A DNA stretch of 64,000 nt, from assembly GCA_963576725.1 (NCBI GenBank), contig OY755252.1, positions 51,051,059 to 51,115,058 on the forward strand, written 5' to 3'. This document shows, in pieces, positions 1-64,000 of this stretch (position 1 is the first letter of the stretch; each line of letters begins with the position of its first letter). Origin of the DNA: Azorinus chamasolen (Eukaryota > Mollusca > Bivalvia > Cardiida > Solecurtidae). The position numbers were made by a program, and so were the translations under genes. Below the pieces are notes generated by a model. The model saw nothing but the letters and a program-made list of their open reading frames with translations. It ran no database searches and was not told the DNA's origin.

Positions 1-196
1 CTGCTTCAGAACTACAGATACAATTTCTCTTCATAACACAATGTGTTTATGAGACATTATGACCAAAACAAATGCTGGAGACAAAATAATAGCCAGTTGG
101 ACCAATAACCTTGACCATGACAGGACAACACTCAAAAGCTGCTGCTTCATGAGATGAGCACACTCGCCAGGTATGAAATAAGAGGATCTGTTGCGA

Positions 197-316
197 GTTG
201 TCTTTTAAGATCACATGTTCCTAAACGAGCCTTAGAAAATGTTACTAAGCGAGCCTTTGGCGAGCTTAATAATATTTTCTTGGTGAGTTTAGGAACATGT
301 GATCTTAAAAGACAAC
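197..316. repeat. Perfect 30-bp inverted repeat
   Basis: The arms at 197-226 and 287-316 are exact reverse complements around a 60-bp spacer, so a transcript could form a long stem-loop. No flanking target duplication is evident, so a mobile origin is unproven. The small open frame across it has no coding character. Confidence 0.85.
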
Positions 317-560
317 GAGCATCAGATTCTTTTTCTCACATAACCATACAGTGTAGATCTAGATATATTTTGCCCTTTTAATGCCATGCACACATCGGGT
401 TTCCCCCAGTTTGACGTTATGTATGACATAATTATGATGTCATACATATTCTAAAGTGTTCTTACACGTGTTACTGATACGAGAATCTTAACCCGTTGTT
501 CTAACCCGGAGATAAGGGAAGTTATGTGAGAAGACAATATCTGTAGGAAGTTCAACATTA

Positions 561-889
561 TGCACACAGACATAGGCACGCAGACATAGGCACACAGACA
601 TAGGCACGCAGAAAGGCTAAAGCAATATACCTCCAGCGCAGACATAGGCACGCAGACATAGGCACGCATGCGTGCCTAGGCACGCAGACATAGGCACGCA
701 GAAAGGCTAAAGCAATATACCTCCAGCGCAGACATAGGCACACAGACATAGGCACGCAGCACACAGACATATGCACACAGACATAGGCACACAGACATAG
801 GCACACAGACATATGCACACAGACATAGGCACGCAGACATAGGCACGCAGACATAGGCACACAGAAAGGCTAAAGCAATATACCTCCAG
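561..889. repeat. 14-bp minisatellite (GACATAGGCACGCA type) with interspersed longer unit
   Basis: A ~14-bp unit, with CGCA and CACA variants, repeats throughout. A longer segment (AGAAAGGCTAAAGCAATATA and following bases) recurs three times, near 610, 700 and 864, so the array has a higher-order structure. The cysteine/tyrosine-rich minus-strand frames here are by-products of the repeat. Confidence 0.85.
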
Positions 890-982
890 ATCAAAACCTT
901 GGGGGCAACATGATTATGGTGTCGAGAATCCTGACAAAATATTAATGTAAGATTATTAAGAATTCACAGAAAATGAACAGAG

Positions 983-1240
983 TTAACCCTTTCTTCCATG
1001 AATATTCATGTATTAAATAATGACATCATGAATATTAATTGAGTTATTTTTTTTAAATGGCACATGAACACAGGAATATTTGGCCATAGCAGAAACTGTA
1101 TACATGTAATAATATCTAATTATTTTATGAGTAAACAGAGCAGACCCTGATCGGACAGCTCCTACAGGAGCGTCTGATCTGAATATACCCTGTTTGCAAA
1201 GGCACAGAAAGGCGTATTCACGGAAAGTTAAAGGTGTTAA
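983..1240 (+). mobile_element. Palindromic MITE, family A (full-length copy)
   Basis: Begins TTAACCCTTTCTTCCATGAA and ends in a decayed form of the complementary terminus (GGAAAGTTAAAGGTGTTAA). The order is that of the whole family: TIR, CATGAATATTCATG, an AT-rich middle, GGCCATAGCAGAAACTGTA, then a long palindrome (about 1133-1200) centred on CTCCTACAGGAG and flanked by AAACAGAGCAGACC and its near complement. TTAA flanks and CCCTTT termini recall piggyBac-type elements, but no transposase is present, so class assignment is inference. Confidence 0.8.
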
Positions 1241-1307
1241 ATAGATGAGTAACATGTACCAATTACCCGGTAATTGTTTACCTGACGAATATTAATTAAG
1301 AAATAAC

Positions 1308-1412
1308 AAATTAGATCACAGTTTGGAGTTGAGATGTGGAGTCATTAGATCACGAGGCCTTTAGGCACAGTGATCTTATTACTCACATCTCAACGACTCA
1401 CTGTTATCTAAT
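1308..1412. repeat. Small fold-back element
   Basis: ATTAGATCACAGT near 1309 pairs with ACTGTTATCTAAT near 1400-1412, and GTTGAGATGTG pairs with CACATCTCAAC inside, making one ~100-bp hairpin. It looks like a short terminal-inverted-repeat MITE. No coding function is seen here or in the flanking AT-rich DNA up to 1810. Confidence 0.6.
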
Positions 1413-1810
1413 GTGCGATAATGCACAGCTACGAATTTGTTATTTAGATTCTAACAGGGCTTTTTTTTATAAAAAAAAAACTTTTCCCGGAAAATACTGC
1501 AAAACCGGAAGCGTTGTCAGTGGTGACGCCATTTTTGCTGTTACATTTACTCTACACGACTTTCACCCATGACGTTGTACAAGTAAACGGCCAAATCTCA
1601 AAAGAAAACAACAATTCAAGACAAAAATGCTTCATCTTTCACATTGAAGTGAACAACTATACCATTTACATTATGTCTGCACACCTCTATGCCAGAGCCA
1701 TTGTGTTTACAGATTTAGAAATATGAAATTACATTTGACTGTGTGTGGTTTGAACATGGAACAGAATTTTACGTGGAACAACTGATAGAAATGCCGCATG
1801 TGTAGTTCAT

Positions 1811-2173
1811 TACAGTGCTCCCTCTCTACAACGACACCCTTTGGGATACGAAGATTGTATGTGTTGTTCAGAGGGAGTTGTTATAGGGAGGGAAATCAAA
1901 CATAATTAGCTTGTTTGCAGATCCCAAGATAAGGTGTATTTCGAGAACTAAAACCGTTATGCCTCAATCAAACCCTATGTTGTGACCACTCTTTAGAATC
2001 GTCACAAAGTGACGATTCTAAAGAGTGGTCACAACATAGGGATTGATGGAGGCATAAAGAAAATACGATGGAAAAGTTGTTTCTGGAGCCTTGTTGTTCC
2101 GGAAACAGTGACATGCGTTGTTGTAAGGAGGGAATCGTTATTCAGAGGGCCGTTGTAGTGAGGGAGCACTGTA
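1811..2173. mobile_element. Tc1/mariner-like MITE with a perfect 33-bp internal hairpin
   Basis: The ends are TACAGTGCTCCCTC and GAGGGAGCACTGTA, inverted around a TA duplication as in Tc1/mariner-type MITEs. In the middle, 1973-2005 and 2009-2041 are perfect 33-bp complements separated by AAA, with imperfect extension to about 1961-2053. Related half-elements with the sequence AGTGGTCACAACATAGG or close variants occur near 6905 and 33430. No coding capacity. Confidence 0.8.
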
Positions 2174-2239
2174 TTACGATTAAAGCACGTTTCTTGGTAT
2201 GCTTTGATTATATGCCGTAGGTCCAGAGTTGTGTTAGAA

Positions 2240-2425
2240 TGCATGATAATATCCACTATGAATATTATTTTTTTCATTTTTTGTATCAAAAATATAACAT
2301 TTAGGAAAATTATTACCATCACAAATAGTAGCGAATCTATACATATAAGAAAACAGAGTAGGCCCTGATCAGATGGCTTCTGCATGAGCTATTCTGGATC
2401 TACTCTGTTTGCAAAGGTGCCAACA
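2240..2425 (+). mobile_element. Truncated family A MITE
   Basis: The family A middle and core palindrome are present (AAACAGAGTAGGCCCTGATC, a decayed centre, then GGATCTACTCTGTTTGCAAA), but the 5' terminus is missing. It lies directly upstream of a second copy beginning at 2450. Confidence 0.6.
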
Positions 2426-2449
2426 GGATCTCTATCAAGAATAGGAATA

Positions 2450-3344
2450 TCCCTTTACCTCATGAATATTCATGTAAGAAATAATGGCTGAATCAAGATT
2501 CACTTTTAAAATGATTTTGTACTGGCAATGGAACTGTTTACCAGAAATTGTAGATCAGATCTGTAGCAGTCTATTATTGTAGATCAAATCTATAGCAGTC
2601 TATTATTGTAGATCAAATCTATAGCAGTCTATTATTGTAGATCAAATCTAACGCATTCTATTATTGTAGATCAAATCTAACGCATTCTATTATTGTAGAT
2701 CAAATCTATAGCGTAGATCAAATCTGTAGCAGTCTATAATTGTAGATCAAATCTATAGCATTCTATTATTGTAGATCAAATCTATAGCGTATATCAAATC
2801 TATAGCTTCTATTATTGTAGATCAAATCTATAGCATTCTATTATTGAAGATCAAATCTATAGCATGGATCAAATCTATAGCAATCGTTTGTTGTAGATCA
2901 AATCTATAGCATTCTATTATTGTAGATCAAATCTATAGCATAGATCAAATCTATAGCATTCTATTATTTAGATTAAATCTATAGCAATTAGATCAAATAT
3001 ATAGCATTCTATTATTGTAGATCAAATCTATAGCATAGATCAATTTTATAGCATTATATTATTGCAGATTAAATCTATAGCATTCTATTATTGTAGATCA
3101 AAACTATAGCATTCTATTATTGTAGATCAAATCTATAGTAGTCTTTTATTGTAGATTAAATCTATAGCATTCTATTAATTATTGTAGATCAAATCTATAG
3201 CATTGTATTATTGTATATCAAATCTGTAGCATTTTATTATTAGTAAACTGAGCAGACCCAGATAAGATGGTTCCTGCAGGATCCCTATGATCTGGGTCTC
3301 TGTTTGCAAAGGCATTAAAAGATGTATATATAGAGTATATGGTT
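2450..3344 (+). mobile_element. Family A MITE enlarged by an internal minisatellite
   Basis: It starts CCCTTTACCTCATGAATATT and ends with the core palindrome (3240-3312) and GGTTAAC. The segment that normally reads CTGTAGAATCAGATCTATATT is replaced by the 29-bp tandem array at 2548-3238. The pieces outside the array keep normal family order, so the array grew inside the element. Confidence 0.7.
2548..3238. repeat. 29-bp minisatellite (TTGTAGATCAAATCTATAGC type)
   Basis: About 24 units with the consensus core TGTAGATCAAATCTATAGCA followed by TTCTATTAT. Several shorter variant units (for example GCGTAGATCAAATCTATAGC) occur. The first unit retains GATCAGATCTGTAG, close to the MITE sequence from which it appears to derive. 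Confidence 0.9.
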
Positions 3345-4217
3345 AACTCTTTACTCCATAATATATACACCTGTGTACGCCTGAGTACAAACTGAGTAGA
3401 TCCAGACCATAGAGATCCTATAGTTGGCTTATGAAATAATAAATTCTACAGTCTCTGCCACTACCAAAAATTTCTGTGTTCATACATCGTTATAAACACA
3501 AGCGAAAAATGCGGAAACCACATTAAACCGAAATTTTTTTGTGAAAGGCCTTCACCCAAGTTATCTGCATATCAAATATAAATTGTTTAGCCCATGTAGT
3601 TCAGAGTTATAACAACATTTTAATGACAGCCAATGTTTCAATATAGTGACCTTGACCTGATTTCAGGTCATCTATAAGGTCCTTATCAGAGCTATCTGAA
3701 TGCCACAGGTGAATTGCCTAGCACTCGTGGATCAGAAGTTATATAGTAAAATGTTAAAGTTTGTTAAAAACAGTCAAGTTTTCAAAATAGTGACCTTGAC
3801 CTGTATCCTTGTATCAACTTAAACATCTTCACCAACGCTATCTCCATACCATATCTGAATTGTCTAGCATATGAGGTTCAGCAGTTAAGAAAAAATGTTG
3901 AAGTTTTTCAATGATGGCCAACTTGTCAAAATAGTGACCTTGACCTAATTTCAAATATCTTTATATCAAGTGAAAGGCCTTCACCAAAGCTATCTTCATA
4001 CCAAATATGAATGGTCTAGCTTAAGTAATTCAGAAGTTATAGCAATGTTAAAGTTTTGTTAATGACGGCAAAGTTTTGGAAATAGTGACCTTGACCTTGA
4101 CCTGATTTCATGTATCCTTGTATCAAGTGAAAGGCCTTCACCCAAGTTATCTGTATACCAAAGATGAATTACCTAGCATTTGTAGGTCAGTAGTTATAGC
4201 AATGTTAAACTTTGTTA

Positions 4218-5899
4218 ACAAGAGTACCGCATACGGTACATAATACGCCCACTTGCAAACTTTCTCTGATTCAACATGCTTTATAAGTGTTGACATTTTC
4301 TAATCTGTGCTTCAGATCTTGATTTCCATATTAAGGTGATACTATTTTTTAAAAAAATGAAGTGAATATCTTATTAAATAAAAAAGTTACAGCTAATCCT
4401 CATTTTTGCAGATTTTTGTAAAGTGCAACGGCCATAACTCCGAAACAACAAATCAAATGATCCTCAGAATCGACTTAGCTTCAGGTCTTGATGCATTAAA
4501 CATGTGGATGAAGTTTCATTAATATCTGTCAAACAGTTTTGCCAGAAAACAGCGGAAAAACTATTTGCATATATTTGCAAATTTTTTTTAAGTAAAAGGG
4601 CAATAACTCCGAAACGAAAAATCAAATAAACCTCAAAATTGACTCAGCATCAGATCTTGATGCATTAAACATTTTTGTGAAGTTTCATTAATATTTCTCA
4701 AATAGTTTTCCCAGAAAACAGCCGACAAACTATTTGCATTATTTTTTAAGGACAAGGGCCATAACTCTGAAACGAAAAATCAAATGATCCTCAGAATCAA
4801 TTCAGTTTCAGATCTTGATACATTAAACATTTGTGTGAAGTTTCATTAATATCTCTCAAATAGTTTTCCCAGAAAACAGTGGACAAACTATTTGCATATT
4901 TTTTAAGGACAAGGGCCATAACTCTGAAATGAGAAATCAAATGAACCTCAGAATCAACTCAGCTTCAGATCTTGATGCATTAAACATTTGTATGAAGTTT
5001 CATTAATATCTGTCAAATAGTTTTCCCAGAAAACAGCGGACAAACTATTTGCATGTATTTGCATTATTTTTTAAGTAAAAGGGCCATAACTCCGAAACGA
5101 AAAATCAAATGAACCTCAGAATCGACTCAGCTTCAGATCTTGATGCATTATACATTTGTGTGAAGTTTCATTAATATCTCTCAAATAGTTTTCCCAGAAA
5201 ACAGCGGACAAACTATTTGCATATTTTTTAAGGACAAGGGCAATAACTCTGAAACGACAAATCAAATGAACCTCAGAATCAACTCAGCTGCAGATCTTGA
5301 TGCATTAAACATGTGTGTTAAGTTTCATTAATATCTCTCAAATAGTTTTCCCAGAAAACAGCGGACAAACTATTTGCATGTATTTGCATTATTTTTTAAG
5401 TAAAAGGGCCATAACTCCGAAACGAAAAATCAAATGAACCTCAGAATCTACTCAGCTTCAGATCTTGATGCATTATACATTTGTGTGAAGTTTCATTAAT
5501 ATCTCTCAAATAGTTTTCCCAGAAAACAGCGGACAAACTTTGCATATTTTTTAAGGACAAGGGCCATAACTCTGAAATGAAATATCAAATGAATCTCAGA
5601 ATCAACTCAGCTTCAGATCTTGATGCATTTAACATTTGTGTGAAGTTTCATTAATATCTGTCAAATAGTTTTCCCAGAAAACAGCGGACAAACAAAATGT
5701 TGACGGACGAACGAACGAACGAACGAACGAACGAACAAACGAACGAACGAACGAACGAACGAACGAACGAACGAACGAACGAACAAACGAACGAACGAAC
5801 GAACGAACGAACGAACGAACGAACGAACGAACGAACGAACGGACGGACGGACAGGGCCACGACAATATACGACCACCTTTATTAGGTGGGCGTATAAAA
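4218..5899 (+). mobile_element. Helitron-like tandem-core element H1 (ACAAGAG...GGGCGTATAAAA)
   Basis: Starts ACAAGAGTACCGCATACGGT. It carries about eight ~160-bp core units (AAGGGCCATAACTCTGAAAC, CAGATCTTGATGCATTAAAC, TTTTCCCAGAAAACAGCGGA), then an (ACGA)n microsatellite, and ends in a hairpin (ACCACCTTTATTAGGTGGGC) followed by GTATAAAAA. Core array, microsatellite and terminal hairpin are the layout of bivalve 'pearl'-type non-autonomous elements. The same family lies inverted at 59156-60025. The Phe-Val-Arg-Ser frames over the microsatellite are artefacts. Confidence 0.75.
5701..5842. repeat. (ACGA)n microsatellite
   Basis: About 35 tetranucleotide units with occasional ACAA and terminal ACGG variants, adjoining the core repeats of H1. 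They translate as repetitive frames on both strands. Confidence 0.95.
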
Positions 5900-6127
5900 A
5901 TGGCAAAGTTTTGGAAATAGTGACCTTGACCTGATTACATGTATCTTTATATCAAGTGAAAAGCCTTCACCCAAGCTTCTGCATACCAAATATGAATATG
6001 GTCTAGCTTAAGTAATTCAAATGTTATAAGCAATGAACGACAGCAAAGGTTTGGAAATAGTGACCTTGACCTGATTTCATATATCCTTGTATCAAGTGAA
6101 AGGCCTTTGCCTAAGCTATCTGTATAC

Positions 6128-6346
6128 CCCTTTCCCTGTTCTATGTGTATTCGAAATTTCAATACCTACTGAATATTCATGGACAAAATAAGTTATAATC
6201 ATTAATGAATAATAGAAGGTGAAACGTTGTAACCATTTTATAAACTAAATAAATAGATCTATCAAATTCCATTAGCAAACACAGCAGACCCTGATCAGAC
6301 GGCTCCTATAGTAATGCGTAAAAACATGTCTATATGAGGGAAAGGG
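6128..6346 (+). mobile_element. MITE, family D, with ATAC target duplication
   Basis: Termini CCCTTTCCCTG and GAGGGAAAGGG. The interior has TTCAATACCTACTGAATATTCATGG-type sequence and half of the family core palindrome (AGCAAACACAGCAGACCCTG). The flanks are ATAC on both sides (6124-6127 and 6347-6350). Removing the element restores the core-repeat sequence TGTATACCAAAGATGAATT. This gives one clean excision-consistent insertion with a 4-bp duplication. Confidence 0.75.
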
Positions 6347-6772
6347 ATACCAAAGATGAATTGCCTAGCATTTGTAGTTCAGAAGTTATAGCAATGTTAA
6401 AGCTGGTTAAAAACGGCAAACTTTTGGAAGTAGTGACCATGACCTGATTTCATGTATCCTTGTATCAAGTGAAAGGCCTTCACCCAAGCTATCTGCATAC
6501 CAAATATGAATGGTCTAGCTTAAGTAATTCAGAAGTTATAAGCAATGGTAAAGTTTTCTTAACAACGGCACGCCGCCCGCCGGACAACCCATCCGCCCGC
6601 CCAACCGCCCGGTTTTCGCCAAACTATAAGCAGAGATTTTTCTAAAAAAATTCGGCTAATTAATCTAATTAATGTTCATAGTCACTATTTCTTATATATG
6701 ACTATTCATGGAGTAAAAGGTTAAATAAGGGACATTAGGAATGTATATACAAAGAGTCTGGAACATACTTAC

Positions 6773-6854
6773 CTGTACAAAACCATTCTGTGGTAGGTCT
6801 ACTGACTGATGGTGTGCCTGTACACTCGTCAGTTTGGGCTCATCTCTTTCTTTC
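6773..6854 (-). CDS. Internal coding exon of a host gene, unknown family
   Basis: Reading the minus strand, TCTATTGCTCTGTTATAG is a good 3' splice site. It is followed by an 82-nt open exon and a consensus donor CAG|GTAAGTATG. Translation gives 27 residues beginning KERDEPKLTSVQ and ending LPQNGFVQ, hydrophilic and low in cysteine. The first base completes a codon from the preceding exon and the end is phase 0. The exon at 36292-36395 ends with AA, so joining the two yields AAG (Lys) and a run GKKK-ER after the membrane segment, a plausible cytoplasmic stop-transfer. That the two exons form one gene is inference. No family recognised. Confidence 0.55.
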
Positions 6855-6894
6855 CTATAACAGAGCAATAGATAAATGTGCATACTCAAATATT

Positions 6895-6990
6895 CTTTGA
6901 TATGATTCTAAAAAGTGGTCACAACATAGGGTTTGGTGGAAAAATAAAGAATTAATTCTTGAAAATGTTTTAACTTACGCATCTTATCTG
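6895..6990. mobile_element. Fragment related to the MITE at 1811-2173
   Basis: Contains AGTGGTCACAACATAGGGTT followed by TGGTGGAAAAATAAAG and AAAATGTTTTAACTTACGCA. The same order recurs near 33430-33505 and, in part, in the 1811-2173 element. It contains splice-like motifs (CCAGATAAG here, CCAGGTAAG at the paralogue), but since the whole block is dispersed I read it as mobile DNA. Confidence 0.5.
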
Positions 6991-7324
6991 GACCTTTCCT
7001 ATAATCAACAAAAGAAACTATAAAACCTCTGCAATGATCTCTTACAAATTGAAATGAGGCACACCAAATGAGGCACACCAAATGAGGCACACCAAATGAA
7101 AAGTTGACTTAAAAGTCAACACTTTACCTTATAAAGATTCATACAAGACATTCATACATGCACATTACGAATATCTATTGACTCTATTAACTTCATATCA
7201 AAAACATAGAATAAGGAAATTTATTGCCAAGTAATGAATAAGTAGACACCTCCCACAAGAGCTGTTTGGTCTAAATCTACCCTGCGTGCAAAAGAGTTAA
7301 TTATAAAACAGCTTACAGGTGGGA

Positions 7325-9030
7325 TTATCAAGTAATGGGTCAGATCTACATCATGTGCTTGTGATGGGCAAGTCTGATCAGGGTCTATATCATGTGCTTG
7401 TGATGGACCAGCCTGATCAGGGTCTACATTGTGTGCTTGTGATGGACCAGTCTGATCAGGGTCTACATTGTGTGCTCGTAATGGACCAGTCTGATCAGGG
7501 TTTACATCATGTGCTCATGAAGAACCAGTCTGATCAGGGTCTACATTGTGTGCTCATGATGGACCAGTCTGATCAGGGTATACATTGTGTGCTCATGAAG
7601 GAACAGTCTGATCAGGATCTATATTGTTTGCTCATAAAGGACCAACCTGATCAGGGTCTACATCCTGTGTTTGTGATGGACCAGTCTGATCAGGGTCTAC
7701 ATCGTTTGCTCATGAAGGGCCAGTCTGATCAGGGTCTACATTGTTTGCTTGTGACGGACCAGTCTGATCAGGGTCTACATTGTTTGCTCATGAAGAGCCA
7801 GTCTGATCTGGGTCTACATCGTGTGCTCGTGATGGACCAGTCTGATCAGGGTCTACATCGTGTGCTCGTGATGGACCAGTCTGATCAGGGTCTACATTGT
7901 TTGCTCATGAAGGACCAGTCTGATCAGGGTCTACATCATGTGATCGTGATGGACCAGTCTGATCAGGGTCTACATTGTGTGCTCGTGATGGACCAGTCTG
8001 ATCAGGGTCTACATTGTGTGCTCGTGAATGACAAGTCTCATCAGGGTCTACATTGTGTGCTTGTGATGGACCAGTCTGATCAGGATCTACACTGTGTGCT
8101 TGTGATGGACCAGTTTGATCAGGGTCTACATTGTGTGCTTGTGATGGACCAGTCTGATCAGGATCTACATTGTGTGCTCATGATGGATCAGGGTCTACAT
8201 CATTTGCTCATGAAGGACCAGTCTTATCAGGGTCTACATCATATGCTCGTGATGGACCAGTCTGATCAGGGTTTACATCATGTGCTCATGAAGAACCAGT
8301 CTGATCAGGGTCTACATTGTGTGCTCATGATGGACCAGTCTGATCAGGGTCTACATTGTGTGCTCATGATGGACCAGTCTAATCAGGGTCTACATTGTGT
8401 GCTTGTGATGGACCAGTCTGATCAGGGTCTACATTATGTGCTTGTGATGGACCAGTCTGATCAGGGTCTACATTGTGTGCTTGTGATGGACCAGTCTGAT
8501 CAGGGTCTACATTGTGTGCTTGTGATGGATCAGTCTTATCAGGGTCTACATCATATGCTCGTGATGGACCAGTCTGATCAGGGTTTACATCATGTGCTCA
8601 TGAAGAACCAGTCTGATCAGGGTCTACATTGTGTGCTCATGATGGACTAGTCAGATCAGGGTCTACATTGTGTGCTCATGATGGACCAGTCTGATCAGGG
8701 TCTACATTGCGTGCTTGTGATGGACCAGTCTGATCAGGGTCTACATTGTGTGCTTGTGATGGACCAGTCTGATCAGGGTCTACATTGTGTGCTCATGATG
8801 GACCAGTCTGATCAGGGTCTACATTGTGTGCTCATGATGGACCAGTCAGATCAGGGTCTACATTGTGTGCTCATGATGGACCAGTCTGATCAGGGTCTAC
8901 ATTGCGTGCTTGTGATGGACCAGTCTGATCAGGGTCTACATTGTGTGCTTGTGATGGACCAGTCTGATCAGGGTCTACATTGCGTGCTTGTGATGGACCA
9001 GTCTGATCAGGGTCTACATCATATGCTACT
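7325..9030. repeat. 39-bp minisatellite derived from the MITE core
   Basis: About 43 units with the consensus pieces ATGGACCAGTCTGATCAGGG and TCTACATTGTGTGCTTGTG. Because 39 is divisible by 3 and the unit lacks a stop, the plus strand reads open for 443 codons, broken by TAG at 8648-8650, then open again. There is no upstream start context, splice site or non-repeat domain. The unit resembles one arm of the family A palindrome (TCTGATCAGGGTCTGCTCTG then TTTGCTTAT), which flanks the array on its right side. Confidence 0.9.
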
Positions 9031-9036
9031 CTATCA

Positions 9037-9372
9037 ATTTCATTTATATGAAATCAGGATGATATTGCTTTGGCAGAAACTGCACAATCGGATCTAAATT
9101 CCATAAGCAAACAATCTGATCCGATGGCTCCTTCTGGAAATGATTCATCTAGGTTAACTCTATTTACAAAGGCGTGAATAATCCTGCCTTTTTAAAATTA
9201 TGCCTTTACAAACACAGTAAACTCAGATCAGACAGCTAATGTAGGAGCTGTCAGATGTGGGTCTGTACTGTTTGCTTATTTTACAGATTTGATTGTCATG
9301 ACAATTCATTTCCAAAGATTTTTATACAATATCTAATTGTCCATAATTGATTAAATCTTACAAGAATATTTA
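9037..9372. mobile_element. Two partial family A MITE cores
   Basis: The first (9037-9180) has GGCAGAAACTGCACAATCGG, AAGCAAACAATCTGATCCGA and an ACTCTATTTACAAAGGCGTG end. The second (about 9185-9290) has the palindrome GATCAGACAGCTAATGTAGG / AGCTGTCAGATGTGGGTC in reverse orientation. Both are degenerate. The rest up to 9372 is AT-rich with no gene seen. Confidence 0.55.
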
Positions 9373-10146
9373 ACAAGAGAGCCAGATAGGCTCTGACATC
9401 GCTCACCAGACAATCAGAGGAGGAGATTTTCAAAGTTTTCAATATATGTTTCTATAGGAAACTAGCCGGCCGTGGGGTGGGGCAAATTTTGACTACTTTT
9501 GTAAAGGACCTGAACATGATGCTATGTGCCAAAAATGAAAGCTGAGAACCTTCCAGTTTCAGAGAAGATTTTCAAAGTTTTCACTATATGTTTCTATTGA
9601 AAACTGGCTACCCCTGGGGCGAATCCAATTTTGACCCCTGGGGCATAATTTATATAACTTTTGTAGAGGACCTGAACATGTTGCTATGTGCCAAATATGA
9701 AAGCTGAGAACCTTCCAGTTTCAGGAGAAGATTTTCAAAATTTTCACTATATGTTTCTATTGAAAACTGGCCACCCCTGGGGCATAATTTATATAACTTT
9801 TGTAGAGGACCTGAACATGATGCTATGTGCCAAATATGAAAACTGAGAACCTTCCAGTTTCAGGAGAAGATTTTCAAAGTTTTCACTGTTTCTATTGAAA
9901 ACTGACCATCCCTTGGGCGGGGCCAATTTTGACCCCAGGGGCAGAATTTATATAACTTTTGTAGAGAACCTACAGATGATGCTATGTGCCAAAGATGAAA
10001 GATGAGAACCCTGTAGATACAAAGAAGAAGAGTTTTAAAGGTTCAAATTGTTGACACGGGACTACGGATGATGCACACTGCACGACAACTGACATCAGGT
10101 GATCACAAAAGCTCACCCTGAGCACTTTGTGCTCTGGTGATCTAAC
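9373..10146 (+). mobile_element. Helitron-like tandem-core element H2 (ACAAGAGAGCC...GGTGATCTAA)
   Basis: Starts ACAAGAGAGCCAGATAGGCT then ATCGCTCACCAGA. Core units of ~130 bp contain GGGGCGGGGCCAATTTTGAC-like sequence, ATAATTTATATAACTTTTGT and GATGCTATGTGCCAAA. It ends with the hairpin CTGAGCACTTTGTGCTCTGG followed by TGATCTAA. No coding capacity. Relatives lie at 29494, 31960, 48091, 48830 and 52616, and an inverted 5' end at 10976. Confidence 0.7.
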
Positions 10147-10170
10147 AAGTAATGGGTTACCATTTCCTTC

Positions 10171-10404
10171 ATACAAACACCTTTTTCCTGCCTTTGCAAA
10201 TAGATTAGACCCAGATCAGACTGCTCCCATAGGAGCTGTCTGATCAGGGTTTGTTTGTTGGCTTATAAAATTATTATAGATTTGACTCAACAGTTTCTAC
10301 CAATACCAAAACAATCCTGTATATAATATGCATTATGAAAATTCAGCTAATAAATAAGCATAGTGTTATTATTTCTTACATGAATATTCAGCAGGATTAA
10401 AGGA
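10171..10404 (-). mobile_element. Family A MITE (reverse)
   Basis: CCTTTTTCCTGCCTTTGCAA, core palindrome GATCAGACTGCTCCCATAGG / AGCTGTCTGATCAGGG, CAGTTTCTACCAATACCAAA, and the terminal segment TTATTTCTTACATGAATATT appear in reverse family order. Termini are imperfect. Confidence 0.65.
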
Positions 10405-10544
10405 TGGTACAGATTTAATGGCAGTTATTTACTTATTTCTGCACTATAACTTCCTGCATTGACTCAGTTGGGAAGTAAATTTTGTAAGATGCCTTCCTAT
10501 ATTAAGCTGGAAAACAGAGGGGAAGTTTCACCCTTATCCTGCTG

Positions 10545-10730
10545 AAAAATATAATACCTGCTCAAACTCGCATCTGTTAAAAATGTTGTCTGATCAGTGT
10601 CTGCTCTGATTGCTAGATCAATCTACAGTTTCTATCAATACCACAACTCGTGTATATAAAGTCAGGCACATGTAGTAAATATTCATGATGTCACTATTTC
10701 TTATATGAAAATTCAAACAGGGAAACGGCT
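10545..10730 (-). mobile_element. Degenerate family A MITE (reverse)
   Basis: Half of the core palindrome (GTCTGATCAGTGTCTGCTCT), then CTACAGTTTCTATCAATACC and ATTCATGATGTCACTATTTC, ending near GGGAAACGGCTAAAG. Confidence 0.5.
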
Positions 10731-10769
10731 AAAGTTTTGAGAAACTATGGTGCCAGTGTCAAACAGTTT

Positions 10770-10975
10770 GAATCTGGATGAGATACCCAGTTAGTATCCC
10801 ATCTGGATGAGATACCCGGTAAGTATCCCATCTGAATGAGATACCAGGTTAGTATCCCATCTGAATGAGATACCCAGTTAGTACCCCATCTGGATGAGAT
10901 ACCCAGTTAGTACCCCATCTTGATGAGATACCCAGTTGTATCCCATCTGGATGAGATACCCAGTTAGTATCCCGG
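10770..10975. repeat. 29-bp minisatellite (GGATGAGATACCCAGTTAGT type)
   Basis: About seven units of GGATGAGATACCCAGTTAGT followed by ATCCCATCT. Each unit contains the small inverted pair GATAC/GTATC. It abuts the inverted Helitron-like end at 10976. Confidence 0.85.
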
Positions 10976-11075
10976 GCCGGCTAGTTTTCTATAGAAACAC
11001 ATAGTGAAAACTTTGAAAATCTTCTCCTCTGATTTTCTGGTGAGCGATATCAGGGCCTTTCAGGCCCTCTTGTTT
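10976..11075 (-). mobile_element. Inverted 5' end of an H2-type Helitron-like element
   Basis: Read on the minus strand it begins ACAAGAGGGCCTGAAAGGCC, continues through the CGCTCACCAGAAAATCAGAG motif, and stops after TAGAAAACTAGCCGGCC. It is a short truncated copy. Between 11076 and 11916 I see only AT-rich DNA with a 24-bp duplication (CAGTAGAATGTCCAATATCT near 11230 and 11283) and no gene. Confidence 0.65.
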
Positions 11076-11916
11076 TGCAATTTAATCAAAATTTTGCATC
11101 ACTTGGGATGTTTTTCCCAAGTTGGGAAAAATAGGTCCTTTTAACGGGTCTCTGTAGACGCCAGAAAAGGGTCTGCATTTTCACTGTTTTCATAATAGCA
11201 GACAAAATATTGCTGCCCTTACAAGTGAAGACAGTACAGTAGAATGTCCAATATCTAGCAGCTGCGCAGCCTGAGACACTACAGTAGAATGTCCAATATC
11301 TAGCATTGCTGTCATATTCTAGCACTGCTGTCAAAATGGATGCTGGAGTCTTGCAGAGGTGCCAGAATTCTCCAATGATTTTGTTTTAACAGACTTCATG
11401 ACAGATATACTATATAAAATTTGGATGTGAAATATACAAAGCTAATCAAAGATGTATAAAGATATTTGGTTTGGTCAAAATTGAAGAAACTGCCTTAGCC
11501 TTTTATTTTCATTCTTTCTCCTTTTTGACATATTTCCTCAACCCTCATCCTTTGGTTCCAAATTTCACTGACTTTTGCCAAATTTCAAATTTCCCTGACC
11601 AATTAAAAAATTCCCTGACTTTTCAATGACATTGAAAAAACAACTTTTTTCCCTGACTTTTCCCTGTCCGTGGGAACCCTGTTTTAGTTCAATTTAAATT
11701 CAATGCCTTTTTTTTGCATATGAAATGCTTATAAACAAGATCTGATTCTACAGTTTCTGCCTGAGCCAAATAATCCAGTGCTCATATGCGATTATAAATA
11801 TTAATCTAGTAAATGAATATTCAACCAGGAAAGGACAGCTGGTAGCTCACAAACCAGCAGTATGCCCAACCAGGGATCAAACCTTACACCTCCCAGTCCT
11901 GTAGTAGGTGTCTGAA

Positions 11917-13046
11917 CCCTTTACTGCATGAATATTCATGTAAGAAATTATGACATCTTGAATAACTATTAGACTATTTTTGATGATGACACATGAACAT
12001 AGGAATATTTGGCAATGGCAGAAACTGTAGAATCATATCTATATTATTTCATCAGCAAACAGAGCAGGTTGAGTGTGCATAAAGCTCTATACATATGTAT
12101 GCATACAGAAATACAATCCTAAGCTAGGTCTTCATATAAGCTTGCTAAATACAAAGTTTGGGGAAAATTGGTCTATCTAAACTTAAGTTATTGACCCAAA
12201 ACCATTTTTTCTATTTTTATTAACAGTGACCTTGACCTTGACTAAAGAACCTCCAAATTCAATTCCAAGCTAGGTCTTAATAAAACTTTGCTAAATACAA
12301 AGTTTGGTCAAAATCAGTCATTCCAAACTTAAGTTATTGACCGATAACCGTTTTTCTATTTTAAGTAACAGTGACCTTGAACTTAACCCAAGAACACAGA
12401 AATACAATCCCAAGCTAGGTATTCATGTAAGCTTGCTAAATTCGAAGTTTGGTCAAAATTGGTCTATCCAAACTTAATTTATTGACCGGAAACCGTATTT
12501 CTATTTTTAGAAACAGTGACCTTGACCATAACCTGAGAACCTCCAAATACAATCTCAAGCTAGGTCTTCATAAAAACTTGCTAAATACAATCTTTGGTCA
12601 AAATCGGTCATAATTCAAAAACTAAAGTTATTGACCTGAAACCATTTTTCTATTTTTAGTAACAGTGACCTTGACCTTAACTCAAGAACTCCGAAATACA
12701 ATCACAAGCTAAGTCTTCATGCAAGCTTGCTAAATACAAAGTTTGGTCAAAATTGGTCTATCAAAACTTAAATTATTGAGTGGAAACCGTTTTTCAATCT
12801 TTAGAAACAGTAACCTTGACCTGAGAACCTCCAAATACAATTCTAAGCTAGATCTTCATGTAAGCTACCTACATACAAAGTTTGGTCTAAATTGGTCAAT
12901 CCAATCTAAAGTTATTGACCAGAAATCACCTGTTTGACGCCACCCGCCCGCCATTCGCCAATCTAACAACCATGTGTTTTTTGAAAACCTGGTTAATATT
13001 GATGCTGTCATTACTTCTTACATGAATATTCATGGAGTAAGGGTTT
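11917..13046 (+). mobile_element. Family A MITE interrupted by a tandem-core element
   Basis: The MITE starts AACCCTTTACTGCATGAATA and runs normally to AGCAAACAGAGCAGG (12069). It is followed by about six ~150-bp core units containing CAGTGACCTTGACCTTAAC-like sequence, AATCCCAAGCTAGGTCTTCA and AAAGTTTGGTCAAAATTGGT (about 12105-12925), then a CG-rich end (GACGCCACCCGCCCGCCATT). A reverse-oriented MITE terminus follows to 13046 (TCATGGAGTAAGGGTTTAAA). The exact joint between the fragments is unclear. Confidence 0.55.
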
Positions 13047-13386
13047 AAAGAAAAGGGGGTCCAAAGATCCTAGAGTGTCTTTCTGTTTAGTCCCAAACAC
13101 CACTCTTTTGTTAAATTAATCAGGAAGTTAAATAAACTCTTTGTTTACATACACAAACAGTTTGGATCCAGGTCAATAACTCATCAAACCTCAAACTGCT
13201 TCAGTCTGAGTGACTGCATTTTTTAAAGAGAAATAACTAAATCTTTGAAATTTCAGATTTGCAGTAAATGACAATTTTGCACAGATAAAATACTTAGCAT
13301 GCAAACAATTACTCAGCAGTGCATAAGATAAATTGAAAAGTAAACAATGGTGTCCTTCAGTATGATAGGCCATTTGTTATCAGAGA

Positions 13387-13595
13387 TTAACCTTTTTCCT
13401 GTTGAATATTCATGTAAGAAACATTGACATCATTAATATTCATTCGCTGAACTTTTGTAATGGCATATTATGTTCATAGGATATTTTGGTATTGAAAGAA
13501 ACTGTAGAGACAGATCTGTTATAAGCAAATACATGTAGAGCAGACCCTGATAAGATGGCTCAATGGGTCTACTGTTTGCAAAGGCATATAAACAG
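13387..13595 (+). mobile_element. Family A MITE
   Basis: AACCTTTTTCCTGTTGAATA, CATTAATATTCATTCGCTGA, ATATTTTGGTATTGAAAGAA and a shortened palindrome (GCAGACCCTGATAAGATGGC ... GGGTCTACTGTTTGCAAAGG). DNA between 13047 and 13386 is unique and AT-rich with no convincing gene. At 13683-13736 there is a 54-bp fold-back (GTTTGGATACAGATAAGA with an imperfect complement). Confidence 0.6.
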
Positions 13596-13871
13596 AACAA
13601 TGGGATAAGATACACTGTAGAATACCCTCTAGAGATATAACTCTTTGAATGCTACTGATCGAGTTTATAACCTCCTTGAACAGTTTGGATACAGATAAGA
13701 CCCTGGGCACTCAGCATCTTACCAGGATCCAAACAAAGTGTCAATTTGATGGTGTTTTTTAAAACTAAAGAACTTTGTCAATCAAAGAATCTGAACTATG
13801 AGAACAATGTAGCAGGTAAGACTTTTTGCAGATGACAATTACTAAATAGCACGTAGAGACTTAACCCTTTT

Positions 13872-15285
13872 CCATAAATACACCTTTCTACGCCTTTGCA
13901 AACAGAGCAGACCCAGAGCAGATGGGGCCTGTAGGAGCCATCTGATCAGGATTTGCTGTGTTTGCTTATGATATAATATAGCTTTGATTCAATAGTTTCT
14001 GCCAAGGCCAAACAAGAGGGCCAAGATGGCCCTTAATCGCTCACCTGATTACCATAGATTTAAGATTTTTGCTGGGTAGCCCATGGGTAGGGCCAATATT
14101 GACCGCAGGGACAATATTTGAACAATGTTGATAGTGGATCATGAGCATTGGTTCTGCAGAACAAGATTTTCAAAGATTTAGTATATTGATTTTATCAAGA
14201 CAATGATTCTGACCAATGAAGATTGGGCTAAAAATGTGCCCTCTAGAGTAATTTTTCTAAGATTTGACCTAGTGACCTACTTTTTATTCCCACCCCACCC
14301 ATGATCACACTCAACCTTGATATCACCAAGACAAACACTCTGAGCAAGTTTGAGGAAGACTGGGCTAAAAATGTGGCCACTGGAGTGTAAACTAGATTTT
14401 TCTAAGATATGACCCAGTGACCTATTTTTTGACCTCACATAACCCACTTTCGAACTTGTCAAAGATTTTATTAGGACAATCATTCTGGCTAATTTTCATG
14501 AAGATTTGGCTATAAATGTGACCTCTAGAGTGTTCACAAGGTTTTCCTACTATTTGACCTAGTGACCTAGTTTTTAACCCCACATAACCCACTTTCAAAC
14601 TCATTTGAGATTTTATCATGACAATTATTATGACTAAGTTTCATGAAGATTGGACAAAAATTGTGACCACTAGAGGGTTAACAAGGTTTTTCTACTGTTT
14701 GACCTAGTGACCTAGTTTTTAACCCAACTTGACCCACTTTCAAACTCGTCCGAGATTTTATCAAGACATTCATTCTGACCAAGTTTCATGAAGATTGGAC
14801 TAAAATTGTGACCACTAGAGTGTTCACAAGGTTTTGCTACTGTTTGACCTAGTGACCTAGTTTTTTACCCCATGTAACCCACTTTTCAAACCCCTCTGAG
14901 ATTTTATCAAGACAATCATTCTGACCAAGTTTCATGAAAATTGGTCTAAAAATGTGACCACTAGAGGGTTCACAAGGTTTTCCTACTATTTGACCTAGTA
15001 ACCTAGTTTTTAACCCAACTTGACCCACTTTCGAACTCGTCCGAGATTTTATCAAGACATTCATTCTGACCAAGTTTCATGAAGATTGGACTACAATTGT
15101 GACCAGTAGAGTGTTCACAAGCAAATTGTTGACAACAGACGACGGACACCGGACATTCAAGTCTCCCAAAAGCTCACCCTGAGCTTTGCTCAGATGAGCT
15201 AAAAATCCTGTGTTCCTGCTATTATAACAATTAATCTAATTAATGTTCATGATGCCATTATTTCTTAGATGAATATTAATGGAAC
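13872..15285 (-). mobile_element. Family A MITE (reverse) split by Helitron-like element H5
   Basis: The MITE runs TTAACCCTTTTCCATAAATA, core palindrome (GCAGATGGGGCCTGTAGGAG), CAGTTTCTGCCAAGGCCAA up to 14011. It resumes at 15204 with ATCCTGTGTTCCTGCTATTA, ending TAGATGAATATTAATGGAAC. Joining the two restores normal family order (..CCAAAATCCTGTGTTC..), which defines the insertion of H5. Confidence 0.75.
14012..15203 (+). mobile_element. Helitron-like tandem-core element H5
   Basis: Starts ACAAGAGGGCCAAGATGGCC then CTTAATCGCTCACCTGATTA. About seven ~150-bp cores contain TTTGACCTAGTGACCTAGTT, GAGATTTTATCAAGACATTC and CCAAGTTTCATGAAGATTGG. It ends GCTCACCCTGAGCTTTGCTC followed by AGATGAGCTAAAA, a hairpin with a terminal CTAA as in Helitron 3' ends. 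A close relative is at 53004-54161. Confidence 0.75.
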
Positions 15286-15430
15286 TAGAACTGTAAGCCA
15301 AAGGCTAACGAATACCCCCCACCTGTCTGCTTGTCAGAACACCTATCATCAATCTGAACATAAATTATGTACATACAGAAACGTGAAGAGATTTAAAAAC
15401 AATACATGCCCCAACCCAATTTATGTAATA

Positions 15431-17559
15431 ACAAGAGCACCGCGAGACGGGGCAATATACGCCCGAAGGCTGTTCTATAAAATTATGTTGAAAAATAAAG
15501 GAGGAGTTAGTTGCACAAGAAATTGATACCCGAAACTATCAAAGGGCAATAATTCCAGAATGAAAAATATGACTGACCTTAAAGGTAATGATGTAGGTCT
15601 AGTTAGCTACAGCCAGGACACAAAATTTGCTAACGCTCTATTTGTGACCTTGACCTTGAAAGTTCACAATTGGGTTTTGTATGCAACACACCTTCAAGTG
15701 ATACTGAAGCCCTATTTGTGACCTTGACCTTGAAAGTTCACAATTGGGTTTTGTACGCGACACACCTTCAAGTGATACTGAACATATGTGTGAAAGAATT
15801 TTGAAAATCGGAGAAAAAATGAGTAAGTTATAGCCAGGACACGAATTTGCTAACGGACGGACAGAATTGCTAACGCCCTATTTGTGACCTTGACCTTGAA
15901 AGTTCACCATTGGGTTTTGTACGCGACACACCTTCAAGTGATACTGAACATATGTGTGAAAGAATTTTGAAAATTGGTGAAAAGATGAGTAAGTTTTACC
16001 AAGGACACGAAAATTGCTAACGCCCTATTTGTGACCTTGACCTTGAAAGTTCACAATTGGGTTTTGTACGTGACACACCTTCAAGTGATACTGAACATTT
16101 GTGTGAAAGAATTTTGAAAATCGGAGAAAAAATGAGTAAGTTATAGCCAGGACACGAATTTGCTAACGGACGGACGGACAGAATTGCTAACGCCCTATTT
16201 GTGACCTTGACCTTGAAAGTTCACCATTGGGTTTTGTACGCGACACACCTTCAAGTGATACTGAACATACGTGTGAAAGAATTTTGAAAATTGGTGAAAA
16301 GATGAGTAAGTTTTAGCAAGGACACGAAAATTGCTAACGCCCTATTTGTGACCTTGACCTTGAAAGTTCACAATTGGGTTTTGTACGCGACACACCTTCA
16401 AGTGATACTGAACATTTGTGTGAAAGAATTTTGAAAATCGGAGAAAAAATGAGTAAGTTATAGCCAGGACACGAATTTGCTAACGGACGGACGGACGGAC
16501 ATTTGTGACCTTGACCTTGAAAGTTCACAATTGGGTTTTGTACGCGACACACCTTCAAGTGATACTGAACATTTGTGTGAAAGAATTTTGAAAATCGGAG
16601 AAAAAATGAGTAAGTTATAGCCAGGACACGAATTTGCTAACGGACGGACGGACAGAATTGCTAACGCCCTATTTGTGACCTTGACCTTGAAAGTTCACCA
16701 TTGGGTTTTGTACGCGACACACCTTCAAGTGATACTGAACATACGTGTGAAAGAATTTTGAAAATTGGTGAAAAGATGAGTAAGTTTTAGCAAGGACACG
16801 AAAATTGCTAACGCCCTATTTGTGACCTTGACCTTGAAAGTTCACAATTGGGTTTTGTACGCGACACACCTTCAAGTGATACTGAACATTTGTGTGAAAG
16901 AATTTTGAAAATCGGAGAAAAAATGAGTAAGTTATAGCCAGGACACGAATTTGCTAACGGACGGACGGACGGACATTTGTGACCTTGACCTTGAAAGTTC
17001 ACAATTGGGTTTTGTACGCGACACACCTTCAAGTGATACTGAACATTTGTGTGAAAGAATTTTGAAAATCGGAGAAAAAATGAGTAAGTTATAGCCAGGA
17101 CACGAATTTGCTAACGGACGGACGGACAGAATTGCTAACGCCCTATTTGTGACCTTGACCTTGAAAGTTCACCATTGGGTTTTGTACGCGACACACCTTC
17201 AAGTGATACTGAACATACGTGTGAAAGAATTTTGAAAATTGGTGAAAAGATGAGTAAGTTTTAGCAAGGACACGAAAATTGCTAACGCCCTATTTGTGAC
17301 CTTGACCTTGAAAGTTCACAATTGGGTTTTGTACGCGACACACCTTCAAGTGATACTGAACATTTGTGTGAAAGAATTTTGAAAATCGGAGAAAAAATGA
17401 GTAAGTTATAGCCAGGACACGAATTTGCTAACGGACGGACGGACGGACGGACGGACGGACGGACGGACGGACAGACAGACAGACAGACGGACGGACACCC
17501 AGCCAGACGGCCAGACGATGGAGACCATAACATAATACGACCCTTCGGGCGTATAAAAA
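15431..17559 (+). mobile_element. Helitron-like tandem-core element H6 with higher-order repeat
   Basis: Starts ACAAGAGCACCGCGAGACGG. ~160-bp cores contain TTTGTGACCTTGACCTTGAA, GGGTTTTGTACGCGACACAC and TTCAAGTGATACTGAACAT, separated by short (ACGG)n runs. It ends with a long ACGG/ACAG run (about 17432-17490) and the hairpin CGACCCTTCGGGCG plus TATAAAAA. No protein is encoded; small minus-strand frames repeat identically because the DNA does. Confidence 0.75.
16183..17440. repeat. 474-bp higher-order tandem repeat inside H6
   Basis: Blocks of three ~160-bp cores plus ACGG spacers recur with an exact period of 474 bp (for example GTGACCTTGACCTTGAAAGT at 16201, 16675 and 17149). By eye the successive blocks are identical across long stretches, including the lengths of the ACGG runs, implying very recent unequal exchange or assembly duplication. 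Confidence 0.85.
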
Positions 17560-17569
17560 TGAAGAATAA

Positions 17570-18530
17570 TTCTTAGAAATAAGACCCTTTCATGAGGTTT
17601 TTGTCAAATCCAAAGTTCTAAAGCTAGGTACCTTTTCAGAAAAACATTAAGTTCAAGGACCATAACTCTGACAATAATTATTCAACCAGACCGATATTTG
17701 AACTTAAGCTGTACCTCATCTAGATTTATTTTTATGTCAAATATGAAGTTAATATCTGCAACCACTTCCAAAGAAAGACCGGAAAACTGAAAATTTGACA
17801 AAAAATTAAAGTTCAAGGGCCATAACTCTGGCAAAAATTATTCAACCAGACTGAGATTGGTAATTAAGCTGTAAATCATGTAGAGTTAGCTTTATGCCAA
17901 ATATAAAGTTAATATCTGCAACCACTTCCAAGAAAAGTCCGGAAAACTGAAAATTTGACAAAAAATTAAAGTTCAAGGGCCATAACTCTGGCAAAATTAT
18001 TCAACCAGACTGAGATTGGGAATTAAGCTGTAAATCATGTAGAGTTAGCTTTGTGCCAAATATACAGTTAATATCTGCAACCACTTCCAAGAAAAGTCCG
18101 GAAAATCCCAAATTTGAAGAAAAAAATTAAAGTACAAGGGCAATAACTCTGGAAATAATTATTCAACCGGACTGAGATTGTAACATAAGCTGTAACTTAT
18201 ACAGATTTAGCTTTGTACTAAATATAGAGTTGATATCTGGAGTCACTTCCATAAAAAGTCCAGAAAACCGGAAAACATTGGTACGGGACTAAAAAGGGGA
18301 GATAACTCCTGAAGTAGTGGTCCGATCATAATGGAAATATGCGGTGCACAGGTTTATATGGTCATATGGCTATATATGAACTTTCAACAAAATTGAAGCA
18401 AAACTGTAGAAGAAGAAGGCCGGACAAAATTGTGTCCACGGACGGACAGACGGACAGACGGACGGACGGACAGACGGACAACCTGATTCCAGTATACCCC
18501 CCCAAACTTCGTTGTGGGGGGTATAATAAA
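17570..18530 (+). mobile_element. Helitron-like tandem-core element H7 (GGGGGGTATAATAAA end)
   Basis: Four ~160-bp cores contain AAGGGCCATAACTCTGGCAA, AATTATTCAACCAGACTGAG and ATCTGCAACCACTTCCAAG. A (GGAC/AGAC)n run follows near 18438, then the hairpin TATACCCCCC...GGGGGGTATA and ATAAA. The 5' boundary next to H6 is unclear. Confidence 0.65.
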
Positions 18531-18635
18531 GGATTAAACACTATGTCAAAATTTGTATTTGCTTAAAATTTTGAAGTACATGTACATTAAATCTTGTCTA
18601 CCTTTTTTCCCTAAATTTGAAGGGAACATCACAAA

Positions 18636-18889
18636 TTGAACGGATACTTTTTCATGTCTTTGCAAACAGAGTAGACCCAGATCAGACGACTCCTGTAAGA
18701 GTCATCTGACAATGGTCTGCTTTGTGTGGTTAATATTTTAAATTATCAAGAGCTGATTCTAGTACATTTTCCACCAATTTAATACCAAGAATTCCTGTGT
18801 TCCCACATGCCATTATAGAATTGTAGCTAATTAATATAAATGATGTGATTACTTCCCACATGAATATTCATAAGGCAGAATGGGTAAAG
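18636..18889 (-). mobile_element. Family A MITE (reverse)
   Basis: TTTTTCATGTCTTTGCAAAC, core GATCAGACGACTCCTGTAAG, TTTTCCACCAATTTAATACC, CCTGTGTTCCCACATGCCAT and TTACTTCCCACATGAATATT lie in reverse order. 18890-19097 is unique AT-rich DNA without a visible gene. Confidence 0.6.
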
Positions 18890-19097
18890 ATTTAATTTGA
18901 TAACAATGACACAAATACAGGTATGCTGGTAGTGGTACATGTGCAAAACTAGTATTGCTATATTTACTACTAGATGACAGCAATTTTACTGCAGTCCAAC
19001 CAGGAAGTTTTGATAATGGTTAAACATTCTGAACAAATACCTTAATATCAATTTACCGTAAGCTATTTCAAAATACCAGTACAATAAATGCTCTTAG

Positions 19098-19320
19098 CCC
19101 TTTACTCCATGAATATTCATGTAAAAAATAAAAACAACATGAATATTTACTAGATTCATTTTCATAATGGCATAATTATGAACACAGGACATGTTGGCTA
19201 TGGCAGAAATATGTAGAATATCTATAGTATATCATCAGCAAACAGAGCAGACCCTGATCAGATGGATCTTACAAGAGCCGTCTGATCTGCAAAAGTGAAA
19301 TTCATGGAGAAAAGGGTTAA
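19098..19320 (+). mobile_element. Family A MITE adjoining the retrotransposon
   Basis: CCCTTTACTCCATGAATATT ... GGCTATGGCAGAAATATGTA ... core palindrome (GATCAGATGGATCTTACAAG / AGCCGTCTGATCTG), ending CATGGAGAAAAGGGTTAA at 19320. The next MITE (family B) starts immediately and shares the TTAA. Confidence 0.8.
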
Positions 19321-19326
19321 CCCGTT

Positions 19327-19850
19327 TGTGACTGCGATACTAGGAGTACGAAGCTCGCTCGGGGCGAACCATGTTGGTTCGCTTCTCGATTTTTGGTACC
19401 AGTCTGCGACAAAATGTTCGTCTGCCGGATTCACTAGTTGGCTGCGTTTTCTGCGTTTGTTTTGCGTAAAAGGCCCCAAAGAGGTAGTTATATATCAATT
19501 TCAAGTGTGTTATTATATATATACACAATACGAAAAGCATGTTTATTGCCAGATTTATATTTTAAACGTAAACGCCGTGTTTGTTGTGTTGATATTCATA
19601 TGCATAGTACTCGGACATCCATGTTTCGGATATGATGATGTAATTTTGTATCATTGTGTAACTATGTAATGTCTGAGATTATGTTATGTAATTGAATGGT
19701 TATATAGATTCAACCTTTAAATCTATACTCACACTGTGTTTATGTTTATACTTTCAGTTTGACGTGATTTTATCAGAATACAATGATAATCGCAGTACAC
19801 TCTTGGTCCTTTTGATATTCGTTTATATATACAACTACGAATCCGTCATA
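19327..19850 (+). repeat. 5' LTR
   Basis: 524 bp, TGTGACTGCG to TCCGTCATA. Contains TA-rich TATATATATACAC around 19515-19526, which could serve as a promoter, and a splice-acceptor-like TATACTTTCAG near 19747-19757. No base differs from the 3' copy on direct comparison. Confidence 0.95.
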
Positions 19851-19906
19851 GTCAAACTCTATAGGAACTGTGCGGCTTATGTCTAGCAGTAACATCAACT
19901 GGACTT

Positions 19907-20620
19907 ATGAGCAGTAGCAAGCTTCTTAAATACGTTCAGAAGAATTCTGAAATAACTGTGCCAGAATTTAGTTTTACGCCTGTGTGTGTTGCTGACAGTA
20001 AAGGCAAATATCTCCAACGAACTAAAACTAACTCTGTTCAAGACAGAATTATTTGGTACTGCAAAGCAGGGTTGAAGTCGTCAAAAGCTGAGAAATGGCT
20101 CACAACAAACATTATTGATTTGCGTAGAAAACATGGTAGCATTCATCTTTACATATGGCTTGGTACATGTGACCTAACATATAAAGAAGGGCGATTTATT
20201 TCGTTATCTGCAAATCCTGAAGAATCCTTTGAAGAATTGAAAGAAAATTACAGAAAAATCAAAACACTTTGTGAAACAAACAATATTAAAGTGACATTTC
20301 TACAGATCCCTTACTATTCTATTCAGCTGTGGAACAAACATAAAGGACACTCTGACTTTGAAAGATTTAAATCAGATGATTTATCACTGACATCGCTTGT
20401 GGATCGTGCAAATGCGTTTATCAACGATATCAATACCCAGATGTCAATGTGTTCGCCAAAATTTTGCCAGGATATGGTTAGATCAAGAAAGGCAAAGAAC
20501 TCTGCGGGACGCTACTCAATCAACTTTAATTTGCTGAGAGACGGTGTTCATCCTGGAGCGCTCCTATCGAAAGTTTGGTGTATATCGATCATCAGGAGAA
20601 TATGCCAAGAATGTGCATAG
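19907..20620 (+). CDS. Retrotransposon ORF1: SGNH/GDSL-hydrolase-like protein
   Basis: 237 aa, starting 57 nt after the 5' LTR and separate from Gag-Pol. The four SGNH blocks appear in order. Block I is VCVADSKGKYL, with the candidate nucleophile Ser31. The block II Gly is Gly55, after IIWYCKAG. Block III is LGTCDLT (86-89), where the usual Asn of GxND is Cys88. Block V is DGVHPG, with Asp212 and His215. Hydrophobic strands precede blocks I and III and lie at about 128-137 (VTFLQIP). No signal peptide or membrane helix is seen, so it is probably cytosolic. SGNH-fold ORF1 proteins are known from some CR1/L2-type LINEs. For a BEL/Pao element I regard this as unusual. Role unknown: esterase on membrane lipid or a non-catalytic lipid/RNP-binding factor. 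The Cys88 change leaves activity uncertain. Confidence 0.75.
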   Translation: MSSSKLLKYVQKNSEITVPEFSFTPVCVADSKGKYLQRTKTNSVQDRIIWYCKAGLKSSKAEKWLTTNIIDLRRKHGSIHLYIWLGTCDLTYKEGRFISLSANPEESFEELKENYRKIKTLCETNNIKVTFLQIPYYSIQLWNKHKGHSDFERFKSDDLSLTSLVDRANAFINDINTQMSMCSPKFCQDMVRSRKAKNSAGRYSINFNLLRDGVHPGALLSKVWCISIIRRICQECA

Positions 20621-20645
20621 ACTTACTGTGTTTTCTCTCCTAGTA

Positions 20646-21259
20646 GGCTGGGATCGCCAGCCAGACTTCTGCGAACTGCTGTATCCTTTACATGAAGTTT
20701 ATGTAGGCTGAGATTGCTCAGTCACTTGTTGGTTTCTTAGATAACATTTAGTAGGCTGAGATTGCTCAGTCACTTGCATATTGTCATTAGTAGACTGATA
20801 TTGCTCAGTCACTTGCCTTTTGACTTTAGTAAGCAATACTTGTAGATTAACATTTAGTAGGCTGAGATTGCTCAGTCACTTGCATATTAACAGTTAGTAG
20901 GCTGAGATTGCTCAGTCACTTGCATATTAACATTTAGTAGGCTGAGATTGCTCAGTCACTTGCATATTGACATTAGTAGGCTGAGATTGCTCAGTCACTT
21001 GCATTTTGACATTAGTAGACTGATATTGCTCAGTCACTTGCTTTTTGACTTTAGTAAGCAATACTTGTATATTAACATTTAGTAGGCTGAGATTGCTCAG
21101 TCACTTGCATATTAACATTTAGTAGGCTGAGATTGCTCAGTCACTTGCATATTGACATTAGAAGGCTGAGATTGCTCAGTCACTTGCATTTTGACTTTAG
21201 TAGGCTGAGATTGCTCAGTCACTTGATCCTTGACTCTGATAGGCTGGGATTGCTCAGCC
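20646..21259 (+). repeat. Array of 14 tandem RNA hairpins (GGCTGAGATTGCTCAGTC)
   Basis: Fourteen copies of an 18-nt stem-loop (7-bp stem, ATTG loop) start at 20646, 20706, 20754, 20793, 20860, 20900, 20940, 20979, 21018, 21085, 21125, 21164, 21203 and 21242, mostly 39-40 bp apart with spacers like ACTTGCATATTAACATTTAG. Pair 2/17 is G-U in most units, A-U in GACTGATATTGCTCAGTC (20793, 21018) and G-C in the last (GGCTGGGATTGCTCAGCC). The first unit has its own matched stem, GGCTGG/CCAGCC. Change with kept pairing argues for a structured RNA. It fills the gap between ORF1 and Gag-Pol. Confidence 0.85.
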
Positions 21260-21451
21260 ATACAAAATAACATAGACATATTTTCTCATATCAATAGAAA
21301 GGTTTATTAGTATAGATTAGCATGCACTCTTTTGAGACTCTCATTGGGCTTGATTTAAACTTTTAATTTTAATAGTTTATTCCGTACGGCATTCGTAAAT
21401 GCAGCTTATCTGAAAGTGGTGTTTGTACATCAGGTCATTTTGTTCTAAATA

Positions 21452-24400
21452 ATGGACTCAACAGATCAGGGTAAGTTTGATACAACTTCAGTCGATGGTG
21501 CTGATCAGACGATTGTTGAAGGTCCTCAAGAGCGTACACTTACTGATAAGGGAAGAGAATGGCACATGCAGCAGCTGAAGGGTAAGTTCAGATCATCTGT
21601 GACCAAGTGGCAGAGGTTTGCAAATTCATTCACCATTCTCCTATCAGACTGTAATGATTGTAGTGTCATTAGAGAAGAGAGACAGAAGCTTAACCAGTAT
21701 TTTGATGATTTATCAATGATTTTTGATGAGATTTGTCAATTGGATATGGAAACACCACTTTCTGGAAAATATGACACTGTCGCAGAAGAACATAAGGATC
21801 TTATGTTGCGCATTTCAGATGCGATTAGGTTTTTAGAATCTGAGAATAGCTCTGTCAAATCTAGCAAACACTCAACCTTGTCTCGCAGTTCACAGAAAAC
21901 AAAATTGTCTGCTGCTGCTGAAGCTGCATCGCTGAAAGCAAAATTAAGGTATGTTGACGTTGAGGCTAAAACAAGAGCAGAACTTGAAAAAATAGAAATC
22001 ATGAAAAGGCTTGACATGGCAAATGCTAAGCTTGATGCAATAAAGTCTGAAGAATTACAATCTCCTAGTGTATCAGTGGCTGGAGATCTACCAGAGGTAG
22101 AGGTAGATAAGAATACCCTGGTTAAGAATTTCATTTTATCACAAATTGAAAATGAAACTGTTTCTCCATCTGTGCCTTTAGAGCCCAAGATAAACATTAA
22201 GAGGGGCAGTCTGAATCCCAATGCAGGTGAGTTTTTGCCTACTTATTCCTTTGTTGATAAACCCAAACTTGTACCAGATAATGAATCCACAAAATTACAA
22301 CAGAGTCTCATAGATTTGACCAAATCTCTTGCAGACCAGGTTTCATTAAACCGACTTCCCCCACCAGAGCCTAATAAATTCTATGGTGACCCAATTCTTT
22401 ATCCTGCATGGAAGGTGGCTTTTGCAACACTTATTGAACAGAGAAAACTCCCCAATGGCGAGAAGATACACTATTTAAAGAAATATCTTGGTGGCCCTGT
22501 CTTGCAGGTTGTAGAAAACTATTTTCTTCTTTCTAGTGAAGATGCTTTTGAAGAAGCTAAGAAATTGCTAGACGAAAGGTTTGGTGACCCTTTTATTATA
22601 GCTGGTGCATTTCGTGACAAGCTTGAAACATGGCCTAAGATTAGTGCAAAGGACGCACAAGGTCTTTTGAGGTTTTCAGATTTTTTGAAGCAATGTCTAG
22701 CTGCAATCAACCAGTATTCAAGTCTGGAAATTCTAAATGACAGTAGAGAAAATCGAAAAATTCTTTCGAAGTTGCCTGAATGGTTTGTGTCTCGTTGGAA
22801 TCGAGTAGTTGCTAAGTCAAAGGAAGAAAAGGGAGAATTCCCGAATTTCAAGGTCTTTGTCGATTTTGTTTGCAGAGAAGCCAAAATTGCAAATGATCCG
22901 GTAACCTCGGTGCAGTCCGTACGAGGGGTAAATGTTACTGAGGAGAACAAAGTAAACAAAGACTGGCATAGACATCAATTTAAGTCAGACAAATCCGTTA
23001 GTGGTCGTTCATTTTTGTCGGGTACAGAAGAAAGTGCAAACTCAAATTCCACTCAGACTGTTGTTCGCAATACTTGCCATTTCTGCAAAAAGTTTCATGA
23101 TCTGGATGATTGTAAGGCTTTCCTTGGTAAATCTTTAGCTGAGCGGAAGGTTTTTGTTGGCGTCAAAAAACTTTGTTTCGCCTGTCTCAGGTCAAACCAT
23201 ATCTCCAAGGACTGTAGGCACAGAAAGAAGTGCAAATTCTGTGGGAAATTTCACCCTTCTTCATTGCATGGTGATATTAAGCCTCATATCCAAACAGGTA
23301 ATAGCAACAGTGGCACTGTTCCTGTCAAAACTGAATCTCCCAGCAGTCATAATACCCATTTGTCTCTCACTGGAACAGCATTTCTCAACAGTACTAGTTC
23401 AGTGAGAAAGTGCTCAATGATTCTGCCTGTCTATGTATCACATTGTGATGATCCAACAAATGAAAGGTTGGTGTATGCGCTTTTGGACACCCAGTCTGAT
23501 GCAACTTTCATTCTGGAAGATACTTGTAAAGCCCTTGGCATATCTGGTGTGGAAGTGAAACTGTCCCTTTCCACAATGCATGCAGAGAATAAGGTTGTTG
23601 AGAGTCAGAGAATGAAAGGTTTGATGGTTCGTGGCTTTGATTCAGATTTGAAGATTCCACTTCCTCCTGCCTACACTAGGGATATTATGCCAGCTAACCG
23701 CTCGCATATTCCTGAAACAAATGTTGTCCATTCATGGCCCTATCTGCATTCAGTAGCCAAACAGCTTGTTCCTTTGCAAGAGTGCGAAATTGGCCTTCTT
23801 ATCGGATATAACTGTCCCAGAGCTTTGGTTCCGCGAGAAGTTGTTGCTCCTGAGGGAGACGGTCCGTATGGTCAAAGAACAGATCTTGGGTGGGGTATCG
23901 TTGGAATTGTTGACACTTGGGTCTCTGAGAATGATTCAGTTGGTGTGAGTCACCGAATCGTATCATGCGAAATTCCTTCAGATGTTCTAGTTGACGATAT
24001 TGCGGGTCCAAGTTCTGTTTTCTTTTCATTGCGTACATCTGTAAAAGAGGTTGTTACTACAGATGTTCTCAAACTGTTGGAGCAAGACTTTCATGACCGG
24101 AGAGCAAACAGCCAGTCTCTTTCTCAGCAAGATTGTCGTTTCCTAACCTTGTTGGAACAAGGTATTAGTTTTAAGGAAGGTCACTATGAAATGCCCTTGC
24201 CATTTGTCAAGGAAGAGCCTGTCCTTCCAAACAACAAAGCTATAGCTTTGAAGAGGTTAAACCAATTGCGGAAGCGGCTGGACAGAGATGAAGCATTCCG
24301 TAAACATTACCTGGAATTCATGAAAGAGCTTATAGATAACGGCCATGCAGAGAAGGTCCCAGAAACAGATGCAACGGATAAGGAATGTCAGGTTTGGTAC

Positions 24401-27400
24401 ATCCCACATCATGGCGTGTACCATCCCCACAAACCCGACAAAGTTAGGGTTGTTTTTGATTGTAGTGCTTCTTTTCAGGGGGTTTGTTTAAATTCCTACC
24501 TTTTGCAAGGTCCAGACCTTATCAATAGTCTCATAGGGGTAATTTGTAGGTTTAGGAAAGAGCCAATAGCCATCATGTGTGATGTGGAAAAGATGTTTTA
24601 CCAGTTTAGGGTATCTACTAAACACAGAGATTATTTGAGATTCTTGTGGTGGGAAAATGGAGACTTCGACAATGACCCTATTGAATACAGAATGACTGTT
24701 CATTTGTTTGGAGCCAAGTCCTCTCCTGGATGTGCCAATTTCGGCTTAAAAAAGATGGCTGATGACCATGAAGTTGAGTTTGGGTCTGAAGTTGCCAATT
24801 TTGTTCGCCGAGACTTTTATGTCGATGACGGCTTAAAGTCGTTGGCTACAGCAAGCAAAGCACTTGAGTTAATAGAAAATGCCAAGACCATGTGCTGCAA
24901 GGCTGGTCTGAGATTGCACAAATTCGTCTCAAATTCAAAGGAAGTTCTTGGACAGCTTCCTTCAGATGATCTTGCAAAAGACCTGAAGGATATCGATATT
25001 TCCCACGACTCCTTGCCCGTTGAAAGAGTATTGGGCAATTTGTGGTGTGTAGAATCAGATTCCTTTCAGTTTCGCCTTACGTTGAGTGACAATCCGCTCA
25101 CTCGTCGCGGAATTATGTCCACCATTAGCTCAATCTATGACCCTCTTGGTCTTATTTCACCAGTTGTCCTGGTAGGAAAACGTATTCTTCAACAGGTTTG
25201 TGCAGATCGGGCAGACTGGGACGACCCTGTTCCAGAAGATTTGAGGACAATTTGGGAAAAATGGCGTGGTAGCTTGTTTCATTTAGAGAAGTTGAAAGTA
25301 CCCAGATGTTTGAAATCGGAAGACTCGAATGAGATCGCACTTGTAGAAATGCATCATTTCTCTGATGCAAGCACAGTAGGGTATGGTCAATGTTCTTATT
25401 TGCGTATAGTAAATACGACAGGAAAGGTGCATTGTAGATTTTTGTATGGGAAATCTCGTGTTGCCCCATTGAAACCAATGACAATTCCACGTCTGGAGCT
25501 CACTGCAGCGGTGCTCTCTGTCAGAAGTAGTGCAATGCTTGATCTGGAGTTAGAAATTCCTATGGTGAAACATTTCTATTGGTCTGATAGTCAGGTAGTA
25601 CTGGGATATATTTCGAACGAAGCCAGACGGTTTCATGTGTTTGTGGCTAATAGAGTTCAAGAAATTAGAAGCCAGACCAGCATCCAGCAGTGGAACTATG
25701 TTCCGTCGAATGATAACCCAGCAGATATTGCTTCCAGGGGTTCCTTTGCAAACGAATTCACCAACGATTCGATGTGGTTTCATGGTCCACAATTCCTCTG
25801 GAAACAGGTTCTTCCAGTCACAGACATGATAGACATTCCTTTGAATCCTAGTGACCCAGAATTGAGGCGTATAGAATGCTTTTCGACTGAGGTTAAGGAG
25901 TCTGATCAGTTTTCTTTGTTGGATAGCATTCAGCTCTTTTCTGATTGGAACCGAGCCAAAAGGGCAATAGCTCTTTGTCTAAGGTTCAAAAGAAGACTTC
26001 TAGATCGCTCAGTGAAGAAACCAAAACTTCCCTTGTCTAAAGAGGTTGCTTTGGCACAATTTGTTCCTGTGACTGTCGACGAGATGCGCTTAGCAGAGGT
26101 TGAGCTTTTCAAGTTGGTTCAATCAAAGTACTTCCAGTCCGAAATCACCAGTCTTAAAACTCAAGGGATTACTGGTTTTCCATCTGACAGAAAGGAAATG
26201 AGAGCTCGCAAAGAGTTTTTGAAGAAGAGTTCACCATTGTATCGTCTGGATCCTTTCGTAGATTCAGAAGGGGTTTTGCGAGTTGGTGGTAGAGTACAGC
26301 ATTCAGATTTGTCAGAGATCTTGAAATACCCTACATTGTTGCCCAAACTTAGTCATGTGACAAACCTAGTAGTAGCTCATTTTCATGGCAAAGTCCAGCA
26401 CCAAGGACGAGGAATGACTACAAATGCCATAAGAGCAAGTGGAATTTGGATCCTAGGTTGTAGTTCAGTAGTGTCTAGTTTCATTTCCAGATGCGTTGTT
26501 TGCAGGCGTATTCGCAGCAAGGTTCAAGGACAAAAGATGTCTGATTTACCCACAGATCGTACGGAACAAGTTCCACCTTTCACATATTGTGCAGTCGACC
26601 TATTTGGACCCTGGTATATCAAAGAGGGTCGTAAGGAACTGAAAAGGTACGGAGTTTTGTTCACTTGCCTTTCTTGTAGAGCAGTTCATGTAGAGTCTGC
26701 AAATTCTTTAGAAACGGACTCTTTCATTAACAGTTTGCGACGATTCATCGCAATACGTGGTCCGATGCGCCAATTGCGTTGTGATCGTGGGACAAATTTT
26801 GTAGGTGCCGAGAGAGAGATGGATGAAAATCGGGTGAGAAATTTTCTTCTGCAGGAAAATTGTGACTATGTTCCATTCAAAATGAATGTTCCTTCTGCCA
26901 GTCATATGGGTGGTGTTTGGGAGAGGCAGATTAGATCAGTTCGGTGCGTGCTTGACTCCTTATTATTGAAGCATGGATCGCAATTAAATGATGAAGGTTT
27001 GCGAACATTTCTGCATGAAGCGGCAGCCATTGTGAACTGCCGCCCATTGTCTGTTGACAACCTAAATGACCCAATGTCTGTTACTCCTCTGACTCCCAAT
27101 CATTTAGTGACATTGAAGTCTTCAGTTGTTCTTCCGCCACCCGGAATTTTTCAAAAACCTGATATCTATTGCAGAAAGCAGTGGCGACGTACTCAGTACA
27201 TGGTCAATGAATTTTGGAATAGGTGGCGCAACGAATTTCTGCAAAATTTGCAAGTAAGAAAGAAATGGGAAACCCCCAAGAGAAATATGTGTATTGGTGA
27301 TATTGTTCTTCTGAAAGAAGATAATGTCTCCAGAAACCAGTGGCGTCTTGGCCGCGTTGATGAAGTCTGGAAAGATGATGATGGTTTGGTGCGCAAGGTG

Positions 27401-27544
27401 GGTATTCTTATTGCTACTTGTAGTTTGGACGCTCAAGGGAAACGAAATCATCCCTTGACCTTTTTAGAGAGACCGGTGCACAAACTTATTTTACTACTTG
27501 AATCCGAGGAAATCCCCGTCGAGGAGCCATCTTCTAGTCAGTAA
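21452..27544 (+). CDS. BEL/Pao Gag-Pol polyprotein
   Basis: 2030 aa, no internal stop. Residues 1-290: charged helical Gag N-terminus. About 300-470: Pao-type Gag (DUF1759-like; PNKFYGDPILYPAWKVAFAT). About 540-610: zinc knuckles (CHFCKKFHDLDDC; CFACLRSNHISKDC; CKFCGKFH). Protease: LLDTQSDATF with Asp679, then the conserved DLGWGIVG. Reverse transcriptase: FDCSA near 1000, catalytic Asp1044 (MCDVEKMF) and FYVDD with Asp1125/1126. RNase H-like: FSDAS near 1303 and WSDSQ. Integrase: zinc-binding H-H-C-C near 1641-1675 and catalytic Asp1716, Asp1778, Glu1824. C-terminus: DUF5641-like (WRLGRVDEVW). ATG at 21452 is the first in frame after the hairpin array. Proteins form the particle, copy the RNA and integrate the DNA. 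No envelope ORF follows. Confidence 0.97.
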   Translation: MDSTDQGKFDTTSVDGADQTIVEGPQERTLTDKGREWHMQQLKGKFRSSVTKWQRFANSFTILLSDCNDCSVIREERQKLNQYFDDLSMIFDEICQLDMETPLSGKYDTVAEEHKDLMLRISDAIRFLESENSSVKSSKHSTLSRSSQKTKLSAAAEAASLKAKLRYVDVEAKTRAELEKIEIMKRLDMANAKLDAIKSEELQSPSVSVAGDLPEVEVDKNTLVKNFILSQIENETVSPSVPLEPKINIKRGSLNPNAGEFLPTYSFVDKPKLVPDNESTKLQQSLIDLTKSLADQVSLNRLPPPEPNKFYGDPILYPAWKVAFATLIEQRKLPNGEKIHYLKKYLGGPVLQVVENYFLLSSEDAFEEAKKLLDERFGDPFIIAGAFRDKLETWPKISAKDAQGLLRFSDFLKQCLAAINQYSSLEILNDSRENRKILSKLPEWFVSRWNRVVAKSKEEKGEFPNFKVFVDFVCREAKIANDPVTSVQSVRGVNVTEENKVNKDWHRHQFKSDKSVSGRSFLSGTEESANSNSTQTVVRNTCHFCKKFHDLDDCKAFLGKSLAERKVFVGVKKLCFACLRSNHISKDCRHRKKCKFCGKFHPSSLHGDIKPHIQTGNSNSGTVPVKTESPSSHNTHLSLTGTAFLNSTSSVRKCSMILPVYVSHCDDPTNERLVYALLDTQSDATFILEDTCKALGISGVEVKLSLSTMHAENKVVESQRMKGLMVRGFDSDLKIPLPPAYTRDIMPANRSHIPETNVVHSWPYLHSVAKQLVPLQECEIGLLIGYNCPRALVPREVVAPEGDGPYGQRTDLGWGIVGIVDTWVSENDSVGVSHRIVSCEIPSDVLVDDIAGPSSVFFSLRTSVKEVVTTDVLKLLEQDFHDRRANSQSLSQQDCRFLTLLEQGISFKEGHYEMPLPFVKEEPVLPNNKAIALKRLNQLRKRLDRDEAFRKHYLEFMKELIDNGHAEKVPETDATDKECQVWYIPHHGVYHPHKPDKVRVVFDCSASFQGVCLNSYLLQGPDLINSLIGVICRFRKEPIAIMCDVEKMFYQFRVSTKHRDYLRFLWWENGDFDNDPIEYRMTVHLFGAKSSPGCANFGLKKMADDHEVEFGSEVANFVRRDFYVDDGLKSLATASKALELIENAKTMCCKAGLRLHKFVSNSKEVLGQLPSDDLAKDLKDIDISHDSLPVERVLGNLWCVESDSFQFRLTLSDNPLTRRGIMSTISSIYDPLGLISPVVLVGKRILQQVCADRADWDDPVPEDLRTIWEKWRGSLFHLEKLKVPRCLKSEDSNEIALVEMHHFSDASTVGYGQCSYLRIVNTTGKVHCRFLYGKSRVAPLKPMTIPRLELTAAVLSVRSSAMLDLELEIPMVKHFYWSDSQVVLGYISNEARRFHVFVANRVQEIRSQTSIQQWNYVPSNDNPADIASRGSFANEFTNDSMWFHGPQFLWKQVLPVTDMIDIPLNPSDPELRRIECFSTEVKESDQFSLLDSIQLFSDWNRAKRAIALCLRFKRRLLDRSVKKPKLPLSKEVALAQFVPVTVDEMRLAEVELFKLVQSKYFQSEITSLKTQGITGFPSDRKEMRARKEFLKKSSPLYRLDPFVDSEGVLRVGGRVQHSDLSEILKYPTLLPKLSHVTNLVVAHFHGKVQHQGRGMTTNAIRASGIWILGCSSVVSSFISRCVVCRRIRSKVQGQKMSDLPTDRTEQVPPFTYCAVDLFGPWYIKEGRKELKRYGVLFTCLSCRAVHVESANSLETDSFINSLRRFIAIRGPMRQLRCDRGTNFVGAEREMDENRVRNFLLQENCDYVPFKMNVPSASHMGGVWERQIRSVRCVLDSLLLKHGSQLNDEGLRTFLHEAAAIVNCRPLSVDNLNDPMSVTPLTPNHLVTLKSSVVLPPPGIFQKPDIYCRKQWRRTQYMVNEFWNRWRNEFLQNLQVRKKWETPKRNMCIGDIVLLKEDNVSRNQWRLGRVDEVWKDDDGLVRKVGILIATCSLDAQGKRNHPLTFLERPVHKLILLLESEEIPVEEPSSSQ

Positions 27545-27830
27545 GTATTGATAACATATGTATAAACTGTAAGAGTTGTTTTTTGAGTTTATTAATGTGA
27601 AGTTTGATTTCATCACCAGGTTTTCAATACAACAGTATTAATGTTCATGTTTAATATGTATACAGTGATATTCTTTTACGGTGGCGGCCGTAAAGGGTCG
27701 CCCGTGCTTCATTCTCGGTGTTTCATTTTCTGGTTCTTCGGATGTTTGATTATCTTTATATAATACTCACTTGAACTTGTATATTACTTGATGCGAGGTC
27801 ATATTAGTTAATGTCAAATTAGTAAACTAA

Positions 27831-27843
27831 TTTGGAGGAGCCA
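27831..27843 (+). other. Candidate polypurine tract of the retrotransposon
   Basis: TTGGAGGAG lies immediately before CCA and the TGTGAC start of the 3' LTR, the position expected for the plus-strand primer. It is short; assignment is by position and purine content. Confidence 0.5.
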
Positions 27844-28367
27844 TGTGACTGCGATACTAGGAGTACGAAGCTCGCTCGGGGCGAACCATGTTGGTTCGCT
27901 TCTCGATTTTTGGTACCAGTCTGCGACAAAATGTTCGTCTGCCGGATTCACTAGTTGGCTGCGTTTTCTGCGTTTGTTTTGCGTAAAAGGCCCCAAAGAG
28001 GTAGTTATATATCAATTTCAAGTGTGTTATTATATATATACACAATACGAAAAGCATGTTTATTGCCAGATTTATATTTTAAACGTAAACGCCGTGTTTG
28101 TTGTGTTGATATTCATATGCATAGTACTCGGACATCCATGTTTCGGATATGATGATGTAATTTTGTATCATTGTGTAACTATGTAATGTCTGAGATTATG
28201 TTATGTAATTGAATGGTTATATAGATTCAACCTTTAAATCTATACTCACACTGTGTTTATGTTTATACTTTCAGTTTGACGTGATTTTATCAGAATACAA
28301 TGATAATCGCAGTACACTCTTGGTCCTTTTGATATTCGTTTATATATACAACTACGAATCCGTCATA
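27844..28367 (+). repeat. 3' LTR
   Basis: 524 bp, base-for-base the same as 19327-19850 in row-by-row reading. It is followed by the duplicated CCGTT. 27545-27830 between the Gag-Pol stop and the tract is non-coding. Confidence 0.95.
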
Positions 28368-28580
28368 CCGTTCCCTCATAGGCTATTTTCTTTGAATAAA
28401 TCTACCGAAAAGGAGCATTAACTAGAGAAAAAGAAAATTTTAGAATTTTGTAGCTCTGAAACCACTGTGATAAATAGAGCATTTGCTCCTTAGGAGAAAA
28501 TGCTCTATTTATCACAATGGTTTCAAAAAGTGACTTTTATAAAGGCGTAGAAAGGCGTATTTATGGAGGAAAGGGTTAAA
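28368..28580 (+). mobile_element. Family B MITE, 5' terminus split off by the retrotransposon
   Basis: With 19321-19326 restored, the start reads TTAACCCGTTCCCTCATAGG. The body has TTTGAATAAATCTACC, GGAGCATTAACTAGAG, then an almost perfect palindrome (GATAAATAGAGCATTTGCTC / TGCTCTATTTATCACAATGG). The end is AAAGGCGTAGAAAGGCGTAT ... GGAGGAAAGGGTTAA. Ends match family A but the interior differs. From 28581 to 29012 I see unique AT-rich DNA with no convincing gene. Confidence 0.8.
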
Positions 28581-29012
28581 ACAATCAATGAACTCTTTAT
28601 TTGAAACCTATCAAGTTCTACCTATTTTTTTTTATCTAATCATATTCCGAGTATTTTCAATTTTTGGATGATTTATCTATGTATTCCACTTATTCCACTT
28701 GTCCGCTCATCCAGCATGCATTTTCCCTTCTTCGTTTATATTGCAAGTCAAGTGAGTTTTTGGTGCACCTTCATTGTCTACTATGCAAGACAAATGACAA
28801 ATTTCAGAATGATCAACCCCTGGGTCAATATGCATAAACTTTATGAAGTGAGATCATGAAATGGTTCAAGAAGCAGTTCAATATGACTGCTTCCAAACTT
28901 GTACCATCAATCAAAAAATGCAATTTTATTGGAAGAAAGGCAGAACTTTTCTTACAACGAGCTATATTTAGGAATGCAAATTTATGATCTCTATTTCACA
29001 TGGATAATATTA

Positions 29013-29150
29013 GTTACACGGTTATTTGGCAGGGTGTACAGGCTGGTATGACTGGGTTAGATCCCGTATTCTCTGAGGCGTTAGCCAAAGAAAATACGCG
29101 GTCTAACCCGTTCATAACAGCCCGTACACCCTGCCAAATTACCGTGTAAC
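29013..29150. repeat. 138-bp fold-back element
   Basis: GTTACACGGTTATTTGGCAG at the left is matched by CTGCCAAATTACCGTGTAAC at the right, and pairing continues inward (GGGTTAGA / TCTAACCC, CGTATT / AATACG) to a ~20-nt loop. Nearly the whole element is one hairpin. 29151-29493 is unique, with GACGTCATC-type CRE-like words at 29258 and 29280, but no gene is seen. Confidence 0.75.
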
Positions 29151-29493
29151 GAATTTATTACCAGTCAGAGATCCGATTTACCCAATTAAGAAACGAACAA
29201 CTCTTTATTTGCTGACATTAGATCACTAATTATATTACGACATGACAAGGAAAACATGACGTCATCACAGAGCAAATATGACGTCGCCTCAGAGCAATTT
29301 CAAAAGAGGAATTCTAACTTCACTTGTAAACATTTAAGTTTAAACGGTTACACGCTGTACTGAGAAGTTGATAGTGTGAAATTGAGGAACATACGAGGAA
29401 CAGTTTTTACGTTTATTATCGATTATTTGGTCGTAATCCGTCCAGAATTAATGGAGTAAGGACGATATGAAATTTCAAATTGATGCTAAAAAC

Positions 29494-30380
29494 AACAAGA
29501 GGGCCAGAATGGCCCTGAAGCACTCACCAGACTATCAGAGGAGAAGATTTTCAAAGTTTTCACTATATGTTTCTATAGAAAACTAGCCGGCCCTGGGGCG
29601 GGCCAATTTTGACCCCAGGGGCATAATTTATATAACTTTTGTAGAGGACTTAGACATGATGCTATGAGCCAAATATGAAAGCTGAGCACCTTTCAGTTTC
29701 ATAAGATTTTCAAAGTTTGCTCTATATGTTTCTACTGAAAACTACCCACCCCTGGGGCGGGGCCAATTTTGACCCCAGGGCCATAATTAATATAACTTTT
29801 GTAAAGGACCTGAAGATGATGATACATGAGTTCATATTATTATTCATATCTTAACTTATTTTTAACCCTTCCACTGTTCTATGTTTATTCAAAATTTCAA
29901 TACCTACTGAATGTTCATGGACAAAATAGTTATAATGAAAAATAGAAAGTGTAGCCATTTAAGAAAGTAATGAAAAACATCTTTCAAATTCCATTAACAA
30001 ACAGAGTAGACCCTAATTAGACAGCTGCTAAAGGAGCCGCCTGATCTGGGTCTGCTCTGTTTGCAAATGCATGAAAAGGCATTTATATGAGGGAAAGGGT
30101 TAAGTAAACATATTATAAGTACATTGTATATTGTACACAAAAATGGAAATAGTTTAATGCAATTTGCACTATATAATATCATAAGTAAACAGAGCAGATT
30201 GATCATATGGCTACTAAATGAGCCATCTAATCTGGGTCTACTCTGTTTGCAATGGTGCAGAAATGCATAATTATGGAGTAAAGGGTTTAATTGTCTGTGC
30301 AATAGGCCAGATCTAAAAATATCAGTTGTCTACCCAGAAGGGAGGCAACCCAGTTGTTATCAAAAGTGCAAAGGGAGACC
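29494..30380 (+). mobile_element. H2-type element 5' part, family D MITE and shared flank (composite block 1)
   Basis: 29494-29822 starts ACAAGAGGGCCAGAATGGCC and holds two H2 cores, then breaks off in GATGATGATACATGAG. A linker TATTATTATTCATATCTTAA follows, then a family D MITE (29866-30099, CCCTTCCACTGTTC to GAGGGAAAGGG). After a second MITE comes GGAGGCAACCCAGTTGTTAT (30343). The same order recurs at 48091-48770. Confidence 0.65.
30104..30292 (+). mobile_element. Degenerate family A MITE
   Basis: ATATAATATCATAAGTAAAC, AGAGCAGATTGATCATATGG, CTACTAAATGAGCC and GGGTCTACTCTGTTTGCAAT, ending TTATGGAGTAAAGGGTTTAA. Confidence 0.6.
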
Positions 30381-30389
30381 TAGCACAGT

Positions 30390-30450
30390 TTGGATTCTGA
30401 TCTGACGCATATGTAACTTCAAATTACATATGTGTCAGATCAGAATCCAA
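30390..30450. repeat. 27-bp inverted repeat
   Basis: TTGGATTCTGATCTGACGCA (30390 on) pairs with the sequence ending at 30450 (TGTCAGATCAGAATCCAA) with one mismatch around a 7-nt loop CTTCAAA. Similar CAGTTTGGATYYRGATNAGA words occur alone near 10765, 13145, 32568 and 44606, so this is a dispersed fold-back. Confidence 0.75.
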
Positions 30451-31149
30451 TATTGTACTTCATAATTGTTTTGTACAAGAGAGTTAATTGTAAGATTGAC
30501 ATGTATTAAAAAACAATGTGAACAATCTTAGACAAGCAGACAACAATTCTGAAACAACTATAATACTGACAAGCAAGGTTTTACGCAAGCGTAAAATGGC
30601 TGCGTAACATGTATTTAAGCAGGATAGAAGAAAAAGAGGGAGCAATATTGGGAAAACATGACTGTTATGTATGAATTAATACATGTGGCAGAAACGGGGG
30701 AATGTTTTAATGAGCCATGATGCATAATACCTGTGTTTGACACCAATAATACACATTACGTCATAGATCAATGTTATTCATTTGCTGAAACACACTGACG
30801 TAGAAACCATTATCACATTAAGTGATGTTCACAAGGCATACACACTCCCATACTTACAGTCTACATGAAATTATTCCGATAGGTCGACTCAATGCCCATT
30901 AACTTTTTCATTTATTTTGTCCCCAAATTAAGAACAGATTAGTATAAGATAATTATACAGTTAAGTTGAAGCAAATTCAAATTCACAATGGTGAAATATG
31001 CAAAACGGTCAACAAAACCACGAGTGAAAGGTCTCAGCTAAATAACTTTAACAAAGCCAAAATGCAAACAAAGGTCTTATATTTTTATGTACAAAATGGT
31101 TTTAAACCAAAAGCACGTATACTAAGGGTGCTAAGAAAATATGAGAGAA

Positions 31150-31240
31150 AAAAAATAATTCAGCTTCCACCGAGGATCGAACCCACGACCTCACGTTTCC
31201 TAGTCCATCGTTATAACCCTTAGACCACGCTGACAGCTAT
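31150..31240 (-). mobile_element. tRNA-derived SINE-like fragment
   Basis: On the minus strand the sequence has an A-box-like GCGTGGTCTAAGGG and a B-box GGTTCGATCC at the spacing of a polymerase III promoter, then CTCGGTGGAAGCTG and a T-rich tail. The T-arm folds with one mismatch, but no intact acceptor stem is evident, so it is a tRNA-derived repeat head or pseudogene, not a functional tRNA. The rest of 30451-31960 shows no gene. Confidence 0.5.
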
Positions 31241-31959
31241 GCTTAGGAATGTGATTTTAATCATTTATACCTAATTCACTAGCATTTTCACTGAAACTGG
31301 ATCATGGCAGAAAAGAAAGAAATATCCCCGACTAAAATATGCTGAGAAAAATATATGAATGAAAATAAATAAAATAAATGAATATATATAAATAAAAACT
31401 TGTCTCACAGTAAACCATATTTATTAAAAAGATTGGCATTTATAGAAACACAGGACCGCAGAAACGCATGGGCAAAATTCAAAGCCGTATAATTGTGGGC
31501 TGCTTTCGCAGCCCAATAAAGAATGCTACAGCATAGAACACTTGACTTGTATTCAGCTAAACTTCACAAAAGATATACTGATAAGACTCTATATTGATAT
31601 CTGAGAGCTTAATGCAGGACATAGATATGCAAAGAGCATTTTGAGAATTATCCACTTAGTTTTCTCCATCTAAAATGAGTGTTTGTTATTTATTTGGCTA
31701 AACACAATTTCTACTCTACTGATTAGACTAAGGGTAAAACAACTGCTATACTAGGTCAGTCTCAGTGGACTGGGTTGTAGGAGAAACCTTTAGCCGCAGT
31801 TTCTGAAGTGAAAAAGCCTATTTTAAAGTATAACCCAAAGGGCAGGACCAATTTTAACCTCAGAACTATGATATTAACAAAATTCTTAAAGGTAAACTAA
31901 GTAAATCCATACACCAAATATCTAAGCTCTGGGACATGTAGTTTTTGCCAGGAAGATAC

Positions 31960-32406
31960 TAGTGTTTAAACAGCAGTCAGCTACGGAAAACTTGCCACCC
32001 CTAGGGCGGGGCCAATTTTGACCCCAGGGACATGATTTATATAACTTTTGTAGAGGACCTATAGATGATGCTATGTGCCAAATATCAAAGCTGAGAACCT
32101 TCCAGTTTCAGAGAAGAAGATTTTCAAAGTTTCACTATATGTTTCTATTGAAAACTTGACACCCCCAGGGTGGGGCCAATTTTGACTCCAGGGACATAAT
32201 TTATATAACTTTTGTAAAGGACCTATAGGTGAAGCTATGTGCCAAAGATGAAAGCTGAGCACCCTATAGATTCAGAGGAGAAGATTTTAAAGGTTCAAAT
32301 TGTTGACGACGGACGACGAACGACAAACGACGCACGCCGACGGACGACGGACATCAGGTGATCACAAAAGCTCACCCTGAGCACTTTGTGCTCTGGTGAG
32401 CTAAAA
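31960..32406 (+). mobile_element. H2-type Helitron-like element, 3' part
   Basis: Core units with CCCCTAGGGCGGGGCCAATT, ATAACTTTTGTAGAGGACCT and GATGCTATGTGCCAAATATC, then GACGACGGACGACG runs. The end hairpin is CTGAGCACTTTGTGCTCTGG and TGAGCTAAAAA. Probably the 3' half of the element whose 5' half begins at 29494. Confidence 0.7.
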
Positions 32407-32845
32407 ACAAAACGAATGACGTCAAATTTGAATTCTGTATTCTCCGTGGAAGACGCAGAATACGGTTCTGTACACCCCGGCAGTTTTTGGCAAACTGACC
32501 AATCAAATTCCAAGGATGTAATAAATAGCTATATTCAACAAATTTACAAGCCCGGTACATCATCGGCTTTTGCAGTTTGAATCTAGATGAGATTCTGAAA
32601 ACTTGGAGTCACATCGGAATTCAAATCACTTGAGTCTCAACATATTCATAGTTTTTCCTTTAATAACACAACAAAATTAAAATTTAGCATTTCTTTTGTA
32701 ACTTTTTGTAAACCTGACTTTTATACAATAAAACCCCTCTAAAGCGAAACTTCAGTAAAGAAGAAATTAGATCTTTTTGAGGCAGGTGGCAGTAACAATA
32801 ATGACATTTAGTTTTTAAAAATTTGTATTTAGTCATCATTGATTT

Positions 32846-33325
32846 AACCCTTTACTGCATGAATATTCATGTAAGAAAAATAATTACATCATGAATTAAA
32901 TTATTGACCCTTTCCTCCATAAATACGCCTTTCTACGCCTCTGTAAAAGTCACCTGTTGAAACCATTGCGATAAACAGAGCATTTGCTCCTATAGGAGCA
33001 AAATGCTCTATTTATCACAATGGTTTCAAACTACAAAATTCTAAAAAAAAATCCTTTTCTCTAGATAGTTAATACTCCTTTTTGGTAGATTTATTCAAAG
33101 TGGTTGGATCTAAAAATAGCTAATGAAGGAATGGGTTAAGTAGATTAATTTCTAAAATGACTAATGAACAGGAGAGTTTGCAGAAACTGTAGAATCAGAT
33201 GTATATTATTCTGTTAGCAAACAGAGAAGACCCTGATAAGATCGCTCCTACAGGAGCTATTTGATCCGAGTCTACTCTGTTGACAAAGGCATAGAAACGG
33301 GATATTCATAGATGATAGAGTAAGG
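32846..33325 (+). mobile_element. Family A MITE carrying a nested family B MITE
   Basis: Family A begins AACCCTTTACTGCATGAATA (32846). It is interrupted at about 32917 by a complete family B copy (CCCTTTCCTCCATAAATACG ... GCTCCTATAGGAGC palindrome ... GAAGGAATGGG, 33136), flanked TTGA/TTAA. It resumes with TTAAGTAGATTAATTTCTAA, AAACTGTAGAATCAGATG and the A palindrome (GATCGCTCCTACAGGAGCTA), ending at AGTAAGGGCTTAA. This shows B is independently mobile. Confidence 0.75.
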
Positions 33326-33402
33326 GCTTAAGAATTTTTACTGTATGGATTTTCATTGACTGCATTTTTATAATTACATAATACCAAGAAAATGTTTGGT
33401 GT

Positions 33403-33505
33403 GACATTATAATTAACTTCATTATTCCAAGAGTGGTCTAAGGATCTGGTGGAGAAATAAAGGAGATGTTCTTGACAATGTTTTAATTTACATATCTTAC
33501 CTGGA
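33403..33505. mobile_element. Fragment related to the MITEs at 1811 and 6895
   Basis: GAGTGGTCTAAGGATCTGGT, GGAGAAATAAAGGAGATG and AATGTTTTAATTTACATATC lie in the same order as 6895-6990. It is followed to 33595 by a short inverted AT-rich stretch. No gene. Confidence 0.45.
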
Positions 33506-33595
33506 CCTCTTGATTATTTATATACATTTAACTACAGTGAACACTCGTCATAACAACGCTCCAAATAACAGAATATTCACTATAGTGACACATAA

Positions 33596-34852
33596 ACAAG
33601 AGGGCCATGATGGCCCTAAATCGCTCACCTTGTTATTATAGACTTATAAAATGCATACACAGTATTTCTATGTAATAATAAGTCAGTTTCAGATTGGGGC
33701 CAATATGAAACCAAGGGCCATTATTTTAGGCCTGGAGGTTAAATTGAGTACTGTGTCAATCTTGGTAGAGGATTGACTATTAGATAATGCAACATACCAA
33801 ATATCAAAGGTCTATGCCTTACAATTTCAGAGAAGACTTTTAAAGATTTTTAAGAGAAGAAGATTTTTTAAGACTTTCCTATGAAAAACTGATATGCCCC
33901 GGGGCGGGGCCATTTTCAACCCAGGGGACATAATTTGAACAATCTTGGTAGAAAACTATTAGATAACTCTACATACCAAATATTAAAGGTCACGGCCTTA
34001 CAGTTTTGGAGAAGAAGATTCTTAAAGATTTTCATATGAAAAACTGATAAGCCCCAGGGCGGGGCCATTTTTGGCCCAGGGGTAATATCTTGAACAATCT
34101 TGGTAGAAAACCATTAGATGATGCTACATACCAAATATCAAGGGTCTAGACCTTACAGTTTTGGAGGAGAAGATTTTTAAAGATTTTCCTATGAAAAACT
34201 GATAAGCCCCAGGGCAGGGCCATTTTTGGTCCGGGGGTCATAATTTGATTAATCTTGGTAGAGGACCATCAAATAATGCTACATACCAAATATCAAAGGT
34301 CTATTCGTTATAATTCTAGAGAAGATTTTTAAAGATTTTCCTATGAAAAACTGATAAGCCCATGGGCAAGGCCATTTTTGTCCTGGGGTCATAATTTGAA
34401 CAATTTTAGTAGAGGACCATTAGGTGATGCTACATACCAAATACCAAAGGTCTAGGCCTTATAGTTTCAGAGAAGAAGATTTTTAAAGATTTTCCTATGA
34501 AAAACTGATAAGCCCCGGGCCGGGGGCCATTTTAGGCCCAGGGGTCATAATTTGAACAATCTTAGTAGAGGACCATTAGTTCATGCTACAAACCAAATAT
34601 CAAGGTCTATGCCTTACAGTTTCAGAAGAAGATTTTTAAAGATTTTCCTTTGAAAAACTGATAAGCCCCGGGGCGGGGCCATTTTACATACCAAATATCA
34701 AAGCTCTTGGCTTTGTGGTTCCAGAGAAGATGATGTTTAAGTAAATTGTTGACACCCGCTGGTACGCACACCACACATAAGCACGACGCATGATGACGGA
34801 CACAGGATCATCCCAATAGCTCACCTTGGCACTTTGTGCCAGGTGAGCTAAA
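33596..34852 (+). mobile_element. Helitron-like tandem-core element H10
   Basis: Starts ACAAGAGGGCCATGATGGCC then CTAAATCGCTCACCTTG. About seven ~160-bp cores (CTTGGTAGAGGACCATTAGA, GCTACATACCAAATATCAAA, TTTTCCTATGAAAAACTGAT, GGGGCGGGGCCATTTT). Ends with hairpin CACCTTGGCACTTTGTGCCA and GGTGAGCTAAAA. Same family as 38750. Confidence 0.8.
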
Positions 34853-34969
34853 AAAGGGAGATCATTCATTCATGAATGAAGGGACACATCAAAACCTTTA
34901 GTGCAGAACTTCAGATGGTGTTCAACAATGAGGTATGACAGAGAAAAGGTCCGAAAATGTTTTAATTTA

Positions 34970-35220
34970 TTAATACAAGCCAGATTTTGACAAAAATTAC
35001 AAAGGGCAATAACTCCAAAAATAATGAAGACAGAGTTATAGACCTTGTGCACTGCACTTGTGGTCAATGTGTTCTATCTGTATATGAAGTTTGAAGTTAA
35101 TAGCTTTTATACTTTGGAAGTTATAAAATGAACAAGCTGGCCGGACAGGCGAACAGAGGGACGAACAGACATGGTGACTCCAGTATACCCCCCAAAACTT
35201 TGTTTGTGGGGATATAATAA
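34970..35220 (+). mobile_element. 3' end of an H7-type Helitron-like element
   Basis: GGGCAATAACTCCAAAAATA, AGACAGAGTTATAGACCTTG, GGCCGGACAGGCGAACAGAG and the end hairpin ATACCCCCCAAAACTTTGTT...GGGGATATAATAAA. 5' part missing. Confidence 0.55.
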
Positions 35221-35299
35221 AAGTGAACTGACAGACGGATGATGGGCGGTCACAATAGCTCACGTTCAGCCTTAAGCTCAGATGGAAGTCTTTAGATAA

Positions 35300-36090
35300 G
35301 AAAGTTGCATACCAATACAACGGTTTTTTTGGAAGTCTTTAGATAAGAAAGTTGCATACCAGGTATGTAAGCCCTAGGATTATTGGTTCAAATGTTATAG
35401 GCTTTTTTGCAAAAGTAGGTCAAAGGTCAACGTTACATGGCTAAAACAATGATATGGTTGGAAAAGTCTGAAGGCAAGAATGTTGTACACCAAGTATGGA
35501 AGCACTAGACCCATATGTTCAAATACTATAGGCAGTTAAAGATTTTTGCAAAAGTAGGTCAAAGGTCAAGGTCAGAAGGGCCAAAATGTTTGCATGGTTA
35601 TACTGGTATGCAAGCCCTAGGCCTATTGGTTCCAATAATATAGGCATTTAAAGATGTTTGCAAAAGTAGGTCAAAGGTCAAGGTCAGAAGGACAAAATGA
35701 TGGCATTGTTGGAAAGGTCTCAACAACATGAACCTTCTTAGCAAATTTCAGCATTGTAGCACAAATATTAAGCTTCATACCAACCCGTCCTAAAAACTTT
35801 AACCTTGTGATTTGCGGCCAAAACATGTCAAAAATTGAATAAAATTTAAAAACAGTTTTAACATTTAACTTCATAACAGTAATATCTCATCCCAATTTGA
35901 ACCTCCATACAAAATGTCAGCCTCCTAGCACAAATATCAAGTTTTAAAACAAACCGTCCAAGAAACTTAAACCCGGTGATTTGTGGCCAAAAGAACTTAA
36001 AGTCCAACATAATATTATGTCAAAAATTGAATAAAATTGAAAATTATTTTAATGTTTAACTTCATAACAGCAATATTTGACCTCAAATGA
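35300..36090 (-). repeat. Tandem-core repeats with AGGTCA half-sites
   Basis: Three ~125-145-bp units near 35360-35690 share GCATACCAAGTATGNAAGC-like sequence and AAAAGTAGGTCAAAGGTCAA. Then come two ~155-bp units near 35745 and 35920 (TAGCACAAATATTAAGCTTC; ATAAAATTTAAAAACAGTTT). No protein. It lies just downstream (minus strand) of the exon at 36292-36395, inside its presumed intron. Confidence 0.6.
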
Positions 36091-36291
36091 ATTTTCAACC
36101 CAGACTTGATCCAATACCAGACAGATTGGGTAAAATTGTCTATCAAACAAAATTGTACATGTATTGTAAAACTTCTTGTGGGAGGAACTATAACATGTCC
36201 TAACTGGAAAAATGCATGTTTTCAAATTTGCAATAGTTCCTTTCATCAGACCCAGATTAATGGATAAATCAAGGAAATACACAGTACTCAC

Positions 36292-36395
36292 TTTTTTCCA
36301 CAGACACATAGCAGCAGGAAGTACACTGTCCCGGCGACAATCACCACGGAGACCAGAACAGGAAGATATGTCACAGCGATATCTATCTGCACCAT
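36292..36395 (-). CDS. First coding exon of a host membrane-protein gene
   Basis: On the minus strand ACCATGG starts a 34-codon open frame (+2 nt). It ends at a consensus donor, GGAAAAAA|GTGAGTACTG. The peptide begins MVQIDIAV. Residues 9-32 (TYLPVLVSVVIVAG to LLLCVC) form one hydrophobic membrane segment, followed by GK and a lysine junction codon. The 5' part may start at 36472, where TATCTTTTGACAATTTCAG is a good acceptor for an upstream non-coding exon. An upstream ORF ends 2 nt before the ATG. Phase matches the exon at 6773-6854. Short external N-terminus, one helix and a basic stop-transfer suggest a small single-pass protein. No family recognised. Confidence 0.6.
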
Positions 36396-36397
36396 GG

Positions 36398-36451
36398 TTA
36401 CACTTCCATCGGAATTAAACTAACCAGTCGATTATAAAACTTTCTCTTCAT
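36398..36451 (-). promoter_or_regulatory. Upstream ORF ending two bases before the host ATG
   Basis: A 17-codon frame (MKRKFYNRLV start) reads from 36451 to a TAA at 36398-36400. The main ATG follows after CC. If the 5' UTR includes this stretch, ribosomes would have to bypass or reinitiate, a common form of translational restraint. Inference from sequence only. Confidence 0.4.
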
Positions 36452-36507
36452 GATTCCTTTTTGACGTTACGTCTGAAATTGTCAAAAGATAAACATATGC
36501 AGAGATT

Positions 36508-36840
36508 AATCTTTTACTCCATAAATACACCTTAATTTGTCCACAGAGTAGACCCAGATTTGACAGCTTTTATAGGAGCCTTCTGATCAAGGTCTGCTCA
36601 TTCTGGTTATGGAATGATATATGTGTAGATCTAAATCTACCTTTTCTCCCATGGCCAAAACTTTCTGTGTCCAAGTGCTATTATTATCTACCCATGGCAG
36701 AAACTGTAAAGTCATATATGTATCATTTTATAAGCAAACAGAACACACCCTAAATGATGGCTCCATTGTGAGCCATCTGATCTGGGTCTGCTCTGTTTGC
36801 AAAAGCATAGAAATGTGTTGTTATGGTCAAAGTAGGGAGA
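36508..36840. mobile_element. Two family A MITEs, head to head
   Basis: A reverse copy (36508-36695: TTAATCTTTTACTCCATAAA, CAGCTTTTATAGGAGCCTTC, CCATGGCCAAAACTTTCTGT). A forward copy (36697-36840: CATGGCAGAAACTGTAAAGT, GATGGCTCCATTGTGAGCCA, GGGTCTGCTCTGTTTGCAAA). Together they resemble one long inverted pair. Confidence 0.6.
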
Positions 36841-36914
36841 AGTCAGCAGGTTTAGGGAGACTTTTTCTCCCAAACTGCCCTCTAACTTGAGCCCTGCACC
36901 TATTAGGGAATTGG

Positions 36915-37930
36915 TTAAGGTGCCACAGTATGCTAGAAACACAAAAAAAACATTTTTTATATTTTTGCATTAATGAATAGACACTAGTCTCGTTTATCCA
37001 ATGCATTAACGAAATAGCATAAAATATACCACAAAAGCCGTATAAACCCCTTTTAGTTTATTACCATCGAGCTTTTCTCTGACTTAGCCAGTCAGCCATT
37101 TACGAGGAAGGCTTATCAGGGGCACGTAGGGTGATACTGATAATTAGGGCACATACGTGATAAAGCAATAGGCGGCTATTTATCTGCATTTCCCTCTCGG
37201 TAGCCTCAAACTATGTAAGTCACATGACTAGATAAGCTTTCTGATGGGTGATTTATGGGAAACTGTCAATTAAATCAGCTTTTTTAATTGATCAGATGGA
37301 AGAAAGGGGGAGGAGCTTAGTGGAAAATATCACACATATTATAAGCTCTCCATTGGATATAAATTTGATTGAAAGCTATAGATGATTATAAGATTACGCA
37401 ACACAACGGGGGTCTTTCTATTCCTTTTCATGTTTTTGACAGATGCAAATTTAAAGAAGTCGGCTTTTTCAAACAATCATAACTTCTATAATATTTGTCC
37501 GAATTATACGCGGTATGCGGCATATCAAAGAGCATTGTCTTAACCAGGGGTCCGTGTCACAGTTTTTTTTATATCTTGCTTCGATCGTCTAAAATCAAAA
37601 GAAACATAGCGGGAGGCAGAATTTTAGGGGTCTTAAAACTAAAATAGTACTCCCCAAACGGAGAGTTTTATCAAAATCTGTGACACAGTTCCCTGGATAT
37701 GCTCATGATTCACATATTGGCCAATTACAATAAGTTTAGTTCAAAAGATAACCTTGTAATGGCTGTTTGAAATTTTTATTCAAATGTCGGTTTTGATAGG
37801 ATTATCGATGTTTCTGATAAATAATCAAATAAATCAATATAACTAACCAACTAGGCTCAGAAAAAATGGCTCTAGGTAGTTTTAAATATGATTTTTCAAT
37901 ATCTGGGGCTAAACTATCACGCCACCTTAA
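36915..37930. mobile_element. ~1-kb TIR element bounded by TTAAGGTG / CACCTTAA
   Basis: The left end TTAAGGTGCCACAGTATGC and right end TATCACGCCACCTTAA are imperfect inverted termini with TTAA at both edges. The interior is AT-rich with a repeated TGTGACACAG/GTGTCACAG word and no open frame of note. Probably a non-autonomous TTAA-inserting element; boundaries moderately certain. Confidence 0.45.
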
Positions 37931-37969
37931 ATTATCAAATTTTAACTCTTATATTAATACATGTAGAAT

Positions 37970-38185
37970 AGAGACACCTTAAGGCTTTTGACACCTTTGC
38001 AAACAGAGTAGACTTACATGTAGTAGGAGCCATCTGATTAAGGCTGACACTCTTTGCTTATGGACTTGTATAAACTGGATTCCACAGTTTCTGCCATAGC
38101 AAAACAAATCCTGTAGCCATTATAAAAAGTTCAGCTAATAATAATCAGGGTGACATTATTGTATCTAAAATCAATAAAGTGAACA
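37970..38185 (-). mobile_element. Degenerate family A MITE (reverse)
   Basis: AAGGCTTTTGACACCTTTGC, AAACAGAGTAGACTTACATG, TAGGAGCCATCTGATTAAGG, CCACAGTTTCTGCCATAGCA, AATCCTGTAGCCATTATAAA. Confidence 0.55.
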
Positions 38186-38203
38186 GGCCAGACACAGATA
38201 AAG

Positions 38204-38450
38204 GACCCTCCCCCTCCCCTCTCTCTGGCTCTTGGTATGTCTCTCTCTGCCTCTCTGTCTTTGTCTCTCTCTGACTCTGTCTGTCTGTCTGTCTCTCTAG
38301 CTGTTCCATTTTATGTTGAAAAGTACATAACCTGATGAGATGGTAAGTTACTCAATGTCTGATCAATGTGATCTGCATTCTAAACATCAATTTAACTAGA
38401 GATTTTTGTCACAAAAACGGATATCTCCCCCCCCCCCCCCCCCCCCCCCC
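38204..38450. repeat. CT-rich microsatellite and poly-C run
   Basis: 38204-38300 is a CT/CTGT-rich tract ending GTCTCTCTAG, and 38427-38450 is a run of 24 C. 38451-38749 holds H7-like core sequence (AAAGGGCAAAAACTCCAAAA) and AACAAGAG starts without clear ends. Confidence 0.9.
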
Positions 38451-38749
38451 TTTGCACCCACACATCAGTAGAACAAGAGTTATTGATCAGACAAAAATGT
38501 AACAAAGGGCAAAAACTCCAAAAGTATTAAAGACAGATTTATGGCCTTTGTTCATGACACTTTCTCTCATGCTCTTTCCATGTATGAAGTTTCAATACAA
38601 TGGCATGAGCCATACAATGTATAGGAGTTATAGTCCGATCCAAATTGTTTGTATCTCACACTCAACTTCTGCAAAAAAAACCCAGAAAACAAGAGCCACA
38701 TGCCGCGCCAAAGCTTGTCTGATTTGGTACTTGTCCAGCTAAATTTAAA

Positions 38750-40655
38750 TCAAGAGGGCCATGATGGCCCTTAATCGCTCACCTGTTCGTAACAGATTTA
38801 TGATTTCAATGACAGATTGGTCTAGGCCTTCCAGTTTTAAGGGAAGATTTTCATATGAAAAACTGATATGCCCCGGGGCAGGGCCATTTTCAACCCAGGG
38901 GTCATAATTTGAACAAACATGGTAAAAAACTATTAGATAACGCTACATATCAAATACTAAAAGTCTCGGCCTTACAGTTTTGGAGAAGGAGATTCTTAAC
39001 CATTTTCATATGAAAAACTGATAAGCCCTAGGGCGGGGCCATTTTTGGCCTGGGGTCATAATTTGAAAAATCTTGGTAGAAAACCATTAGATGATGCTAC
39101 ATACCAAATATCAAGGGTCTAGACCTTACAGATTTGAAGAAGAAGATCTTTTAAAGATTTTCCTATGAAAAACTGATCATAAGCCCCAGGGCGGGGCCAT
39201 TTCTGATCCGGGGGTCATAATTTGAACAATCTTAGTAGAGGACTATTAGATAATGCAACATACCAAATATCAAAGGTCTATGCCTTACAATTTCAGAGAA
39301 GACTTTTAAAGATTTTTAAGAGAAGAAGATTTTTTAAGACTTTCCTATGAAAAACTGATATGTCCCAGGGCGGGGCCATTTTCAACCAAGGGGACATAAT
39401 TTGAACAATCTTGGTAGAAAACTATTAGATAACGCTACATACCAACTATAATAAAGGTCTCGGCCTTACAGTTTTGGAGAAGAAGATTCTTAAAGATTTT
39501 CATATGAAAAATTGATAAGTTCCAGGGCAGGGCCATATTTGGCCCTGGGGTAATAATTTGAACAATTTTGGTAGAAAACCATTAGATGATGCTACATACC
39601 AAATATCAAGGGTCTAGACCTTAACAGTTTTGGACGAGAAGATTTTTAAAGATTTTCCTATGAACAAGAGGGCCATGAGGCCCTGAAGCGCTCAGCTGAG
39701 ATACCCCAGGGGCGGGGCCATCATTTATACAACCTTGGTAGAGAACCACAAGGTAAAGCAGTATGCCATTAATTAAAGGTCTAAGCCTTATGGCTTCAGA
39801 GAAAAATCATATATTTTTCCCATGAAAAACTGATAAGCCAGGGCCAAGTTTCGCCCAGAGGTCATGGTCGTAAGTTGAACAATCTTGGCAGAGGACCACA
39901 AGCCAAAGCAACATGCCAAATATCAAAGGTCTAGGCCTTACAGTTTCAGAGAAGAAGATTTTTAAAGATTTTCCTATGAAAAACTGATAAGCCCTTGGGC
40001 GGGGCCATTTTTGGCCCGGGGGTCATAATTTGAATAATCTTTGTAGAGGACCATTAGATCATGCTACATGCCAAATATCAAAGGTCTAGGCCTTACAGTT
40101 TCAGAGAAGAAGATTTTTAAAGATTTTCCTATGAAAAACTGATAAGCCCTTGGGCGGGGCCATTTTTGGCCCGGGGGTCATAATGTGAAGAACGTTTCGT
40201 TCCCCCTAGCCACTGATGCTTCTGACAAAATTTGGTTAAAATCGGGTCTGCAGTTTCAGAGGAGATGTCGTTTGAAAATGTGGCCGGACGCCGGACAAAT
40301 AGCGGTCACAATAGCTCATCCTGAGCCTTTGGCTCAGGTGAGCTAAAAACTGATAAGCCCCAGAGTGGGGCCATTTTTGTTCCAGGGGACATAATTTGAT
40401 TAATCTTGGTAGAGGACCATTAGATAATGCTACATACCAAATATCAAAGGTCTATACCTTATAATTTTAGAGAAGAAGATTTTTAAAGATTTTCCTATGA
40501 AAAACTGATAAAGCCCCGGGGCGGACCATTTTTGTCCTGGGGGTCATAATTTGAACAATCTTAGTAGAGGACCATTAGATCATGCTACATACCAAATACC
40601 AAATGTCTATGCCTTACAGTTTTAGAGAAGAAGATTTTTAAAGATTTTCTTATGA
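38750..40655 (+). mobile_element. Helitron-like tandem-core element H13, with H14 nested inside
   Basis: Starts CAAGAGGGCCATGATGGCCC, same family and core units as 33596. It is interrupted exactly within TTTTCCTATGA|AAAACTG by H14 (39664-40345), resumes AAAACTGATAAGCCCCAGAG, and is hit again at 40656. No terminal hairpin of its own is seen. Confidence 0.75.
39664..40345 (+). mobile_element. Helitron-like element H14 nested in H13
   Basis: ACAAGAGGGCCATGAGGCCC to the hairpin CCTGAGCCTTTGGCTCAGG and TGAGCTAAA. Contains GTAGAGAACCACAAGGTAAA cores plus H13-type cores. Its removal restores the host core TCCTATGAAAAACTGATAAG without duplicated bases beyond the A-run, as expected for Helitron-type insertion between A and A/T. 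Confidence 0.8.
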
Positions 40656-40960
40656 ACAAGAGGGCCATGAGGCCCTGAAGCGCTCACCTGAGCTAACCCC
40701 AGGGGCGGGGCCATTTTTGACCACAAGAAATCATGTGTACAATCTTGGTAGAGAACCACAAGGCAAAGCAGTATGCCATTATTTAAAGGTCTAAGCCTTA
40801 TGGTTTCAGAGAAAAATAATATTTTATATTTTTCCCATGAAAAACTGATAAGCCCTCAGGCAGGGCCAAGTTCCGCCCAGTGGTCAGGGTCGTAAGTTAT
40901 ACATTCTTGGCAGAGGACCACAAGCCACAGCTACATATTTGTAGAGGACCATTAGATCAC
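40656..40960 (+). mobile_element. H14-type element H15, 3' truncated
   Basis: ACAAGAGGGCCATGAGGCCC, CTCACCTGAGCTAACCCCAG, GTAGAGAACCACAAGGCAAA, TATGGTTTCAGAGAAAAATA, breaking off near AAGCCACAGCTACATATTTG. 40961-41183 is unique with no gene. Confidence 0.65.
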
Positions 40961-41183
40961 AACCGACGAATGATACAAATAAGCCAAAGAAACAGTGACA
41001 ATTTCAATGATAGCGGCAAAATGAACCTGAAATTTGGAAGGGCTTTGTACAATAGGACAGGGCCGCTCACTAATGAAGGAGAGAGCAGCGTGTGGCACCC
41101 TGCTGAAAGGACCTACCTGGAGCACTGTGACCAATATGTATAACAAAGACAGAAACTCATACTCGCCAAAATATGTATATGTC

Positions 41184-41675
41184 ACAGTAGAAATTGCGAT
41201 TCAGGACAATCGTCGATTCTCCTAGGACAGATTGCGATCGCATTCTCTCCTAGGACAGACTCTGACCCTAATACATTGTATGGACAATCAATGATTCTAC
41301 TAGTACAGATTCCAATCACAGTCTGTCCAAGGACAAACTGTAATTCTATAATGAAAATTTACAATTCTAATGGAAGAATTTAAATTATCAGTTTTAGATA
41401 TGACACTTTAATTATTCTAGGAAAATGTACAAGTCTACTAGAAGAATTTATTATTAGTGTTATATATATGACACTTTAACACTTCAAAGAAATTCCACAA
41501 TTCTACTGGAAGAATATATTATTTTAAGTTCACAAGTCTATATTCAAAACATGACAAACAACTCATAATTGTGATTGATTTAAAAAGAGGATCGGAGTTT
41601 GTCCTAGGAGAGATTGCGATCGCAATCTGTCCTAGGAGAATCGACGATTGTCCTGAATCGCAATTTCTACTGTAA
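41184..41675. mobile_element. MITE with ~90-bp terminal inverted repeats
   Basis: ACAGTAGAAATTGCGATTCA at 41184 is mirrored by TGAATCGCAATTTCTACTGT at the right end. The arms (about 41184-41270 and 41588-41675) share further palindromes: TTGCGATCGCAAT and CTCCTAGGA. TA/TAT flanks both sides and the ACAGTAG start fits Tc1/mariner-type MITEs. The ~320-bp interior is AT-rich and non-coding. Confidence 0.8.
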
Positions 41676-41843
41676 CATATATGAACAATTCTCATATACA
41701 GTTCGAAGACTACAATAATGTAAATTATACAAGCAAAGGTATGGCTGTAACATTGCTGGTTGTTTAAGAAGATGAATATAACAAAAGAATTGGCATTTAA
41801 GGAAAATAATAGCATTTCGGCTTTTAAACTCAACATAACTGAA

Positions 41844-43553
41844 ACAAGAGATGTTTGTAAAACATGTATACCCCCGACCCCCTGACCTTTGATCTAGTGA
41901 CCTCAACTATAGAGGTCATCTAGCGGTCATGACTAATCACCACAGCAACTTTGAATATCCTAAGCCAAACCACTGATCATTTATTGATCTGAAAACATTT
42001 CACATATTAAGGTCATGGTGACCTTGACCTTTGACCTAGTGACCTCAACAACTTTAAGGGTCATCAAGTGGTCACAACCAACTACTACAGCAAGTTTGAA
42101 GATCCCGAACCAAACCATTGAGCAGTTATTAATTGGAAACCATTTCATCAGTAAAGGTCATGATGACCTTGATATTTAACCTAGTGACCTCAAAATCAAT
42201 AGGGGTCATCTAGTTGTCATGACCAACCACCTCAGCAAGTTTGAAGATCCTAAGCCAAACCCTTGAGCAGTTATTAATAACAAACCATTTCACCATTTAA
42301 GGTCATGGTGACCTTGACCTTTGACCTAGTGACCTCAACAACTTTAGGGGTTATCAAGGGGTCACAACCAACCACCACAGCAAGTTTGAAGATCCTAACC
42401 CAAACCCTTGAGCAGTTATTGATTGCAAACCATTTCACCAGTTAAGGTCATGGTGACCTTGACCTTTGACCTAGTGCCCTAAAAAACAATAGGGCTCATC
42501 TAGTTGTCATGACCAACCACCTAAGCAAATTTGAAGATCCTAAGCCAAACCCTTGAGCAGTTATTGATCAGAAACCATTTTACAAGTTAAGGTCATGGTG
42601 ACCTTGACCTTTGACCTAGTGACCTCAAATACAATAGGGGCCATCCAGTTGTCATGACCAACTACAGCAGCAAGTTTGAAGATTCTAAGCCAAACCCTTG
42701 AGCAGTTATTGGTCGGAAACCATTTGACCATTTAAGAGCGTGGTGACCTTGACCTTTGACCTAGTGACCTAAAAAGCAATAGGGGTCATCTAGTGGTCAT
42801 TACCAACCACCACAGCAAATTTGAAGATCCTAGGCCAAATCCTTGAGCAGTTATCGATCGCAAACCATTTCACCCTTTAAGGTCATGGTGACCTTGACCT
42901 TTGACCTAGTGACCTAAAAAACTACTGGACTAATCTAGTTATCATGACCAACCACCTAAGCAAATTTGAAGATCCTAAGCCAAACCCTTGAGCAGTTATT
43001 GATCAGAAACCATTTTACCAGTTAAGGTCATGGTGACCTTGACCTTTGACCTAGTGACCTCAAAATCAATAGGGGTCATCCAGTGGTCATTACCAACTAC
43101 CACAGCAAGTTTGAAGATTCTAAGCTGAACCCTTGAGCAGTTATTGATCGGAAACCATTTAACCATTTAAGGTCATGGTGACCTTGACCTTTGACCTAGT
43201 GACCTCAAAATCAATAGGGGTCATGTAGTGGTCATGACCAACCACCACAGCAAGTTTGAAGATCCCATGCCAAACCCTTGAGCAGTTATTGATCGGAAAC
43301 TATTTCACCATTTTAGATCATGGTGACCTTGACCTTTGACCTAGTGACCTAAAAAACAATAGGGGTCATCTACTTGTCATGACCAACCACCACAGCAAGT
43401 TTGAAGATTCTAGGCCAAGTCGTTTATTAGTTATCGTTCGGAAACCATCGATCTACCGACCGACCGACAGACCGACCGACCGACCGACCGACCTACCGAC
43501 CGACATGTGCAAAGCAATATACCCCCATTTTTTCAAAAGGGGGGTATAATAAA
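41844..43553 (+). mobile_element. Helitron-like element H16 with clustered nuclear-receptor-type half-sites
   Basis: Starts ACAAGAGATGTTTGTAAAAC and ATACCCCCGACC. About eleven ~145-bp cores: GGTCATGGTGACCTTGACCT, TTGACCTAGTGACCTCAA, CATGACCAACCACCACAGCA, AAGTTTGAAGATCCTAAGCC, TTGAGCAGTTATTGATCGGA. Then (ACCG)n at 43447-43505 and the end hairpin ATACCCCC...GGGGGTATAATAAAA. No protein. Confidence 0.8.
42010..43345 (-). promoter_or_regulatory. Tandem AGGTCA half-sites (DR2-DR1-DR0), eight to nine clusters
   Basis: On the minus strand each good core reads AGGTCACTAGGTCAAAGGTC followed by AAGGTCA: four AGGTCA half-sites spaced 2, 1 and 0. Clusters lie near 42010, 42310, 42450, 42600, 42745, 42890, 43035, 43180 and 43325; the 42450 cluster has one changed half-site. 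DR1 is the classical site of RXR/HNF4/COUP-TF-type receptors, and TCAAGGTCA of ERR/NR5A. Binding in vivo is unproven. Confidence 0.5.
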
Positions 43554-43655
43554 ATTGACGGACCGGTGTCAATGAAACAATAATATACATGTAAGTACTA
43601 GACAAAAAGATTCTCCTCTGTTTGCAAATGCTTTAAAATGTGTTAAACTACTATT

Positions 43656-43886
43656 ATAACCCTTTCCTCCATAGGCATATTTTTAGACCCAACCTCTTTG
43701 ACTGAATCTACCCAAAAGGAGCATTCACTAGAGAAAAGGAAAACAATTAGATTTTTGTAGTTTGAAACCATTGTGATAAATAGAGCATTTGTTCCTATAG
43801 GAGCAAATGCTCTATTTATCACAATGATTCAACAGGTGATTTTTACAGAGGCGTAGAAAGGCGTATTTATGGAGGAAAGGGTTAAG
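43656..43886 (+). mobile_element. Family B MITE (full length)
   Basis: AACCCTTTCCTCCATAGGCA ... AAAAGGAGCATTCACTAGAG ... palindrome GATAAATAGAGCATTTGTTC / GGAGCAAATGCTCTATTTAT ... GAGGCGTAGAAAGGCGTATT ... GGAGGAAAGGGTTAA. Best intact copy of this family here. Confidence 0.85.
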
Positions 43887-44238
43887 AGTTGCTATCTAAT
43901 TGGAATGTACAACTTTAGAAGTCCAAGGAATATCCATGCCAAGCCTTATCACTTTCGGACAGATGGTTTTTGATGATTATTTTTTGAATAAAAAGTTAAT
44001 AGACAGATCATGGATGACAGATAGTAAATGGTCACAATAACTCACTCTGAGCAATACAGTCAGAGCTCAGATGAGCTAAACACTATAGGAGTCTGCTCGG
44101 TTTGCTTATGAAATAAGTTTCTGTCAGGATGAAAATACTCTTGTTCATTAAGTGCTATTTTAAAAATTCAGTGAATTAATTTTCATATCAATTTATTTCT
44201 TGCCTGAATAATCATCCAGTAAAGGGTCCATCTATGAA

Positions 44239-44462
44239 TCTTTACTCTATGAATATTCATGTAAGAAATAATGACATCATGAATACTTATTAGATTGTTA
44301 TAATAGCATATGGGAAATGGAATTTTTGGTCATGGCAGAAACTGTAGAATCATATCTATATTATATCATGAGCAAACAGAGCAGACCTAGATCAGATGGC
44401 TCCAACAGATCTACTCTGTTTGCAAAGGGTCAGAAAGGCATATTTATGGAGTAATGGGTTAA
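44239..44462 (+). mobile_element. Family A MITE
   Basis: CTTTACTCTATGAATATTCA, TTTTTGGTCATGGCAGAAAC, AGCAAACAGAGCAGACCTAG, GATCAGATGGCTCCAACAGA, ending ATTTATGGAGTAATGGGTTAA. 44463-45049 holds only dispersed fragments: a CAGCTTGGATCTAGATGAGA fold-back word at 44606, and a partial palindrome at 44800-44880 (GACAGCTCCTGAAGGAACCC). No gene seen. Confidence 0.7.
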
Positions 44463-45049
44463 TGACTCAGTTAACCTCCAACCTGTAGACAACATTGACA
44501 GGGATGGCATTGTAATAGCTAGCCTAATGGTTGTCATTACATGATGACAAATACTCATTAGCCCTTCATCTCCCTAAGCATGACTTGACTCACATCTTCA
44601 AACAGCTTGGATCTAGATGAGAATCGCATTGGGATTAAACTTTAAAGCCATTTGACACTCTGACTCAGTCAAAAGTTTCTCAGAAGATTGTTTAAATTTC
44701 AAGAAGTCAAATTTGCACCGTATTCCAATTTGAGCAGACATCTTTTTTTCCAGCTGAGTAAGGGTTAATATCCTGAATGTGGGACATGCATGCACTCGAA
44801 TTTGCAAGCAGTGTAGACCCAGACTGGACAGCTCCTGAAGGAACCCTCTGATCTTGGTCAGCACTGTTTTTCAATCAAAATTCCCTAGAAAGTTTATGCC
44901 TTTCACACTGAGTGGACATTGTAGTTAAACACTGATAGGCTAGCCCATTCCGAAAAGTTAGCACTGTAAGGGTCAAACATGATACATGACCAACAGCCAG
45001 TAGTCATCATCAAACTCGCATGTGAGTAATACATATAATTATTAATAGC

Positions 45050-45553
45050 CCTTAACAATCCCCCTTCATGTTAGAAATGATGACATAATGAATATTTATT
45101 AGGTGAATATGTACATATAATGTTTAGTATTGGTAGAAACTGCAGAGTCAGATCTATTATAAATAATTTCATAAGCAAACAGAGCTCCTATGGGAGCCTT
45201 CTGATCTGGGTCTACTTTGTTTACAAAGGTGTGAAAAGTGTTTGCATGAAGAAACGGTTAACTCTTGCCACTCTAACTAACTTATGTGACAGTTTGCATC
45301 CAGATGAGAGTAACTCCATGCCTCATGTTTTGGCCATGGTATATACTGTAGAATCACATCTACATGTAAGTTATACATGTAGGATAAGCAAACACTGACA
45401 CAGCAGACCCTGATCAGACCAGTTATACATGTATGATAAGCAAACACTGACACAGCAGACCCTAATCAGACCACAGCTACAGGAGCCGTCTAATCAGGGG
45501 TTACTCTATTTGCAAAGGTGTACAATGGTGTATTTATGGAGTAAAGGGTTAAG
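45050..45553 (+). mobile_element. Two family A MITEs, the second with a duplicated core segment
   Basis: The first copy (45050-45262): GAAATGATGACATAATGAAT to GCATGAAGAAACGGTTAAC. The second (about 45343-45553): the stretch GATAAGCAAACACTGACACA / GCAGACCC occurs twice (45384 and 45434), a tandem duplication next to the palindrome, before CAGGAGCCGTCTAATCAGGG and TTATGGAGTAAAGGGTTAA. Confidence 0.65.
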
Positions 45554-45586
45554 AATTAAAGCAGCTAACAGTATCAGTATTTACAG

Positions 45587-45707
45587 GCAAAAGTTACTTG
45601 AGTGTTTCAAGGCTTATACATTCCACAAAGATTGCTCTTTTTCTGTGGTCTTCATCAATGTTTATTTGATTGGATTTCTTGTGATAATATACTTCTTTTT
45701 AGCATAA
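45587..45707 (+). CDS. Candidate terminal exon with C-terminal membrane helix
   Basis: AACAGTATCAGTATTTACAG is a fair acceptor. A 121-nt open stretch follows: one base, 39 codons and TAA. It begins QKLLECFKAYTFHKDC and ends in about 23 hydrophobic residues (start SFSVVFINVYLIG), like a tail-anchored protein. No family recognised and no poly(A) signal is clear downstream. AT-rich DNA easily encodes such residues, so it may be chance. Confidence 0.3.
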
Positions 45708-45854
45708 AAACAAAGTATTTATGTAACTTTTAGGCATTGTTAAGATTTGTTGCAAGTAGAGACAGTTATTTTTACACTGCTTGGATAATCTGGCTTCAGG
45801 GTTTTTGAAATTGTTGCTGACAACGTATAATTTAGCACCAAAGTCCAATGGTAT

Positions 45855-46290
45855 TCAACCCTTTTTTTTACGTTTTACTTGTTTATTAAGCTTTTTTATG
45901 CCTTTGCAAACAAAAGAGACCCAGATAAACCGAGAGCAGTCTGATCAGGGTTTGCTCTATATGCTTGTATTTTATAGATCAGATTCTTTGCATGGCAATG
46001 AATTCATTATGGTGGGTGGAGTCTTGCATAAATTGATAGTTAACCAACAAGTAAAGGGTTAAAAACTGATTGTAGGTCTCTTCATTGATAATGAATAACA
46101 TATTCAGACTAATAATTTCTAATTGACAGTTTGACATTCTGACCCTGTTTTGGAAAGAAATCTTTAGAATTTCAAAGAAACGACAATTATATAATTATAA
46201 GCAAACCGAGCAGACCCTACAGGAGCCATCTGATCTGGGTCTACTGTTTCCAAAGGAGTAGAAAGGAGTATTTATGGAGTAACAGGTTAA
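45855..46290. mobile_element. Family A MITE (reverse) and a partial forward copy
   Basis: 45855-46066 in reverse: AACCCTTTTTTTTTACG, ATGCCTTTGCAAACAAAAGA, GCAGTCTGATCAGGGTTTGC, ending AACAAGTAAAGGGTTAA. 46190-46290 forward core: AAGCAAACCGAGCAGACCCT, ACAGGAGCCATCTGATCTGG, ending GGAGTAACAGGTTAA. 46291-46739 is AT-rich with no gene seen. Confidence 0.6.
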
Positions 46291-46739
46291 CCCTTTCCCT
46301 GTAGACAGGTATTTAATTGTAGCTTATTCAATAATGCATGATTAAAGTTATGCAGAAAGCTATAGCTCAAATACGAGTTGTCTGCATTACATTCTGCATT
46401 ATACTATCTAGTATCTACTTTTGAAAAATCTATGTTTATCAATAGATGGCTGCTATAGAGAGGCTCCGCTGTATATTTTTATGTACATGATGAACTAGTT
46501 AGCTCATACATTCTCTACGATTTATCTTTCTTTGTCAATAATTATTACTATGGTAACAAATAATACAAGAAGTATAAAGTTTCCAGCACCAGCTGTATAC
46601 GATTCTCCTTAATCAATCTGAACACTTAACTATGAACTTTTTGAAGCTCAAAGGGACTGGTTTGAGTTCTCTAAGCAATTTTTATTATACATGTACCGGT
46701 ACATATAATTTCTGGACAGGTGTACATACGAACTTAGTA

Positions 46740-46975
46740 CCCCCTTTTTAACCCTATCCCTCATATACAGGCTAAATGTATTTTTAGACCCAGCCACAAT
46801 CTACTGAAAAGGAGAATTTAATAGAAAAAGGAAAGTTTTTGAGCTGTGTAACTTTGAAACCAGTGATAAACAGAACATTTGTTTGTATGGAGTAAATGCT
46901 ATATTTTTCACAAAGGTTTCAAAAGTGACTTTTTCAGAGTCGTCAAAAGGTGTCAGTTTGAGGGAATGGGTTACA
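46740..46975 (+). mobile_element. Degenerate family B MITE
   Basis: TTTAACCCTATCCCTCATAT, TTTTTAGACCCAGCCACAAT, ACTGAAAAGGAGAATTTAAT, CAGTGATAAACAGAACATTT, TATTTTTCACAAAGGTTTCA, ending TTTGAGGGAATGGGTTACA. Confidence 0.7.
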
Positions 46976-47029
46976 TGTAAAACCATTTCAACTAGAAGCT
47001 ACATGTACCACAGTGGATAGGAAATAAAC

Positions 47030-47238
47030 ACAGTAAAAACTTAATACTACGAAATTTCATTAATGAAGAATTTAATATGTCTTTGTAGCCAGGTGGCAGC
47101 TTAATGCAGAGTGAAAGCCATGCAGAAAGCTCCTACAGGAGCTTTCTGCATGACTTTCACCCTACATTAAGCTGCCAGCTGTCTTAAAGATTGATGATAT
47201 ATGTATTTGAGTTTTTATATAATCAAGATTTTACTGTA
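47030..47238. mobile_element. Mariner-type MITE, family C, with CTCCTACAGGAG palindrome
   Basis: Ends ACAGTAAAAACTTAA and TTAAGTTTTTACTGT-like (AATCAAGATTTTACTGTA). The middle 47092-47182 is a long palindrome (GCAGCTTAATGCAGAGTGAA ... CATTAAGCTGCCAGCTGTCT) centred on AAAGCTCCTACAGGAGCTTT. Apart from that centre it shares nothing with families A and B. It lies 38 bp upstream of the exon at 47277. Confidence 0.7.
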
Positions 47239-47276
47239 CTGAACCATTTGGGTCATTTTTTGTGACTCTCTTGCAG

Positions 47277-47354
47277 GACTATTTCCTCTGGTGGACGTTG
47301 GGAAATATGTGTGTGGAGCGTCAGAATGGCCCGAATTTAAAGCGAAAATAGACG
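47277..47354 (+). CDS. Internal coding exon of a plus-strand host gene, unknown family
   Basis: TTTTTTGTGACTCTCTTGCAG is a strong acceptor and GACG|GTGTGTACAT a usable donor. The 78-nt exon (phase 1-1) is open as LFPLVDVGKYVCGASE, then WPEFKAKID, a mixed, non-repetitive sequence with normal amino-acid composition. No upstream repeat explains it. It is phase-compatible with the exon at 49516-49596. I do not recognise the family. Candidate exon by splice sites and composition; not supported by transcript data here. Confidence 0.5.
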
Positions 47355-48009
47355 GTGTGTACATACTTTTGTGTGTAGCGAAAAAAGTCAACATTCTTGA
47401 CCTTGTTTTCTGGTGATCTAGAGACTGTGTTTAGACTAAATATGAATGTGTTAAGAGGGTCTTACCCAAATCTATGCCTGGAAGTAGCTAGGGGATGCAA
47501 AAAATGGCAGCCTGTTTTTACATAGAATAAAGAAGGGCAAAAGTGACCGGGCTCACACCTGTAGATAACAGTGCTTCCTGGCAACTACAGAATGTCCATT
47601 CGTAGTTCAGCACCTGACATGAAACTAGGGAAAAACAATGGGAAAATACCTGCCAGTTTTACAATCACAATCTCAACCCTTTACATGTATATGCAGGAAG
47701 CAAGTTATCTGTCATTTGCAAACAGTACAGACCAATTTCAGGGGGCTCCTCTTAGGATCTGTCTATTTGTCATTCAAACGCTGCTAAAGTTATACCTTTT
47801 CATACTGAATGAACTGTACAGTTAAACAATGAAGTGAAGTAATACATTTTTATGTTCCAAGGTTGATTGGTTGGTTGTGTTGAATAGCATCCAAATCTGC
47901 CAACTATGGACTAACTGGACATCCCAGAGAGACAGGAGTGGATACAGATAAAATCAAAGTACTGATAGTACTGAAGGGGTCTGTGTTTTTGGAAAGAAAA
48001 AGTGCTGAA

Positions 48010-49510
48010 TACTGTAGAACCTCTCTAAACCGGACGAAATATAAACATTAAGGCTGGGCGTTAAAGACTGCTGCATGCTGACCAATTATACAAAAAGAGG
48101 GCATGAAAGGCCCCGACATCGCTCACCAGAAAATCAGGAGAAGATTTTCAAAGTTTTCACTATGTGTTTCTATAGAAAACTAGCCAGCCCTGGCGAGGGC
48201 CAATTTTGACCCAAGGGGCATAATTTATGTAACTTTTGTAGAGGACCTCAAGTGAAGAAAATTTAAGAAACTGTAAATGAAAACATATAACAATGCAAAT
48301 CTAAAGAAGGGCATGTACAAAAGTATGTATACCCTCTCCCTGGGCAAATTGGTTGGATTTCAGAAAGAATAAATTAATCTATACATGTACTTATATTCAA
48401 AATTTCAGATATTTTCATTACACCTTCATGAGTTATTATTATTCATATCTTAATTTATTTTCAACCCTTCCCCTGTTCTATGTTTATTCAAAATTTAAAT
48501 ATTCATGGACAAAATAGTTATCATGAAATATGGAAGGTGGGACAGTGTAGCCATTTTAGAAAGTAAAGAAACATCTTTCAAATTCCATTGACAAACAGAG
48601 CGGACCCTGATCAGACAGCTGCTATAGGGGCCGTCTGATCTGGGTCTGCTCTGTTTGCAAATGTGTGAAAAGGTGTTAACATGAAGGAGAGGTTTAGTAA
48701 ACATATACTACCAACAAGGGAGGCAACCCAGTTGTTATCAAAAAAAGGGTAAAGGGAGATAACCTACCATTAAATGTATGCTAAAAATAGACACCAGCAC
48801 ATGTTTATAAATAGCCACTTGTAAGTCAGCTTTGAAAAACTTGCTACCCCTGGGGTGGGGCCAATTTTGACCCTAGGGGCATGATTTATATAACTGTTGT
48901 AGAAGACCTGAACATAATGCTATGTGCCAAATATGAAAGCTATGAACCATACAGTTTTAGAGGAGAAGATTTTAAAAGTTCACTATATGTTTCTATTGAA
49001 AACTGCCCACCCCTGGGGCGGGCCAATTTTGACCACAGGGCCATAATTTATATAACTTTTGAAGAGGACCTAAACATGATGCTTTGTGCCAAATTAAAGC
49101 TAAGATAAAGAACCTTCATGTTTCAGAGGAGAAGATTTTCAAAGTTTTCACTATATGTTTCTATTCAAAACAAGGCAAACCTGGGGCGGGGCCAATTTTG
49201 ACCCCAGGGCCATTATTTATATAACTTTTGTATAGGGCCTACAGATGATGCTATGTGCCAAAGATGAAAGCTGATAACCCTGTAGATTCAGAGGAGAAGA
49301 TTTTTAAAGGTTCAAATTGTTGACGACTGATGATGCACGACGCACGCTGACGGACATCAGGTCATCACAAAAGCTCACCCTGAGCATTTCATGCTCTGGT
49401 GTGCTAAAAAGCTCCTGCAGAAATTTCCGCATCACTGTCAGCCTGCACCTGTTTTGAATCCTTGAAAATAATGGGGTTTTTTCTGTTCGGTTTAGAGAGG
49501 TTCTACTGTA
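48010..49510. mobile_element. Mariner-type MITE opened by a nested Helitron-like element
   Basis: Left end TACTGTAGAACCTCTCTAAA, right end TTTAGAGAGGTTCTACTGTA: inverted termini with TA at each edge. Inner flanks (TGCATGCTGACC; CTGTCAGCCTGCACCTG) also pair. The interior is occupied by the composite at 48091-49409. The right end lies 5 bp before the 3' splice site of the exon at 49516. A similar left-end fragment is near 32730 (CCCCTCTAAAGCGAAACTTC). Confidence 0.7.
48091..49409 (+). mobile_element. H2-type element with family D MITE inside (composite block 2)
   Basis: The 5' part (48091-48250) has AAGAGGGCATGAAAGGCCCC and ATCGCTCACCAGAAAATCAG. The middle has TTATTATTATTCATATCTTA, a family D MITE (48465-48700) and GAGGCAACCCAGTTGTTATC. 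The 3' part (about 48830-49409) has GGGGTGGGGCCAATTTTGAC cores and the hairpin CTGAGCATTTCATGCTCTGG plus TGTGCTAAAAA. Same order as 29494-32406. Confidence 0.65.
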
Positions 49511-49515
49511 TTTAG

Positions 49516-49596
49516 GTGGTTTGTTTGCGAGTTATTTCTTATGTTCCCAAATGCTGAAATCTTATCTGGAGGTAGCTGGCGTTTTACATGTTTTAT
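49516..49596 (+). CDS. Candidate internal exon whose acceptor abuts a MITE
   Basis: TTCTACTGTATTTAG is the acceptor and TTTTAT|GTAAGTATTT the donor. The 81-nt exon is open in the frame GLFASYFLCSQMLKSYLEVA, then GVLHVL. It begins with two bases (GT) that complete the G left by the exon at 47277-47354 (Gly codon). Another frame is also open, so frame choice rests on phase. The pyrimidine stretch before AG comes from the MITE terminus. No family recognised. Confidence 0.35.
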
Positions 49597-49668
49597 GTAA
49601 GTATTTCAAACGCAATTTCCAAATTTGAAGTATAACGTACAAGTTGAACAGTGGCAAGAAATCTTGAT

Positions 49669-50590
49669 CAGAGCTCCAGATAAGGTGCGTGATTGCGTTA
49701 TTACGTTATTATTATTCAAATCACGCATTAAAAAATAAATCTATGCGTCATAAAACGTATTGAAAAAATTGATTGCGCAATTGTTCATCTTCCGGAGCGG
49801 GTCAATGTTTTATCCTATACCGGTGCAAGGGTACAATTTACTGATTCACCGATGGTGGGCTTTTTAATTTGTAAACATGTCATCTGGTAGAAAACGAAAA
49901 CTTAACACTGTAGATACGGGTTCATTGTGGAAGTATCTCAAGGTTGAGGAGGAGAACAGTTTGTCTGTAGTAAAATAGATTGTGAGAGGTTTATTAGACG
50001 ATGTTATTAAGGAGAATGCGTCCTAAAAGTCGGTAAACCGCTAGTTCACATTTATGGTGATATTTAGCTACTTTCAGTTTAACGATATCCTGTAAGACGG
50101 CAACCATCACAAAATTAGCATGCTCTCTTACAGCTCGTTGATGAGACTAGTTACATGCCATCATACACCATTTCCATCAAAACTCTTGATGTTTGGAAAC
50201 GCGAATGTCCTTGATTAATGCGGATACGATATACAAGTTATGAAATGTAACACCTGTGTGGCCCATTTTTTATTTTTAAAAATTGAATAATATGGTCTCA
50301 AGAAGGATCAACAAACTTTCAGAGAACAAGTTTCTCAAGGTATTCTATATCAGCAGAACATATTGCTGCTTCTGAAAAGCCAGTAGAGGTACCAGAGCAC
50401 ATCTGATGATGAGTCAATGGATGATTCTTTGCACCAAAACTAGCATGGCATTAAATTATTTAGGACTGTAGATTATTATGCAAGGGAAATGGTGCCAACA
50501 AACCTTGAGTAAACAATTTGCTTCAATTGCAGACAAATCGATTAAAGCGAGACAGCACGCTCCACTTTCTTTAGTGCTGGATAGTGCAGT
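49669..50590 (+). pseudogene. Decayed transposon relic with short coding remnants
   Basis: Begins CAGAGCTCCAGATAAGGTGC and AT-rich terminal sequence with ACGCATT/AATGCGT-like inverted words. At 49877 an ATG opens a 33-codon frame (MSSGRKRKLNTVD, LWKYLKVEEE) to TAG 49976. The same frame then reads 15 more codons to TAA at 50024. A second remnant near 50405-50560 reads SDDESMDDSLHQN and FRTVDYYAREMVPTNLE between stops. The basic N-terminus and acidic stretch recall hAT/BED-type transposase genes, but identity is not established. Confidence 0.4.
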
Positions 50591-50980
50591 GGAAGTCTAA
50601 GTCAGAAAGGGGAGATAACAACAGCAAAATTAATTTTAGGGCTACCTGCCCTTGTGAAATGGGTCCCCCTTGTAATAGTTAATATGTATACCAAAGATGA
50701 ACCAAATATCTTGGACAGTTTCTGAGACATGGACCTGAACATAAAACTTAACCAACAATGAAAATTCTAAGTCGAAAAAGGGGCATGACTATGGCAAAAT
50801 TAATTTTAGGGTTACCTACCCTTGTGAAATGGGTTCCACTTGTGATAGTAAACATACATACCAAATATGAACCAAATACCTTTGATGGTTTCTAAGAAAA
50901 GGACCCTAACAAAAAGGTTAACCAACGCCGACGAGAGGGACATGACAATAAATCCACTTTTTGAAAAAGTGGAGCTAAAA
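50565..50980 (+). mobile_element. Small tandem-core element ending GTGGAGCTAAAAA
   Basis: Two ~165-bp units (GCAAAATTAATTTTAGGGCT, CCTGCCCTTGTGAAATGGGT, ACCAAATATGAACCAAATA), then CGCCGACGAGAGGGACATGA and the end hairpin CCACTTTTTGAAAAAGTGG with AGCTAAAAA. Same terminal logic as the Helitron-like set. 50981-51570 is AT-rich with no gene recognised. Confidence 0.65.
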
Positions 50981-51569
50981 ATTGAGTTTGGACAAACTTG
51001 CTGGGATTCATGATCAATCTTGTATTGAAAATGTAATGTGAATTGATCATAAGACATAAGTAAGCATTCTCACTGTTTTTAACATTGAAAATGGATTTTT
51101 TAGCTAGAGAGTGATCACTCTTTAAGACAAAAATCTAGGGAGTTATTACTCATTGACCCTAATAATTATCTGCAGCTCTGCTTGATCTTCTGAAAAACAT
51201 TATATAAATATATTTATATAAATGTAGAGCTACAAAAATAAGTTTAAAATTAATTAAATATTGGAACCTTGCAAACAATTCAAGTAGATAATCAAGAATG
51301 TTCCTATTGTTTTACAATCTATAATGGTATACTCAAGTTTTGAATAGCTTCAGATCATCTGAAATTATTCACAAATTTTGAAATGGGAGAAAAAAGAGTA
51401 AATGTATTTATGATGGAAATTTTATTGTAGACAATGTCAAGAAAAAGTACAAAACAGCAAATAAACATATGTTTGAAAGATCTGTTTATTTACTTTTACA
51501 AGAAACCGCCAATGTCGGTTATAATAGCCGGATTGCTTGCACTTTTGTTTTGTTTGTAAACCATATACA

Positions 51570-51645
51570 GTGATGTCTCGTTAATCCGGAAACGTTCGTT
51601 CCCGGCGAAATTTCCGGATTAACGAATTTTCCGGATTAACGAATC
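51570..51645. repeat. Inverted GTTAATCCGGA repeats
   Basis: TGATGTCTCGTTAATCCGGA at the left is followed by two inverted copies (TTTCCGGATTAACGAA). It resembles one end of a pogo/mariner-type element; no opposite end seen. Confidence 0.5.
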
Positions 51646-51916
51646 ACCGTCGTATGCTGCAAAATATCAACTCAATCATAAACATTGTATATGTATATGT
51701 ACACATTTACTTTCGCATCAAGAAATCTTTTCTTGTAACGTTCATGTGTGCATATGCCCGTAATAATCGCAAGTCATATCAAAATAATTGCCTTCTTTGT
51801 CGTTCTAAATGCTTTTTGCACCCTATCCATAAGTGTCAGTTCTCTCATTTGAGTAATACAATGTGGATTATCGAATATGCCTGCGGGCAAATTTTGTAAA
51901 ATCGACGTAGGTCTCC

Positions 51917-51966
51917 ATGTTTGACATGACTGGTTTCCCGAATATTCCATCCGCGTACATGTACTT
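51917..51966 (+). CDS. Candidate first coding exon (weak)
   Basis: ATG at 51917 after an in-frame TAG reads MFDMTGFPNIPSAYMY and two bases, then a GTAAGTCGG donor. 16 codons only, no domain, start context TCTCCATG. Included because donor and composition are good; could be chance. Confidence 0.2.
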
Positions 51967-52219
51967 GTAAGTCGGAAGTCGGGAACCAGCCAGCTCACGC
52001 GTGAGTTAGAATCTTAGGGAATCCCTAGCGGGAATCCCCGATAAATATAGCCTTGTAATTTCTGAATTAGCAAATCATTTAAGGTGATTAACAGTTTAAC
52101 GATGGCATCACTGTACCCATTAATAAACCCTGCCCCTAGGCAATATCTGAAAAAAAAAACCAATCCAAAAACACTAAGTTTATCTACTAAATATTTTACC
52201 TTAAAAATCAACTTCAAAA

Positions 52220-52615
52220 TTCTCTAAGTCACTGAACCTTAAAAACATGTAATGTGACCCTCATTCTGAACCCACATGCCAAGTTTGGTTACTGTAAACC
52301 TGGAAATTCTCTAAGTCATTGAAGCGTAAGATCTAGGTCACAAGTAACCTGCTAACCTATGACATGTAATGTGACTGACTCTCATTCTGAACCCATATGC
52401 CAAGTTTGGTTACTGTAGGTATTATACTTTGGCTATAACTAACACAAACAAAAAGGTCAACCTGGAAATTCTCTAAGTCAATGTAGCGTAAAAACGAGGT
52501 CACAAAGGGTTCATAATAACCTACTAACCAATGACATGTAATGTGACCCTCATTATGATCCCACATGCCAAGTTTGGTTACTGTAGGTGTTCTTCTTTGG
52601 CTATAACTAACACAA
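52220..52615. repeat. ~145-bp tandem repeat, three units
   Basis: Units contain ACATGTAATGTGACCCTCAT, GAACCCACATGCCAAGTTTG, GTTACTGTAGGTRTT and CTGGAAATTCTCTAAGTCA. Probably the core array of another Helitron-like element; termini not seen. Confidence 0.75.
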
Positions 52616-52925
52616 ACAAGAGGGCCCGAATGGCCCTGACATCGCTCACCAGACCATCAGAGAAGAAGATTTTCAAAGTTTTCACTATATGTTTCTATAG
52701 AAAACAAGCTGGCCCTGGGGCAGGGCAAATTTTGACCCAAGGGGCATAATTTATATAACATGATGCTATGTACCAAATGGGTAACCTGAGAACCTTCCAG
52801 TTCCAGAGGAGAAGATTTTTGAAGTTTTCACTATATGTTTCTATAGAAAACTGGCCACCCCTGGGGCGGGCCAATTTTGACCCCAGGGGCATAATTTATA
52901 TAACTTTTGTAGAGGACCTGAACAT
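52616..52925 (+). mobile_element. H2-type Helitron-like element, 3' truncated
   Basis: ACAAGAGGGCCCGAATGGCC, ATCGCTCACCAGACCATCAG, two cores (CCCTGGGGCGGGCCAATTTT), stopping at GAGGACCTGAACATGAATAA where family B MITE sequence begins. Confidence 0.7.
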
Positions 52926-54257
52926 GAATAAATCTACCAAAAAGGAGCATTTACTAGAGAAAAGTAAAATTTTGGAATTGTGTAGTTCTGAAACTATTGT
53001 AATACAAGAGAGCCAAGATGGCCCTTAATCGCTCACCTGATTACCATAGATTTAAGATTTTTGCTGGGTAGCCCATGGGTAGGGCCAATATTGACATTAG
53101 GGACAATATTTGAATAATGTTGATAGTGGATCATGAGCATTGGTTCTGCAGAACAAGATTTTCAAAGATTTAGAATATTGACTTTATCAAGACAATGATT
53201 CTGACCAATGAAGATCGGGATAAAAAATTTCCCTCTGGAGTAATTTTTCTAAGATTTGACCAAGTGACCTACTTTTTATTCCCACCCCACCCATGATCAT
53301 ACTCAACCTTGATATCACCAAGACAATCACTCTGAGCGAGTTTGAGGAAGATTGGGCTAAAAATGTGGCCGCTGAAGTGTAAACAAGGTTTTTCTAAGAT
53401 ATGACCCAGTGACCTACTTTTTGACCACACGTAACTGACTTTCGAACTTGTCCAAGATTTTATTAGGACAATCATTCTGACCAATTTTCATGAAGATTTG
53501 GCTATAAATGTGACTTCTAGAGTGTTCACAAGGTTTTCTTACTATTTGACCTAATGACCTAGTTTTTAACCCCACATAACCCACTTTCAAACTCGTTCGA
53601 GATTTTATCAAGACAACCATTATGACCAAGTTTCATGAAGATTGGACAAAAAATGTGACCACTAGTGTTCACAAGGTTTTTCTGTTTGACCTAATGATCT
53701 AGTTTTAAACCCCACTTGACCCACTTTCGAACTCGTCCGAGATTTTATCAAGACATTCATTCTGACCAAGTTTCATGAAGATTGGACTAAAATTGTGACC
53801 ACTAGAGTGTTCAAAAGGTTTTGCTACTGTTTGACCTAGTGACCTAGTTTTTTACCCCATGTAACCCACTTTTCAATCTCCTCTGAGATTTTATCAAGAC
53901 AATCATTCTGACCATGTTTCATGAAAATTGGGCTAAAAATGTGACCTCTAGAGGGCTCACAAGGTTTTCCTACTATTTGACCTAGTTTTTAACCCAACTT
54001 GACCCACTTTCGACCTTGTCCGAGATTTTATCAAAACATTCACTCTGACCAAGTTTCATGAAGATTGGACTAAAATTGTGACCACTAGAGTGTTCACACC
54101 ATTGACGACAGATGAGATATCCCAAAAGCTCACCCTGAGCTTTGCTCAGGTGAGCTAAAAATAGAGCAATGGAGCAAATGTTCCAATTTATCACAATGGT
54201 TTCAAAAAGTGACCTTTACGGAGGCGTAGAAAGGCGTATTTATGGAGGAAAGGGTTA
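52926..54257 (+). mobile_element. Family B MITE split by Helitron-like element
   Basis: Left part 52926-53003 (AATCTACCAAAAAGGAGCAT, CTGAAACTATTGTAAT) and right part 54162-54257 (AGAGCAATGGAGCAAATGTT, TTATCACAATGGTTTC, AGGCGTAGAAAGGCGTATTT, GAGGAAAGGGTTAA) are the two arms of one palindromic copy. The insertion point is inside the palindrome. Confidence 0.75.
53004..54161 (+). mobile_element. Helitron-like element H20 (H5 family)
   Basis: ACAAGAGAGCCAAGATGGCC then CTTAATCGCTCACCTGATTA. Cores as in 14012-15203, in the same order. End hairpin CACCCTGAGCTTTGCTCAGG and TGAGCTAAAA. The two copies are near-collinear along most of their length, so they are close relatives. Confidence 0.8.
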
Positions 54258-54411
54258 AGACAGAACAGAATATGACGGAATAAAGTCAAAAGGTCTTTAA
54301 TGGTAAAAGAGTTAACAGCAGTCACTCTTAAGTCTTTGTTACATAATATGAAGAATGGAAGCAGCATCCTGACCTTTGACCTTTGCTTCATCAATTTTTT
54401 CTTCAAGAAGA

Positions 54412-54493
54412 TCAGCTGATCTCGACATGCTGGGGTTGAAGTGACAATGTCACCAGCTGGGTAGAAAGCACATTCGGATGCAACTGAACTTGC
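54412..54493 (-). CDS. Candidate exon, frame uncertain
   Basis: On the minus strand GGTTATTTGTGTGTCCAG is a good acceptor at 54493. Phase from the exon at 54944 gives QVQLHPNVLSTQLVTLS and a TGA at 54412. The other frames are also protein-like: one reads SECAFYPAGDIVTSTP, and a third reads SRSADLLEEKIDEAKVK just past a CCCC run (54432-54435 on plus), so a one-base indel or pseudogene is possible. No family recognised. Confidence 0.25.
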
Positions 54494-54943
54494 CTGGACA
54501 CACAAATAACCTTTCATAAGCCTAGAAAGGAATATCTAAGATATTTGAGCAGAACATCAGGGTGCTAAAATGAGGAATGATTCAACTCATTTTTAGCTAT
54601 ATGTAATTGGCTATATGAAATCACAAACAGTATGCAGAACAAGCAGTTAAATATCAACGAGAAAAATTCATTAGGACCGGCGTACCTTTCATGACATCAT
54701 TTTTATGCAAATTTTTATGTCATGGTTTACAAATTTATACATGTAAATGGCAACTTTTCCCCGTTAATATTATTTCGTTCATTCTTTTGAGTTTTCTTCA
54801 TCCCGAAAGTTAGATATCATCTGAACTTAGATTGTGCAACTAATTAGGCCTTCTTTTGCATATAACAAACAAAAAGATTATATTTTAAAGTCTGCGTACA
54901 TTCTGCTTGTAAACAAGAAATAGTGTAACGAAATATATCTTAC

Positions 54944-54987
54944 TTATCTAGGTATTTAATTCGTCCAAATAAATACATTTTAATCAT
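54944..54987 (-). CDS. Candidate first coding exon (weak), phase-compatible with 54412-54493
   Basis: ATG at 54987, after an in-frame TAG, reads MIKMYLFGRIKYLD plus AA to a GTAAGATAT donor. Joined to the G at 54493 it makes a Lys codon. Very short and AT-rich; kept only because two splice sites and phase agree. Confidence 0.2.
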
Positions 54988-57440
54988 GATATTAGAATGC
55001 TATCTAAATTTATTGCCGTATTGTGTAACTCTCACGATGTGTGTGATTTTTATCCTGTCACCGGTTATAAAAATACGTGGCAATAGACACTCCAAAATAT
55101 TAATTATAGCATGGTCTCACCGTCTATCGAACCTCTTAACCTTTGAACAGGAACAGAAAACGTTTACTGTGAATATTGAAGAAAAAAATAAATCAGCAGT
55201 TCAAAATAATCTTTTATACATACATTGAAACAATTAAGTATTTTTATTCTCATCTATTAATCACCAAACAATCCAGTGTTCCCCACCACCCGCATAACAA
55301 AAACAAAATGGCTGCCAGAAAAATATCACCTGCGTATCAAACTTTTATTTTTGAAACTGTTTACTGTAACATAATACTCATAGTCACGTGATTTCATCAT
55401 GGGCACGCGACCTTTGTATAAGCTGAAGGGGTCAGAGCTGTCAAACATTTTTAATGTGGTACACTTTTCAATTTATGTTGATATTCTATAACGTATTAAG
55501 AGTTTTCTCATGTTTAGCATAGTTGAAGTAAAAATATACTGTATTGACCTGTTTATGACGTACATGTATATTTCGTTTTTAAAGCTACGAGGCGTTGTTT
55601 ACAGACAAAGCAACGATACTCATGATTTTATGACGTAGTATGCACTTGTGCATGCGTAAAAATCACAAAAAATGAAAGGTTCGATAAACAGGTGAGGTTC
55701 GATAGAAGGTGAGTCTACGATACATATATTATGCCTTTTTCTCATCAATTCGTGGTTTCTCATCGATTCGTGGGTTGTGTAATCACGTAGTTTTCTCAAA
55801 ACAGAGTTAATTTCCGTGACCCAGTTTTTGTCAATAACCTCTATGAAAAGGGCTCGTTAATATGTGGACCTTTCTGCAGACCCTTACATGGACCTTTTTG
55901 GGACCAATCACCATCTATTAAAACATTAAATTGGATTTTATTTATCCGCCATTTTGGAAAACGCCATTACGTTATCGAAGGTTATGTTTATTTTTCTTCA
56001 ATTGCGTTACATATAACCATTTATTTCAAACAAATTACAATCATGGTTACGATTTTTTTTGTCAGACTGAATCGTCCTGCAAAAAATCCCGCAACATGAA
56101 TTTTCTTGCCCGGAAATGATATTTTAAAACTGACCAATTCATCATCATCATCATCTTCATTAATCGCATCACTCTGCTTAGAGTATACTCGCGATATGAT
56201 TAAAAACTGACATGCGCAGCTGCTGGAGATGGTTTGATCAATAAAAATGTCTCTTTGTACAGTTAAAAACAGGATAAAAACGGACGTCTCATTACAGATT
56301 GTGGACACTGGACATGGCCGCTTTAAAGCCGTCAAGTGTGTGTATGTTCACGCACAATTAGAGCCTACGAATCAACAGGAAAATAGGTCAAGATCTCGTA
56401 GCAGCCGACTCGGTCTATTTAGCAAGTAAAATTAACACTTTAGATGATGTTTGTCTGAAAATTTATTATTTCAAGATAAATAAATGTTTTAAAATATTAC
56501 TATGCAACAAAAAACACTTGGAAAAGACAACTGTGATACTCATAAGATAATTTACAATTTAAGAACCACGAATCCACAGGAAAACAGCATATTTTTAATA
56601 TATATAACAGTGGTTACGAGATAACTCAACCGGTTACAAAATGACCAGGAAACTGGTTACGAATTGACCAGATTTGTCCGGTTATGAAGTGGCAAGGTAT
56701 CGAGATGACCTGTATTCGTAAATCCCCCCCCCCCCCCCCAACACACACACATACCACCACCACAAACTTCTCTCTCCTTCCACTCCTAATACTAATTCAC
56801 TCAACTACTCTAAAGATGGTCGGCAGCTTAGATGCATTAAAAAAGAAACTGTTCACAAGTCAAATAACACGAATTACTTACCTAGAATACCTTCTCAAAA
56901 ACACATGAATTAAGCTGTACTGTAGCTCTTTACGTTCAATAAGAATGTAAACAAAGTCCTTTTGTGATGAAATCAAACAAACAAATTCATAAAAAGGCGA
57001 CTACAATCACGCCTGAGTTTTCAGTTCAAAGTCTCTCAACAGAAAGTTCTCATGAATTTTTATGAACAAATTTTAGCCTTGATCGTGACACTGAAACTGA
57101 ATGTTAAACCCTTCTTGTTTGTTATCGATTTATCCCGGAAGTTGGCCGATGAATAAGCCTATTCTCAAACAAAAGTGTTAAGTGTAAACATATCAGAATA
57201 ATACTACAAAAATACCAAGAAGCACATAATATACATAAATGATTAGTTAAAATGGATTTTACATGCATGTTTTTTTTAAAATATATAATTTATTGATAAA
57301 CTAACAAATAATAAGAAAAATAATTTGGAGAATATAATCACAGAGGGACAATCTCAAACTCCTCACAGTGATCTCCCTTGTCAATACCGTGCGGTTAGGG
57401 GAGGTAACTGCGTTGGGTGGCCAGACGTTTCGCCCACTAA
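54988..57440. other. Repeat-poor interval without a confirmed gene
   Basis: No Helitron-like or MITE copies are seen. AAAATGGCTGCC (55306) and the complement of AAAATGGCGG (55950) resemble start or YY1-type contexts. GTCACGTGA (55384) is an E-box. A 60-codon frame at 56247-56429 (MSLCTVKNRIKTDV) and an overlapping minus frame (56021-56335, with INEDDDDDELVSF) are open, but neither has clear splice sites. A poly-C run is at 56724-56739. Could be a promoter region of a gene outside the visible exons. Confidence 0.35.
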
Positions 57441-57444
57441 CCAG

Positions 57445-58045
57445 TTCGCGCCTTGGACGTTTCGCTCCCCTGGTCGTTTCGCTCCCCTGGTCGTTTAGCC
57501 TACTATATACAATACATGTACATAATGGTTATATACAAGTTATATGGTTAATTTCATGTAATTTCGATTTTTCAATACATGGTTTAAAAATTGGAAACAT
57601 CCCTCCTGCTTTATCGGGACTGGGGACCCGTAATAACGTCTTTTTAAATCGAAGCTATTGGTGCAGTTAATGGCAGACCCTGATCAGTCGGTTCCTAAAT
57701 GAACCGTCTCATCTGGGTCTACTATGTTAGTGTAATAAATAATGACGTCACCCATAATAAGAGTCATTTCCAGAAAATTTCAAGTATATTTCAAAATTTC
57801 AGAAGCAAACAGAGTGGACCCAGATCAATCGGTTCCTACATGAGCCGTCTCATCTGGGTCTACTATAACTTCTGTATTTGATTCTCTGTTTCTCATTCGT
57901 TGGAGTCTGACTATTTATAAAAGTGGATGTAAAGTTATGACAATCACTTATACCTGTACTAAAATCACTTATACCTGTACTGACAATCACTTATACCTGT
58001 ACTGACAATCACTTATACCTGTAATAAAATTCCACTTATACCTGT
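57445..58045. repeat. Short tandem repeats and two MITE palindromes
   Basis: 57445-57499: ~17-bp CGTTTCGCTCCCCTGGT units. 57669-57724 and 57795-57868: family A palindromes with an altered centre (GATCAGTCGGTTCCTAAATG / AACCGTCTCATCTGGGTCTA). 57951-58045: ~22-bp CAATCACTTATACCTGTACT units, about five copies. 58046-58735 is unique with no convincing gene. Confidence 0.75.
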
Positions 58046-58735
58046 ACTGAAATTCAAAGTCTTAAAACACATATGCTTGGAGTTAGTTAAACTTACATCT
58101 AAGGCTGATGGTACACAGTTTTTATGAAACAAGTGCATACCTTGATGAGGTTTTCCAAACCAAATATTTCAATAAGTTTTCATGGTAATAACTTGCAATT
58201 AAACATAAATCCTCTAGCATAATTAAGCCTTTCATACCGAGTGGACCTTTTTGTTGGGATAAACACTGATGGGCTATTCCACTTTGATAATTCTGGATCG
58301 AAATGGACAATAGCTTGATGTAGTGTAGAGCTCTATTGCCACTCACAGCACAGCTCCACCAATTACCTACTGACCCTCTCTGATAGCGTTTTAGGCTGGG
58401 GACAGTTTACTTGTAGCAGTTATGGTGTGTATTAACCATGTAGCTAGACCAATAATTAAAGTGCTTAAATCGGGATCCGAATTTCTTATATGGCTGTCTG
58501 CTTGTACGAGACTTGTTTGCAAACACAGACTAGATCTAGATCCAGATTAGACACCAGTAACTCGTCGTCCACATATGGACCGAAGTGTCAAACAGATAAA
58601 GTTATATGTACCTCTTAACTTGCATCTCTTTACAAATTAATCTCTCGGAAACTAACGTGTGAATACTTAGTATCACCCTCTTCAGACTATGAATTTTTAT
58701 AATACAAAGCATTATTCTAACACCAGACAATTATT

Positions 58736-58935
58736 NNNNNNNNNNNNNNNNNNNNNNNNNNNNNNNNNNNNNNNNNNNNNNNNNNNNNNNNNNNNNNNNN
58801 NNNNNNNNNNNNNNNNNNNNNNNNNNNNNNNNNNNNNNNNNNNNNNNNNNNNNNNNNNNNNNNNNNNNNNNNNNNNNNNNNNNNNNNNNNNNNNNNNNNN
58901 NNNNNNNNNNNNNNNNNNNNNNNNNNNNNNNNNNN
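58736..58935. other. Assembly gap (200 N)
   Basis: Exactly 200 unresolved bases, probably a scaffold join of unknown size. It cuts off the 5' part of the family B MITE that follows, so any frame spanning it is meaningless. Confidence 1.
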
Positions 58936-59028
58936 ATTCTAAAAGTGTCCCTTTTGTACTAAATGTTCCTTCTCAGTAGATTATTCAAAGAGGTTGGATC
59001 TGAAAATAGACTATGAGGGAACGGATTA
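58936..59028 (+). mobile_element. Family B MITE, 3' end after the gap
   Basis: ATTCTAAAAGTGTCCCTTTT, TATTCAAAGAGGTTGGATCT, GAAAATAGACTATGAGGGAA, ending CGGATTAAG. This matches the right arm of family B read through its palindrome. Confidence 0.5.
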
Positions 59029-59155
59029 AGACTGTTATGTAGCGGTTTAACCAATAGACTCCCCATGGACCAAATGTCCCATGCACGGGGTATAAGCAAA
59101 CAAACTAGACCAACATCAGAGAACTCATGAACTTGTATACCTATCAATGTCAACG

Positions 59156-60025
59156 GTTTTTATACGCCCACCCAATAAAGGTGGTCGTATATTGGCGCGG
59201 CCCTGTCCGTCCGTCCGTTCGTTCGTTCGTTCGTCCGTTCGTTCGTCCGTCAACATTTTGTTTGTCCGCTGTTTTCTCGGAAAACTATTTGACAGATATT
59301 AATGAAACTTCACACAAATGTTTAATGCATCAAGATCTGAAGCTGAATTTATTCTATGGATCATTTGATTTGTCGTTTCGGAGTTATGTCCTTTATACTT
59401 AAAAATAATGCAAATGTATGCATATAGTTTGTCCGCTGTTTTCTGGGAAAACTGTTTGACATATATTAATGAAACTTCACACACATGGTTAATGCATCAA
59501 GACCTGAAGCTAAGTCAATTCTGAGGTTCATTTTATTTGTCGTTTCGGAGTTATGGCCCCTGCACTTAAAAAAAATAATGCAAATCTATGCAAATATGAG
59601 AATGACCATAACTTTTGAGAATGACCATAACTTTTTCATTTGAGCTGATATTTATTTTAATTTTTTATATGGTTAAACCTTAATATGAATTTCCACATAT
59701 ATTGCAGGGGTTTTTTTATATGTCATTTTATTCTAAAGTTATGGTCCTTGAACTTTGTGTGTTCGTTGCTTTGTTTGTCGGTCAACTTTTAGTTTGTCTG
59801 TTGTTTTCTGGGAAAACTATTAAAATGATATAAATGAAACTTAACACAATGTTTTAAGCAACAAAATCTTAAGCTGAGTTTATTTTGAGGTTCATTCAAT
59901 TCGTCTTTACAGAGTTATGGCCGTTGCACTTTACAAAAATCTGCAAATATGAGGATTAGCTGTAACTTTTTTATTTAATAAGATATTCACTTCAATTTCA
60001 TACATGTATATATTTTGCAGGGATT
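59156..60025 (-). mobile_element. H1-family Helitron-like element (reverse)
   Basis: On the minus strand it ends TATACGACCACCTTTATTGG and GTGGGCGTATAAAAA, preceded by (GGAC/GAAC)n and cores GTTTTCCCAGAAAACAGC, TGATGCATTAAACATTTGTG, AACTCCGAAACGACAAAT. Diverged from the 4218 copy and with fewer cores. 60026-60397 has TA-rich and purine-rich DNA, no gene. Confidence 0.7.
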
Positions 60026-60397
60026 CTTCACATGAAAAATGAACGAATGCAATTTTGACTGACGAGTTTACTCTATATAAAATGGATTTAAGGGGGTGGG
60101 AACAATTTCTGCAACATACTCGGTCAGCATAAAGCACCCACCTATGTAATATCCATAGGCTAATGGTTACTGTAATTCCCATAATGGGTCGCAGACGCGA
60201 GCTATATCAAATGCCATGTACCTTTATTCCATGACAATAATATTCATATCAAAATATATTCTATTTTAATATATACATGTATATATATATATTGACATTT
60301 GCGACAGAGAACTATGGCCAAAGGAGGTGTGTGGGGTTTTTTTTTAATCTCCGAATTGCTATTTTAGAGCATCTGTTTGTCCACGATGGGAAAATAA

Positions 60398-60654
60398 CGG
60401 TTTACTCCAGGAATATTCATGTAAGAATTTATTAAGAAATAATGCCATGTATATTAGTTAGATGAGTTTTGATAATGACACCTGAACATAGACATGTTGG
60501 CCAGGACATATTCTGTAAAATTCAGATGTACATGTATATTAGCTCATAAGCAAACCAATCAGGTATTGATTAGACATCTACTACTGGAGCAATCTGATCT
60601 GGGTCTACTCTGTTTGCGATGGTACCAAAATGTCGTTAATACAGGGGAAAGGGT
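60398..60654 (+). mobile_element. Family A MITE
   Basis: GGTTTACTCCAGGAATATTC, ATGTTGGCCAGGACATATTC, degenerate palindrome (GACATCTACTACTGGAGCAA), TCTGATCTGGGTCTACTCTG, ending ACAGGGGAAAGGGTTC. Confidence 0.65.
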
Positions 60655-60781
60655 TCAGCAAGTTTCAGTGCTATATCTGGCATGGGATTTTATTGTCTTT
60701 TAAAAATGCGATTTTAATTCAATATAAGATACATATATTCCCGCAAAGGTTTGACCTTCTTCATCTGGAAAAGAATAAAAG

Positions 60782-60813
<32 letters not shown>

Positions 60814-60815
60814 TC
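60782..60815. repeat. (ATC)n microsatellite
   Basis: About eleven CAT/ATC trinucleotides, continuing into a less regular ATC-rich stretch up to 60880. It codes for a serine run in one frame, without gene context. Confidence 0.95.
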
Positions 60816-60890
60816 GTCTCCATCTATAAGCACCATCCTCATCTGATCATCATTATCCTTCTCTTTTTACTCATCATCACGAACACATAT

Positions 60891-62393
60891 AATATTTACC
60901 GGCCAAAGGAGCTGCATCTATAACAGTTATCAATGTAATATTTACTGACCAAAGGAGCTGCATCTATAACAGTTATCAATGTAATATTTACTGACCAAAG
61001 GAGCTGCATCTATAACAGTTATCAATGTAATATTTACCGGCCAAAGGAGCTGCATCTATAACAGTTATCAATGTAATATTTACTGACCAAAGGAGCTGCA
61101 TCTATAACAGTTATCAATGTAATATTTACTGACCAAAGGAGCTGCATCTATAACAGTTATCAATGTAATATTTACCGGCCAAAGGAGCTGCATCTATAAT
61201 AGTTATCAATGTAATATTTACCGGCCAAAGGAGCTGCATCTACAATAGTTATCAATGTAATATTTACCGACCAAAGGAGCTGCATCTATAACAGTTATCA
61301 ATGTAATATTTACCGGCCAAAGGAGCTGCATCTATAACAGTTATCAATGTAATATTTACCGGCCAAAGGAGCTGTATCTATAACAGTTATCAATGTAATA
61401 TTTACCGGCCAAAGGAGCTGCATCTATAACAGTTATCAATGTAATATTTACCGGCCAAAGGAGCTGCATCTATAACAGTTATCAATGTAATATTTACCGG
61501 CCAAAGGAGCTGCATCTATAACAGTTATCAATGTAATATTTACTGACCAAAGGAGCTGCATCTATAATAGTTATCAATGTAATATTTACTGACCAAAGGA
61601 GCTGCATCTATAATAGTTATCAATGTAATATTTACTGAACAAAGGAGCTGCACCTATAACAGTTATCAATGTAATATTTACTGACCAAAGGAGCTGCATC
61701 TATAACAGTTATCAATGTAATATTTACCGGCCAAAGGAGCTGCATCTATAATAGTTATCAATGTAATATTTACCGGCCAAAGGAGCTGCATCTACAATAG
61801 TTATCAATATAATATTTACCGGCCAAAGGAGCTGCATCTATAACAGTTATCAATGTAATATGTACCGGCCAAAGGAGCTGCATCTATAATAGTTATCAAT
61901 GTAATATTTACCGGCCAAAGGAGCTGCATCTACAATAGTTATCAATGTAATATTTACCGGCCAAAGGAGCTGCATCTATAACAGTTATCAATGTAATATT
62001 TACCGGCCAAAGGAGCTGCATCTATAATAGTTATCAATGTAATATTTACCGGCCAAAGGAGCTGCCGGCCAAAGGAGCTGCATCTACAATAGTTATCAAT
62101 GTAATATTTACCGGCCAAAGGACCTGCATCTATAACAGTTATCAATGTAATATTTACCGGCCAAAGGGGCTGCATCTACAATAGTTATCAATGTAATATT
62201 TACCGGCCAAAGGAACTGCATCTATAACAGTTATCAATGTAATATTTACCGGCCAAAGGAGCTGCATCTATAACAGTTATCAATGTAATGTTTACCGGCC
62301 AAAGGAGCTGCATCTATAACAGTTATCAATGTAATATTTACCGGCCAAAGGAGCTGCATCTATAACAGTTATCAATGTAATATTTACTGACAA
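60891..62393. repeat. 46-bp minisatellite, about 32 units
   Basis: Unit AATATTTACCGGCCAAAGGA followed by GCTGCATCTATAACAGTTAT and CAATGT. Variants alternate ACCGGCC with ACTGACC and ATAACAG with ATAATAG or ACAATAG, clustered in blocks, indicating block-wise amplification. One unit near 62061 has a 16-bp internal duplication. Immediately followed by a truncated family A word (AAGCAAAATGAACAGACCCT). Confidence 0.95.
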
Positions 62394-62412
62394 TAAGCAA
62401 AATGAACAGACC

Positions 62413-62429
62413 CTGATAATAATAATAAT

Positions 62430-62468
<39 letters not shown>

Positions 62469-62494
62469 CATCATAATCATAATAATAATAATAA
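62413..62494. repeat. (AAT)n microsatellite
   Basis: ATAATAATAAT run with a few ATC interruptions, starting inside ACAGACCCTGAT of a truncated MITE core. Minus-strand isoleucine-rich frames are artefacts. Confidence 0.95.
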
Positions 62495-62616
62495 CTTTTT
62501 CGGTGCTAAAATTCAAATGTGGTTTGCAATCCGATTTTGCTGAAACATTTCGCTTAAAACTAAATGCAAATTTTGAAGGAATAAAACGCAATAATACAAC
62601 TAGAGGTTGAGCCAAG

Positions 62617-62992
62617 CAGTGCTACCCAGATCAGACGTGTATAGCATTTGATCTTAGACTGCAGTGCTACCCAGATCAGAAGTGTATGGCATTTGATCTT
62701 AGACTGCAGTGCTACCCAGATCAGAAGTGTATGGCATTTGCTCTTAGACTGCAGTGCTACCCAGATCAGAAGTGTATGGCATTTGCTCTTAGACTGCAGT
62801 GCTACCCAGATCAGAAGTGTATGGCATTTGCTCTTAGACTGCAGTGCTACCCAGATCAGAAGTGTATGGCATTTGCTCTTAGACTGCAGTGCAGCCTAGA
62901 TCAGACGTGTATGGCATTTGATCTTAGACTGCAGTGCTACCCAGATCAGACGTGTACGGCATTTGATCTTAGACTGCAGTGCTACCCAGAAT
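62617..62992. repeat. 45-bp minisatellite, about eight units
   Basis: Unit GTGCTACCCAGATCAGAAGT, then GTATGGCATTTGATCTTAGA, CTGCA. Two central variants (TTGCTCTT for TTGATCTT) form a contiguous block. Further diverged units at 63311-63430 (GACGTGTATGGCATTTGATC) lie beyond an insertion. Confidence 0.9.
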
Positions 62993-63310
62993 AGACAGAC
63001 AGACAGATATTTTATTTATGTCTCAATTCTATACATGATAAAATATACAAACACGAGTAAGTAAAATGTATAGAACCACTCAAATATGAGTTATGAGAGA
63101 CAGTGCAAATCTTAAAATGTGACCATTAATTACAAACCTAAAATCATGCAACTTAGCGTACGGTTAAAAGCGTATGCTTATAAAATACTTTAAACAACTA
63201 AACTTTCATCAGCATGCTAAAACGTTTTAAAATACACATGTTACCGGTAATTATATACATCATCACAGCATTATCTATACAATTGTTGTCGTCTATACAT
63301 TAAATTATTA
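62993..63310. mobile_element. Insertion splitting the 45-bp minisatellite
   Basis: AGACAGACAGACAGATATTT and TATTTATGTCTCAATTCTAT open a 318-bp AT-rich block that separates typical minisatellite units; AGAC words border both sides. Possibly the 3' end of a retroposon. No coding sequence. Confidence 0.4.
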
Positions 63311-63548
63311 GACGTGTATGGCATTTGATCTGAGACTGCAGTGCAACCCAGATCAGACGAGTATCGTATTTGATCTGAGCCAAACCATGCAGCCCAGTTC
63401 AGACGTGTATGGCATTTTATTTGAAACTGCACTGTTTTTTCGTGGTGCATTCTGGTGACATTAGCTGTGAAATTGTTAACGCAGCAACTTTAAAGAAAAA
63501 TTGCTTGACGCAAATCGTTGTCTGGCACTTGATCGTTAAGGATTATAC

Positions 63549-63797
63549 TTAACCCTTCTCTTGCTGAATTTTAAAATACAGTTCTCCTTCATAACCCATG
63601 CCCTGATGTTTAATTACATATATCTTCACTGTGTACAAGTATATCGCTTAGCAATCACTACTGTGGAGTGCACTGGTTGCACAATCAACTTGAGAATAGT
63701 GCAGACCCTGATGAGACAGCTCCTGCAGGAGCTGTCTCATCTGGGTCTTCACTGTTTACAGGTAGGTATACTGACGTGAATAGCAAGCGAAGGGTTA
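63549..63797 (+). mobile_element. Family A MITE
   Basis: TTAACCCTTCTCTTGCTGAA, CACTACTGTGGAGTGCACTG, palindrome GATGAGACAGCTCCTGCAGG / AGCTGTCTCATCTGGGTC, ending AATAGCAAGCGAAGGGTTAA. Left interior diverged, termini and palindrome good. Confidence 0.7.
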
Positions 63798-63951
63798 AAA
63801 CAACAACAACACCTATTACATGTATATTAATACACCATGGTGATCAAGGTCGAACGTTTGCAAATTGAGAAGGTATTCACGGCCTTGGTTGTTTATAATA
63901 TGAGTTAGTATAGAACTATATTCGTTTTCGATCTAGTTCCGGTGCTCTTAC

Positions 63952-64000
63952 CTGGAGTGAAGCTGTTTAGAACTCGGCCAATAGTTTTTCAAAAACTTGA
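63952..64000 (-). CDS. Candidate exon running off the window edge
   Basis: On the minus strand CTTCACTCCAG|GTAAGAGC is a near-perfect donor. The 49 visible bases are open in one frame as KFLKNYWPSSKQLHS; a second reads QVFEKLLAEF then stop. The acceptor is outside the window. Frame and identity unresolved. Confidence 0.3.

What the first reader, a model, noticed from the sequence alone, without database searches (positions are those of the whole stretch)
19907..20620. BEL/Pao retrotransposon with a separate SGNH/GDSL-hydrolase-like ORF1
Seen: an intact 237-aa frame between the 5' LTR and Gag-Pol with blocks ADSKG (Ser31), Gly55, GTCD (86-89) and DGVHPG (Asp212, His215) in the SGNH order. Known: some CR1/L2 LINEs carry an SGNH-fold esterase as ORF1. 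BEL/Pao elements normally encode only Gag-Pol, sometimes an envelope. Inference: an LTR retroelement has independently acquired or convergently kept a lipid-acting fold, perhaps for membrane association or nuclear entry of particles. Cys88 replaces the usual Asn, so catalysis is uncertain.
Basis: partly seen in the sequence, partly recalled or inferred. Interest (0 to 1): 0.82.

Follow-up and report, generated by a model that had tools for sequence, protein, structure and literature searches.

The report
LINE-type SGNH ORF1 inside BEL/Pao retrotransposons
A recently inserted BEL/Pao retrotransposon in what looks like a bivalve genome carries, ahead of its usual genes, a protein with an esterase (SGNH) fold whose relatives in the same genome sit mostly in a quite different class of mobile element, so this gene appears to have passed between classes of retroelements.

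The parts
19322..19326 (.). target-site duplication CCGTT, left copy
   Evidence: sequence; the same 5 bp follow the 3' LTR at 28368-28372
19327..19850 (+). 5' LTR, 524 bp, TGTGAC...GTCATA
   Evidence: 100% identical to the 3' LTR
19907..20620 (+). ORF1, 237-aa SGNH-fold protein; Ser31, Gly55, Cys88, Asp212, His215; basic loop 190-206; pI 9.4
20638..21259 (+). 14 short hairpins, 13 of them units of a 39-bp tandem repeat (commonest GGCUGAG-AUUG-CUCAGUC), between ORF1 and gag
   Evidence: one-letter shuffles of the spacer give 1.1 hairpins on average, at most 3
21452..27544 (+). Gag-Pol frame, 2030 aa: DUF1759, Pao peptidase A17, weak RVT_1 and integrase zinc-binding matches, DUF5641
27829..27843 (+). 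purine-rich stretch next to the 3' LTR (AATTTGGAGGAGCCA), probable polypurine tract
   Evidence: the same 15 bases precede the 3' LTR of four further copies
27844..28367 (+). 3' LTR, 524 bp
28368..28372 (.). target-site duplication CCGTT, right copy

Best explanation
ORF1 is a first-ORF protein of the kind carried by LINEs of this genome, with an SGNH fold and a Cys in place of the block III Asn. A lineage of BEL/Pao elements acquired it, between the 5' LTR and gag, and has kept it through its split into about six families. Shown: the fold (by prediction), whole-length homology to LINE-borne ORF1s, one branch for the BEL-borne copies, uninterrupted frames in young copies. Inferred: the direction LINE to BEL; that the protein is translated as first cistron; and its work. 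I think it most likely binds anionic membrane or RNP surfaces through its basic face and acts there as a slow acyl- or acetyl-esterase, or as a lipid or acyl-group binder with an altered oxyanion hole, helping particles or RNPs to reach or leave membranes, as was proposed for the LINE ZfL2-1 ORF1 esterase.
Against: The tree is unrooted: one branch parts the labelled BEL rows from the labelled LINE rows, so which group is nested depends on the root, and the deep forks have support 25. Only 5 of the 15 rows labelled LINE have a Pfam endonuclease or RT hit; 10 were labelled by layout or kinship. The BEL label of L030 rests on a gag match alone (30% over 225 aa). For the window family dN/dS is uninformative: 2 against 3 changes with L004, and 0.56 against the broken L005 copy. 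At six loci of BEL relatives with RT 47-53% identical I found no ORF1 (L065 and L066 stop short of the reckoned gag start), save a possible 27-aa relic in L070, which would put the gain earlier. No expression, activity or lipid data exist here.
Confidence: 0.65

Rival explanations
1. A pool of retroelement-borne SGNH ORFs is exchanged freely, and BEL/Pao or Gypsy passed it to LINEs, or all took it from a common unknown source (for example a host gene).
For: The tree has no root and one branch parts BEL from LINE rows; deep support is weak; BEL and Gypsy ORF1s held as one group are not rejected (p-AU 0.694), so the number of LTR gains is open; the bdelloid paper argues for shared ORF pools (PMC5408684, passages read).
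Against: In this genome LINE-like carriers are more numerous (30 of 44 places read, against 10 BEL and 1 Gypsy) and their ORF1s are more diverse in the tree than the BEL-borne ones.
Confidence: 0.23
2. ORF1 is catalytically dead and works as an RNA- or membrane-binding scaffold on an SGNH fold, like the OSK domain of Oskar (this rival concerns the work of the protein, not its origin).
For: Block III Asn is replaced by Cys in 121 of 121; pI 9.4 and a conserved basic loop 190-206; non-catalytic SGNH proteins are known (PMC3905857, passages).
Against: The Ser, Asp and His of the triad stay nearly invariant, which a pure scaffold would not need.
Confidence: 0.35
3. ORF1 is an env-like or particle-release factor.
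For: It is a separate ORF in an LTR element, where env-like functions can evolve (established knowledge).
Against: It lies upstream of gag; no transmembrane stretch or signal peptide is apparent by eye (no predictor was run); LINEs, which are not known to make enveloped particles, carry it too.
Confidence: 0.05
4. ORF1 is a passive passenger that happens to be intact in young copies.
For: More diverged BEL copies are broken: L005/L019 (stop, deletion), L006/L007 (bases 213-427 of ORF1 missing), L021 and L030 (stops), L045 and L046 (frame changes).
Against: Catalytic residues are kept across homologues 29-45% identical; dN/dS about 0.1 in LINE and Gypsy relatives.
Confidence: 0.07

Closest known systems
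GDSL/SGNH ORF3 of bdelloid rotifer Vesta1 LTR elements and Athena Penelope-like elements (Rodriguez, Kenefick and Arkhipova 2017, PMC5408684)
   Same: An LTR retrotransposon with an extra SGNH/GDSL ORF shared with another retroelement class.
   Different: There the hosts are retrovirus-like LTR families (Vesta clade), the ORF is ORF3, the invariant residues are reported intact, and LINE esterases did not cluster with it. Here the host is BEL/Pao, the ORF is first, block III has Cys, and LINE ORF1s of the same genome are homologous.
SGNH esterase ORF1 of CR1, L2 and RTEX LINEs, structure of ZfL2-1 (PDB 4c1b; PMC3905857, PMC4120745, passages)
   Same: First ORF of a retroelement, SGNH fold, Ser-Asp-His triad and block II Gly; 3p94 is a top structural relative here and the top HMM hit for L2 subgroup 9 in PMC4120745.
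   Different: ZfL2-1 has Asn195 and transposon-specific His191; here Cys88 and, by the same four-residue offset, invariant Trp84. The profile search lists no 4c1b at E <= 5.
OSK domain of Oskar
   Same: SGNH fold with altered active site (recalled, and passages of PMC3905857).
   Different: Here the triad Ser, Asp and His is kept.
BEL/Pao elements as surveyed in PMC3118150
   Same: LTRs, Gag-Pol, Pao peptidase.
   Different: The passages that I read describe gag, pol and rarely env, and name no upstream SGNH ORF; the whole text was not read.

Membership tests
SGNH/GDSL hydrolase superfamily (as fold) | SGNH alpha/beta/alpha fold | tested here: met
SGNH/GDSL hydrolase superfamily (as fold) | block I Ser, block II Gly, block V Asp-x-x-His | tested here: met
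   114/116, 110/117, 108/111 and 107/110
SGNH/GDSL hydrolase superfamily, canonical active enzyme | block III Asn of the oxyanion hole | tested here: not met
   Cys88 in 121 of 121
SGNH/GDSL hydrolase superfamily, canonical active enzyme | ester hydrolysis | not testable with these tools
   needs protein
BEL/Pao LTR retrotransposons | Pao peptidase A17 in one Gag-Pol with RT, DUF1759 and DUF5641 | tested here: met
   E 8.9e-48, 6.1e-12 and 4.1e-25; RVT_1 itself weak (0.055)
BEL/Pao LTR retrotransposons | paired LTRs and short TSD | tested here: met
   five insertions with 5-bp TSDs
CR1/L2/RTEX LINE esterase ORF1 (ZfL2-1 type) | Asn195 and transposon-specific His191 | tested here: not met
   Cys88 and Trp84 at the corresponding places; the His191 register is inferred from the offset
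CR1/L2/RTEX LINE esterase ORF1 (ZfL2-1 type) | sequence or fold similarity to 4c1b itself | tested here: inconclusive
   not among profile matches at E <= 5; not among the 50 rows shown, which excludes nothing
CR1/L2/RTEX LINE esterase ORF1 (ZfL2-1 type) | coiled coil before the esterase | not tested
   model shows one short N-terminal helix 3-13
LINE-borne ORF1 of this genome | whole-length homology with ORF1 of APE-type LINEs | tested here: met
   37% over residues 1-236 to L022, behind which endonuclease and RT lie in L048
Bdelloid Vesta1 GDSL ORF3 | sequence kinship with Vesta1 ORF3 | not tested
   sequences not at hand

The most novel reading that the evidence does not exclude
One SGNH-fold, Cys-in-block-III ORF1 is a mobile module that circulates among three retroelement classes in bivalves (LINE, BEL/Pao, Ty3/Gypsy), as first ORF in every case placed here, and as a cassette between BEL families. 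It has its own altered active-site chemistry built on an invariant Cys, and in BEL it is coupled to a covarying RNA hairpin array that serves translation of the second cistron or packaging.
Probability: 0.35. Interest if true: 0.78.

Novelty: new variant of a known kind. Interest (0 to 1): 0.64.

Why it matters
LTR elements and LINEs replicate in different ways (cytoplasmic particles against target-primed synthesis in the nucleus). If the same protein serves both, and sits at the same place ahead of gag in two LTR orders, its job must be a step common to both, such as membrane or RNP handling. That makes the old question of what SGNH ORF1 proteins do for retroelements testable by comparison. 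It also suggests that first ORFs move between element classes in bivalves, as was argued for bdelloids, and gives an SGNH family with an invariant Cys where Asn is expected.

Tried and rejected
Convergence: rejected because of whole-length homology to LINE-borne ORF1s. Chance ORF: rejected. Direct Pfam and PDB sequence matches for ORF1 alone: nothing significant; in the family 3 of 32 members match Lipase_GDSL at best E 0.0099. Relatives in viral contigs (with an RT piece) and prokaryote genomes: none, so taxa outside this genome are known only from protein names. ORF1 relics in other BEL families: six loci upstream of gag (L065-L070) have no ORF1-like frame. The gag start itself was seen only in L069 and L070; elsewhere its place was reckoned from RT, and L065 and L066 stop an estimated 0.5 and 0.9 kb short of it (L067 and L068, of the same family as L065, reach it). 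A 73-aa match in L065 lies mostly outside the stretch shared with L067; a 27-aa match in L070 (E 0.002; best in 60 shuffled loci 0.020) is suggestive only. In one search the ORF1 tblastn gave no rows, probably because of an option that tblastn does not take; it was redone. Whether Gypsy and BEL took ORF1 once or twice: not decided. LINE clade: not decided; PHD finger plus endonuclease is CR1/L2-like by layout (PMC4120745, passages). Rows dropped: 11 of 121 database proteins under 200 aa from both trees, and six long-branch or divergent rows (P0106, P0110, P0114, P0117, P0119, P0120) from the second. ZfL2-1 (4c1b) is not among the 50 rows shown, which excludes nothing.

Full report
What is there. 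Window 19327-28367 is a complete-looking LTR element: LTRs of 524 bp at 19327-19850 and 27844-28367 without a difference, flanked by CCGTT on both sides. After the 5' LTR and a 56-base leader comes ORF1 (19907-20620, 237 aa), then 831 bases with a 39-bp tandem repeat, then a 2030-aa Gag-Pol frame (21452-27544) with Peptidase_A17 (E 8.9e-48), DUF5641 (4.1e-25) and DUF1759 (6.1e-12), the BEL/Pao set. RVT_1 is only weakly matched (0.055).

Copies. The DNA search of the 1.72-Gb genome gave 8 matches to ORF1. Three further insertions have ORF1 99.3-99.9% identical, with the same leader, LTR and repeat spacer. With the window's they have TSDs CCGTT, CTGAT, AAGAC and CTATG and LTR differences of 0, 1, 2 and 0 of 524: the family was recently active. 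A fifth, more diverged insertion (C4:73.4 Mb, TSD CCTTC, LTRs 94-95% identical to the window's) lacks bases 213-427 of ORF1.

Active site. Over 122 homologues (gaps set aside) Ser31 is kept in 114 of 116, Gly55 in 110 of 117, Trp84, Gly86 and Cys88 in 121 of 121, Asp89 in 113 of 121, Asp212 in 108 of 111, His215 in 107 of 110. In the genome's own rows the Cys is kept in 23 of 23 that cover it, in BEL, LINE-like and Gypsy carriers alike, while Gly86 is replaced in three of them. So the triad is kept while the oxyanion Asn is Cys throughout. A weak profile match puts GTCD on GPND of PatB. The LINE esterase ZfL2-1 has Asn195, Gly165, Ser143, Asp279 and His282 and transposon-specific His191 and Ser228 (PMC3905857, passages and one section read). 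The present family differs at the Asn and, by offset, at His191. It is therefore not filed as a member of the ZfL2-1 type.

Charge. pI is 9.4 for ORF1 (median 9.5 over 102 near-full-length proteins); a basic loop, residues 190-206, just before block V holds 4-8 Lys or Arg in 105 of 122.

Who else carries it. A protein search of the genome gave 151 matches (150 of 238 candidates scored). I read the surroundings of 44 of them: 30 loci handed over (L015-L044), L045 and L046 and L049-L060. Ten are BEL (L015-L021, L030, L045, L046), one is Gypsy (L057), three were not placed (L043, L050, L051), and in 30 ORF1 is followed by a second ORF that is not gag (some of these second ORFs are short or broken). 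Pfam finds AP endonuclease in L026, L031, L038 and L035, PHD fingers in L026 and L038, endonuclease plus RT in L048 (downstream of L022) and RT in L047 (downstream of L031), and PHD-like fingers in L049 and L053. No such domain was found in the second ORFs of L042, L052, L058, L059 and L060, nor in the two short frames of L022 itself. Eight pairs of copies from six of these families share 2.3-3.7 kb at 96-99.8% identity, ORF1 and second ORF together, so ORF1 belongs to these elements.

BEL lineages with ORF1. A search with a 321-aa RT piece gave 124 matches of 300 candidates. Of 150 listed ORF1 matches, 12 (10 insertions) lie on the same strand 3.6-8.1 kb upstream of one of 11 RT matches; 0.16 pairs are expected by chance (one search was a first pass with part of both lists). 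Besides the window family these are C4:41.86 Mb (RT 78% identical), C3:83.12 (62%, with another RT-bearing frame between ORF1 and this RT), C3:60.76 (61%) and C18:45.73 (51%). L030 (C17:67.79) has a gag-like frame behind ORF1 (30% over 225 aa) but no RT in the list. The other RT matches have no listed ORF1 within 15 kb; two of them, at C8:9.45 (77%) and C5:88.11 Mb (97%), are fragments. Six loci of BEL relatives with RT 47-53% identical showed no ORF1 (not all of the leader was covered in L065 and L066), except a possible N-terminal relic in L070.

Cassette exchange. The C4:41.86 family shares with the window a stretch from 19892 through ORF1 at 94% DNA identity and the repeat spacer at about 85%, while its LTR does not match, pieces of its Gag and protease region are 57-71% identical in protein (N-terminus 37-47%) and its RT 78%. 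ORF1 with its spacer thus seems to have moved between BEL families as a unit.

A second LTR order. At C4:90.87 Mb an ORF of 266 aa, 29% identical to ORF1 along its length (E 4e-31), lies between a 196-bp repeat (identical to its partner beyond pol) and a gag frame that begins before ORF1 ends. Behind it come Retrotrans_gag, CCHC and aspartyl protease, RVT_1, RT_RNaseH and rve integrase: the Ty3/Gypsy order. A second copy stands at C2:0.97 Mb. A TSD was not found.

Tree. With 124 rows the six BEL-borne ORF1s lie in a 26-row branch (SH-aLRT 94), inside a 31-row branch (99) with LINE-borne L022 and L035; other LINE-labelled rows lie elsewhere. With 128 rows the same branches have support 92 and 86, Gypsy is a separate long branch, and the labels need the least possible number of changes, 2. 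Against the reading: the labelled LINE rows are equally one side of the same branch, so nesting rests on where the root lies, and the deep forks have support 25. Most of the rows are database proteins of unknown surroundings (110 of 124; 104 of 128). Holding BEL and Gypsy together is not rejected (p-AU 0.694). Of the 15 rows called LINE, five have an endonuclease or RT hit behind them; the other ten were labelled by layout or kinship.

Selection. Nei-Gojobori dN/dS is 0.071-0.106 for the three diverged LINE pairs that could be computed (dS 1.6-2.2; three more saturated), 0.105 for the two Gypsy copies (4 against 10 changes), 0.17 for window against L004 (2 against 3), 0.56 against the broken L005, and 0.27-1.0 for near-identical LINE copies with 2-7 changes. 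For the window family alone this proves nothing.

Hairpins. The 831-base spacer holds 14 stems of at least 6 pairs against 1.1 (at most 3) in 100 shuffles of single bases; 13 are units of the tandem repeat, so they are not independent events. As RNA it folds at z -3.6 (20 shuffles). Between ORF1 and gag, L030, L045 and L046 carry one to three similar hairpins with other letters: over nine hairpins 4 of 7 pairs show changes on both sides and 98.4% of cells pair. The hairpins were picked for pairing, so the percentage is biased; the place, the loop and the double changes are the evidence. A role in packaging or in translation of Gag behind ORF1 is a guess.

Literature. No paper held 'BEL Pao' with 'SGNH' or 'Belpaoviridae' with 'esterase'; 'retrotransposon', 'SGNH' and 'bivalve' gave one fish review (listing only) and BEL with GDSL and LTR retrotransposon one lentil paper (listing only). 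The nearest precedent, GDSL ORF3 in bdelloid Vesta LTR elements and Athena elements, is PMC5408684 (outline, abstract and passages read). PMC4120745 (passages) reports ORF1 exchange among LINE lineages, with esterase ORF1 only in vertebrate L2 and CR1 groups in its sample. The main texts of two bivalve TE papers hold no occurrence of esterase, SGNH or GDSL (PMC10294476, PMC8905726; term counts and passages). Subscription papers are mostly not held, so absence from print is only as wide as these searches.

Verdict. A real, unusual and informative case of a retroelement ORF1 shared across classes: a new variant of a known kind. The mechanism remains the weak part.

Noticed in passing
window 20638-21259; L005, L030, L045, L046: Array of RNA hairpins between ORF1 and gag, with compensatory changes between BEL families.
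   Followed up: partly
L057, L061, L062, L064 (C4:90.87 Mb), L063 (C2:0.97 Mb): Ty3/Gypsy element with identical 196-bp terminal repeats and an SGNH ORF upstream of, and overlapping, gag.
   Followed up: partly
L005/L012/L013 (C4:41.86 Mb): BEL family with a 94% identical ORF1 cassette but other LTR and diverged Gag-Pol: cassette exchange between BEL families.
   Followed up: partly
L070, bases 605-682 on the element's strand: A 27-aa stretch like the N-terminus of ORF1 upstream of gag in a BEL family with 47% RT identity, possibly an ORF1 relic.
   Followed up: partly
P0013, P0042, P0082: ORF1 homologues annotated in MAGs of Sedimenticola and Thiodiazotropha, probably host retroelement DNA in bins of bivalve symbionts (inference).
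   Followed up: no
L006/L007 (C4:73.4 Mb): More diverged copy of the window family whose ORF1 lacks bases 213-427.
   Followed up: no
window 16027-17591: Tandem array with alternating spacings of 317 and 157 bp ending in GGAC-rich simple repeats.
   Followed up: no
window 18660-18728, 19233-19286, 29998-30069, 30203-30252: Related CAAACAGAGTAGACCC-type repeats, direct and inverted, on either side of the element, MITE-like by eye.
   Followed up: no
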